This document shows, piece after piece, positions 1 through 42,296 of a stretch of DNA of 42,296 bases (positions within the stretch are counted from its first letter, which is position 1; the number at the start of each line of letters is the position of its first letter). Position numbers and translations under genes: made by a program. Source of the DNA: Orenia metallireducens (GTDB lineage: Bacteria; Bacillota; Halanaerobiia; Halobacteroidales; Halobacteroidaceae); NCBI RefSeq assembly GCF_001693735.1, contig NZ_LWDV01000002.1, forward strand, positions 1 through 42,296. Direction: 5' to 3'. The notes beneath the pieces are model-generated. The model worked only from the letters and a program-made list of their open reading frames with translations. It had not been told where the DNA came from and did no database searches.

Positions 1-76
1 CGTTAAATTTACATTATATTATTTAGACCCATTAAAAATTTTATTTTTCTATAAACTGTCTAAGCTATATAATTTA

Positions 77-826
77 TTAATCAATAACAATAATATTCTG
101 ATTCTCATATGTTTTTTTAATATCAGAACTGATATTTTCCGTTACCATATAGGTTAAATCCTCAGTAGGACAAACAATTTGATTAGAAACTGTCCCTAAT
201 TTATCGGAAGTAACTAATCCAATTATTTCAGTTGATATATCGACCATTTTTCTTTTTACTAAGCATTCTGATAAACTTGGCACACTTATTCCTATTTGTG
301 AATCAATATTATAAATTCCCATAATATATAGATCAGCTATCATTGTATTTAAAGTTTCTACTGTTTTTATTCCAAGGTTTATCATAGATTGTTTATATAA
401 AGTTCCTCCTAACATGATAACCTCAACTTGTTTATGGTTAGACAATGCCATACTGATGGGAGGGCTGTTAGTTATTATAGTTGCATTTAATGTAAGAGGC
501 AATTGATTTACAAGATGTAAATTTGTAGTACTTCCATCAATCAGTAAAACTTGATTATCTTTTATAAAACGAAGTGCTTTTTGGGCTAATTTCATTTTTA
601 TATCACTAGAAATATTTTGTCTAGCAAAAAAATCAACAACTGGAGGTCCTTTTCTAAGAGCTCCACTATGTACTCTTCTAATTAAACCTTGGTTATCAAG
701 TTCTTTTAAATCTCGACGAATAGTATCCTTAGAAACAGATAGACGCTGACTTAGGTCACTTGTAATTACTTTTTGCTCAGAATTCAAAATTTTTAAAATT
801 TCTTGTTGACGCTCTTCTTTTAACAT
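77..826 (-). CDS. DeoR-family transcriptional regulator
   Basis: A DNA-binding repressor of sugar-phosphate metabolism by family. An N-terminal helix-turn-helix lies at about residues 18-55 (ITSDLSQRLSVSKDTIRRDL), followed by a DeoRC sensor domain with the usual signatures LIDGSTTN, ITNSPPIS and MLGGTLY. About 250 residues is normal for the family. I prefer the ATG at 826 (MLKEERQQEIL) because the only GGA-type ribosome site sits about 9 nt before it. An ATG at 835 adds three residues but has no spacing to that site. The gene stands alone. The sugar operon at 34.3-42.2 kb is the best target in the window because a shared promoter block occurs at 1249-1310, 34253-34345 and 38663-38760. That link is inference. 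The effector is probably a phosphorylated sugar. Confidence 0.9.
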   Translation of the reverse strand: MLKEERQQEILKILNSEQKVITSDLSQRLSVSKDTIRRDLKELDNQGLIRRVHSGALRKGPPVVDFFARQNISSDIKMKLAQKALRFIKDNQVLLIDGSTTNLHLVNQLPLTLNATIITNSPPISMALSNHKQVEVIMLGGTLYKQSMINLGIKTVETLNTMIADLYIMGIYNIDSQIGISVPSLSECLVKRKMVDISTEIIGLVTSDKLGTVSNQIVCPTEDLTYMVTENISSDIKKTYENQNIIVID

Positions 827-1248
827 AATTATCATTCCATTCTATATTAAATATATTTAATATAACGAGTTGTACTAGTTAAATTTACAAGTAAAAAAAT
901 TTAGAAAATATGTTACTATTTAATATCAAATTACAAATTAATTTAATATAAATAGAGTGTTAGTTAAATTACTTTGGAAACTAATGGCTAGAATAAAAAC
1001 TAATCTTTTAGCATGTAATCTTAGATATTTTGTTAATAAATGTTTAGGTAAAACGATAAATATAGGGAAATAAAAAATTAGTTATTGGATAAAATAATCC
1101 AGGTTGCTATTTTCGATTATTAAGGATATTTTTTAGCTAATTAAAATGATAAATTTATCTATAAAATTTTTATTATTTAATACCATTTATTAATTCATTA
1201 TATCATAAAAATAAAAAAAATAAAACAATAGAAAGAATAAAAACTGAT
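827..1248. other. AT-rich intergenic region, no gene seen
   Basis: Very AT-rich spacer upstream of the DeoR gene, whose promoter must lie here on the minus strand. Short weak inverted repeats only, for example GGAT/ATCC near 1087-1100. No coding frame with recognisable content was found. Confidence 0.5.
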
Positions 1249-1310
1249 AAACAAATAAAAAATATGACTACTTATGCTTTTATTCTAGTCATAAATATTC
1301 TATAATATTG
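1249..1310 (+). promoter_or_regulatory. Third, diverged copy of the sugar-operon promoter block
   Basis: The stretch beginning AACAAATA and running through ATATG, TTATGCTTT, CATAAAT and CTATAAT lines up with the promoter regions at 34253-34330 and 38663-38740. A -10 TATAAT is at 1301-1306 and a -35-like TTTATT at 1279-1284, with a 16-bp spacer. It now points into an IS3 remnant, so it probably no longer drives a gene. Similarity was judged by eye. Confidence 0.5.
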
Positions 1311-1327
1311 ATGCTAGTATAAAATCA

Positions 1328-1640
1328 TGGACACACTTAGTTGAACATTATAAAATATAAATCAAGAAAGGGTGTGTTCATATGGGATCAACAAGTAAAA
1401 GATATAGTGTTACTTATAAAGAATTATTAGCTATAATGAAAGAAAATCAAAGACTTAAACAGGAAGCAGAGATTTTAAAAAAGGCTTTAACCATATTTGC
1501 ATATTATTCTTCATTCTGATAGAGGAACTTAATATACTAGCAGTGCTTACAGAAATAAAGTAAAAGAATTAAGACTAGTATAATCCTTTAGTGGTAAAGG
1601 AAATTCTTATGATAAAATCATTTCATTCTATTTTGATAGT
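1328..1640 (+). mobile_element. IS3-family insertion sequence remnant
   Basis: A left-end-like TGGACACACTTAG at 1328 precedes a 45-codon OrfA-like piece at 1382-1519 (QEAEILKKALTIFA, typical of the OrfA leucine-zipper end). This runs directly into out-of-frame OrfB pieces: LHSDRGT, a stop, YTSSAYRNKVKEL, a stop, then SFSGKGNSYDK. Those are the DDE-region landmarks of IS3/IS150-type transposases. The central part is deleted and several stops are present, so it cannot transpose. No right end was found. Confidence 0.75.
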
Positions 1641-1859
1641 TATAGTTAGTACTATATTTATCGGAATATTATTTTTTCTAATGTAGAACTCAAATCATTT
1701 TATGTTGGTAGTAAATTTAATTCTGGATATGAACTTATGGAGAAAGGACAGTATGCTGATACAGAAAAAATCTTTATATCATTAAAAAAAGAATACTCTG
1801 ATGTTCCAGATATAAATTGGAATCTAGCTGTTATCTATTATAATCGAAGAAGAATCTAG
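1609..1859 (+). pseudogene. Frameshifted membrane-anchored TPR-like protein remnant
   Basis: An ATG at 1609 opens a short hydrophobic segment (FHSILIVIVSTIFIGILFFL) ending in a stop at 1684. One frame over, from 1683, it continues as SGYELMEKGQYADTEKIF and then DVPDINWNLAVIYY, which has the A/G/Y spacing of a tetratricopeptide repeat, and stops at 1857. One frameshift would join a membrane anchor to a single TPR-like motif. It overlaps the degenerate end of the IS remnant. Family assignment is weak. Confidence 0.4.
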
Positions 1860-2039
1860 TAAGAATAGCTAATATTTGGCAACTACACATAATCAGCTAA
1901 TATAGGCTACTTTTATCTTTGTTAAATTATTTTCAAAATCTTCAATACTTAATTAAGTTATTAGATTAGAGTAGATGACAATTAATTGACTGGGGTCTAC
2001 TCTTTTATTTTAAAGAATTAACAACAACTAATGATTTGT

Positions 2040-2230
2040 TCTTTTATAGTTGTTGTATATCTTTTATAGTCTTATAAATCTTTAGGGTTTGACAAACCCT
2101 AGTGTAGTAAGGCTTTACAGAGAAATAAAGGGAGATTTTGCGATATTAAAGGGAGTAATTGCGTTGGTTAGAGGAGATATTGCATCGATAAGGGGAAGTT
2201 TTGCGATAATAAAAGAAAGTATATAGAAAT
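2040..2230. other. Orphan plasmid origin with four 21-bp iterons
   Basis: A hairpin AGGGTTT-GAC-AAACCCT at about 2086-2102 is followed by four direct repeats whose TTGCGA/TTGCGT/TTGCAT/TTGCGA cores start at 2138, 2159, 2180 and 2201, exactly 21 bp apart. The whole stretch from GTTGTTGTATATC onward matches the layout of the working-looking origin at 25990-26190, but the repeat core differs (TTGCGA here, CTACAA there). No initiator gene follows, so this is an orphan or relic origin. Confidence 0.7.
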
Positions 2231-2341
2231 ATGGTTAGAAATGATTATGAGAGTGTTACAATGGAAATTGGGGTAATAAAAGATAGATATTCTGGCGTTG
2301 AATTTTATGAAAGTATTGCAGCTTTGTATTATACAGCTTAA
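2231..2341 (+). CDS. Small ORF after the orphan origin
   Basis: A 36-codon frame (MVRNDYESVTMEIGVIKD..., ending AALYYTA) starts right after the iterons, where a rep gene would be expected, and ends just before a terminator-like hairpin. I do not recognise it and see no good ribosome site. It could be a fusion scar of a deleted initiator gene rather than a real gene. Confidence 0.25.
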   Translation: MVRNDYESVTMEIGVIKDRYSGVEFYESIAALYYTA

Positions 2342-2353
2342 CAAAACAATTAA

Positions 2354-2396
2354 GAAAAAGAAGGCATGCCTAATTATTGCGTATGTCTTCTTTTTA
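2354..2396 (+). terminator. Rho-independent terminator candidate
   Basis: An inverted repeat AAGAAGGCATGC / GCGTATGTCTTCTT with an 8-nt loop is flanked by A and T runs. It may also serve the minus-strand gene that ends at 2400. Confidence 0.6.
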
Positions 2397-2399
2397 TAT

Positions 2400-2678
2400 T
2401 TAACTAAAAAATAATTTTACGGTAATAACTATAAAAATTATCACTGTTACTACCATACCTATAACAGATACTATCTTATATTGTTTAATAATAGCTTCAC
2501 TAGGCTCATTTTGCTCATCAAACATCCATCCCCTACCAAACCAAAAGGATTTAACAGGGTCTTTGAAAGTATAGAGAAACATTAGAAATAAAACAATCAG
2601 AAAAGAATAAGAGATAAAATAAAAAATAAATAGATCCCCAGGAAATGACAATAACATAAAAAATTTCAAGATGATCAT
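2400..2678 (-). CDS. Small two-TM membrane protein, hypothetical
   Basis: A 92-residue protein with two predicted membrane helices (about residues 15-38 and 70-90) joined by a conserved-looking loop, SFWFGRGWMFDEQNEPSEA. Loops of the type W..GR.WM....EPSE occur in small uncharacterised membrane proteins (DUF6199-like, from memory). No clear ribosome site precedes the first ATG. The function is unknown. Confidence 0.55.
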   Translation of the reverse strand: MIILKFFMLLSFPGDLFIFYFISYSFLIVLFLMFLYTFKDPVKSFWFGRGWMFDEQNEPSEAIIKQYKIVSVIGMVVTVIIFIVITVKLFFS

Positions 2679-2682
2679 AGAA

Positions 2683-2772
2683 AAGCCTGGAATGAAACGA
2701 TAAAAGATAAAGACCTAACTGACGACACAATACTGGTTGTAGAGCTTTTTGAATTAATTGAAGTTGTAGAGT
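2683..2772 (+). pseudogene. C-terminal remnant of an unknown gene
   Basis: An open stretch reads AWNETIKDKDLTDDTILVV and continues in acidic, leucine-rich sequence to a stop, directly before a strong terminator (2808-2856). It has no start codon and looks like the last 29 codons of a truncated gene. Family not recognised. Confidence 0.3.
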
Positions 2773-2807
2773 AAACTAGGAAATTTAATCAATAAATATA
2801 ATAGATA

Positions 2808-2857
2808 TCAAAGCAGTCTAATCTACATAATAATATCTGTAGATTAGACTGCTTTTT
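2808..2857 (+). terminator. Strong Rho-independent terminator
   Basis: A perfect 17-bp stem, AAGCAGTCTAATCTACA pairing with TGTAGATTAGACTGCTT, has a 10-nt loop and a T6 tail. It is the remaining end of the truncated plus-strand gene before it. Confidence 0.85.
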
Positions 2858-3073
2858 TGAATTGAAAATATGAAAATATAATTGAGAAGTGAGAAAGCCA
2901 ACATCGTGTTCATTCGTGGTTAACAATTCTTTTAATAACTAATTATATTTTAATGAAGTTCTTTAATTCAATCTATATAGCAAATTCAAGCTAATAGAAG
3001 ACTAATTCTGGCCCATTTTGTTCTTGCATATATAATTTCAATTTGTTATACTATTAATATAACTTAAGTAATC

Positions 3074-3177
3074 AATAAACCTTGATATATCAAGGTTTAT
3101 TAGGTTCTATTAATTAAAATTAATTAATAACTAATCACTCTTTTTTATTTTAATTAAAATTAATTAATTTTAATTAA
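3074..3177. promoter_or_regulatory. Candidate parC centromere/operator of parMR
   Basis: Three palindromes sit just upstream of parM: a perfect 28-bp one at 3074-3101 (half-site AATAAACCTTGATA), one at 3109-3130 with TATTAATTAA arms, and another perfect 28-bp palindrome at 3150-3177 (half-site TTAATTAAAATTAA). In type II partition loci ParR binds repeats upstream of parM and both represses the operon and pairs plasmids. The position fits. Binding is inferred. Confidence 0.6.
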
Positions 3178-3243
3178 CTACATATTACAATCGTTATTAT
3201 GATAAGAGTTTAATAATTAATTAAGTATCAAGGGGGGATTGGA

Positions 3244-4296
3244 ATGCTTATAGATTTAGTTTCATGGGATAATGGTTATGATTGGGACAAGGTTATCATG
3301 AATTTAGGAAAGGAAGATGAGAAAAAGGTTAAGCTTCCTACTTTTAGTTATAGACCACGAAAGAGTGACTATATCAAAATAACTAATCATGATTTATCTT
3401 CTTTGGACAATTTAGCTTTAGAATTTGAAGGGGATATTTATTATTTTGGTAATAAAGCAATGAAAGAAATGGGAAGTAAAGGTGGAAGTAAAAAGATTAA
3501 AGATGATAAGTTTAAGGATAAAATAGAGTTGCTAAAATTGGCTGTAGCAGTTGAACATATGATCGGGATAGATTTAAAGGATGATACAATTGTTATTGAT
3601 AACCTGGCAGTAGGTTTAAATATTGGAGCTTTTCCTAATTATGTTGAAGAGATAGAAGATTACTATAAAGGTATGAGAATTCACTATAAGACTCCTCAAG
3701 GGATAGATAGAACAATTAGGATAAATAATTGCTACTGCTATATTCAAGGACCAGCAGCATTAAGTAATGAAAGTTTAGATTGTGAAGGTAGAGCTATTGA
3801 GGATAAGTATGATAATAAAACCTATGGAATAATTGATATAGGTGGAAAAACAGTTGATGGACTTGTATTCTCTAAAGGAGAGCCAATTGCTGAAACTATT
3901 ATCAAAATGGATCTAGGGACTACTCAAGCTTTTGAAGATGTAAGTAGAGAGACTGGAATACCTATAAATAAAGTTCAAGAATGTTATTTTAATAATGAAT
4001 TTGATGTATACTATGATAATGAAAAGGCAGATGAAGATGGATATCATCATTTAAAAGATAAGTTTGAAATTGCCTTTGATGAACTGGCTGATAAAATAGT
4101 AGATGAGATAACCTTTAAATGGTCTAACTTTATAAACTTAATGGAATTTGTTTTAACCTTTGGCGGGGGTGCTGAATCTTTGAATGAACCTTTAAGTAAT
4201 AAAATTAGTAAAAGAATCAAAGTGGCTGATGATGCACAATTTGCAAATGTAAAAGGATATTATAAGGAATGTAAAAGAGACATTAGAGAGGTGTAA
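3244..4296 (+). CDS. parM: ParM-like actin-type plasmid segregation ATPase
   Basis: A bacterial actin that forms ATP-driven filaments to push sister plasmids apart. At 350 residues it has the family length. Actin-fold signatures: an N-terminal VSWDNGYDWDKV segment in the phosphate-1 position, YGIIDIGGKTVDGLV (phosphate-2) at about 195-209, and LTFGGGAESL (adenosine site) near 305. IGAFPNYVEE resembles the plasmid ParM/Alp loop rather than MreB. An AAGGGGGGATT ribosome site lies 5 nt before the ATG. parR starts 3 bp after its stop, so the two form one transcript with a candidate centromere just upstream. It is divergent in sequence, so the exact actin class (ParM, AlfA, Alp) is open. Confidence 0.85.
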   Translation: MLIDLVSWDNGYDWDKVIMNLGKEDEKKVKLPTFSYRPRKSDYIKITNHDLSSLDNLALEFEGDIYYFGNKAMKEMGSKGGSKKIKDDKFKDKIELLKLAVAVEHMIGIDLKDDTIVIDNLAVGLNIGAFPNYVEEIEDYYKGMRIHYKTPQGIDRTIRINNCYCYIQGPAALSNESLDCEGRAIEDKYDNKTYGIIDIGGKTVDGLVFSKGEPIAETIIKMDLGTTQAFEDVSRETGIPINKVQECYFNNEFDVYYDNEKADEDGYHHLKDKFEIAFDELADKIVDEITFKWSNFINLMEFVLTFGGGAESLNEPLSNKISKRIKVADDAQFANVKGYYKECKRDIREV

Positions 4297-4299
4297 TGG

Positions 4300-4680
4300 A
4301 TGTCTAAAGATAAACTAGAGCCTATACAGTTAACAGCTTATTTTTCTGAAAGAACAGCCTCAAAAGAAGATTTGGAGTTTATATACAAAAAATTAGATAG
4401 TGGGCTACAACCAGCTGACTTAGTTAGAAATGCTATTAGAAATTATAGAAAGACTGTAGAGGAAGAAGATACTAGTATACTTAATAATGTAGATGGCTTT
4501 TTAGAAAAACTGTCCAATAAATTAGTAGAAAAGTTAGCTAGTGGAAAGTTTGTACCTAAGGAAGAAGTTAAGGATAAAGAGAAAGAAGATGAAGAAGAGA
4601 TAAACAAGAAAGCTGAAGAAGCTTTTAATAAACGTAGAGAAAAGTTAGCTGCATTAGGTCTGTCTAGAAAAAGAAGATAG
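4300..4680 (+). CDS. parR: ParR-like centromere-binding adaptor
   Basis: A 126-residue partner of the upstream actin. The N-terminus (LTAYFSERTASKEDLEFIYKKL, then LQPADLVRNAIRNYRK) has the strand-helix-helix pattern of a ribbon-helix-helix DNA-binding fold, followed by a charged coiled-coil-like tail rich in K and E. This is the architecture of ParR, which binds parC with its N-terminus and caps the filament with its C-terminus. It starts 3 bp after parM and is followed by a terminator. The call rests on context and fold pattern more than on sequence identity. Confidence 0.75.
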   Translation: MSKDKLEPIQLTAYFSERTASKEDLEFIYKKLDSGLQPADLVRNAIRNYRKTVEEEDTSILNNVDGFLEKLSNKLVEKLASGKFVPKEEVKDKEKEDEEEINKKAEEAFNKRREKLAALGLSRKRR

Positions 4681-4685
4681 TTAGA

Positions 4686-4716
4686 AAAGCACCCAATTTA
4701 CTTGGGTGCTTTTTAT
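4686..4716 (+). terminator. Terminator of the parMR operon
   Basis: The stem AAGCACCCAA / TTGGGTGCTT has a 5-nt loop (TTTAC) and a T-rich tail, 6 bp after the parR stop. Confidence 0.85.
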
Positions 4717-4730
4717 ATTATATCTATACT

Positions 4731-4883
4731 TTAAAATCTATCCTTTAATAAACTTACTAATAAGTCATCTAATTTTTGACTTATCTTTTGGATCTCAGGG
4801 TCGAGGAAATTATTATTCTTTTCTTTAACCTTAGCTTTAAGTAATCTTCTTAGAATTTTAATTTGTGAATTGATATGTTCCAT
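4731..4883 (-). CDS. Spo0E-like aspartyl-phosphate phosphatase
   Basis: A 50-residue frame (MEHINSQIKILRRLLKAKV..., then DPEIQKISQKLDDLLVSLL). The pattern of a first helix, a short turn, then DPEI..(L/I)SQ.LD.L. matches the Spo0E family, whose SQxLD motif dephosphorylates Spo0A~P and delays sporulation. A good ribosome site (AGAAGGGG, 7 nt before the ATG) supports translation. It lies convergent to parMR and downstream of the MFS pseudogene. Presence on plasmid-like DNA suggests the host can sporulate. Small size limits certainty. Confidence 0.7.
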   Translation of the reverse strand: MEHINSQIKILRRLLKAKVKEKNNNFLDPEIQKISQKLDDLLVSLLKDRF

Positions 4884-4945
4884 GTGATAACCCCTTCTAA
4901 TAAATCATAGCAATTATGTTAATCTTGTTGCTTTTATTATTTTCT

Positions 4946-5933
4946 TTAGAATTCATGATAGCAGGGCTTTTTAACTTTAGTTAATAACATAAGAGTCTCA
5001 ATACTGACCATAATAAAGGAGATAGCAAAGACAAGTTCATAATTAATTAAATCAACTAATAAACCACCAATTAAAGATACTATAGTTATAGTTAAACCTG
5101 AGATTGTATTAGTAATACCGATATAAGTAGGTCTTTCTTCAAAAGAACAGAATTCAGAAATAATAGTCATAAAAGAGACCTTATTTCCTCCCAAAGCTAT
5201 ACCAGTAAGTATAAAGACTAAATAAAATTCTATTAAACTATTTACTAATAAAGCTGCTAATAATCCTAACCCATTAAAGAGAGAGGATAATAAGATTATT
5301 AATTTATGGCCATATTTATCACTAAGATAACCCCAAAGGATATTTGTTAAGCTCTGACTAGCAATTAATAATACAGTAAAAGTAGCCACAGTTTTGCTAG
5401 CCATAGCCCCTTCTAAATTTAGTTGTTCAATTCCTGCTACTTAAAAAGGTACGATAGCCAAAAATACCCCCCTGCGCTCACAGGGATTAACTTGGAAACT
5501 AAATCAAACCAAGCCGGTGTTACTAACCCTGAAGCTAAACTATAAAGCCCCCAGCAGATAAAAAAGACAACTAGTAAGAATCCTTCATACTTTGGAGTCA
5601 AAAAATAGGTTAGTATCCCAAGAAGTAACCAGGGAACTTTTTGTAAGAAGCCTAATAATAAAACAACCTTTTTCTTACGATTAAGCCCTCAATCACCTTA
5701 GCTGAAAAGAGTTGGGGTAGGTTAAAACCTAACATTAAAATAGTTGTAATCATACTAATTACAAATTTAGATTCTGTTAAGTGTCTAACAAATAACGGAA
5801 GAATAGTACTTAGAGAAACAAAGCCCATAGCTAAGGAGAAGAAAGCTCAATCAAAAATATTTGTATAGAAATTAAATTTATAATATTGATTAATTTCATT
5901 ATTAAACTTCTCAATTTGACATTTATTCCCCAT
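4946..5933 (-). pseudogene. Broken MFS transporter
   Basis: The reading starts at an ATG at 5933 (MGNKCQIEKFNNEINQYY), hits an in-frame TGA near 5848, continues with hydrophobic segments (AMGFVSLSTILPLFVRHL), changes frame near 5690 and again near 5440-5400, and ends with a 152-residue open stretch (5404-4946). That stretch contains the MFS loop LWGYLSDKYGHK and several membrane helices. Together the pieces make about 325 residues of a major-facilitator permease. At least one stop and two frameshifts make it non-functional. Confidence 0.8.
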
Positions 5934-5961
5934 TTGTTTCACCTACTTAATTAAAATAATT

Positions 5962-7563
5962 TTAATTCTTTTTTAATTTAGTATTGGCTTGAACAACTTT
6001 ATTAATCAGTTCAAGTTGTTGTTGAGAACTATCTACTTGTTCTTCAATCTTAGAATGTAGCTTAGAGTTAAACTCTGTTAATTCAAATATTATCTCTTCC
6101 ATATTATCTGCAAAAGAGCAGACCTCTTCAGTTTGGGCTAAGGATTCTTCACTAGATGCAGATATCTCCTGAGATGATGCTTCTGCTTGCTCATTAAAAG
6201 CTAATTGTTCTTCTGATAAATCTATTACTTGTGCCATCTTTTCACTAACCTCTTTAGATAAATTATTAATTTCTACAAAAAGATTAATAATGGAATTATC
6301 TGTGGAGCTATCTTCTGCAGTCATATTACTTAAAGTCTGTTTAGCTACAGTTTCTATTTCGTCCACAATAATTTTAACCTCTCCAGTAGCCGTCTTACTC
6401 TCATCAGCTAAGGATTTAATTTCCTCTGCTACTACAGTAAACCCTTGTCCATATTTACCAGCCCTAGATGCTTCAATGGCTGCATTTAAAGCCAATAAGT
6501 TGGTCTGTTCTGTTATTTTCATAATCTTATTAGAAATTTCAGAGATTTTGTTAATACTCATCTGTAACTTTTTCATATCTTCAACTGTTTGATTGATAAT
6601 TCTATTTCCCCATTCTATTTTAGACTGGGTATTTTGAAAAAGATGATATGTATCTTTACCTACTTTTGAAACTTCTTCTGATTTCTCAGCTAAATCTCCA
6701 ATTCCAGCAGCCATTTGATTAATAGCTATAGATACTTCTTTTACTGCTATACTTAGGTTTTCATTTCCTAACATAAGTACTTTAATAAACTCAGATGCTT
6801 TAGTAACTTGCTGACCAACAAAATCGGAGATTTCTTTCATTTTAGTAGCAGAATGAGTAATTGTTTTTGACTTTAAAGCAGCCTCTTTGGTTTCAGTTCT
6901 GATATTAGAAGTGACTTTATTAATATGTTTATTGATTATAATCCCTAAAATTAAGCCAATTAATAAATTGATAATTGTCATTAAGATTATTCTAAGTTTA
7001 ATACTATAAGTAGAGTTAGTAATTATATTGATTTTCTTCTCTAAATTGTTCCAAATATAGGTATTTAATTTAGCAAAAGCTATATCTATTTTAAAGTTTA
7101 ATTTGTCAATTTCTCTAAGATAAGCTTTTCTTTCTAAACCATTGGTTAATGTCTTATCTAATTTGATCATTTTATTCTTTACTTCTAAATTTAATTTAGC
7201 CAAATCATCAATTATATTAATCTCTTCATCAGTCTTTAAATAGGACTTTAAATCTAAAATTTCAGTTTCAATAGTATTTTGACCTAAAGAAAGGCCACCT
7301 AAGCCTGAATTCCAAGCATAAATTCTTTTTTGCCTACTAACTAAGTTATTAGATAATTCTTTATCTAATTGGACCATTGGGATTATCTCTTCTTTTAAAT
7401 CTTCAACTTCATTATTTATTTTATTGGTATCATAAAAGATAAAGGTACCCATACAGATAATTATAACTAATAATAAAATAAAGGCCAATCGTACTTCACT
7501 AAATATAGTAAAATTAGATCTTTTTAAGCTTTTTAAGCTTTTTAATCTTTTTATTATTTTCAT
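5962..7563 (-). CDS. Methyl-accepting chemotaxis protein
   Basis: A membrane chemoreceptor of 533 residues. One membrane helix is at about 25-46, an extracellular helical sensor at about 50-185 (4-helix-bundle length, no PAS or Cache fold visible), a second helix at about 190-212, then a long cytoplasmic signalling domain. The hairpin tip that contacts CheA/CheW is [18 protein letters not shown], followed by [16 protein letters not shown]. No obvious HAMP consensus was seen. The ribosome site GGGAGGGG precedes the ATG. It follows galK on the same strand by only 49 bp with no clear terminator, so it may be read with the galactose operon and sense the same nutrient (inference). The basic start contains a tandem KSLKSLK encoded by an AGCTTTTTA repeat. 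Confidence 0.9.
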
Positions 7564-7612
7564 TATTTAAATACCCCTCCCTAAATTTTAAAATAGGAAG
7601 TAGAGAAAATCT

Positions 7613-8788
7613 CTACTCCCTGCTAGAAAATATTAATTCATGGGCCCCATCTTCAATATTGCAAATATAAATATCAGCTTTAACTCCTGTTTTATCTAAA
7701 TAGCCTTGTGATACTTTCTCTTTAAATAATTCTACTGCATCTTCTTTAACTAAGTTTACAGTACAACCACCAAAGCCTGCTCCTGTCATTCTAGAACCTA
7801 AAACCCCATCTAGCTCTAATGCTAATTCAACCATATAATCTAGCTCATCACAGCTAACTTCATATAGATCACGTAAGCTCTGGTGAGAGTCTATCATTAG
7901 TTCTCCTACTTTAGATAGATTATTCTCTTTAAAAGCTGTAATTGTATCTTGAACCCGTTTATTTTCATAGATAACATGTTTAGCTCGATTTCTAATTAAC
8001 TCTGGTAGCTTAGCTTTATATTCTTCAAATTCTGCTACACTAACATCTCTTAAAGCAATTACTTCCTTAGAAAGTAATTCATCAAAGATCTTAACAGCTT
8101 GAGCACATTCTTTTAAACGTTGATTATAAGCAGAATCTACCAGGCTATGTTCTACATTAGTATTAGCAACTACTATTTTAATCTCATCGGTTTTGATTGG
8201 CACTAATTGATATTCATTAGAACGACAGTCAACAAATAAAGCATTATCCTTCTTACCTAATGCTGAGATAAATTGATCCATTATTCCACAATTAACACCA
8301 ACAAATTTATTCTCTGCCTGCTGGCACAATTTAGCCATGGCTACCCTATCAAGTTCAAAACCATTGATTAACTGGAAGGTTAAAGCTGTTGCTACTTCTA
8401 GAGCTGCTGAAGAGCTCAATCCTGCTCCTTGGGGTACATTACCTGTTAATACTAAATTCATTCCTCTTAATTCATAGCCACTATCTAATAGCATCTTGGC
8501 TACACCTTGGGGATAATTAATCCAATTCTCTTCATCATTGTGTTGAATATTAGTTAAGTCAAAGCTAGCTTCTGTACTATAATTTAATGAATAGATCTTG
8601 ATTAACTTATCCTCTCTTGGTTGAACAGCTATGGTAATTTCTCGATCAATTGCTATTGGTAATACAAAGCCATCATTATAATCTGTATGCTCACCAATTA
8701 GATTAACTCTCCCTGGAGCCTGAACTATTTTAATCTGCTCACCATTATCTCCAAAATGTTTAATTAACTCTTTTTTTAAATTTTCCAC
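7613..8788 (-). CDS. galK: Galactokinase
   Basis: Phosphorylates galactose to galactose-1-phosphate with ATP, the entry step of the Leloir pathway. GHMP kinase of 391 residues: galactokinase signature GRVNLIGEHTDYNDGFVLP at about 26-44, ATP loop GNVPQGAGLSSSAALE at about 116-131, catalytic Asp in GVNCGIMDQF, and the C-terminal GSRMTGAGFGGCTV motif. The start is GTG at 8788, with GGAGGGATAAAA just before it. It is last of the four Leloir genes, 17 bp after galT. Confidence 0.97.
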   Translation of the reverse strand: MENLKKELIKHFGDNGEQIKIVQAPGRVNLIGEHTDYNDGFVLPIAIDREITIAVQPREDKLIKIYSLNYSTEASFDLTNIQHNDEENWINYPQGVAKMLLDSGYELRGMNLVLTGNVPQGAGLSSSAALEVATALTFQLINGFELDRVAMAKLCQQAENKFVGVNCGIMDQFISALGKKDNALFVDCRSNEYQLVPIKTDEIKIVVANTNVEHSLVDSAYNQRLKECAQAVKIFDELLSKEVIALRDVSVAEFEEYKAKLPELIRNRAKHVIYENKRVQDTITAFKENNLSKVGELMIDSHQSLRDLYEVSCDELDYMVELALELDGVLGSRMTGAGFGGCTVNLVKEDAVELFKEKVSQGYLDKTGVKADIYICNIEDGAHELIFSSRE

Positions 8789-8805
8789 TTTTATCCCTCC
8801 AGACT

Positions 8806-10356
8806 TTAATTATTCTTTTTAAAACCTACCATAGTCAAGAATTGATCAAAACCTTCTTTTCCCTTCTGATCTTGTTTGAAGACTCCAGCATGCTCTAAAA
8901 CTTTAGCAAATTTGATACCTATCTCCTTTTGTAAAACCTTTTTAGCTTCCTCTTTACTCAGCTTAGAACCATACTTTAATAAGAGTTCTTCAATCCATTT
9001 AGCATGTTTAGCAATATCAGTATCTAAAATACTCTTTTGATTGTATATCTCTTCTCCAGTTAAATATTCTTCTAATTGACCTAGTTCATATTTTAATCTA
9101 CCAGGTAATACAGCAAGACCCATTACTTCAATTAGTCCAATGTTCTCTTTTTTAATATGATGTAGCTCTTGATGGGGATGGAAGATTCCTGCTGGATAAT
9201 CTAGTGAAGTTCTATTATTTCTTAAGACTAAATCTAACTCAAAAATTCCCTTCTGATTACGGGCAATTGGAGTGATAGTATTGTGGGGAATTTTTTCTCC
9301 ATTCTTTTTAGAAAAAGCTTGAATTTCTCTAGATAGATCACTATACTCTCTCCAATTAGAAAGTATTAAATCAGCTAATTCTATTATTTGCTTTTTATCT
9401 TTAGATTGGAGTCTAATTACTGACATTGGCCAATTTACTATCCCTGCTTCTACCTCTGAAAAATTAGGATGTAGATACTTAGTTTCAATCTCTGCTTTTT
9501 CCATTGGGAAGCTATGGTGTCCCCCTTGAAAATGATCATGGCTTAAGATAGACCCTCCAACTAAAGGTAAATCAGCATTAGATCCTAAAAAATAATGAGG
9601 TATTTGTTCTACAAAATCTAATAAATTAATAAAGGTATCTCTATCTATACACATTGGTTCATGCTTGGCAGAAAAGACGATAGAATGTTCATTATAATAA
9701 ACATAAGGTGAATATTGTAAGAACCATTGCTGATTATTTAGATTGATTGGAATCACCCGATGATTCTGGCGAGCAGGGTGATTTACTCTACCTGGGTAAC
9801 CTACATTTTCAAAGCATAAAAAACACTTAGGATAACTGCTTTGTTGCATCTTCTTAGCAGCAGCAATCGCCTTAGGATCTTTCTCTGGTTTGGATAAGTT
9901 AATAGTTATCTCTAGATCACCATAATTAGTTTCAGCAAGCCAATGCATATTCTTAGCTATTCTATCTTTACGGATATAATTAGAGTCTTGAGATAAAGCA
10001 TAAAAATAGTCAGTAGCATCTTTTATATTATCTTCTGCTCTAGTCCAAAAATTACTGACTACCTCTGATTGCCTAGGCATTAATAGTCCCATAATTTTGG
10101 TATCAAATAGATCTCGATAAGTTATCGTATCAGCCTCTAACAAGCCTTCTTTAGCAGCATAATCAACTAACTTATTTAAGATGGATTGAGGTGAATCTTC
10201 TACTTTATAGTCTAATTTTTGAGGGTAGGGTTCGCTTAGTTGTAATAAGTCCATAATAGCATTACGGGTAGGAACAAGGTCCCATTTATTAAGTAATCCT
10301 TTTTCTAAACCATAGCTGAGTAGTTTTTCTATTTCCAAAGCAATATGATTAGTCAT
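8806..10356 (-). CDS. galT: UDP-glucose--hexose-1-phosphate uridylyltransferase (Firmicutes type)
   Basis: Exchanges UMP between UDP-glucose and galactose-1-phosphate. The 516-residue length and the motifs (SSYPKCFLCFENVGYPGR, GGSILSHDHFQGG with the HxHxQ-like catalytic His region, PAGIFHPHQELHHIK) are those of the longer Firmicutes GalT class, distinct from the 350-residue HIT-type E. coli enzyme. ATG with AAAGGAGG 7 nt upstream. It lies between galE (75 bp) and galK (17 bp) in one operon. Confidence 0.96.
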   Translation of the reverse strand: MTNHIALEIEKLLSYGLEKGLLNKWDLVPTRNAIMDLLQLSEPYPQKLDYKVEDSPQSILNKLVDYAAKEGLLEADTITYRDLFDTKIMGLLMPRQSEVVSNFWTRAEDNIKDATDYFYALSQDSNYIRKDRIAKNMHWLAETNYGDLEITINLSKPEKDPKAIAAAKKMQQSSYPKCFLCFENVGYPGRVNHPARQNHRVIPINLNNQQWFLQYSPYVYYNEHSIVFSAKHEPMCIDRDTFINLLDFVEQIPHYFLGSNADLPLVGGSILSHDHFQGGHHSFPMEKAEIETKYLHPNFSEVEAGIVNWPMSVIRLQSKDKKQIIELADLILSNWREYSDLSREIQAFSKKNGEKIPHNTITPIARNQKGIFELDLVLRNNRTSLDYPAGIFHPHQELHHIKKENIGLIEVMGLAVLPGRLKYELGQLEEYLTGEEIYNQKSILDTDIAKHAKWIEELLLKYGSKLSKEEAKKVLQKEIGIKFAKVLEHAGVFKQDQKGKEGFDQFLTMVGFKKNN

Positions 10357-10431
10357 CTTAAAACCTCCTTTTTATAATTGAGGATTGAGAGTTGAGAATC
10401 AAGGTCGAATGCTTAGATCTCATCCTATTAC

Positions 10432-11418
10432 TTATTTTTTAAAGCCATTTGGATGATTCTTATGCCACTTCCAAGCAGTCTCAATAATCGTCTTTAAATC
10501 TCCATACTGAGGATTCCAGCCTAATTCTCTCTTAATCCTATTAGAGCTAGCAATTAAAGTTGCAGGATCTCCTGGGCGGCGATTACCTATTACTGCTTCA
10601 ATATTAGTACCTACTACTTCACTAGCAGTAGCTATTACTTCTTTAACAGAATATCCATCACCATTTCCTAAATTATAAATAGTACTTGCTTTACCTTCTG
10701 CTAAAGCATTAACAGATAATATATGTGCTTGAGCTAAATCAGTTACATGAATGTAATCTCTAACACAGCTGCCATCTCTAGTTGGATAATCAGTTCCAAA
10801 GATAGCTAGTTTCTCCCTTAATCCTAAAGCTTTTTGTAATACTATTGGAATTAAATGACTTTCTGGGTTATGATCTTCTCCAATCTTTCCACTTTCATCA
10901 GCTCCACTAGCATTAAAATAACGTAAAGAGATATATTTTAAACCATAAGCTTGGTCATAATCTTGCATTATCTCTTCAAAGAATAGTTTAGACTTTCCAT
11001 AAACACTAGTAGGCTTCTTTGATAAATCTTCAGTAATCGGTATCTCTTTAACATCACCATAAACTGCTGCTGTAGAGGAGAAGACTATCTTTTTAACATC
11101 ATTAGCTATCATTGTATCTAATAAATTTAAGCCATTAATTACGTTATTTTGATAGTATTTAGCTGGTTTCTCCATAGACTCTCCTACTAAGCTATCTGCT
11201 GCTAAGTGAATTACTGCATCAATATCATATTTCTTAAAGGTTTGATCTAACAAAGCTTTATCTGCTAAGTCACCTTTGACAAAAATCCCTCCTAGTATAG
11301 CTTCTTTATGACCCTTTTGTAGATTATCATAGGTAATAACCTGATGCTTGGTATCTAATAATTCTTTAACTACATGGCTTCCGATATAACCAGCACCACC
11401 AGTTACTAAAATATTCAT
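10432..11418 (-). CDS. galE: UDP-glucose 4-epimerase
   Basis: Interconverts UDP-galactose and UDP-glucose with bound NAD. Extended SDR fold: Rossmann GGAGYIG at the N-terminus, NNVINGLNLLD, SSTAAVYG, the YGKSK catalytic Tyr/Lys motif, and RYFNASGAD. About 328 residues, normal length. I place the start at the second ATG (MNILVTGG), because AAGGAGG abuts the first ATG (11424) with no spacing but is 7 nt from the second. It overlaps nothing and sits 24 bp after galM. Confidence 0.96.
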   Translation of the reverse strand: MNILVTGGAGYIGSHVVKELLDTKHQVITYDNLQKGHKEAILGGIFVKGDLADKALLDQTFKKYDIDAVIHLAADSLVGESMEKPAKYYQNNVINGLNLLDTMIANDVKKIVFSSTAAVYGDVKEIPITEDLSKKPTSVYGKSKLFFEEIMQDYDQAYGLKYISLRYFNASGADESGKIGEDHNPESHLIPIVLQKALGLREKLAIFGTDYPTRDGSCVRDYIHVTDLAQAHILSVNALAEGKASTIYNLGNGDGYSVKEVIATASEVVGTNIEAVIGNRRPGDPATLIASSNRIKRELGWNPQYGDLKTIIETAWKWHKNHPNGFKK

Positions 11419-11441
11419 AAACATACCTCCTTAGATTAAAA

Positions 11442-12470
11442 TTAATCTATATAGAATTTGTAGCTAGTTGTAGCTTGATAAGGATTATTTGCTGTATAGA
11501 TTTTTGTAGGGAAATTTTCAAGATTAATAGCATTTGGATAGTCCTGAGTCTCTAAACAGAGAGCTAAATTCCTTCTTGCTTTAACCTTGTTATTTAAAAT
11601 TCCTTCTTCAGCTAGGTAGTTGCCACTATAAAAGACTAATACAGGCTGGTCTGTAGAGATACTCATTGCTCTACCACTTTCTTGATCTTTTAAAACGATA
11701 CTCTCTTCACCATGGTCTAAAATAAAGGGGTGATCATAACCTCCTGTAAACTTAAGCTGTTGGTAATCTGTATTAATTTCTGCTCCCACCTCTTTAAATT
11801 CTCTGAAATCAAAGGGAGTATCTACTACTTCTCTAACTTCTTCTGTAGGGATAGATTCTTTATTAAGAGCAATAAAATTTTGGGCGTCAATTTTTAATTG
11901 ATGCTTTAGAATATCTCTTTTTCCATCACCTGCTAAGTTAAAGTAGCTATGATTTGTTAAATTAATCAAGGTAGGTCGATCAGGCTCGCCTAAATATTCA
12001 ATCTTTAATTGATTATCTATTAATAGATATCTAACTTTAAAGGTAACATTAGCAGGAAATCCTTCTTCTAGGTGAGGACTAAAATAGCTTAGTTCTAAGC
12101 CATTAGTTAATTTATTTACCTCCCAAATTCTCTTATCAAGACCGATTAAACCACCATGTAGATTATGCTTTCCTTCATTTGCTTTAAGCTGATATTTTTC
12201 TCCTTTTAAGCTAAATTGAGCATTAGCAATTCTTCCAGCATGTCTTCCTGTAATTGCACCAAAGTAAGGAGAACTCTCTTCATAAGCTCTGATATTATCA
12301 AAGCCTAAGACTATATTTTCTCTTTTACCATCTTTATTGGGAGTATAAAGCTCTGTGATTATTCCCCCGTAGTTAAGGATGCTTAATTGTAGTTGCTCAT
12401 TATTTAAGGTATACTTAATTACTTCTTCGCCAGTTTTTAAGTTACCAAAAAACTCTTTATTAATTTCCAT
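11442..12470 (-). CDS. galM: Aldose 1-epimerase (mutarotase)
   Basis: Converts beta- to alpha-galactose ahead of galactokinase. 342 residues of the galactose-mutarotase fold. The catalytic His is in INLTNHSYFNLAG and the catalytic Glu in LALCLETQDYPNA. Substrate loop GRHAGRIANAQF and the KHNLHGG motif are also present. ATG at 12470 with GGAG about 7 nt upstream. First of the four clustered Leloir genes and directly downstream of the GH43 gene. Confidence 0.95.
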   Translation of the reverse strand: MEINKEFFGNLKTGEEVIKYTLNNEQLQLSILNYGGIITELYTPNKDGKRENIVLGFDNIRAYEESSPYFGAITGRHAGRIANAQFSLKGEKYQLKANEGKHNLHGGLIGLDKRIWEVNKLTNGLELSYFSPHLEEGFPANVTFKVRYLLIDNQLKIEYLGEPDRPTLINLTNHSYFNLAGDGKRDILKHQLKIDAQNFIALNKESIPTEEVREVVDTPFDFREFKEVGAEINTDYQQLKFTGGYDHPFILDHGEESIVLKDQESGRAMSISTDQPVLVFYSGNYLAEEGILNNKVKARRNLALCLETQDYPNAINLENFPTKIYTANNPYQATTSYKFYID

Positions 12471-12544
12471 CCTATCAACTCCTATAATATAATTGAAAAT
12501 TGAGAATAGAGGATTAAAATAAATTCAACCCTCTCTTCTCATTA

Positions 12545-13606
12545 TTATTTGCTCTTACTTGGCACTGGTTGTGGTGTACTAGTAGGTCCTTCAACCTTTA
12601 AGATACCATCCTCAAAATAAAGACGATCAATACTCATAGTTCTATTGCCATTAGGCATATCAGGATAAGTATGAATATGATAGACAATAAAGAGTTCACT
12701 ATCATCTGGAGAACTAATTACACTATTATGTCCTGGTCCTGAGATGCCATTTTCTAAATCTTTAACTAGGATAGGATTATTCTTATACTTTTTCCAAGGA
12801 CCTAAAGGGTTATCGGCAGTAGCATAACCAATAGAATAATCAGAGGAGCTATAAACATTAGCTGAATACATCAGATAATAAGTCCCCTCATGTTTTAAAA
12901 CAAAGGGTCCTTCATTCCACTGCCAACTTTCAGAGATACCTTCCCAGCTTTGACTAGGCTCTACTACTAAGGTCGGCTCACCCTTTAACTCTAATAAATC
13001 TTTACTCATCTCTTGAACAAAAATTTGACTGGTATGAACTCCATTAATGATATTTTCAGAACAATCTTTAACATAGTAGAGATAAGGAACACCTTGATCT
13101 ATTAGAATATGACCATCAATATAAGACATACCTCGGTCAAATAAAGGTGCTTTAAGATTAATAAAAGGACCTATTGGATTATCACTAACAGCTAAGGCTA
13201 TCTTTAAATGCCCATCTTCATCTCTAGCACTATAGGTCATATAAAATTTATCTTGATAGTTGATAACCTCTGGTGCCCAAAAATCACCTGTCCCCCAACG
13301 ATTACCCTCTAAACCAGAGTCAAGGGCTAAAGCTTTTTCTTCCCAATTAACTAGGTCAGTAGATTCCCAAACTTTAAAACCAAAATCAGGTGCAGAAGTA
13401 GCATACATATAATATTGATCTTGGTGTTTGATTACAAAAGGATCTCCAATGTCTGTAATCTCACCTACTGGGTTAGTATAAGTTTCTTCCATCTTATTGC
13501 CTCCTTTAAATAAGTCAAATAACCAGAATGCCTTAATAGTTTCAGAAAAAGAAATAATTAAAGAAAAGAATAGAACTAATGAAATAATTCTTAACTTTAA
13601 ATTCAC
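12545..13606 (-). CDS. GH43-family glycoside hydrolase, probably secreted
   Basis: A five-bladed beta-propeller hydrolase, mainly acting on arabinose-, xylose- or galactose-containing side chains. The three catalytic acids are visible: Asp in DIGDPFVI (base), Asp in SYIDGHILID (pKa modulator) and Glu in WQWNEGPFVLK (acid). The full reading starts at GTG 13606 (GGGGAG upstream) and gives a hydrophobic signal segment at about 5-20 and the aromatic stretch FWLFDLF. A second start at residue 39 (13492) has a perfect AAAGGAGG site 7 nt before it and would give a cytoplasmic enzyme. Both may be used. Substrate cannot be read from sequence. Arabinogalactan or a galactoside is suggested by the neighbours. 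Confidence 0.9.
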   Translation of the reverse strand: MNLKLRIISLVLFFSLIISFSETIKAFWLFDLFKGGNKMEETYTNPVGEITDIGDPFVIKHQDQYYMYATSAPDFGFKVWESTDLVNWEEKALALDSGLEGNRWGTGDFWAPEVINYQDKFYMTYSARDEDGHLKIALAVSDNPIGPFINLKAPLFDRGMSYIDGHILIDQGVPYLYYVKDCSENIINGVHTSQIFVQEMSKDLLELKGEPTLVVEPSQSWEGISESWQWNEGPFVLKHEGTYYLMYSANVYSSSDYSIGYATADNPLGPWKKYKNNPILVKDLENGISGPGHNSVISSPDDSELFIVYHIHTYPDMPNGNRTMSIDRLYFEDGILKVEGPTSTPQPVPSKSK

Positions 13607-13621
13607 CTAATCTCCCCTATC

Positions 13622-16279
13622 TTAATTATCATTCAAATAATTTACTAATTGGTTAAGTAAAGCTGTAGCAATTGGTTGTTTGTTATAACCTTTAGCTAAT
13701 TTAAAGGTGGTTACCAATAAGCTACCCTTTCCTACTTTTGTCTCTAATAAAGTAGCTCCAAAGTTACCAATCCAACCTGCAAAGTAGCCTGCTAAGATCT
13801 CCTTATAGTTAATATCTACTAGATTATTAATAATATAGCTTGGATATAAGTCAGCTAATTCCCAACCAGATACTTTATTAAGGGGTAATTCTTTAAAGTA
13901 GTTAGTATTGATATAATTAAAGGATGCTGCTCTGTCCCAGCTCTCTCCATCTGGTAGGTCTGTAAAGTTAATAAAGCCTTTTTCTTCAATTTTAGATCCC
14001 TCTTCGGCTAAAAATAAAACTTTAGCACCAGCTTTTAACTCTTTAAGAAGATCTGAATTTAATTCTGAGCTGACAATTAATTGACTATCTTGGCTAATTT
14101 GATAACCATTCATCTTAAGATTTGCTATTAACTTTTTACTTAAATTCACAGGCTTTATTGTTGTATTCTGCTTTTTAACAAATAATTGATTTGTAATAGT
14201 TAATTCTTCTTGATTCTTAGCAATCAATTTTCCATTACTTATAAACTTATAGCTTAAAGTTAGCTCTTTACTCTTATCTACTGTTGGTGCTATAAAAGTT
14301 ATTTCTTCAGTTAATTTAGTAACTGAGTAAGGTTGTAGCTCTACTTTAAATTCACCCTTAAGCTCAGTTTCTTCTACTTGCCAACTTAGCAGACCTGATA
14401 GTTTCTGATTGCTATCATTAGCTAAATAGACTTGCCCTTTAAACTCTTGATTAGACCAGAGATTTCTTTCTTCTATATCTAACATAGCAATGATTTCTCC
14501 ATTGTAATCAGGTATATTCTCATAACCTTCTTTAGGCTCTCTAAAGTAATCTAGAAAACCATTGGTCTCCCATTCAATATCAGTTAATTCTGTAACTACA
14601 TAGCCATTGATCTTACTTCTTTTTCTCATCTCTTCAATGATATTTTTAATCCCTCTAAATTCTCTTTGTTGAGTTTGACGGGCTAATTCATTGATATCAC
14701 TAAAGATTTTATCTAATCCATACTTAGTAAAATTCTTTTCTGCTGTAGTAGGAATCTTAAAGTCATCAGAGAATATCTTAGCACTCCCTTTATACCAAGT
14801 TGGTAAACCATCATATTTGGCTTTAATCTTAGCTGGCTCTGGTAAGCCCCAAATTCCAAATTCAGAGATGATTAATGGCTCTCCATTATAACTATAGCCA
14901 TCAACAAAATTAGCATCAGGATCACCGATAACATAATCATCTAGATCTCTTTCCCACTCTTTATAATTATCAGGACTAGAGAAGTAACGATGTAAGTCAC
15001 TAATATCTGTTTTAACATGTGCCCAACCAGAATTATCACAGATTAAACGAGTTTTATCTAGATTTTTAGCATAGTCATACAAATCAATAACCCAGTCTTG
15101 CTTCTCCTTATCCTGATTTAGCCTCCATTCTAAGCCCCATTCTTCATTGTAGATACTCCAGATAATAATAGATGGGTGGTTATAATCTCTAGTGACCATC
15201 TTGGTATATTCATCTTTAAAGCGTTCTCTAGCTTGCATTGTCCATTTAGCATAGTTAGGGGCTTCGGCCCAAATTAAAAGGCCTAGATGATCAGCCCAAT
15301 AAAGATAACGGGGATCTTCAGTTTTAATATGCTTTCTTAAAAGGTTAAAGCCCATCTCTTTAGTCTTTTTAATTTCATCTTTAATCATCTCTTCTGTTTC
15401 TGCACGATAGATTGTATGGGGCCAAAATCCTTGATCTAGTGCTCCTCTAATATAAACTGGCTCATCATTTAAATAAATCTTTCCATCTTTGCTTTCAACC
15501 TTTCTCATTCCAAAGTAACTGCTATAAGTATCTATAACCTCTGTTCCATCCTTTAAAGTTACTTCAACATTATAGATCCATGGATTTTCTGGTGACCATA
15601 ACAGAGGATTATTAATATTCACTTGATAGTGATTATCTTCATTATTAGCAAAATGCTTCTCAATAATCTTCTCTTCTTTATTCTCTGGTGAGAAGATAGT
15701 AATAGTTAACTTAGGATCTGCTAATTTAGCTAAGTCCTCTAGCTCTATCTTAAAATCAGCTTTTTGATTATCAACATCTGGAGTAATTAAAATATCCTTA
15801 ATAAAACTTTTATTATAAGCAATTAACTCAACTTCCTGCCAAATGCCACTGACTCTAGTATACCAACTTCCTTGCTTTCCTCTTGGTATCTCATCATTGT
15901 TATAAGGATCAAAGACCTTGATAACTAATAAATTATCTTCAGATTCTTTGATATAATCAGTTATTTCAAAAGAGAAGGGTGTATAGCCACCTTCATGACT
16001 TCCTAAGTAATGACTATTAAACCAGACATCAGTTTGATAGTCTACTGCATTAAATTTAATGAAAATTCTCTTTTGATCACTATTAATAGAGAATTTATTA
16101 CTATACCAAGCAACTCCAGTATAGGAGTTAAGCTCATTATTATAAGTTTGCCATGGTGCTGGAATCTTAACCTTTATTCCATCTACCTCATTTAAATACC
16201 ACTCTTGCTCTTCTCCTATATTTGTTGGATCAATTTTAAAATTCCATTCTTTATTTAAATTTTTTATAATTTCACCCAA
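13622..16279 (-). CDS. GH2-family glycoside hydrolase (beta-galactosidase-like)
   Basis: An 885-residue intracellular enzyme with no signal peptide. Order: a jelly-roll sugar-binding domain (about 1-160), an immunoglobulin-like domain (about 165-265), a TIM-barrel catalytic domain with acid/base Glu in WSIYNEEWG and nucleophile Glu in IISEFGIWG, and C-terminal beta domains of unclear role. The start is TTG at 16279 with GGAGG 8 nt upstream. It sits between the ABC importer genes and GH43. Specificity (beta-galactosidase, beta-glucuronidase or another GH2 activity) is not settled by the sequence. The galactose operon favours beta-galactosidase. Confidence 0.9.
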   Translation of the reverse strand: MGEIIKNLNKEWNFKIDPTNIGEEQEWYLNEVDGIKVKIPAPWQTYNNELNSYTGVAWYSNKFSINSDQKRIFIKFNAVDYQTDVWFNSHYLGSHEGGYTPFSFEITDYIKESEDNLLVIKVFDPYNNDEIPRGKQGSWYTRVSGIWQEVELIAYNKSFIKDILITPDVDNQKADFKIELEDLAKLADPKLTITIFSPENKEEKIIEKHFANNEDNHYQVNINNPLLWSPENPWIYNVEVTLKDGTEVIDTYSSYFGMRKVESKDGKIYLNDEPVYIRGALDQGFWPHTIYRAETEEMIKDEIKKTKEMGFNLLRKHIKTEDPRYLYWADHLGLLIWAEAPNYAKWTMQARERFKDEYTKMVTRDYNHPSIIIWSIYNEEWGLEWRLNQDKEKQDWVIDLYDYAKNLDKTRLICDNSGWAHVKTDISDLHRYFSSPDNYKEWERDLDDYVIGDPDANFVDGYSYNGEPLIISEFGIWGLPEPAKIKAKYDGLPTWYKGSAKIFSDDFKIPTTAEKNFTKYGLDKIFSDINELARQTQQREFRGIKNIIEEMRKRSKINGYVVTELTDIEWETNGFLDYFREPKEGYENIPDYNGEIIAMLDIEERNLWSNQEFKGQVYLANDSNQKLSGLLSWQVEETELKGEFKVELQPYSVTKLTEEITFIAPTVDKSKELTLSYKFISNGKLIAKNQEELTITNQLFVKKQNTTIKPVNLSKKLIANLKMNGYQISQDSQLIVSSELNSDLLKELKAGAKVLFLAEEGSKIEEKGFINFTDLPDGESWDRAASFNYINTNYFKELPLNKVSGWELADLYPSYIINNLVDINYKEILAGYFAGWIGNFGATLLETKVGKGSLLVTTFKLAKGYNKQPIATALLNQLVNYLNDN

Positions 16280-16389
16280 TTCTTACACCTCCATTAAAAT
16301 ATATTATAGATTAAAGCTATTACTTTAATATTTTTTTGTAAGATTTATATTTTATTAAATTAAAGATTAAAAAAATCTAACTTTAAGAC

Positions 16390-17268
16390 TTATCCTTTAG
16401 TTCCTGTTAAGGAAATTCCTTGTACAAAGTAGCGTTGTACAAATAAGAATAATATTATTACAGGTAAAGCTGAGATAAGTGCTCCTGCCATCAATTTACC
16501 AAATTCTATCACATAGTATCCTTGTAATAATGATAAGCCTGGTGTTAAAGGCTTCATTTCAGCAGAATTTGTTACAATTAAAGGCCATAAGAAGGCATTC
16601 CAAGAACCTAAGAAAGTAAATAAGCTTAAAGTAATTAAGGCCGGTTTAGCTAAAGGTAAGATAATCATCCGAAATACTTGAAATCTAGTGCAACCATCGA
16701 TAAAAGCTGCTTCTTCTAATTCTTTAGGAATTCCCATGAAAAATTGCCTTAATAAGAATACCCCAAATACATTTGCTATAGCAGGAAAGATCATAGCAGA
16801 ATAAGAGTCTAACCATCCTAATTTATCTACAATAATATAATTAGGAATTAAATTAGTAACTGGAGGTATCATCATTGTTGCCATTAAAGTCATAAACATT
16901 ATTTTGCGACCTTTAAATTCCATTCTAGCATAGGCATAAGCTGCTAAAGCATCGAAAAAGACTACTAATACTGTAGTTGTAGTTGCTATAAAGATACTAT
17001 TAAAGAACCAACGTAGCATTGGTGTTCTTTCGGAATTACTAAAGATGGCTTTGTAATTATCTAAAGTAAAATTCTCTGGAATAAATTTAATAGGCCAAGA
17101 GATAGTGTCAGCTTCTGGTTTAAGAGAAGTTGATAACATCCAAATTAATGGTAAAAGCCAAATTGCTGCAACTAAGGTTGTAATTGTGAATAATAAATAT
17201 TTTTTAAATTTATCTTTCTTTACTCCTAAAATTTGATTTGAAGTATTAATCTTTAATTGACTTTCCAA
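16390..17268 (-). CDS. Sugar ABC transporter permease, MalG type
   Basis: An inner-membrane subunit of a CUT1 carbohydrate importer. 292 residues with six predicted helices and the cytoplasmic EAA loop EEAAFIDGCTRFQVF...LPLAKPA that docks the ATPase. The start is TTG at 17268 with GAGGGG about 6 nt upstream. It lies 14 bp after the MalF-type gene. No ATPase gene is in the window, so a shared MsmX/UgpC-type ATPase is expected to serve it. Confidence 0.95.
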   Translation of the reverse strand: MESQLKINTSNQILGVKKDKFKKYLLFTITTLVAAIWLLPLIWMLSTSLKPEADTISWPIKFIPENFTLDNYKAIFSNSERTPMLRWFFNSIFIATTTTVLVVFFDALAAYAYARMEFKGRKIMFMTLMATMMIPPVTNLIPNYIIVDKLGWLDSYSAMIFPAIANVFGVFLLRQFFMGIPKELEEAAFIDGCTRFQVFRMIILPLAKPALITLSLFTFLGSWNAFLWPLIVTNSAEMKPLTPGLSLLQGYYVIEFGKLMAGALISALPVIILFLFVQRYFVQGISLTGTKG

Positions 17269-17282
17269 GTTAATCCCCTCCT

Positions 17283-18170
17283 TTAGTATTCAATATCTGA
17301 AGACATTATCTTAAATTGGAACATGCTTACAATTATTATAAATAAGGACATAACTAAAGCCATTGCCGATGCACTTCCCATTCGATAGTTAGCAAAAGCC
17401 TCTTCTTGAATATACATGATTGCCACTTGAGTAGCTCTACCCGGACCACCCTTAGTCATCATATAAGGTTGCCCAAAGATATTAAAAGAACCAATTGTAG
17501 TCATTACTGTTACAAATAAGGTGGTAGGTTTTAAACTTGGTAAGGTAACATGCCAAAACTTCCTCCAAGTATTAGCCCCATCAATTTCTGCAGCTTCATA
17601 TAAATGTTGAGGTATATCCTGTAAACCTGCTAAGAATAAGAGCATATTCTGTCCTACTGTCCACCAAATAGTTACCAATACCAATGAGATCCAAGCAAAT
17701 TTAGTCTCTGATAACCAAGGAATAGGATTAAATCCTAAAGCTGTAATTAGATAGTTAGCTAAACCACTTTGATTATCTAAAATCCACTTCCAAATAAGGG
17801 TAACACTTGTTATAGAAAGAATAACAGGAGTATAAAAGATCCCTCTAAATAATGCTTTTCCTTTAAATACTTTGTTCACTAGTAAAGCCAAGAATAATCC
17901 TACAACCACTAAAAAAGGAACACTAAAGATTACAAACTTAAAAGTATTAGCCATTGCATTCCAAAAGTATTCATATTGAATAGTATTAGAATTAAAAAGC
18001 TGAAGATAATTCTTTAAACCAACAAAGGGTTTCTCCCAACCTAGTAGCTCCCAGCGATGTAAACTAATATAAAGACCAAAAAAGACAGGAAAGGCTAAGA
18101 ATGCAATAAAAAAGATTAAATGGGGTGCTGTAAATAAATAAGGTTCTAATTTCTTTAATTTTCCTTTCAC
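17283..18170 (-). CDS. Sugar ABC transporter permease, MalF type
   Basis: The second membrane subunit of the CUT1 importer. 295 residues with six helices, the EAA loop YEAAEIDGANTWRKFWHVTLP and the family signature TKGGPGRAT near the C-terminus. GTG start at 18170 after AAGGAGGAG. It is downstream of the binding-protein gene and upstream of the MalG-type gene, all on one strand. Confidence 0.95.
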   Translation of the reverse strand: MKGKLKKLEPYLFTAPHLIFFIAFLAFPVFFGLYISLHRWELLGWEKPFVGLKNYLQLFNSNTIQYEYFWNAMANTFKFVIFSVPFLVVVGLFLALLVNKVFKGKALFRGIFYTPVILSITSVTLIWKWILDNQSGLANYLITALGFNPIPWLSETKFAWISLVLVTIWWTVGQNMLLFLAGLQDIPQHLYEAAEIDGANTWRKFWHVTLPSLKPTTLFVTVMTTIGSFNIFGQPYMMTKGGPGRATQVAIMYIQEEAFANYRMGSASAMALVMSLFIIIVSMFQFKIMSSDIEY

Positions 18171-18228
18171 TTCAACTCCTCCTTAGTAATTATATTAGGG
18201 GGCTAGCCCCCTAATATAAAATTAATTT

Positions 18229-19542
18229 CTAATGATTTCTATTATATTCATCAAGGGCTTTTTGAGCACGTTCAGCTGCATCATTTAAAGCCTGTTTAGC
18301 AGTCTTTTCACCTAATATAGCTAGATTAACTTCTTGATGTAAAGGAGTTAACACTTCATTTAAGGCAGGATGTAGTGGTGGAAATACTACATCAGATAAT
18401 CCCTTAGCAATTGAAGCTTGATGTTTTAGAGATTTAAATTCTTCACTATCTCTAACAGAGTTACGAGCAGGTATTTGACCATAAGTTGCCCATTTACTAC
18501 TGTTTTCAGAAATGTATTTGATAAATTTCACTGCTGCCTTTTCTCTTGCTTGATCTTCTTTACGTTGGCGGAAGATTACAAAGTTATGAGAACCTGCCAT
18601 AGCAGAAGCATTCTTACCAAAAGCAGGAATTGGATAAGACATAAAGTTTAGACTACTTTGTTCTTTAAAGCCATTAATCATCCAGATTCCATTAAAGTGC
18701 ATACCTAATTTACCTTGTCTAAATAATGTTACCTCACCATCTTGTTGAATTTGAGCTGGTGAAAGTTTCTTGTTATGAACTAAGTCAATAGCATACTCTA
18801 ATGCCTTAATTCCTTCAGGACTATTGTATGTTACTTTAGTACCATCTTCATTAAGAATAGATCCACCAAATTGATAGATTAAACTCTTAACAATAAATTC
18901 AGGTCCAGGCCATAATGGAGGGAATGCTGTACCCCATTGATCGATCTCTCCATCACCATCAGTATCCTTAGTCAATGCTTTAACTGCTTCCATAAACTCT
19001 TCTGGTGTTTTAGGTGGATTATTAGGATCTAAGCCAGCTTCTTTAAACATATCAATATTGATATACATTGCTAATGGATGAATATCCAAAGGAATACCAT
19101 AGCGTTCTCCATTATAAATACCAGCATCCCAAACTGTTTTAGCAAAATCTTTAGAACTCCAGTTTAAATCTTCAATTAGAGTATCTAATGGTGTTAAAAC
19201 TCTTTTTGAAGCAAATTCAGGTAAACGATCAATATGCATGATTCCTAAATCAGGAGCTTTACCACTTGATATAGCAGTTACGACCTTCTGATAATAAGTT
19301 AACCAATCCATTACCTGCATCTTAACTTTAACTTCTCCTTCATTTAGACGGTTAAACTCATCGATCATTTTAGCCATACCTTTACCATCAGGTCCTGTAA
19401 ATCCATTCCAAAAGCTTAATTCAATTACTTCATCTTTTTTATCTTTATTAAAGAAATCAAAGAACCCCGCATCTACTGTGCTTCCTAAAAATAAAGTAAC
19501 AATTAATGTTAAAGCTAACATACTAACTATGTTCTTTTTCAT
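18229..19542 (-). CDS. Extracellular sugar-binding protein of ABC importer
   Basis: Captures the oligosaccharide outside the membrane and delivers it to the MalF/MalG pair. 437 residues. A signal segment (KKNIVSMLALTLIVTLFLG) ends near VDAGFFDFF with no lipobox cysteine, unusual for a Gram-positive-lineage binding protein. Typical family 1 features follow: ITLSFWNGF-like start, LPEFASK, KAPDLGIMHIDR, and GKLGMHFNGIWMINGF. First gene of the operon: ATG at 19542, AAAGGAGGG upstream, and a hairpin in the leader. Confidence 0.95.
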   Translation of the reverse strand: MKKNIVSMLALTLIVTLFLGSTVDAGFFDFFNKDKKDEVIELSFWNGFTGPDGKGMAKMIDEFNRLNEGEVKVKMQVMDWLTYYQKVVTAISSGKAPDLGIMHIDRLPEFASKRVLTPLDTLIEDLNWSSKDFAKTVWDAGIYNGERYGIPLDIHPLAMYINIDMFKEAGLDPNNPPKTPEEFMEAVKALTKDTDGDGEIDQWGTAFPPLWPGPEFIVKSLIYQFGGSILNEDGTKVTYNSPEGIKALEYAIDLVHNKKLSPAQIQQDGEVTLFRQGKLGMHFNGIWMINGFKEQSSLNFMSYPIPAFGKNASAMAGSHNFVIFRQRKEDQAREKAAVKFIKYISENSSKWATYGQIPARNSVRDSEEFKSLKHQASIAKGLSDVVFPPLHPALNEVLTPLHQEVNLAILGEKTAKQALNDAAERAQKALDEYNRNH

Positions 19543-19564
19543 TTTAACCCTCCTTTAAATTTGG

Positions 19565-19607
19565 TCTACTGATTTAACCTTATAATAATTAAAATTAAAC
19601 CAGTAGA
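19565..19607 (-). promoter_or_regulatory. Leader hairpin/operator upstream of the galactoside operon
   Basis: Inverted repeat TCTACTGATTTAA (19565-19577) and TTAAACCAGTAGA (19595-19607), 13 bp with one mismatch, about 20 bp before the binding-protein start. A further ATTATCTACT at 19645-19654 repeats the TCTACT core in mirror to AGTAGATAAT at 19603-19612. This could be an operator for the ArsR-type regulator or an mRNA stem stabilising the highly expressed first gene. Confidence 0.5.
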
Positions 19608-20051
19608 TAATATTGAAAAAATAGTAGGGTTATAAACTTGTTTGATTATCTACTTTACTTGCTTAAGCATTATAACTCTTGCTAATTAATCTAACACTAG
19701 TATTTTCTACCCCTAGTTAATTTTTTGTTTAATCTTTTTTAATCCAAAATAAATATTATTGAATTAAAAGACAAAATTAAATAGCAAAGAAAATAAATAA
19801 GTAGTGGGTAAGATCTGAGCTTATAGACTTATCACCTTATACTGCTACTATAACGGTTATTATAAGAACTTAATTGTTATACCACGTTATAATTTAGCCT
19901 TATTTACTGATTGTCTTATTCTTTATATATATAATTATACTTTTGCTTTAATATTCCTTCTTTTTTATAAAGAAAAATTAAATTTAATTTTAACAAGGTA
20001 TTTTCTTGTAAATTATACCATTTAAAATCTTTTTAAATTAAACTAGCTAGT
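19608..20051. other. Promoter region of the galactoside operon
   Basis: AT-rich spacer. On the minus strand a -10-like TATAAT lies near 19670. A wide inverted repeat TATAACGGT (19849-19857) / ACCACGTTATA (19881-19891) is a second operator candidate. No gene seen. Confidence 0.4.
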
Positions 20052-20990
20052 TTACTCATAATCATATCTAAACCTTAAAATTATATCTTGTTCATAATTT
20101 CCAAACTTGCTACCAAAAAGGTTCAATCCTCCTATATTTCTAGCATCATCTTTGATTCCAACCTTAATATCAATAAAGTTATCATCATAAATATTTAGCT
20201 CTTCTAAGGTTGTATCAGAAATCTGTTTACCATCTATATAAGAACCATTATGGTTAACACTCCAAATTTTTAATAATCCATGCTGGGTTTGATCAGAATT
20301 CCACCAATCTGGATTTAACTTTCCTCTTTCTGTTCCAAAGTCACCAGGTGAAGTCCACGTTCCTATCTCTATTCCATTGACCCATACAGTAATATCTGAA
20401 GGCCATTTTTCATTATAATTAGGAGCTTCAGAGCAGATCTCCATACTTAATTCTAAATTATTTAAAATAGTCTTATCTGGTAGATTATTAGGAAATCTAT
20501 ATTGGATATAACCTTTTCTTAGCCAGATTAATTGGGCATAAATATGTTCTGGCTCTAAAAAAGATCTAGTATCATCTAAGATACCTATATATCCATCTTC
20601 CTTAGCTAAACCACAAGTAGGTTCTACTTTAAAATCTTTATAATTTCCTATTGGCATTGAAATCTCAACCATATTAGTATCGAAATGAACATTAGAACCA
20701 GGCAAACTAATTAAAATACTATCATAAGTTCTTTTACATATCTTTTGAGAACCATGGGAACCTGGTTGATATTCAGTACTAATCAATCCTGCTTCTTCTA
20801 ACTTTTTGATATTAACAGTAACTGAAGGTGCTGGCATATCAAGCCTTTCAGAAATTTCATTTAAATTCATCTCAGCTTTATTTAATAATTCTAATATTGC
20901 CATCCTAGGTTCTGATGCTAAAGCTTTTATTACCTCTACAGAGTTTTCATCATTATTTATTTCTAATATTCTTCCTCGCACATTAACCAC
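20052..20990 (-). CDS. ArsR-type winged-helix regulator with large C-terminal domain
   Basis: 312 residues. Residues about 15-75 form an ArsR-like winged helix (KALASEPRMAILELLNKAEMNLNEISERLDMPAPSVTVNIKKLEEAGLI, shown in part: ISERLDMPAPSVTVNIKKL). The remaining 220 residues are beta-rich with many aromatics (KWPSDITVWVNGIEIGTWTS, NPDWWNSDQTQHGLLKIW) and look like a carbohydrate-sensing sandwich. Regulators of this architecture are commonly found beside sugar ABC operons. Located 509 bp upstream of the importer and transcribed the same way, so it most likely controls it. The GTG at 20990 is used for lack of an ATG. A second GTG four codons on is possible. Confidence 0.85.
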   Translation of the reverse strand: MVNVRGRILEINNDENSVEVIKALASEPRMAILELLNKAEMNLNEISERLDMPAPSVTVNIKKLEEAGLISTEYQPGSHGSQKICKRTYDSILISLPGSNVHFDTNMVEISMPIGNYKDFKVEPTCGLAKEDGYIGILDDTRSFLEPEHIYAQLIWLRKGYIQYRFPNNLPDKTILNNLELSMEICSEAPNYNEKWPSDITVWVNGIEIGTWTSPGDFGTERGKLNPDWWNSDQTQHGLLKIWSVNHNGSYIDGKQISDTTLEELNIYDDNFIDIKVGIKDDARNIGGLNLFGSKFGNYEQDIILRFRYDYE

Positions 20991-21109
20991 TTCTTTCCAT
21001 TATGATTTGATTATTATATTTTTATTTTAACAATTATTAAAGTAAAATGCAATTTTTTAACTTTAATAATATCTTTTAAGTAATCTTATCTGCTTTTTTA
21101 ATTTAGAAT

Positions 21110-21338
21110 ATTAACAACAAACAGAGGTTGAATTTTATATAACGAAGTATTCGGGATTTATATATAATCTACTGTTGTAGTTGTTTTAATAGTTTTAAAA
21201 AGTTTTAATAGTTTTCCGCTATGGACAAACCCTTGTGGCTATGGGATCTGTTGCCATGAAATATCACATTTTGAGTGTTTAATATCACTTAATTAGTTAT
21301 TTGTGATATTATATAATTTTCAATAGGAGGGGATATAA
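21110..21338. promoter_or_regulatory. Origin/operator region of the split rep gene
   Basis: Contains TTGTTGTAGTTGTTTT, an AGTTTTAATAGTTTT direct repeat (about 21190-21215), a CTATGGACAAACCCTTGTGGC element that resembles the GACAAACCCT element of the other two origins, and three AATATCAC half-sites (21260-21267, 21281-21288, and inverted GTGATATT at 21303-21310) overlapping a TATATAAT box. This is a reasonable autoregulatory operator. No regular 21-bp iterons were seen here. Confidence 0.55.
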
Positions 21339-22420
21339 TTGAAAGAGAGAAATGAATTAATTGTTAAAGAGAACCATTTAATTGAAGGGTTTGTGGAAAT
21401 GACTAAGAATGAATATAAATTTATACTCTACTTAATCTCTAAAATAAAAAAAGATGATAAAAATTTCCGTAAACAAAAAGTTAGCGTTAAGGAATTTTCA
21501 GATGTCTTAGATTATAAGGGAGAAGGTTTATATCAATATATGAAAGAATTTGAGGATTCACTGATTAAAAAACATATTAGAATAGAGAATAGTGAAGGGG
21601 ATAGAGTAAAAATAAATTGGCTAAGTTATATTAGATACTTTAATGATGCTGGAACTTTAGATGTAGCCTTTAATAGTGATTTAGTACCTTATTTATTAAA
21701 CTTAGATACTAGATTTACTAAGTATCTTTTAAAGAATATAATTGGACTAAATAGTATCTACAGTATCAGAATTTATGAACTATTAAAGCAGTATGAAAAG
21801 ATAAAGAAGAGAGTAATAAAATTAGAAGATTTAAAAAAATGTTGGGTATAGCCGATGACCAATACAAGCTTTATGGCCATTTCAAGCAGAGGATCTTATT
21901 AAAAGCAAAAGAAGAGTTGGCTGAGAATGAAGATACAGATATTTATTTTGACTTTGAAAAACTTAAAAGGGGTAGAAAAGTAATAGCTATTAAATTTATT
22001 ATTAAAGAGAAAGAGATTCCGCAAAAAGAATTAGAGTTTGAAGAGTATCAAAAAAAGAAAGAGTATTTTCAAGAAACATTAGAGTTATTTAAACTCTTAC
22101 CTCAAGAAGAGCAGGTAGAGGCTCATAAGAAGGAGCTAGCAGAATTATTAAAGGAGCATAGTTATAAGTACTTAGAGGCTGATATTGAGTATGCTAAGCG
22201 TTTTGGGGTGAATAACTTCTTTGGATTTTTAAAGAGTTCCTGTGAAGGGGGACATTATTCTGCTGCTGAGCTAGAAAAAGAAGAGAGAAAAGAAGATTTA
22301 GCTAGACAGAAAGAGGAAGAGCTAAAGGAAAAGATACAGAAAAGGGCTCAAGAGAAGGCGATTGAGAAGTATGATAAACTGTCTACTAAAGAGATAGCAA
22401 AGAAAGAAGGTGGTAGATAA
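21339..22420 (+). CDS. Rep_3/RepB-type replication initiator, split by -1 frameshift
   Basis: Two frames encode one initiator. 21339-21851 (TTG start, AGGAGGGG upstream) gives the first winged-helix domain (ELIVKENHLIEGFVEMTKNE, YIRYFNDAGTLDVAFNSDLVP, IGLNSIYSIRIYELLKQYEK). The frame at 21839-22420 continues with LGIADDQYKLYGHFKQRIL, the second winged-helix start, then an acidic helical tail closely similar to the intact rep at 26231. The frames meet at A AAA AAA (21833-21839) read as TTA AAA AAA. A -1 slip there yields LKKMLGIADD, exactly the family pattern and about 359 residues. It is either programmed frameshifting, a homopolymer error, or a disabled gene. Confidence 0.8.
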
Positions 22421-22421
22421 G

Positions 22422-22736
22422 ATGCTTTCTAAGGATGAATTAAAATTATTAAGTGATAAAATAGTAAAGTTAATAAATGCTGAGAAGGTTATTCTTTTTG
22501 GTTCTTATGCTTCTGGTAATTCTGATGAACAGAGTGATATTGATCTTTGTATTATAACTAATGAGAAGAGAAGAAAGCTTGATATTATAAGAGAATTACG
22601 AAAGAATTTATCCTCTGATATAGATTATCCCCTTGATTTATTAGTATATAATGAAGATGAGTTTTATGAAAAAGCCAATTTAGAGAATAGTTTTGAAAAT
22701 CAGATTGCAGATAAGGGAGCTTATTTATATGGATAA
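22422..22736 (+). CDS. MNT-domain nucleotidyltransferase (antitoxin candidate)
   Basis: A minimal nucleotidyltransferase of 104 residues. The catalytic signature GSYASGNSDEQSDIDL fits GSX10DXD, with a third acidic residue in YPLDLLVY. In MNT/HEPN pairs the MNT protein typically neutralises the HEPN partner, in some cases by adenylylating it. I choose the ATG at 22422, which has AGAAGGTGG about 8 nt upstream. A GTG at 22410 is in frame but overlaps that site. Its stop overlaps the start of the HEPN gene, and it directly follows the split rep gene. Confidence 0.85.
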   Translation: MLSKDELKLLSDKIVKLINAEKVILFGSYASGNSDEQSDIDLCIITNEKRRKLDIIRELRKNLSSDIDYPLDLLVYNEDEFYEKANLENSFENQIADKGAYLYG

Positions 22737-23121
22737 AAGAACTATGATGGAGGAATGGTTTACAGTAACAGAGCAAGATTTAAAATCAGCTAAGTTTCTA
22801 AAAAAGATGCATCCAGCACCATTGGAAGTAATCTGTTATCATTGTCAGCAAAGTGCTGAAAAATATTTAAAGGGTTATATGATATTACAAGGTGAAAAAG
22901 TGATGAGAACCCATGACTTAGTTGTTTTAAATAAAAAATGTAGAAAATATAATGATGATTTTGTAAAAATTGAAGATGAATGTCTACGCTTAACTGATTA
23001 TGGAGTTAATGTGAGATATCCTTTTCATTTTGATTTAACAAAGGCAGATATGGAATTAGCTATAAAAGATATTGATAAAATTAAAGAGTTGGTGTTACAG
23101 AAAGTTAGAGAAAATAACTAA
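22729..23121 (+). CDS. HEPN-domain protein (toxin candidate)
   Basis: A 130-residue all-helical HEPN protein (PF05168-like): EWFTVTEQDLKSAKFL, then ICYHCQQSAEKYLKGYMI and RTHDLVVL, typical of HI0074-type partners of MNT proteins. The ATG at 22729 overlaps the MNT stop (ATGGATAA), which implies translational coupling. An upstream ATG at 22693 would overlap more and lacks a good ribosome site. The classic RNase motif RX4-6HXY is not evident (RYPFHF is the closest), so ribonuclease activity is uncertain. A terminator follows. Confidence 0.85.
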   Translation: MDKRTMMEEWFTVTEQDLKSAKFLKKMHPAPLEVICYHCQQSAEKYLKGYMILQGEKVMRTHDLVVLNKKCRKYNDDFVKIEDECLRLTDYGVNVRYPFHFDLTKADMELAIKDIDKIKELVLQKVRENN

Positions 23122-23133
23122 AAGTTAAGCAAC

Positions 23134-23176
23134 AAGACAGATCACAGTTAGGATATAGCTGTAGTCTGTCTTTTTT
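23134..23176 (+). terminator. Terminator of the rep-MNT-HEPN unit
   Basis: AAGACAGA...TCTGTCTT stem with an inner ACAG/CTGT pairing and a T6 tail, 13 bp after the HEPN stop. Confidence 0.8.
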
Positions 23177-23230
23177 ATTTGAAAAATAAACACCAAAGAA
23201 CTTTTTATAATTCTCAATCTCAATTATATT

Positions 23231-23326
23231 TTTCCTAAAGGTAGTATCAAGGTTAAACTTTTAGTAAAGAACAATAAGTGGGTTATAGATAAGATCATCA
23301 AAAGTTATGAGATAGATCAAGAATAA
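23231..23326 (+). pseudogene. C-terminal gene remnant
   Basis: An open stretch without a start, reading FPKGSIKVKLLVKNNKWVID and ending KSYEIDQE-stop. It looks like the last 31 codons of a truncated gene. Hairpins follow: GTTAATCAAAATT/AATTTTGATTAAC at 23356-23393 and a smaller T-tailed one near 23408-23435. Family unknown. Confidence 0.35.
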
Positions 23327-23465
23327 TGTTACTAACAATAACTTCACATAATAGTTAATCAAAATTTTCAGATTTTATAATTTTGATTAACTTTCAAACT
23401 TATATAAGCTCTCTGATTTCAGGGAACTTTTTTATGTCATATTTAGATTATTTATATAGATAACA

Positions 23466-23600
23466 GGTGAGCTTTTTGTAGAAATTGCTACAGCCAGTGA
23501 AGAAATCTCTGCTCAACTTCAACAAACCACTTCTTCTACAGAAAATTTAGCAGCAATAGCAGAGAAATTACAAGGATTAATTGATCAATTTAAAATATAG
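23466..23600 (+). pseudogene. C-terminal remnant of a chemoreceptor
   Basis: The 44 codons before the stop read GELFVEIATASEEISAQLQ, then QTTSSTENLAAIAEKLQGL, the usual distal coiled-coil end of a methyl-accepting chemotaxis protein. No start and no signalling tip remain. It is unlike the intact receptor at 5962-7563 in sequence and orientation. Confidence 0.65.
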
Positions 23601-23706
23601 TCAATCTTAGTATTTAAATTAAGAATTTATATGGAAACCGATAAAGCTTTCATATCAGTAATTTTAAAAGCAAAAGATCAAATAGCAGTAGATTCTAGCA
23701 AAGAAG

Positions 23707-23735
23707 TTGACTAATTGAAATTTTTGCTATATAAT
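23707..23735 (+). promoter_or_regulatory. Sigma-A promoter of the leader-controlled gene
   Basis: TTGACT (23707-23712), a 17-bp spacer and TATAAT (23730-23735) give a near-consensus promoter. The same arrangement (TTGATT, 17 bp, TATAAT) occurs at the second copy on the minus strand at 28445-28417. Confidence 0.8.
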
Positions 23736-23741
23736 TAGAAC

Positions 23742-23988
23742 AAGTTTACTCAATTTTTGAACAAAATCATACAAAAAATTAAAAACTCCTGTTGGCGCAG
23801 GAGCTTTTAGAGTAAGGTTTCCCAAAAAACGCTTCGCAACCGTTTTGGAAACTTGAATATCAAATTTGTATCTCTATGATACCACAGAGATACAAAGCTT
23901 GTCAAGGATTTAGTCCTTGTAAAAAATGACAAGTGATATTAAAGTTTTTAGGAAACCTGCTCAGTAATTTTCTGAGGAGGTTATTTTG
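23742..23988 (+). ncRNA. Structured 5' leader (candidate attenuator), copy 1
   Basis: About 245 nt between promoter and start codon. Helices seen: P1 CTCCTG/CAGGAG (23786-23803) followed by TTTT; P2 GTTTCC+AAAACG / CGTTTT+GGAAAC (23817-23852) with loop CTTCGCAAC; P3 TTGTATCTCT/AGAGATACAA (23866-23895); P4 CTTGTCA/TGACAAG around CAAGGA/TCCTTG (23898-23933); and CTCAG/CTGAG (23960-23976) overlapping the ribosome site. AGGTTTCC (23815-23822) can pair either inside P2 or with GGAAACCT (23951-23958) next to the ribosome site. P1 and P3 differ in sequence but keep pairing in copy 2. Function and ligand are unknown. Confidence 0.6.
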
Positions 23989-25122
23989 ATGTCAATTATT
24001 GAAAGATTGCAAATAGAGATTAAAGATATAACTAAACAAGAACAATTAACTAATTTTCAAAGTAGAATAGCAGCTTTAAGAGAAGAAGATAAGATTAGTT
24101 CTAAAGAGGCTAAAGAGTTATCAGTAGCAGCAAAGGATTACTTTGAATTTATCCAAGAGTATAATAAATCAGATCTAGTTAGTCATGAGGCAGAAATTAA
24201 GGACCAAGAAGCCGAAAGAAAAGATTATAGTCAGTATACTGATCTGGAATTGGTAGAAGATGGGGCTTTTATGCCTTTTTTACAGTATCAATTAGCAATA
24301 CAGTGGAATCATAAGATGACTCAGACTATGTTTAATGTCTATTATGCTTTATGCTATCATGCTAATAGTATTGGAGAGGTTAATGGCTTAGCTACTAATG
24401 AGATAGCAGATTTTATTGGTCATAACTCAGATTCTAAAGTTGTACAAGCTATTGCTAAGTTAGAGAAGAGTAAGTTGATCAGTGTTAATCGTGATCAGGT
24501 GATTAACTCCTATGCAATTGCAGGGTATAAGCAAGCCATTGTCAAAACTGGCAAAGGTGGCTATGTGATGCCTTTAGAGATGTTCCAAAAGCTACAAAGT
24601 TATAACCTCAAGCATTATCGATTGGTCTGGTATTTGGTAGCTCATAAGCACCATATGCCTAATAACACAGGTAAGACTGGGATTAAACAGGCTACCTTAA
24701 AGAATATCACTAATGCTGTGAGTTTTAAGGAGCTGCGACAATTAATCAAAGATTTAGCAGGGGTTATCTTAAAAAGTGTAGATAATTTCTGGACTAAGAT
24801 TAAACGAGTATTAATGAAGTCTTTAAGATTAACCTTTAACTTTATTGAGTTAGGAATCGGTATTGTAGAGGATGCTATCGGAGAGGTAGAGTCTCATTAT
24901 CTCTATGATCGAATCAAAGACATTTTGATTAATATGAGAATTGATAGTACTAAGAAAAATATTAAAAAGGTGATTAAGAGAATTGATAAGGTTTCAGAGT
25001 TTGCCTTTAATGAAGTGGAGAGTCTAGCTAGACAGTCTCATATCTATTCTAAATATAATACAGTTAATTGTTTGTTGAAACTCTTAGAAAGTAAAAATAA
25101 CGCTTTAAGAGTTGAGAATTGA
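23989..25122 (+). CDS. Unrecognised plasmid protein with winged-helix-like domain
   Basis: 377 residues, not assigned to a family. The N-terminal 80 residues are helical and charged (IERLQIEIKDITKQEQLTN). Residues about 105-165 (TQTMFNVYYALCYHAN, LATNEIADFIGHNSDSKVV, KLEKSKLISVNRD) look like a winged helix of the initiator or GntR/DnaD sort. The C-terminal third is basic and amphipathic helical. ATG at 23989 with GAGGAGG 8 nt upstream. A TTG just before is less likely. Expression seems governed by the long leader. Lying between two rep loci, it may act in replication or copy control, but this is inference. A deletion derivative is at 27871-28171. Confidence 0.7.
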   Translation: MSIIERLQIEIKDITKQEQLTNFQSRIAALREEDKISSKEAKELSVAAKDYFEFIQEYNKSDLVSHEAEIKDQEAERKDYSQYTDLELVEDGAFMPFLQYQLAIQWNHKMTQTMFNVYYALCYHANSIGEVNGLATNEIADFIGHNSDSKVVQAIAKLEKSKLISVNRDQVINSYAIAGYKQAIVKTGKGGYVMPLEMFQKLQSYNLKHYRLVWYLVAHKHHMPNNTGKTGIKQATLKNITNAVSFKELRQLIKDLAGVILKSVDNFWTKIKRVLMKSLRLTFNFIELGIGIVEDAIGEVESHYLYDRIKDILINMRIDSTKKNIKKVIKRIDKVSEFAFNEVESLARQSHIYSKYNTVNCLLKLLESKNNALRVEN

Positions 25123-25217
25123 AAAAAATAAATATAAATACCTTGCTTATTAATATAGATTATATTAACAACTAAGGGGTTAGTCTATCCTCTGAGAGCT
25201 GATAATTATAGATTAAG

Positions 25218-25259
25218 GGATAACTGTAGCTATTTTTAGCTGTGGTTATCCTTTTTTTA
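25218..25259 (+). terminator. Terminator after the winged-helix-like gene
   Basis: The stem GGATAACTGTAGCTA / TAGCTGTGGTTATCC (small mismatches) carries a T7 tail. Confidence 0.85.
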
Positions 25260-25985
25260 GTGGAAGTACAAAATTATTGCTGAAAATTAATATTATTAAA
25301 TGAGTTTTTTAATTTTTCATTGGATTAGAATGATAAACTTATACTTAATATTTATTTTCTATTTAAGATCTCTTTATGTAAAAGAGATTATTGATGGTTA
25401 TTGGAGTAGAAAGGGACAAGAAGGTGTTAGTTCAATTAAAATTAGTCAGTAGTTAGTTAATAATGGAGAGGGGTTAGTATAATTGAGAATTAAAAGATAA
25501 AAATATAAAAGATTATTTAGCCACGGATTAACACAGATAAAGAGCAAATTTACAATTAAGAGTAAAGAATAAATTAAGGTAAAAAAATTGTTAACTATAG
25601 AAGATAGAGAGTGAATGAAGTTATCCTTGGTTGATTATTATGAACGGATATGTTGTTTTGATACGATAGTTCTAGTTATGTTAAGAAAGTGATTAGGTAT
25701 AAGTTAATTTTTAATTATTATCTAGTCATTTATGACTAGGTTTTATATGACTATATAATAAAGGTTTTTTAATTTTGGTGTATAATTAACTATATAGGTG
25801 ATTTATAATTAAAAATTCAGAATTGAGAATTAAAGATAATGAAAAAATTAATAACAATATCACACTGAAAACAGGCAATAGCTATTGTCTGTTTTTTCTT
25901 TTTATCATCAAGAATTAAGAACAACAAATGAATTAACAAGAAATTTAGAGTAACATAGCTAGATTAATATTGTAAATATGGTTAG
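25260..25985. other. Gene-poor AT-rich stretch with relic fragments
   Basis: No intact gene. A stretch near 25374-25452 reads LYVKEIIDGYWSRKGQEGVS then SIKISQ-stop, apparently a gene end. CTAGTCAT/ATGACTAG hairpin at 25722-25739. A T-tailed terminator hairpin AAAACAGGCAATAG/CTATTGTCTGTTTT is at 25868-25897. The rest holds no recognisable coding sequence. Confidence 0.5.
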
Positions 25986-25989
25986 GATA

Positions 25990-26190
25990 AATAGTTGTTG
26001 TATATCTTTTATATCTTATAAATCTTTAGGGTTGGACAAACCCTATTGTAGCAAGGGATTGCAGGAAAATATAACTACAAATTAAGGAGATATAGCTACA
26101 TATTAAGGAAATATGACTACAGATTAAGGGGATACAACTACAAATTAAGGAGTTACAACTACATATCATTATTGTATATGTAGTTGTATT
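25990..26190 (+). other. Iteron-type plasmid origin
   Basis: A GACAAACCCT hairpin element (about 26031-26046) is followed by five direct repeats of consensus CTACAAATTAAGGAGATAT with CTACA starting at 26075, 26096, 26117, 26138 and 26159, exactly 21 bp (two helical turns) apart. An inverted partner ATATGTAGTTG (26176-26186) pairs with CAACTACATAT (26156-26166), the usual dimer operator by which such initiators repress themselves. The intact rep gene starts 45 bp later. Confidence 0.85.
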
Positions 26191-26230
26191 GTGATATGAT
26201 TTAGAATAGATAAAGATAGGAGGAGTATAG

Positions 26231-27442
26231 ATGAAGAAGGAGATGTTAAATAAGCCCAATCAATTAATAAGTATTGTTCCTGAACAGAAGGTCACCACTA
26301 CCCAAAGAAAAGCATATAATAGTTTTTTAAAGTATGCACAAAGAAAATTAAAGTTTGAAGATTATAAAGAGAACATATTCAAGATTCCCTATAGTGAATT
26401 ACATAAAAGAGCTAATCTCAAAAATAAGAATACTGAGTATATATATCAAGAGTTAGAGGGGTTAATGAAGACTACTGTTAAGATAGTTGATAAGGAAAAT
26501 CCAGATAATTGGAAAGCATTTACCTTATTAAGTTACATTGAAAGAAAGGATAATTTTTACTATTATGAATTGAACCATTTTATTATTAATGCATTAAAGG
26601 AGCAACAATTTTTTACCCCTTTGAATTTGATGATGATAAAATCTTTGGATAGCCAATATTCAATAATTTTTTATGAATTAGCTATTAGATATCAAAAATA
26701 CAAGATACCAAAGATGAGTATTGAAGAGGTTAGGAAATTGACCAATACTAAAAGTGAATATAAGCGATTTTATAATTTTAGAAAAAGAGTTTTAGATGTC
26801 GCCTGTGAGGAAATATCGAAAAAAACTGATATTAAACTCTCCTATATTACTGAAAAGAGGGGCAGAAGAATAGCTTTTATTGATTTTAAAATTGAGAGAA
26901 AGAAAGAAGAAATACCTGTTGAGATTAAAGTTAAAGAGCAGGAATATTCAGCAGAGGTCTTAGGATTATTTAATCTATTACCTAAAGTTGAACAGGTAGA
27001 GAGTAATAAAAGAGAATTAGCTAAATTACTAGAAGAGCATAGTTTTAGATATTTGAAGGCTGACATTGAGTATGCTAAAGAGTCTAATCCTGATAATTTT
27101 ATAGGCTTTCTCAAGGCATCTTGTCAGAATGCTCATTACTCTAGTGTTGAAATTGAGAAGGAAGAGAAGCAGAAAGAGTTAGCTAAACAAAGGGAAGAAG
27201 CTGAGATGAAGAGAAAGGAGCTTGAAGAAAAAATAGAGAAGAAGGCTAGAGCAAAGGCTATGGAGCGGTATAAAGTTTTATCAGATAGTGAGCTAGAAAG
27301 GTATGAGCAGGAATATAGAAAGATGGCTAAGCTGGTACCAAAAAGCATAAGACCAGCTAAGAAAGAGTATATAATTGGATCTTTGGAGGATAAGTTTAAA
27401 GAAGAATTAAGAGATTTGCTAGGAAATGATTTCTTAGTATAG
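26231..27442 (+). CDS. Rep_3/RepB-type plasmid replication initiator
   Basis: Binds the upstream iterons to open the origin and, as a dimer, probably represses its own gene. 403 residues: first winged helix in the N-terminal part ([38 protein letters not shown]), the linking segment [20 protein letters not shown]-like (seen as [20 protein letters not shown]), and a second winged helix at [21 protein letters not shown] long K/E-rich helical tail follows, shared with the split rep at 21339. ATG with TAGGAGGAG upstream. This is the only initiator here with an uninterrupted frame, so probably the active one. Confidence 0.9.
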
Positions 27443-27743
27443 CATTAAGAACTATTAAATGAATATAGATCTGTGTAATAGATATATCAGCATGTCCCAA
27501 AGCTTTTCTAACCTTCTCTAGATTATGACACTCCCTTAATAAATCTGTTGCATAAGTGTGTCGTAAGGTGTGGGGCGTAACTTTCTTTTCTTGATAGCTT
27601 TTATCTAATTTATTTCCATTATCATCTCGATAATATTTGGTAACTTCCTCTTGGATTCCTGCCTTTTTAGCATATTTATAGATCATCTTTCTCATATTTA
27701 CGTGATTTAATCGATTACCTGTTAAACTAGTAAATACTAATCC
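27396..27743 (-). pseudogene. C-terminal fragment of a tyrosine recombinase
   Basis: The frame includes [20 protein letters not shown], then [36 protein letters not shown]. That is box II of integrases: HxxR(H), the GH pair and the nucleophilic Tyr in IYIH. The N-terminal DNA-binding half is missing, a stop lies upstream of 27743, and the tail runs through the 3' end of the rep gene, so the junction is a rearrangement scar. Confidence 0.8.
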
Positions 27744-27870
27744 TTAAAAGATCTTAAAAAAAAGATAAATATTAAGTATAGATTTAATCTCTCTAGCAAG
27801 AAAATCAAGCTTAAAAGTATTTAAGTAATCCAATTTATAGTTATAAATTTATGTTTAGATCTATCAAATT

Positions 27871-28171
27871 ATCGTAAAGATTGATTTTTACTCTCTAAGA
27901 GCTTCAATAAGCATTGGTGATATTCTTCAAAGTAGACTGCTTAATCCCACCCTTGTCCATATTATTAGGCATATGATGTATGGGCTACTAGATAACAGAC
28001 CAAAAAGGGCATAAATGCCCCATCTTTTATCAGTTCAGCATCCCTATACTGGCTATAATCTCTGATTTTATTCTCTTCTAGCAAAGTTGCTAATCTGCCT
28101 TGAAAGTTAATCAATTGTTTGTGATTATTTATATCTTGAATTTCTGCTTTTAGTCTTTTAGTTATTGACAT
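27871..28171 (-). pseudogene. Deletion derivative of the winged-helix-like gene
   Basis: Starts at ATG 28171 (MSITKRLKAEIQDINNHKQL) after CTCAAAATAATGAGGAGG. It follows the gene at 23989 for about 40 residues, jumps to DYSQYRDAELIKDGAFMPFL, then to CYLVAH where a stop ends the frame at 27965. Out-of-frame matches to two later regions of the full gene continue to about 27871. At least three internal deletions therefore removed most of the protein, while the promoter and leader are preserved. Confidence 0.8.
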
Positions 28172-28410
28172 AAAAAATAACCTCCTCATTATTTTGAGCA
28201 GGTTTCCTAAACTTAAATATTCTTTGTCAGTTTTTAACAGCAATTAACCTCTTGTTGTATTTATCTGATATTATATAAGTACAAATTTGATATTTAAGTT
28301 TCCAAAACGGGTGCGAATCGTTTTTTGGAAACCTACTTTAAAAACTCCGTGTATCCAGCACGGTGTTTTTAATTTTTTTGGATATTTTTGTTCAAAAACT
28401 AAGTAAACTT
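28172..28410 (-). ncRNA. Structured 5' leader, copy 2
   Basis: Same order of elements as 23742-23988: a P1 hairpin CCGTG/CACGG with T tail, P2 with identical stem arms GTTTCC+AAAACG / CGTTTT+GGAAAC and loop ATTCGCACC (28298-28332), P3 with TTGTA..TTAT / ATAA..TACAA, and CTCA/TGAG at the ribosome site. AGGTTTCC (28334-28327) and GGAAACCT (28207-28200) again give an 8-bp alternative pairing. The downstream gene is dead, so this copy may survive as an RNA or is a recent relic. Confidence 0.55.
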
Positions 28411-28416
28411 GTCCTA

Positions 28417-28445
28417 ATTATATAGCAAAAATTTGAATTAATCAA
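28417..28445 (-). promoter_or_regulatory. Promoter of leader copy 2
   Basis: On the minus strand TTGATT (28445-28440), a 17-bp spacer and TATAAT (28422-28417). The spacer is nearly identical to that of the promoter at 23707. Confidence 0.75.
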
Positions 28446-28523
28446 CTTCTCTGTTGAGAGCTAATTCTTATAATTATCTATTCCATAGAAAAAGACTCTA
28501 TCCACCTAGGTAAGGCCTTAACT

Positions 28524-28760
28524 TTATTTATTTACAATCTTAATATCCTTAATCTCATGGGAATGATTATTAAATTTCAGCTCTAAAGCTTTCACATTCT
28601 CTTTATTTTCAGCGATTGTCTCTCTAATCACCTTAATATCTCTCTTCATCTCATTTTGATTACTCTCAATTTTATTAATCTTAGCCTCTAAACTATCAAG
28701 TCTATCTCCTATTCCATCAAACTTGCTTAGTATTAGCTTTAAATCTCTTCAGTACTTATC
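28524..28760 (-). pseudogene. Short coiled-coil protein, frameshifted
   Basis: Reads GEAISTEEI-stop and, one frame over, KLILSKFDGIGDRLDSLEAK, then INKIESNQNEMKRDIKVIRE and a helical tail ending IKDIKIVNK. The heptad pattern predicts a coiled coil of about 75 residues. One missing T in the ATTT run would restore a single frame, and GGGAGGG lies just upstream. No ATG/GTG/TTG was found in the main frame before the coil. Function unknown. Confidence 0.5.
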
Positions 28761-28879
28761 GCTTCTCCCTCCCTAAACCTATCTTATCTATTAATATCAA
28801 TTCTATTTTAATCATTAGCAAAGTTATAATCTTAATTATAGCATAGCCTCAGATTATTGTAAATCAAGTCTCTTCTACT

Positions 28880-29503
28880 CTATTGAATCTCTGCATTTTC
28901 AAATAAAAAGGTCAGTGCCTCTTCAACAATAAAAGACTTATCCTGCTCTGTCCTATCTGCTACACTATCTAGCTTTTCAATCATCTTTTCCTTTAAATAA
29001 TAGGTTCTTCTAACCTTCTTCTTATCCTTCTGATTAGGAATAATCAACTTAGTAGGATCAAGGTCTATTGGAGAATCCTCTTTCTTTACTAATTTTGCTC
29101 CAATATCAGGTTGGTTTAAAAAGTAAGTCAAAGCTAGTTCAACAAGATAAGACTTATTATTACCAGTCTTCCTAGCAAAGCTATCTATCTCATTAACGAT
29201 ACTCTTTCTTAAATAATATGTTCTTCTAATCTCTTCATTATTATCTCCACTATCGATATTATTTGTTACCTTACTTTCATTCTTCTTAGTAGTATTCTCA
29301 TCTTTATTGTAAACTTTATTATTAATAGTATTATTTAATTTATTCTTTTCTTTATTCTCTTCTTTAGTACTCTCTACTTCCTTATTTTCTTGATTTTCTA
29401 CCACTTCTTGATCTTTACTACTACCCTTCTCTTCCTTCAATTTATCAGCATTACTCTTCATCTTACTCTTTAAATTATTAAAGAAATCATTCTCCTTAGT
29501 CAA
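28880..29503 (-). CDS. ParA partner with two ribbon-helix-helix domains
   Basis: About 207 residues. A disordered, K/E/N-rich N-terminal half leads to two homologous segments: RRTYYLRKSIVNEIDSFARK...KSYLVELALTYFL (about 100-137) and RRTYYLKEKMIEKLDSVADR...KSFIVEEALTFLF. Each has the strand-helix-helix look of an RHH/omega-type DNA-binding unit. As the gene overlaps or abuts the 3' end of parA, it should be the centromere-binding protein of a type Ib-like system. I choose TTG at 29503 (GAGGGTGG 6 nt upstream). TTG at 29521 adds six residues. Confidence 0.75.
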   Translation of the reverse strand: MTKENDFFNNLKSKMKSNADKLKEEKGSSKDQEVVENQENKEVESTKEENKEKNKLNNTINNKVYNKDENTTKKNESKVTNNIDSGDNNEEIRRTYYLRKSIVNEIDSFARKTGNNKSYLVELALTYFLNQPDIGAKLVKKEDSPIDLDPTKLIIPNQKDKKKVRRTYYLKEKMIEKLDSVADRTEQDKSFIVEEALTFLFENAEIQ

Positions 29504-30248
29504 TCTCAACCACCCTCTCAATTATAGGATATAGCTGCTTCTGTGCCTCTTCATCATACTCAAAGATCGTCTTACCCTGTTTAGTAGCCTCAGTAATCTT
29601 AATTCTTCGATAAACAGGATTTGTCACTATCTCTTGGCCTGCAAAACTCTCCTCTAACATCTTCAGATTCTCTCTGCCTTCATTGGTTCTAGAATCATAC
29701 ATATTAGGAATGATCAATTTAATCTTAGCAAAATCCAATCTTAAATCCTCTAAATAGTCAAAGATAGTCGCCAGCCCATCGATAGCAGGTATCTCTAGCT
29801 GCACAGGAATAAAGATATAATCAATAAAGAACAATATCGCACTATTGATGATACTTCTTGAAGGACTACAATCAAAGATCACATAATCATAATCCATCTC
29901 CTCTAAGCCTGCCAATTTCTCATCAAGTAAGGTAGTTAGAAACATCGCATTATTATTAAACTCCTTCTCGATAATCTCATACTTGCTATTAGGAAGTAAG
30001 TCTAAATTCTCTCTAGCCTCAATAATACACTCCTTAATATTAGCCGCTGAATGAGGATTAATTAAATCATAAAAACTCTTCCTCTCTTGATTCCTATCAA
30101 TCCCTAACATTAAAGAACAATCATTCTGTGAATCCAAATCAATTAATAAAACCTTATAGTCAACCTTAGCTAAAGCATGAGCAATATTTACTGCCAATGT
30201 AGACTTACCAACGCCACCCTTATTGTTATAAAAGGCTATCTTCTTCAT
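29496..30248 (-). CDS. parA: ParA-type plasmid partition ATPase
   Basis: A Walker-type ATPase that moves plasmid cargo over the nucleoid. 250 residues with deviant Walker A KKIAFYNNKGGVGKSTLAV at the N-terminus, Walker A' VLLIDLDSQND, Walker B YVIFDCSPSRS and the late IIPNMYDSRT segment. No N-terminal HTH, hence Ib/Soj-like size. Its end overlaps the RHH partner's start region, so the two are coupled. A repeat-rich stretch upstream is the likely centromere/operator. Confidence 0.93.
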   Translation of the reverse strand: MKKIAFYNNKGGVGKSTLAVNIAHALAKVDYKVLLIDLDSQNDCSLMLGIDRNQERKSFYDLINPHSAANIKECIIEARENLDLLPNSKYEIIEKEFNNNAMFLTTLLDEKLAGLEEMDYDYVIFDCSPSRSIINSAILFFIDYIFIPVQLEIPAIDGLATIFDYLEDLRLDFAKIKLIIPNMYDSRTNEGRENLKMLEESFAGQEIVTNPVYRRIKITEATKQGKTIFEYDEEAQKQLYPIIERVVEID

Positions 30249-30660
30249 CTAATCCCTCCTATGTATTGTTATGTTAGTATTTCAATAAATTTTACAATAA
30301 TAAATAAATAATAAACAACATAATATTTGTAATAAATATTAAAATAATATTTATCATAATATAAACAATCTCATATATAATATTAATTACAATAAATTTT
30401 GTATAAACTTAACAATAAAATTTACAATTAACTAGAACATAAACATTAACATTGATTGTAGAATAAAAACTACAATAAACTTTAACATCGATGTTACAAT
30501 AATAAGGATAATAAGTTTTAGAATTGATGTTACAATTATAATATTAATTAAAATAAATTTCAACATTTGATCCCAATAATATCTATCATAAAGATAACAA
30601 TATCACCTTTGAAACAGAATCATATTTTTGATCTAATTTATTTTTTTACTTTTTTTCTGC
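30249..30660. promoter_or_regulatory. Repeat-rich parA upstream region, candidate parS
   Basis: AT-rich (>85% by eye) with recurring TACAATAA/TTACAATTA units, AACATCGATGTT (palindrome near 30485-30496) and imperfect relatives (AACATTGATTGT, GAATTGATGTT) at loose intervals between about 30360 and 30570. RHH-type partners usually bind such short repeats in front of parA. No coding sequence seen up to 30968. Confidence 0.5.
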
Positions 30661-30968
30661 TTTAATTTCCCCCCCTTAAAAAACCATAAAAATCTACTCT
30701 ATCTTCTTTAAAGTCTGATCATCAATCTCTGCTTTTCTTTTAAAAATTAATAAGTAAGATCCAATTATTATAATTTTACTATAGTCCTTTTGGAAAGAAA
30801 GTAAAATAATTAATCTTTCTATATCAACTTATAGAATTCAAGATAGAAATAAAGGGATATTACTTATTGTTTAGTCTAAAATATTATGATTTTGCCACAC
30901 TTTTTAAGAAAAGAAAAAATTAATAATTTAGCAAATAACTTGACTACTGGGAAGAGGTGAAATAAGAA

Positions 30969-31403
30969 ATGTTATTGAATCTATTACTTCAAGAACGCAT
31001 AGCTACTAAAATAAAGGCAAAAGATTGGTATGATGTTACTAATAAAGCAGGAGAGCTTTTACTAAAAGATGATTTAATTGAAAATAGATATATAGATGCA
31101 ATGATTAAGTCTATAGAGGTTAATGGTCCTTATATTGTAATCGCTAAAGGGGTAGCAATTTTACATGCTCGTTCAGAGGATGGAGTAAAGAATTTAGGAA
31201 TGAGTCTACTTACTCTTGCTTCTCCAATAAAATTTGGTTATGAATGTAATGACCCAATACAAATAGCTTTTGCTTTAGGGGCATTAGATAGAAATAAATA
31301 TTTGCAAGCACTATCAGACTTGTCTCTCTCCAAGCCCTTAATACTTTTAAAACTCTATTCTTTACATAAACTATTCTATCTTTTGATCCCTTACCTGCTA
31401 TGA
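30969..31403 (+). pseudogene. PTS EIIA (type 2), C-terminally disrupted
   Basis: Phosphotransfer domain of the mannitol/fructose/ascorbate class. Residues 1-117 align by eye with the intact EIIA at 40088 (YIDAMIKSIEVNGPYIVIAK vs YIQSMIKNVYDNGPYMVIVP), and the phospho-accepting His is in AILHARSEDGV. After LQALSDLS the sequence switches to unrelated hydrophobic codons, so the last approximately 25 residues of the fold are replaced. No EIIB/EIIC follows. A ribosome site (GAAGAGGTG) is present, so a truncated product may still be made. Confidence 0.7.
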
Positions 31404-31540
31404 TTTTGATTTTTTCTATTGTTAAATTAATATGTTTTAATTTTATAGAATAGTTTGTCAGTCATAGTTATTTTTAATTATTAAAAGGATTGAATCAATT
31501 ATTCAAGCTATTAGACAAAAAGAATAAAAAGTGATAGAAT

Positions 31541-31578
31541 AAAAAACGCAAGATAACGTCACTTATCGTGCGTTTTTT
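31541..31578 (+). terminator. Rho-independent terminator
   Basis: AAAAAACGCA-GATAA stem pairing with TTATC-TGCGTTTTTT, with T-run tail. It lies 138 bp after the broken EIIA and just before the recombinase gene. Confidence 0.85.
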
Positions 31579-31660
31579 AGAAGGGGATTTTTAGCTATTT
31601 TTTACTTAAAATATTAGGTTTAGAAGTAATAAAAACGTTATAAATATATTTTAAGGAAGG

Positions 31661-32563
31661 ATGAGTTTAATTTTGAATCAAATCCATAAAATAGATAATG
31701 AGATCGATAGTAGTTATCAAATTAGAAATCAAGGGCGGACAGATGACAAAGTTATCCAGATGTGGCTCTATGGAAAAAGCAACCATACCCAGCGAGGATA
31801 TCAGAGAGATGTCAGCGAATTTTTGGAATACATAGAATTAGAATCTTTAAGAGAGGTCCGCTTAGAGGATCTTCAAGATTTTTCTAATTTTTTAGAGGAA
31901 AAGGGTTTGGCTGATTCTACTAGAGCTAGAAAGCTATCGGCGATTAAATCTTTATTCTCTTTTGCTAATAAGATTGGCTATCTCTATTATAATGTAGGAA
32001 CTCCAATTCAAACACCTAAAGTAAAGAATCGCTTGGGCGAAAAGATCTTAAGTGAAGAAGAAATATTTAGAATGTTAGCTAATACCAAAAATCAGAGAAA
32101 TTATGTTTTGATTAGATTAATGTATGTCTCTGGAGCAAGGGTCAGTGAAATCTGTAGCTTAAAATGGAGAGATGCCCAAATCCATAAGGATGCAGGAGTC
32201 TTAAATATCTTCGGCAAGGGTGGTAAGACTCGGACAGTCTTTCTTAGTCCAAAGACTTGGGAAGAATTAATCAAACTTAAAAAGGAGGCTAATCAAGACG
32301 ATCCAATCTTTGAGAGTCAAAAGGGCGGACACTTAGATCCTTCGGCAGCATATCGAATTGTAAAAAAGGTTGCTAAAAAAGCTGGAATTGATAAGGAAGT
32401 TAGTCCCCATTGGTTACGCCATGCCCACGCCTCCCATGCACTAGATAAGGGGGTAGCTCCTCATGTGGTGCGAGACACCCTTGGACATTCTTCAATTGCT
32501 ACTACTAATCGCTATTCTCATGCTAGACCCGAGGACAGCTCAGCTCGGAGTTTGTCGTTATAG
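31661..32563 (+). CDS. Tyrosine recombinase (XerC/D-like)
   Basis: Site-specific recombinase of 300 residues with both domains: an N-terminal SAM-like core-binding domain (MWLYGKSNHTQRGYQRDVSEF) and a catalytic domain with Arg in SGARVSEICSLKW, Lys in FGKGGKTRTVFLS, HWLRHAHASHAL (His, Arg), LGHSSIATTNRYSH (His, nucleophilic Tyr). All catalytic residues are present. ATG 31661 is very close to its AAGGAAGG site, so TTG 31673 could be the real start. It could resolve plasmid multimers or integrate an element. A 22-bp palindrome overlaps its stop. Confidence 0.93.
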   Translation: MSLILNQIHKIDNEIDSSYQIRNQGRTDDKVIQMWLYGKSNHTQRGYQRDVSEFLEYIELESLREVRLEDLQDFSNFLEEKGLADSTRARKLSAIKSLFSFANKIGYLYYNVGTPIQTPKVKNRLGEKILSEEEIFRMLANTKNQRNYVLIRLMYVSGARVSEICSLKWRDAQIHKDAGVLNIFGKGGKTRTVFLSPKTWEELIKLKKEANQDDPIFESQKGGHLDPSAAYRIVKKVAKKAGIDKEVSPHWLRHAHASHALDKGVAPHVVRDTLGHSSIATTNRYSHARPEDSSARSLSL

Positions 32564-32580
32564 TAAATTAATTTACTATA
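32559..32580. repeat. Perfect 22-bp palindrome at the recombinase 3' end
   Basis: Half-site TATAGTAAATT repeated inversely with no spacer, covering the last bases and the stop codon of the recombinase gene. It may be a terminator-like hairpin without T tail or a recombination site. Confidence 0.5.
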
Positions 32581-32640
32581 ATATCAATAAATCAATTTTT
32601 GTTATTTGTCAAAATCAATCTTCTTTTGCCACATATAATT

Positions 32641-33897
32641 TTAATGACCACCAGTCAAATTATAGACCTCTTTAAAACCTAAATTAATCAAGAGATTCTG
32701 AACAGCATTCCCAATTACCCCTCTATTACAATAAGTCACAGTGATTTTATTCTTATCTAAATTATTAGCCTCTTCTCTCAAATCAGATAATGGAATACTA
32801 CTCCCATTATCAACATGGGATTGCTCATGCTGCTTTTTAGCTCTAACATCTATAATTTGAAAGTCTTGACCATACCATCATTCTTTCTCTCAACTAATTC
32901 TTGAGGTGTAATGGTTTTTACTCCTTGATTTAAATTATTATCTAAGATCATTCCTGTATACATCACTAGATCTTTGGTAGTAGAAAAGGGAGGTGAATAA
33001 GCAAGATCTAAGTAGAATAAATCCTCTGCCTTAACACCATAACTAATAGCAGTCGCAAAGACATCTATCCTCTTATCTACACCCTTCTTACCGATAATCT
33101 GTACTCCTAATAATTTAGTAGTATTCTTAATCAGCAATAGCTTTAATCGTCATATTAGAGCTTTCACTAAAATACTTAGATTGATTTGGTTTAATGTTAT
33201 AAATAACTTCTACTTCATAGCCTAGCTTAATTGCTTCCTTTTCTGATAATTCAGTATATCCAATTGCTAAATCAAAAAGTTTAACAATTTCTGTTCCTAA
33301 AACACCTCTAAAGGTTAAATTACCTCCTGTTAGCTGGTCTCCAGCGATTCGTCCCATCTTATTAGCAACAGTTCCTAAAGGTCGATAAATACCTTGACCT
33401 GTAATTAAAGAATAGCTCTCTACACAATCACCAACTGCATAAATATCCTTAAGGTTATTCTCCATTCTGCGATTAACCTTAATTGCTCCACTCTCTCCTA
33501 GGTTAATACCTATCTCTTCACCTAATCTAACATTAGGTTTAACCCCAATAGCTACAATCAACATCTCAGTCTCAATCTCTTGACCTAACTTAGTAACTAT
33601 ACTCTTGATTTTATTATCCCCTTTTATCTTTGCAATGCTATCCTCTAAAATCAAGTTAACCCCTTTTTTCCTTAGGTAATCCTCTATTCTAATAGTCATA
33701 TGATGATCTAAAAAGTTTATTACCTGTTTAGGTTTTTCTTTTACTACAAACTCTTTAATCTTATCACCACTAGTAACATTTCTAACTGTAAAGATATTCT
33801 CCTTATCTATCCCTTGAATCTGAGAAACTATAGGAGTAGCCTCAGTTGCTAAGACCAGTTTATTAAATAAGTCATCTTTGTTAATTGCTTTACTCAT
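32641..33897 (-). pseudogene. Decayed CoA-disulfide reductase/NADH oxidase with rhodanese domain
   Basis: Three pieces of one flavoprotein: 33897-33127 (YDKLVLATEATP-like start seen as NKLVLATEATPIV, GVKPNVRLGEEIGI, the FAD motif IYAVGDCVES), 33137-32850 (dimerisation domain: GVQIIGKKGVDKRIDVFATA) and about 32870-32641 (rhodanese: IIDVRAKKQHEQSH, active-site Cys in TYCNRGVIGN, NLTGGH-stop). The N-terminal FAD-binding GxGxxG with the redox Cys, and most of the NAD-binding motif, are deleted, and two frame changes separate the pieces. Confidence 0.85.
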
Positions 33898-33956
33898 TAT
33901 AATTTAGTCACCCTTTCTAAGATAGGATAGAATTGTTTTTCAGCTTTACTTCTGTA

Positions 33957-33991
33957 AAGAGTTAGGTGCCTTGCAACCTAGCTCTTTTTTT
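33957..33991 (+). terminator. Terminator-like hairpin
   Basis: AAGAGTTAGGT / ACCTAGCTCTT stem with a 7-nt loop and T7 tail reading plus. No plus-strand gene ends here now, so it marks a lost gene. Confidence 0.7.
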
Positions 33992-34100
33992 AATACCAAT
34001 TTACTAATAATGGATATGATCAGGCATAATTACTATTATTAAATCAAGTAACCTATATTAAGATGGATATAATCAAATTAATTATTATACAGGGGGTCAA

Positions 34101-34250
34101 ATGGAGAACCCAATGGAACCAATTAGGGATAGAAATAAAATCAAAGAGATTAAAGATAAGCTTATAAACTTGTTCGTAAGTGGTGTGAGGAGGTAGGTTT
34201 GGATGATTTGGCAGTAAGAAATCATACATTAAAGAAGAATGAATCAGCAC
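34101..34250 (+). pseudogene. Recombinase/integrase-like remnant
   Basis: MENPMEPIRDRNKIKEIKDK from ATG 34101, with a GGGGGTC-preceded start, resembles the beginning of plasmid integrases (PIRDKxKIxxMKxxL). It reaches a stop at 34193. In another frame KWCEEVGLDDLAVRNHTLKK continues to about 34247. Decayed; the family call is tentative. Confidence 0.35.
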
Positions 34251-34252
34251 TA

Positions 34253-34330
34253 AAAATAATAAAAACGCAAAAACGAATAAAAAGTATGCATATTTTTGCT
34301 TTACTTTTCTTTATAAATGTTTTATAATGT
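34253..34330 (+). promoter_or_regulatory. Promoter and operator of the epimerase-transketolase operon
   Basis: -35 TTTACT (34300-34305), 17-bp spacer, -10 TATAAT (34323-34328). Upstream, GCAAAAACG (34267-34275) and CATATTTTTGC (34289-34299) form an inverted pair abutting the -35, a likely site for a DeoR-type regulator. The block recurs at 38663-38740 and, diverged, at 1249-1310. Confidence 0.7.
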
Positions 34331-34357
34331 ACATATAAATAAAAAGGAGGCAGATAA

Positions 34358-35062
34358 ATGAATAAACAAGAAGTTTCAATTAATCCATCAATTATGTGTG
34401 CAGATTTATGTAACTTAGAAAAGAGTATAAGAGAGATTGAAAAAGAAGGAATAAGTACACTGCATATTGATGTGATCGATGGGTATTTTAGTCCAAGTAT
34501 GCCACTAGGCATAGGCACAATTAAGCAACTAAGAAAAATCACAGATATGGATTTTGATGTTCATATTATGTCTAATAATAATGAATTTTTCATCAAAGAG
34601 ATGCTAGACATTGGAGTCCAGCAAATAACTTTCCATTGTGAAAGCAGCACTCATATCGATCGACTTTTGAAGTTAATAAGAAAAAATGAAGTTAAAGCAG
34701 GATTAGCTTTAAATCCAGCAACTTCACTAAATGATTTAGACTATGTACTACCGTTATGTGACACAGTCATGCTAATGCTAATGAATCCTGGATTTGCAGC
34801 AGATAAAAATGAAAAGCAAGTAGCCTATGCTGAAAAAAAGGTGAAAGATTTATATAAATTAATTAAAGACAGAGGATTGAATACAAATATTGAAGTAGAC
34901 GGACGTGTTTCTTTAGAAGTTATTCCAAAATTAGTGAAGTCTGGAGCAAATATATTGGTAGCAGGTAGCACCAGTTTGTTTAGGTCTGGTAGAAGTATTG
35001 CAGAAAATAAAGTGATTATGGAAGAAGGTATCATGGAAGGATTAAAATTAAGGGAGGAATAA
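34358..35062 (+). CDS. Ribulose-phosphate/allulose-6-phosphate 3-epimerase-like enzyme
   Basis: A TIM-barrel epimerase of 234 residues. The expected metal ligands and acid/base pairs are present: Ser in NPSIMCADL, His and Asp in LHIDVIDGYF, His in FDVHIM and Asp in IEVDGRVS. The phosphate loop is LVAGSTSLFR. The usual GFGGQ segment is changed to MNPGFAADKNE and the first motif to VIDGYFSPSMPLG, so it is a divergent member closer to AlsE/SgcE types than to housekeeping Rpe. ATG with AAAGGAGG upstream. hxlB starts 3 bp after its stop. Confidence 0.8.
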   Translation: MNKQEVSINPSIMCADLCNLEKSIREIEKEGISTLHIDVIDGYFSPSMPLGIGTIKQLRKITDMDFDVHIMSNNNEFFIKEMLDIGVQQITFHCESSTHIDRLLKLIRKNEVKAGLALNPATSLNDLDYVLPLCDTVMLMLMNPGFAADKNEKQVAYAEKKVKDLYKLIKDRGLNTNIEVDGRVSLEVIPKLVKSGANILVAGSTSLFRSGRSIAENKVIMEEGIMEGLKLREE

Positions 35063-35065
35063 AAT

Positions 35066-35629
35066 ATGTCAAAATATAATGAGGCTCAAAAAGATATTAT
35101 TAAGGAATTAGGAGAAACTTTAGGCAAAGTTAATGCTGATGAGGTAAATAAACTAATAGAAGAAATCAAAAAAGCAGAGAAAGTTTTCTTTGTAGGAGTT
35201 GGAAGAGTACTACTTTCACTAAAATCAGTTGCAAAACGTTTAGCACACTTAGGTGTTGATTGTTATATTGTTGGTCAGATTACTGAGCCGGCTATTACAG
35301 AAGATGATTTGTTGATTGTAGGTTCTGGAAGTGGAGGAACAGCTTTTCCTTTAGCAATTGCAGAAAAAGCAAAGCAATATAATGCAACAGTTTTTCATAT
35401 TGGGAGAAATCCAAATTGTCCTATGAATGAATTTTCTGATTTCTTTATCAGAATTCCTGCTAGTAATGATCCAGATTTACCAGTTGAAGGAGTAGATTCA
35501 GTTCAACCAATGACAAGTTTATTTGAACAGTCTTTACTATTATTAGGTGATACAATAGCATTAATGATGGTCAGAGAAAAGAATATCGATATGGAAAGTC
35601 TTTGGCAGTACCATGCAAATTTAGAATAA
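35066..35629 (+). CDS. hxlB: 6-phospho-3-hexuloisomerase (SIS domain)
   Basis: 187 residues of a single SIS domain. Sugar-phosphate site signatures KVFFVGVGRVLLSLKSVAKR and LLIVGSGSGGTAFPLAIAEK, and the C-terminal MVREKNIDMESLWQYHANLE end typical of PHI enzymes. The family interconverts D-arabino-3-hexulose-6-phosphate and fructose-6-phosphate in the ribulose monophosphate route. No hexulose-6-phosphate synthase is in the window. The upstream epimerase occupies that position, so the pair may handle another ketose-6-phosphate. GGGAGGAAT ribosome site. Confidence 0.88.
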   Translation: MSKYNEAQKDIIKELGETLGKVNADEVNKLIEEIKKAEKVFFVGVGRVLLSLKSVAKRLAHLGVDCYIVGQITEPAITEDDLLIVGSGSGGTAFPLAIAEKAKQYNATVFHIGRNPNCPMNEFSDFFIRIPASNDPDLPVEGVDSVQPMTSLFEQSLLLLGDTIALMMVREKNIDMESLWQYHANLE

Positions 35630-35696
35630 AGATACAAAACTCAATTTGTAAAGATCAATTGAGAAACATCTTTGATATTGTATTTTATTGTGGTCA

Positions 35697-35760
35697 TAGG
35701 CCCCTCTTTCTGAAGGATTAAAACTATTATACTCTTTAGAGGAGAAGGGGCTTAATTTTT
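35697..35760 (+). terminator. Hairpin between hxlB and the transaldolase gene
   Basis: GCCCCT / AGGGGC arms with further TCT/AGA pairing, an approximately 45-nt interior and a TTAATTTTT tail. A leaky terminator here would lower expression of the downstream genes. Confidence 0.5.
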
Positions 35761-35803
35761 ATATAACTTAACAGAACGATATAAATTATAGGGAGGAATT
35801 TTA

Positions 35804-36451
35804 ATGAAGTTTTTTATTGATACTGCTAATTTAGAAGAGATTAAAGAAGCAGCTAGTTTAGGAGTGATTGATGGTGTTACGACTAATCCTAGTCTAGTAG
35901 CTAAGGAAGGAAATGTTGATTTTCATACTAGAATTAAAGAGATTTGTGAGATAGTTGATGGGCCAGTAAGTGCAGAAGTTATAAGTTTAGATGCTGAAGG
36001 AATGATTGAAGAGGCAAGAGAATTAGCTAAAATATCTTTAAATGTAGTTATTAAAATTCCTATGACAGTTGAAGGATTAAAGGCAACAAAAGCATTAACT
36101 AAAGAGGGGATTAAAACTAATGTTACATTAGTTTTTTCAGCTAATCAAGCATTACTTGCTGCTAAAGCAGGAGCTACGTATATTAGTCCATTTGTTGGAA
36201 GATTAAATGATATAGCTCATACAGGAATGGAATTAATTAGTGAGATAGCTACAATCCTTAGTAATTATGGTTTAGAAAGTGAGATTATAACAGCTAGTAT
36301 AAGAAACCCACTGGATGTAAAAGAGGCTGCTTTAATTGGAGCAGATATTGCGACTATTCCATTTAGTGTAATTAAGCAAATGAGTAATCATCCATTAACT
36401 GATGTTGGAATAGAAAAATTTATGGCAGACTGGGAACAGAAAAAAAATTAA
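35804..36451 (+). CDS. Transaldolase, TalC/fructose-6-phosphate aldolase type
   Basis: 215 residues, the short decameric transaldolase class. [16 protein letters not shown] start, [13 protein letters not shown], Schiff-base Lys in [42 protein letters not shown] and [12 protein letters not shown]. It transfers dihydroxyacetone units between fructose-6-phosphate and erythrose-4-phosphate. Some members instead cleave fructose-6-phosphate. GGGAGG about 7 nt upstream. It couples with the transketolase beginning 31 bp later. Confidence 0.95.
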
Positions 36452-36481
36452 TTTTTGTTGGGACTGAAGGAGGTATTTGAT

Positions 36482-38452
36482 TTGTTAAAACAAGTAGCTA
36501 ATACAATAAGAGGTTTATCAGCAGATGCTGTGCAAAAAGCAAATTCTGGTCACCCAGGTTTGCCTTTAGGTTGCGCAGAGATAGGAGCTGTACTTTTTAG
36601 TGAAGTGATGAATCATAATCCAAAGAATCCTCAATGGCCTAATCGTGATAGATTTGTTTTATCAGCAGGGCATGGATCTATATTCTTGTATTCTTTACTT
36701 CATTTATCTGGTTATGATTTATCATTAGAAGATTTAAAGAACTTTAGACAGTTACATTCTAAGACACCAGGTCATCCTGAATACGGTTATACTCCAGGGG
36801 TAGAAACAACGACAGGGCCTTTAGGTCAAGGTTTTGCTAATGCAGTTGGAATGGCAATATCAGAACGAATAGCTGCTGAAAAATATAATACTAATGATTA
36901 TGAAATTATAGACCATTATACATATGTATTACTAGGTGATGGGTGTATGATGGAAGGAATTGTAGCAGAAGCTGCATCTTTAGCTGGCCATTTAGGTTTA
37001 GGTAAGTTAATTGCTATCTATGATGATAATGATATTTCAATTGGTGGTAGTACAGATATTACCTTTACTGAGGATGTACCAGCAAGGTTTAAAGCTTATA
37101 ATTGGCATGTTATTGATAAAGTAGATGGACATGATATAGATGCTATCAAAGAAGCAATTGCAAAGGCTAAGGAAGTAGAAGATAAACCAACACTTATAGT
37201 TGCTAAGACTAAAATAGGTTGTGGGTCACCTACTAAAGAGGGTACTAGTGCAGCTCATGGGGCTCCTTTAGGTAAAGAAGAAATTAAAGGATTAAAAGAA
37301 AATTTAGGGTTACCAACTGATAAAAAGTTTTATGTATCAGAAGAGGTAAGGGAATTTTTAATTAATAGATTAGAAGAATTAGAAAATAAAGATATAGAGT
37401 GGGAAGATAAATTTGTAAAATGGGCTAAGGCTAATCCTGATTTAAAGAAAGAATGGGACCAGGCTTATGATTTAGGACTTCCAGTTGATTTTAAAGATAC
37501 AATTATGAATTTAGATATAAAAGCTCCTATTGCAAGTAGAAGTTCTTCAGGAATAGTTTTACAGAAAGTTGCCGATGAAGTACCTTATTTAGTAGGTGGT
37601 TCTGCCGATTTAGCACCATCTAATAAGACTTATCTTAATAAATATGGTGAGATTCAGAAGGATAATTTTGATGGACGTAATTTCCGTTTTGGAGTTAGAG
37701 AGCATGCTATGGCAGCGATTGCCAATGGAATTTCTGTTTATGGTGGATTAAGACCTTTTGTATCTACTTTCCATGTCTTTTCAGATTATATGAAACCTGC
37801 TATTAGAGTGGCTGCATTAATGAAACAACCAGTAATTTATGTATTAACTCATGACTCTATTTATGTAGGAGAAGATGGACCAACACATCAACCGATAGAA
37901 CAAACTGAATCTTTAAGATTAATACCTAATTTACAGGTACTTAGACCAGCTGATGAAGAAGAAGTAAAAGCAGCTTGGGTTCAAGCAATGAAAAAGACTG
38001 ATGGTCCAACTGCTTTAGTATTGACTAGACAGAATTTACCTCATATTAAAAAAGAAAAGCCAGAGAATATTTATAAAGGTGGATATGTGGTAAGAAGTTC
38101 TAATAATGAAGAAGTAGTTTTAATTGCAGCAGGTAGTGAAGTTTCATTGGCAGTAGAGGTAGCAAATAAACTAGAAAATGAAGGCAAGAAGGCAAGAGTA
38201 GTATCTGTACCAGAGAGAAATAAATTTGTTTCTCAAGGAAAAGATTATATAGAAGAAGTATTAGGATCTCAGGATGCTTTACGGGTAGCAATTGAAGCAG
38301 GAGTAGGTCAAGGATGGTATCAGCTGTTAGGAGCTAAGTATCATGTAGTTAGTGTTGAAGATTTTGGAGAAAGTGGGTCAGGAGAAGAGCTAGGTAAACA
38401 TTTTGGTTTTGTTGCTGAAGAAATTACTGAACAGATAATTAATAAATTATAA
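36482..38452 (+). CDS. tkt: Transketolase
   Basis: Thiamine-diphosphate enzyme of the non-oxidative pentose phosphate pathway, here a full single chain of 656 residues rather than the split N/C form common in Firmicutes. KANSGHPGLPLG, TTGPLGQGFANAVGMA, the ThDP motif GDGCMMEG...YDDN, and EHAMAAIANG, THDSIYVGEDGPTHQP, LTRQNLP are all present. I place the start at TTG 36482, which has AAGGAGG 8 nt upstream. TTG 36455 would put that site inside the gene. Confidence 0.95.
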   Translation: MLKQVANTIRGLSADAVQKANSGHPGLPLGCAEIGAVLFSEVMNHNPKNPQWPNRDRFVLSAGHGSIFLYSLLHLSGYDLSLEDLKNFRQLHSKTPGHPEYGYTPGVETTTGPLGQGFANAVGMAISERIAAEKYNTNDYEIIDHYTYVLLGDGCMMEGIVAEAASLAGHLGLGKLIAIYDDNDISIGGSTDITFTEDVPARFKAYNWHVIDKVDGHDIDAIKEAIAKAKEVEDKPTLIVAKTKIGCGSPTKEGTSAAHGAPLGKEEIKGLKENLGLPTDKKFYVSEEVREFLINRLEELENKDIEWEDKFVKWAKANPDLKKEWDQAYDLGLPVDFKDTIMNLDIKAPIASRSSSGIVLQKVADEVPYLVGGSADLAPSNKTYLNKYGEIQKDNFDGRNFRFGVREHAMAAIANGISVYGGLRPFVSTFHVFSDYMKPAIRVAALMKQPVIYVLTHDSIYVGEDGPTHQPIEQTESLRLIPNLQVLRPADEEEVKAAWVQAMKKTDGPTALVLTRQNLPHIKKEKPENIYKGGYVVRSSNNEEVVLIAAGSEVSLAVEVANKLENEGKKARVVSVPERNKFVSQGKDYIEEVLGSQDALRVAIEAGVGQGWYQLLGAKYHVVSVEDFGESGSGEELGKHFGFVAEEITEQIINKL

Positions 38453-38456
38453 TTGA

Positions 38457-38505
38457 TTAGGAATTTGGGGTTAGATTTTCGTTTATAAAATCAATCTAAC
38501 TCCTA
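38457..38505 (+). terminator. Hairpin after transketolase
   Basis: GGTTAGATT / AATCTAAC with flanking TTAGG/CCTAA pairs. No T tail, so either weak termination or mRNA 3' end protection. Confidence 0.45.
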
Positions 38506-38662
38506 AGGTCTTCTGTTCTAATTGTAGATTGTTGAACAACTAAAATTCAAAAATGCAAATTTTATATTATAATATTAAATACTCCTAATATTAATTTATA
38601 AGTTTATAAGGGGGAATGGTGGTAATAGTGTCTTGTAAATCTAAGAAGATAAATTGATGTGA

Positions 38663-38740
38663 AAAAATAACAAAAATGCAAAAACAAATAGGATAATATG
38701 CGTATTTATGCTTTACTTTTCTTTATAAATGTTTTATAAT
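38663..38740 (+). promoter_or_regulatory. Duplicated promoter block in front of mtlD
   Basis: Repeats the block at 34253 almost base for base from the TTTACT (38712-38717) through the 17-bp spacer to TATAAT (38735-38740), and with GCAAAAACA at 38678-38686. It should fire mtlD transcription under the same control as the epimerase operon. Confidence 0.7.
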
Positions 38741-38769
38741 GTAAATATAAACGAAAAAGAGAGAAATAA

Positions 38770-38862
38770 ATGAATAAACAAGAAATTTCAATTGATTCAT
38801 CAATTATATGCGCAAATCTATATAATTTAGAAAAGAATATAAGGCAGATTGAAAAAGAATGA
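38770..38862 (+). pseudogene. Duplicated 5' end of the epimerase gene
   Basis: MNKQEISIDSSIICANLYNL, then EKNIRQIEKE-stop, matches the first 30 residues of the epimerase at 34358 with seven changes. It is cut off 27 bp before mtlD. It may still be translated as a short leader peptide, but its ribosome site is weaker (GAGAGAAAT). Confidence 0.8.
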
Positions 38863-38889
38863 ATCATAGTAAATAAAGGGGGGAGTAGA

Positions 38890-40062
38890 ATGCAAGCACT
38901 TCATTTCGGTGCAGGGAACATTGGAAAAGGTCTTATTGGGTATTTATTAAATAAAACAGGTTATGAAATTTGTTTTGTGGATGTTAATGAAGGGGTACTT
39001 GAATCTATTAACAAAACTAATAGTTATTCAATTGAATTACTAGATAATCATCATACTACAGAAACTGTAGCTCCTGTTACTGCATTAAATAGTATTACAG
39101 AAGGAGAGAAAGTTATTCAGGCTATCCTAGAAGCTGATTTAATTACAACTTCAGTAGGAATTGTAAATTTATCTAAAATTGCAAAACTTCTTTCTGAAGG
39201 ACTTTTAAAGAGGGTAAAGGAAAATAAAACAAATATAGATGTTATCGCCAATGAAAATGCCATTAATGCCTCTTCAACTTTGAAAAGGGAGATTGAAAAG
39301 CATGTATCTCCTGAAGAAATGGAAGAAATATGTGAATTTGTCGGGTTTCCAAATTCGGCCATTGACCGTCTTGCTTTATCAAAAGAAACTGAAAAAGGAG
39401 AGGTTGCTTTAGTTGAACCTGTTTATGAGTGGGTTATTAATAAATCTGAAATGATGAATTTAGATTTGCCCTTAATAGAAGATGTTATCTATGTTGATAA
39501 TTTGGATCCTTATATTAAAAGAAAGTTATATATGGTAAATATGGGACATGCAGCAACTGCTTATATTGGATTTGCAGGGGGAGAAGATACTATTCAAAGT
39601 ACATTAGCAAAGCCTGAATTTGAAGGTTTTATGAGAAAAGTACTAAATGAAGTCAAACAGTATGTTGTTAAAAAATTACATTTTAACTCTAAAGATATAG
39701 ACTCTTTTATTGAAAAAACACTAAAACGATTTAAAAATAAAAACATTAGTGATAATGTTTTACGAGTAGGTAGATCTCCTATACGAAAACTAGGTTATGA
39801 TGAACGTTTAATTAAACCGCTTAGAGAAATTTTTGAATTAGGGACTTCGGTAGAATGCTTAAGTATTGCCATTTCTGCTGCATTTTTATTCCATAACCCC
39901 AACGATGAAGAAGCTGTTCGTTTAGAGAAATATATTCAAGAAAAAGGTATAGAGGAAGCTATTTCCCATTTTACTGGAATTGAAAATCAAAAACTTAAAG
40001 ATAAAATTGCAAAAGGTTACTATAAATTAAAAGATAAAGGATGCCAAGAGTTAATAAAATAA
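38890..40062 (+). CDS. mtlD: Mannitol-1-phosphate 5-dehydrogenase
   Basis: Oxidises mannitol-1-phosphate to fructose-6-phosphate with NAD. 390 residues: Rossmann start MQALHFGAGNIGKGLIGYLL, NAD-binding FVDVNE, and VIANENAINAS. The catalytic stretch includes RKLYMVNMGHAATAYIGF (Lys, Asn, His of the polyol dehydrogenase motif). ATG with AAAGGGGGGAG upstream. Followed 25 bp later by the EIIA gene. Confidence 0.96.
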   Translation: MQALHFGAGNIGKGLIGYLLNKTGYEICFVDVNEGVLESINKTNSYSIELLDNHHTTETVAPVTALNSITEGEKVIQAILEADLITTSVGIVNLSKIAKLLSEGLLKRVKENKTNIDVIANENAINASSTLKREIEKHVSPEEMEEICEFVGFPNSAIDRLALSKETEKGEVALVEPVYEWVINKSEMMNLDLPLIEDVIYVDNLDPYIKRKLYMVNMGHAATAYIGFAGGEDTIQSTLAKPEFEGFMRKVLNEVKQYVVKKLHFNSKDIDSFIEKTLKRFKNKNISDNVLRVGRSPIRKLGYDERLIKPLREIFELGTSVECLSIAISAAFLFHNPNDEEAVRLEKYIQEKGIEEAISHFTGIENQKLKDKIAKGYYKLKDKGCQELIK

Positions 40063-40087
40063 ATGAATTAGGAAGAGGAGGGCTAAA

Positions 40088-40525
40088 ATGCTAAGCCAAT
40101 ATTTAAAAGGGAATATAAATTTCTTAGATGAAGTTTCTTCTTGGGAAGAATCTATTAAGGTAGCTGCAAAGCCATTACTCAAAAAAGGCTTTATCACTGA
40201 CAAATATATTCAGTCTATGATTAAGAATGTTTATGATAATGGACCATATATGGTTATAGTTCCTAGAATTGCTATGCCCCATGCACAAGATAAAGAAGGT
40301 GTAATAAAAACAGGTATATCTTTTTTAAAGTTGAAAAAACCTGTACTTTATCCTGAAGGAAAGGAGGTAAATATTTCTGTTGTTTTGGCTGCAGAAGATA
40401 ATTCAGGACATTTAGAACTAATAGCTGACCTATCTTCTATATTAGCTGATGAGGAGGTGAGGAACAAATTTGAAAATGTGGAAAGCGAAGAAGAGTTAAT
40501 CAAAATTATCAAGACAGTGGAGTGA
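40088..40525 (+). CDS. mtlF: PTS EIIA component, mannitol type
   Basis: Cytoplasmic phosphocarrier, 145 residues. The phosphorylated His is in AMPHAQDKEGV and the C-terminal helices (HLELIADLSSILADEEVRNKF) are complete, unlike the broken relative at 30969. It passes phosphate from HPr to the EIIB domain of the EIICB encoded 270 bp downstream. GAGGAGG precedes the ATG. HAQ in place of the HGE usual in MtlF leaves some doubt about sugar class, but the location between mtlD and mtlA decides it. Confidence 0.88.
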   Translation: MLSQYLKGNINFLDEVSSWEESIKVAAKPLLKKGFITDKYIQSMIKNVYDNGPYMVIVPRIAMPHAQDKEGVIKTGISFLKLKKPVLYPEGKEVNISVVLAAEDNSGHLELIADLSSILADEEVRNKFENVESEEELIKIIKTVE

Positions 40526-40602
40526 TATTATCTGCATGAAATTGATAAAGATCTTTTCATGAAGCTTCAGTTTGTAGTAGGTTGAGAAGTAAAGTTAATA
40601 TC

Positions 40603-40775
40603 CTAGTATAAGATACTATAATTTTATAATTATATTGTTGATTAAGAATCTAGTATAAGTATAAGATACTATAAGGTTATTATTATATTGTTGATCAAGA
40701 ATCTAGTATAAGTATAAGATACTATAAGGTTATAATTATATTATATTGTTGATCAAGAATACTAAAAATAGTATA
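40603..40775 (+). repeat. 53-bp tandem repeats with promoter-like boxes before mtlA
   Basis: Two full 53-bp units (40621-40673 and 40674-40726), with a partial unit before and a diverged one after. Each holds the palindrome TAGTATAAG...ATACTA and a TTGATC/TTGATT box. In the last unit TTGATC, a 17-bp spacer and TATATT form a credible promoter for mtlA. The repeated TAGTAT/ATACTA elements could be operator sites. Confidence 0.75.
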
Positions 40776-40795
40776 TTTTAACAAGGGGGTATATT

Positions 40796-42229
40796 ATGTC
40801 AGATATTCAAGCTACAGTTCCAACTCAGTCATTTCGTGCTAAACTTCAGGCTTTTGGTGGTTTTTTAACCAATATGGTATTACCAAATATAGGTGCATTT
40901 ATTGCATGGGGTATTTTGACGGCTTTGTTTATTCCAACAGGATGGCTTCCTAATGAGCAACTAGCAGAGATAGTTGGGCCAGCAATAACTTACTTGTTAC
41001 CTTTGCTTTTAGCTTATACAGGGGGTAAAATGGTTGGAGGCAAAAGAGGAGCGGTAATGGGAGCTATTGGAGCTATAGGATTAATCGTTGGTTCGGATAT
41101 CCCAATGTTTTTAGGTGCAATGATTATTGGTCCTTTAGGTGGTTGGGTCATAAAGAAGTTTGATGAAGCTATAGAAGGTAATGTTCCTGCTGGCTTTGAA
41201 ATGATAGTCAATAACTTTTCTCTTGGTATTTTAGGATTTTTACTAATGGTTGTGTCCTACCTTTTTATTGGTCCTGTTATTGAGGCGGCAAATAATGTTG
41301 TAAAATCTATGATTCAAGCATTAGTAGATACTGGTATGTTACCTTTGTTATCTATTATCAATGAACCAGCTAAAGTATTATTCTTAAATAATGTAATTGA
41401 TCAGGGAATTTATTATCCTTTAGGTATGCAGAAAGCCGCAGAAGTAGGGAAGTCTATTTACTTTACAGTGGCTTCTAACCCAGGTCCTGGTCTTGGACTA
41501 TTGCTGGCTTACACTTTCTTTGGAAAAAAGACTGCTAAACGTACTGCCCCAGGTGCTATAATCATTCACTTCTTTGGTGGTATTCATGAATTGTATTTCC
41601 CATATGTTTTAATGAATCCCCTTACAATTTTAGGGATGATTGCTGGAGGAATGTCAGGGATTGCAACTTTTCAAATTTTCAATGTAGGACTTGTAGCAGG
41701 TCCTAGTCCTGGTTCAATATTTGCATATCTAGGTTTAACACCTAAAGGTAATTTCTTAGGGATTATTGCTGGAGTAATTGTCGCTGCTGCAGTTTCCTTT
41801 GTAGTTACATCTGCTATATTAAAATTACAAGGAGAATCAGATGAAGAAGATGATTTTGAAAACTCTGTAGAAAAGTCAAAATCTATGAAATCTGAAGGTA
41901 AGCAGATTCTAAACTCAGCGAGCAATACTAGTGTTGATTCTGTTGAAAATGTTAATAAAATAGCATTTGCTTGTGATGCAGGAGCTGGTAGTAGTGCTAT
42001 GGGAGCAACAACTTTTAGAAAAAAATTAGAAAAACAAGGTATTAGTGGTATTGAAGTAAAACACTATAGAATAGAAGATGTTCCTCAAGATGCAGATATT
42101 ATTGTAGTCCATAAAAACTTGCAAGAAAGAGCTAGACTTTCCCATGAAGATAAGAGGATCATTCCAATAGAAAATTATATAGGTGATCCGATTCTTGACA
42201 AACTGCTTAGTGAATTGAAAGAAAAATAA
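40796..42229 (+). CDS. mtlA: PTS mannitol transporter EIICB
   Basis: Imports mannitol and phosphorylates it to mannitol-1-phosphate. 477 residues. The EIIC membrane domain (about 1-345) carries GGKRGAVMGAIGAIGLIVGS, the substrate motif GGIHELYFPYVLMNP and many helices. A charged linker (about 347-385) joins it to an EIIB domain with phospho-Cys in FACDAGAGSSAMGA. The EIIA domain is a separate protein, as in many Firmicutes. AAGGGGG ribosome site before ATG. Preceded by tandem repeats that may give it its own promoter, and followed by a terminator. Confidence 0.97.
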   Translation: MSDIQATVPTQSFRAKLQAFGGFLTNMVLPNIGAFIAWGILTALFIPTGWLPNEQLAEIVGPAITYLLPLLLAYTGGKMVGGKRGAVMGAIGAIGLIVGSDIPMFLGAMIIGPLGGWVIKKFDEAIEGNVPAGFEMIVNNFSLGILGFLLMVVSYLFIGPVIEAANNVVKSMIQALVDTGMLPLLSIINEPAKVLFLNNVIDQGIYYPLGMQKAAEVGKSIYFTVASNPGPGLGLLLAYTFFGKKTAKRTAPGAIIIHFFGGIHELYFPYVLMNPLTILGMIAGGMSGIATFQIFNVGLVAGPSPGSIFAYLGLTPKGNFLGIIAGVIVAAAVSFVVTSAILKLQGESDEEDDFENSVEKSKSMKSEGKQILNSASNTSVDSVENVNKIAFACDAGAGSSAMGATTFRKKLEKQGISGIEVKHYRIEDVPQDADIIVVHKNLQERARLSHEDKRIIPIENYIGDPILDKLLSELKEK

Positions 42230-42250
42230 ATAAAAAGTAAGAAAGCATAA

Positions 42251-42287
42251 AAAAAGCCGTAGTTCTGTAATAAGAGCTGCGGCTTTT
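42251..42287 (+). terminator. Terminator of mtlA
   Basis: AAAAGCCGTAGTTCT / AGAGCTGCGGCTTTT stem with a short loop and T4 tail. Confidence 0.85.
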
Positions 42288-42296
42288 AATAAATTT

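Follow-up and report, generated by a model that had tools for sequence, protein, structure and literature searches.

In the repZ mRNA of IncI/IncB plasmids a distant upstream RNA segment pairs beside the ribosome site and turns translation on, and an antisense RNA prevents this pairing. In pSK41, a staphylococcal RepA_N plasmid, the antisense RNAI (approx. 83 nt, two stem-loops and a 5' tail) is complementary to the rep leader approximately 100 nt upstream of the start, and its binding has been proposed to shut the ribosome site in a hairpin (PMC5703833). The RNAI/repC system of pT181, a Rep_trans plasmid, comprises an 87-nt antisense RNA and a pre-emptor arm; this arm pairs with the 5' side of a terminator-like hairpin that precedes the start codon and, by prediction, contains the ribosome site (PMC5703833). 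In the Inc18 plasmid pIP501 the antisense RNAIII is directed against the long repR leader, and relatives of this plasmid carry an inverted repeat and a T-tract just before the rep start (PMC5703833).

What is very probably a copy-number control region of this general kind, namely the leader and gene of a plasmid initiator (rep) controlled via an antisense RNA, is found in Orenia metallireducens, on contig NZ_LWDV01000002.1 (GCF_001693735.1), of which positions 1 to 42,296 of the forward strand were analysed (42,296 nt, hereafter the window). By analogy, the best reading is that the leader works like those of pT181 and pSK41, with unrelated parts; by initiator family the locus is a member of neither. 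Production of the antisense RNA, its inhibitory action and the role of the protein in starting replication are inferred. The features of the locus are as follows.

23707-23735, plus strand: sense promoter of copy A, TTGACT-17-TATAAT, promoter score 11/12.
23742-23988, plus strand: leader of the rep-like mRNA, copy A, homologous in nine leaders, with the layout matched in L016 and L017.
23773-23869, minus strand: predicted antisense RNA, about 95 nt, two stem-loops (P2' and the P1' terminator) and a 5' tail.
23786-23803, no strand assigned: P1 hairpin CTCCTG/CAGGAG, on the minus strand the predicted antisense RNA terminator, followed by TTTTTAATTTTTT.
23815-23822, plus strand: arm a, AGGTTTCC, pre-emptor-like, predicted to pair with arm b (local P2) or with arm c (long range).
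23823-23846, plus strand: upper P2 stem-loop (CAAAAAACGCTTCGCAACCGTTTT) with the variable, putative target loop.
23847-23854, plus strand: arm b, GGAAACTT, local partner of arm a from sequence and computed folds.
23850-23861, plus strand: 5' arm of helix X, AACTTGAATATC, with its partner GATATTAAAGTT at 23935-23946.
23866-23895, no strand assigned: P3 hairpin TTGTATCTCT/AGAGATACAA, overlapping the antisense promoter.
23876-23905, minus strand: antisense promoter TTGACA-18-TATCAT with TG before the -10, 11/12, inside P3.
23951-23958, plus strand: arm c, GGAAACCT, partner of arm a, the CCT of which also pairs with the ribosome site.
23956-23980, plus strand: ribosome-site hairpin CCTgCTCAG/CTGAGgAGG, closing the ribosome site (23976-23980), with a U-rich tract after it.
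23989-25122, plus strand: rep-like gene, 377 aa, tandem winged-helix initiator fold in a structural model, without a clear family match.
28172-28410, minus strand: copy B leader, with arms a and c retained and the antisense -35 gone.
27904-28171, minus strand: copy B gene remnant, a pseudogene with deletions and stops (one TGA, two TAG, three separate pieces).

The two leaders that the original prediction had placed at 23742-23988 (copy A) and, on the minus strand, at 28172-28410 (copy B) are both found at these positions, are 80% identical and share, as had been described, the sense promoter, the helix order P1, P2, P3 and the ribosome-site hairpin; no third leader copy was found in the genome. 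The mRNA start of copy A is predicted at approximately 23742; the sense promoter of copy B (TTGATT-17-TATAAT) scores 10/12, and scores of 10-11/12 were obtained for the 10 full-length leaders of intact genes. P1 had been said to stay paired with changed bases, and both CTCCTG/CAGGAG (A) and CCGTG/CACGG (B) are present; P2 with the loop core TTCGCA recurs in both leaders. The claimed P3 pairing is intact in copy A and is interrupted by one C x A mismatch in copy B. The pseudogene status of copy B and the opposite-strand signals at P1 and P3 had both been missed. A C-terminal remnant of a phage-type integrase (27396-27695) lies between a Rep_3 gene and copy B.

Relatives of the window protein, with 22-76% identity, come from two further Orenia genomes, three additional genera of the order and two contigs in a viral collection, giving 11 readable leaders of intact genes (copy A, L004, L005, L008, L009, L011, L013 and L016-L019). 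The parts follow the same order in all of them but L011: sense promoter, P1, P2 with arm a, P3, arm c, ribosome-site hairpin and start codon. PLSDB contained no relatives, and the exact pattern of arm c and ribosome site, searched in 398 genomes of the phylum (without G003, G006 and G007), returned only the two copies of the window. A profile search of 149 phylum genomes gave, outside the order, one weak match, in G121 (E 7e-4); within the class there was also one weak match, in G211 (E 1.6e-4), and among the viral contigs only the two records already known as relatives. The G121 match (L036, G121:C63:1828-2094) lies in a 359-aa frame and is a possible distant relative. A literature search on Orenia plasmid replication found nothing.

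The long-range pairing of arms a and c, an 8-bp complementarity (AGGTTTCC/GGAAACCT), had been noted for both copies, where it is present, and it is retained in nine further leaders. An 8-bp match is not unusual in copy A alone (71/300 shuffles), so that the case for the pairing rests on the homologues. Over 11 leaders (copy B included, L011 excluded), 88/88 cells are paired, against a mean of 71 when partners are randomly permuted, and 18 of 20,000 permutations were as good as the observed set; the count favours L016 and L017 because their register was picked by the longest helix. The helix reaches 11 bp in L017, a length attained by 0/300 shuffles, and extends to 12 bp in L004, L005 and L009 (0-2/300 shuffles). 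Compensating changes are seen in L008 (AGGTTCCC/GGGAACCT), L016 (AAGGCCTCT/AGAGGCCTT) and L017 (CTAGGGAGGCC/GGCCTCCCTAG), and the ninth pair is T-A in L004 and L005, G-C in L009 and L019, and A-T in L013. Arms a and c are missing only in L011, the leader of which is different and shorter. Thus, the GGTTTCC-GGAAACC complementarity, on the maintenance of which the original prediction had made its proposal depend, held in the homologues except L011, and the competing folds, with the attenuator or riboregulator logic drawn from them, are supported by the homologues and by the compensating changes. As to what is regulated and by what, the switch logic stood, the regulator (the predicted antisense RNA) had been missed and the regulated gene, initiator-like, had not been named.

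Nested within the a:c pairing is helix X (AACTTAAATATC/GATATTTAAGTT), which has one mismatch in copy A and is a perfect helix of 9-12 bp in copy B, L008, L018 and L019, where it is the longest complement; it appears in several minimum-energy folds. At this position L016 has, by eye, CCATCATT/AATGATGG instead, and a counterpart was not found in L017.

On the opposite strand, the antisense promoter of copy A has a score reached by 0/1000 shuffles and is one of the top two sites by score in the 42-kb window. A promoter of this sort, with 10.5-12 of 12 points, occurs in each of the 11 leaders of intact genes; its score is reached by 0-7/1000 shuffles per leader, and it is the best or joint best on its strand. 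The predicted antisense start precedes the start codon by 102-138 nt (by 54 nt in L011). Among the 12 leaders examined, loss of this promoter is limited to copy B, in front of the broken gene, where the -35 is lost and the score of 8.5 is reached by 420/1000 shuffles. A minus-strand terminator (23809-23780; shuffles, mean 0.1) coincides with P1 of copy A, and a P1 hairpin followed by a T-run on the antisense strand is found in 12/12 leaders, with a one-base bulge or mismatch in L008, L018 and L011. P1 was also considered as a sense-strand terminator, that is, as a classical attenuator; this was rejected because the sense U-run 3' of P1 is not conserved (it is absent in L008, L013 and L016-L019) and the antisense-strand run is kept. 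The antisense RNA of copy A, modelled as 102 nt, has a minimum free energy of -26.9 (z -3.3); across leaders the predicted RNAs are 85-131 nt long, mostly consist of a 5' tail and two stem-loops and, where scored, have z values of -2.7 to -4.7. The predicted RNA is complementary to P1, P2 and arm a. From these sequence features, the regulator of the leader is predicted to be an antisense RNA running from its promoter in P3 to its terminator at P1.

L011 (L011:850-1372) is a relative with a much shorter leader, in which an apparent leader ORF (ATGCGATTATTTTC...) is seen and which retains the antisense promoter (TTGACT-18-TATAAT) and the terminator; control in this case is perhaps through a leader peptide.

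L004 and L005 lie on separate contigs of a single genome. As far as arm a, and again from arm c onwards, the two leaders are 95% identical; on the loop side of P2 the figure falls to 48%, which makes P2 the most diverged part of the leader in this pair; from sequence, this is what would be expected of an incompatibility determinant or a recognition element between co-resident plasmids. In the pair L008 and L018, the stretch from promoter to P1 is 86% identical and the ribosome-site region 95%, and identity falls to 44% over the first 60 coding bases; this likeness of leaders without likeness of proteins suggests that leader modules may be exchanged.

In computed thermodynamics, blocking the stretch covered by the antisense RNA lowered the probability of an open ribosome site 10^3-10^5-fold in 11/11 leaders (copies A and B and nine others, L011 left out). 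A scan with 30-nt blocks placed the effect mainly at arm a and its close surroundings, and at the stretch before arm c, and blocks over P3 had little effect in most leaders. The minimum-energy fold of copy A has the local P2 and a closed ribosome site, so that for its open state the computation gives a low probability (log10 P about -3.3), and the unblocked open state is rare in L016 and L017 too. Arm c shares CCU with the ribosome-site hairpin, the mutual exclusion expected of a pre-emptor type of arrangement. In the preferred reading, the rep mRNA would start at approximately 23742 and, without inhibitor, arm a (AGGUUUCC) would pair with arm c (GGAAACCU) just 5' of the ribosome site, removing CCU from the hairpin that masks this site, so that Rep would be made. 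An antisense RNA of approximately 95 nt, started from the promoter in P3 and ended at P1, the concentration of which would track plasmid copy number, would bind the P2 loop and spread until arm a is no longer available. With arm a occupied, the ribosome-site hairpin would close and Rep synthesis would be switched off by the hidden ribosome site, perhaps with early termination at the hairpin and U-tract as a second contribution.

We favour a hidden ribosome site as the output, with termination possible. With the same antisense control, however, the output may be transcription attenuation, the ribosome-site hairpin and its U-tract forming a terminator, so that antisense binding would end the rep mRNA just 5' of the start codon; this is the mode of pT181 and pIP501 (PMC5703833), and is a less likely alternative here. 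The hairpin of copy A was scored as terminator-like on the plus strand, and TTATTTTTTATG, TTTTTTATATG or a similar run follows the hairpin in leaders of the same type, but the stem in copy A is short (5 bp, a mismatch and 3 bp), the U-tracts are interrupted, and pSK41, with a similar layout, hides the ribosome site instead (PMC5703833). It is very unlikely that the leader does without an antisense RNA and is a cis-acting attenuator or riboswitch-like element responding to a ligand, a protein or translation: the two competing and conserved pairings would suit it, but an antisense promoter found in 11/11 leaders of intact genes and lost before the pseudogene would go unexplained, as would the opposite-facing terminator, and the P2 loop is variable, which is the opposite of a ligand pocket. 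Hardly credible is the view that P3 acts at the DNA level, as an operator bound by Rep or some other repressor, with the RNA pairing as a by-product, since, although P3 is palindromic and sits between two promoters, its sequence differs strongly between leaders and arms a and c would have no explanation.

Copy B retains arms a and c in spite of its dead gene, which counts against the preferred reading, antisense control of an initiator gene, as do the rare open states computed for copy A, L016 and L017, the presence in L011 of the antisense promoter and terminator without the two arms, and the Rep_3 genes carried by the window and some relatives. The leader of copy B may still be transcribed and serve as a decoy soaking up the antisense RNA of copy A, in keeping with its sense promoter, arm a and loop core TTCGCA and with its lack of both an antisense promoter and a working gene; a relic would look much alike, however, and B differs from A by 27% in the promoter-to-P1 part; the decoy is an improbable explanation.

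The product of the downstream gene is, from its structural model, most likely a replication initiator. It matches no family in Pfam or NCBIfam, and its relatives give weak, scattered family matches only. RepA_N did not match the window protein at E up to 1 and is absent from the 25 most-matched families of 11 members; no Pfam match to Rep_trans was found for the window protein, nor to Rep3_N/Rep3_C, and a Rep_3-type Pfam match was obtained for 1/11 members only, at E 0.18. In the AlphaFold model (mean pLDDT 79, 11 sequences), residues 89-291 share the fold of RepE (mini-F), Pi (R6K) and RctB, with which they align over approximately 185 residues at Z 7.6-9.7 and approximately 11% identity. The call rests on the VIA-align rows, of which the first 45 are plasmid-type initiators and the next, unrelated, has Z 6.0. 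Foldseek alone gave weak, mixed matches, and a profile search of PDB sequences found nothing. In addition to this low identity, the Orenia protein is unlike RepE, Pi and RctB in having no Rep_3 Pfam match and no iterons beside its gene (23989-25122), where none were found.

The surroundings of the gene are plasmid-like in several respects. ParA is encoded near the gene in the window, L013 and L017, and the contigs of L016, L018 and L019 encode partition proteins of the actin type. No Rep_3 gene is present on the contigs, which may be incomplete, of L016, L017, L018 and L019, and Rep_3 genes are also found in the window and in some relatives, where the rep-like protein need not be the sole initiator. 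Within the window, 4.5 copies of an iteron-like 21-bp tandem repeat (26069-26163) lie directly 5' of a Rep_3 gene (26231-27442), and the plasmid thus seems to carry a second, iteron-type replicon. Another Rep_3 gene (21339-22420) extends over two overlapping ORFs (Rep3_N and Rep3_C) and is apparently a frameshifted relic; together with copy B, it hints at a plasmid that was fused or rearranged. A 36-bp repeat in 2.7 copies (30439-30536), perhaps the partition site, lies upstream of the ParA gene (29496-30248). In three loci a pair of small genes that by eye resembles a nucleotidyltransferase/HEPN toxin-antitoxin pair is found upstream of the leader (window 22410-23121, L004:1928-2639 and L013:205-916).

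When the predicted control of the locus is set beside the described systems, pSK41 is alike in its two-stem-loop antisense RNA with a 5' tail and in the hairpin closing the ribosome site, and unlike in its initiator (unrelated, as judged from the missing RepA_N Pfam match), in its RNA (that of Orenia has no Rfam match), in the helix X and P3 placed between the two arms in Orenia and in the class of its host. With pT181 the locus shares the pre-emptor arm and the terminator-like hairpin with the ribosome site, but has a RepE/Pi-like winged-helix fold in place of a rolling-circle initiator, and termination is only a possibility in Orenia. An antisense RNA against a long rep leader is shared with pIP501, and the inverted repeat with a T-tract just before the rep start with relatives of that plasmid; pIP501 however has a Cop repressor and a PriCT_1 initiator, whereas no cop was recognized among the translated neighbouring ORFs in Orenia. 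The loop-to-ribosome-site pairing of L017 has the form found in IncI/IncB repZ, unlike the pairing in the window, which is nested around helix X and is not a pseudoknot of the repZ type; a leader peptide was not noticed. A known Rfam leader or ctRNA family was rejected, as no Rfam 15 match reached its gathering score and a permissive search gave only matches far below the gathering scores. The earlier statement that no described class has such a layout is therefore correct for the sequence and is not so for the logic, given the likeness to pT181 and pSK41 (PMC5703833).

The control principle is thus known from other plasmids, and the families of the replication protein and of the RNA appear undescribed in the libraries searched. 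A wider proposal, which at present seems rather unlikely, is that of an unnamed initiator class with its own antisense-controlled leader family, the modules of which would be exchanged between replicons, with dead copies such as B acting as decoys that tune the antisense RNA of the live copy. The locus provides a candidate copy-number control mechanism for plasmids of the order to which Orenia and its relatives belong, and points to a replication-protein family missed by current libraries; its control region, compact and with natural covariation, could be used to test how antisense RNAs set incompatibility. Antisense switches of the pT181/pSK41 type may, as this case suggests, recur in combination with unrelated initiators. 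If the role in copy-number control is true, the plasmid would count its own copies through a short RNA made from the opposite strand.
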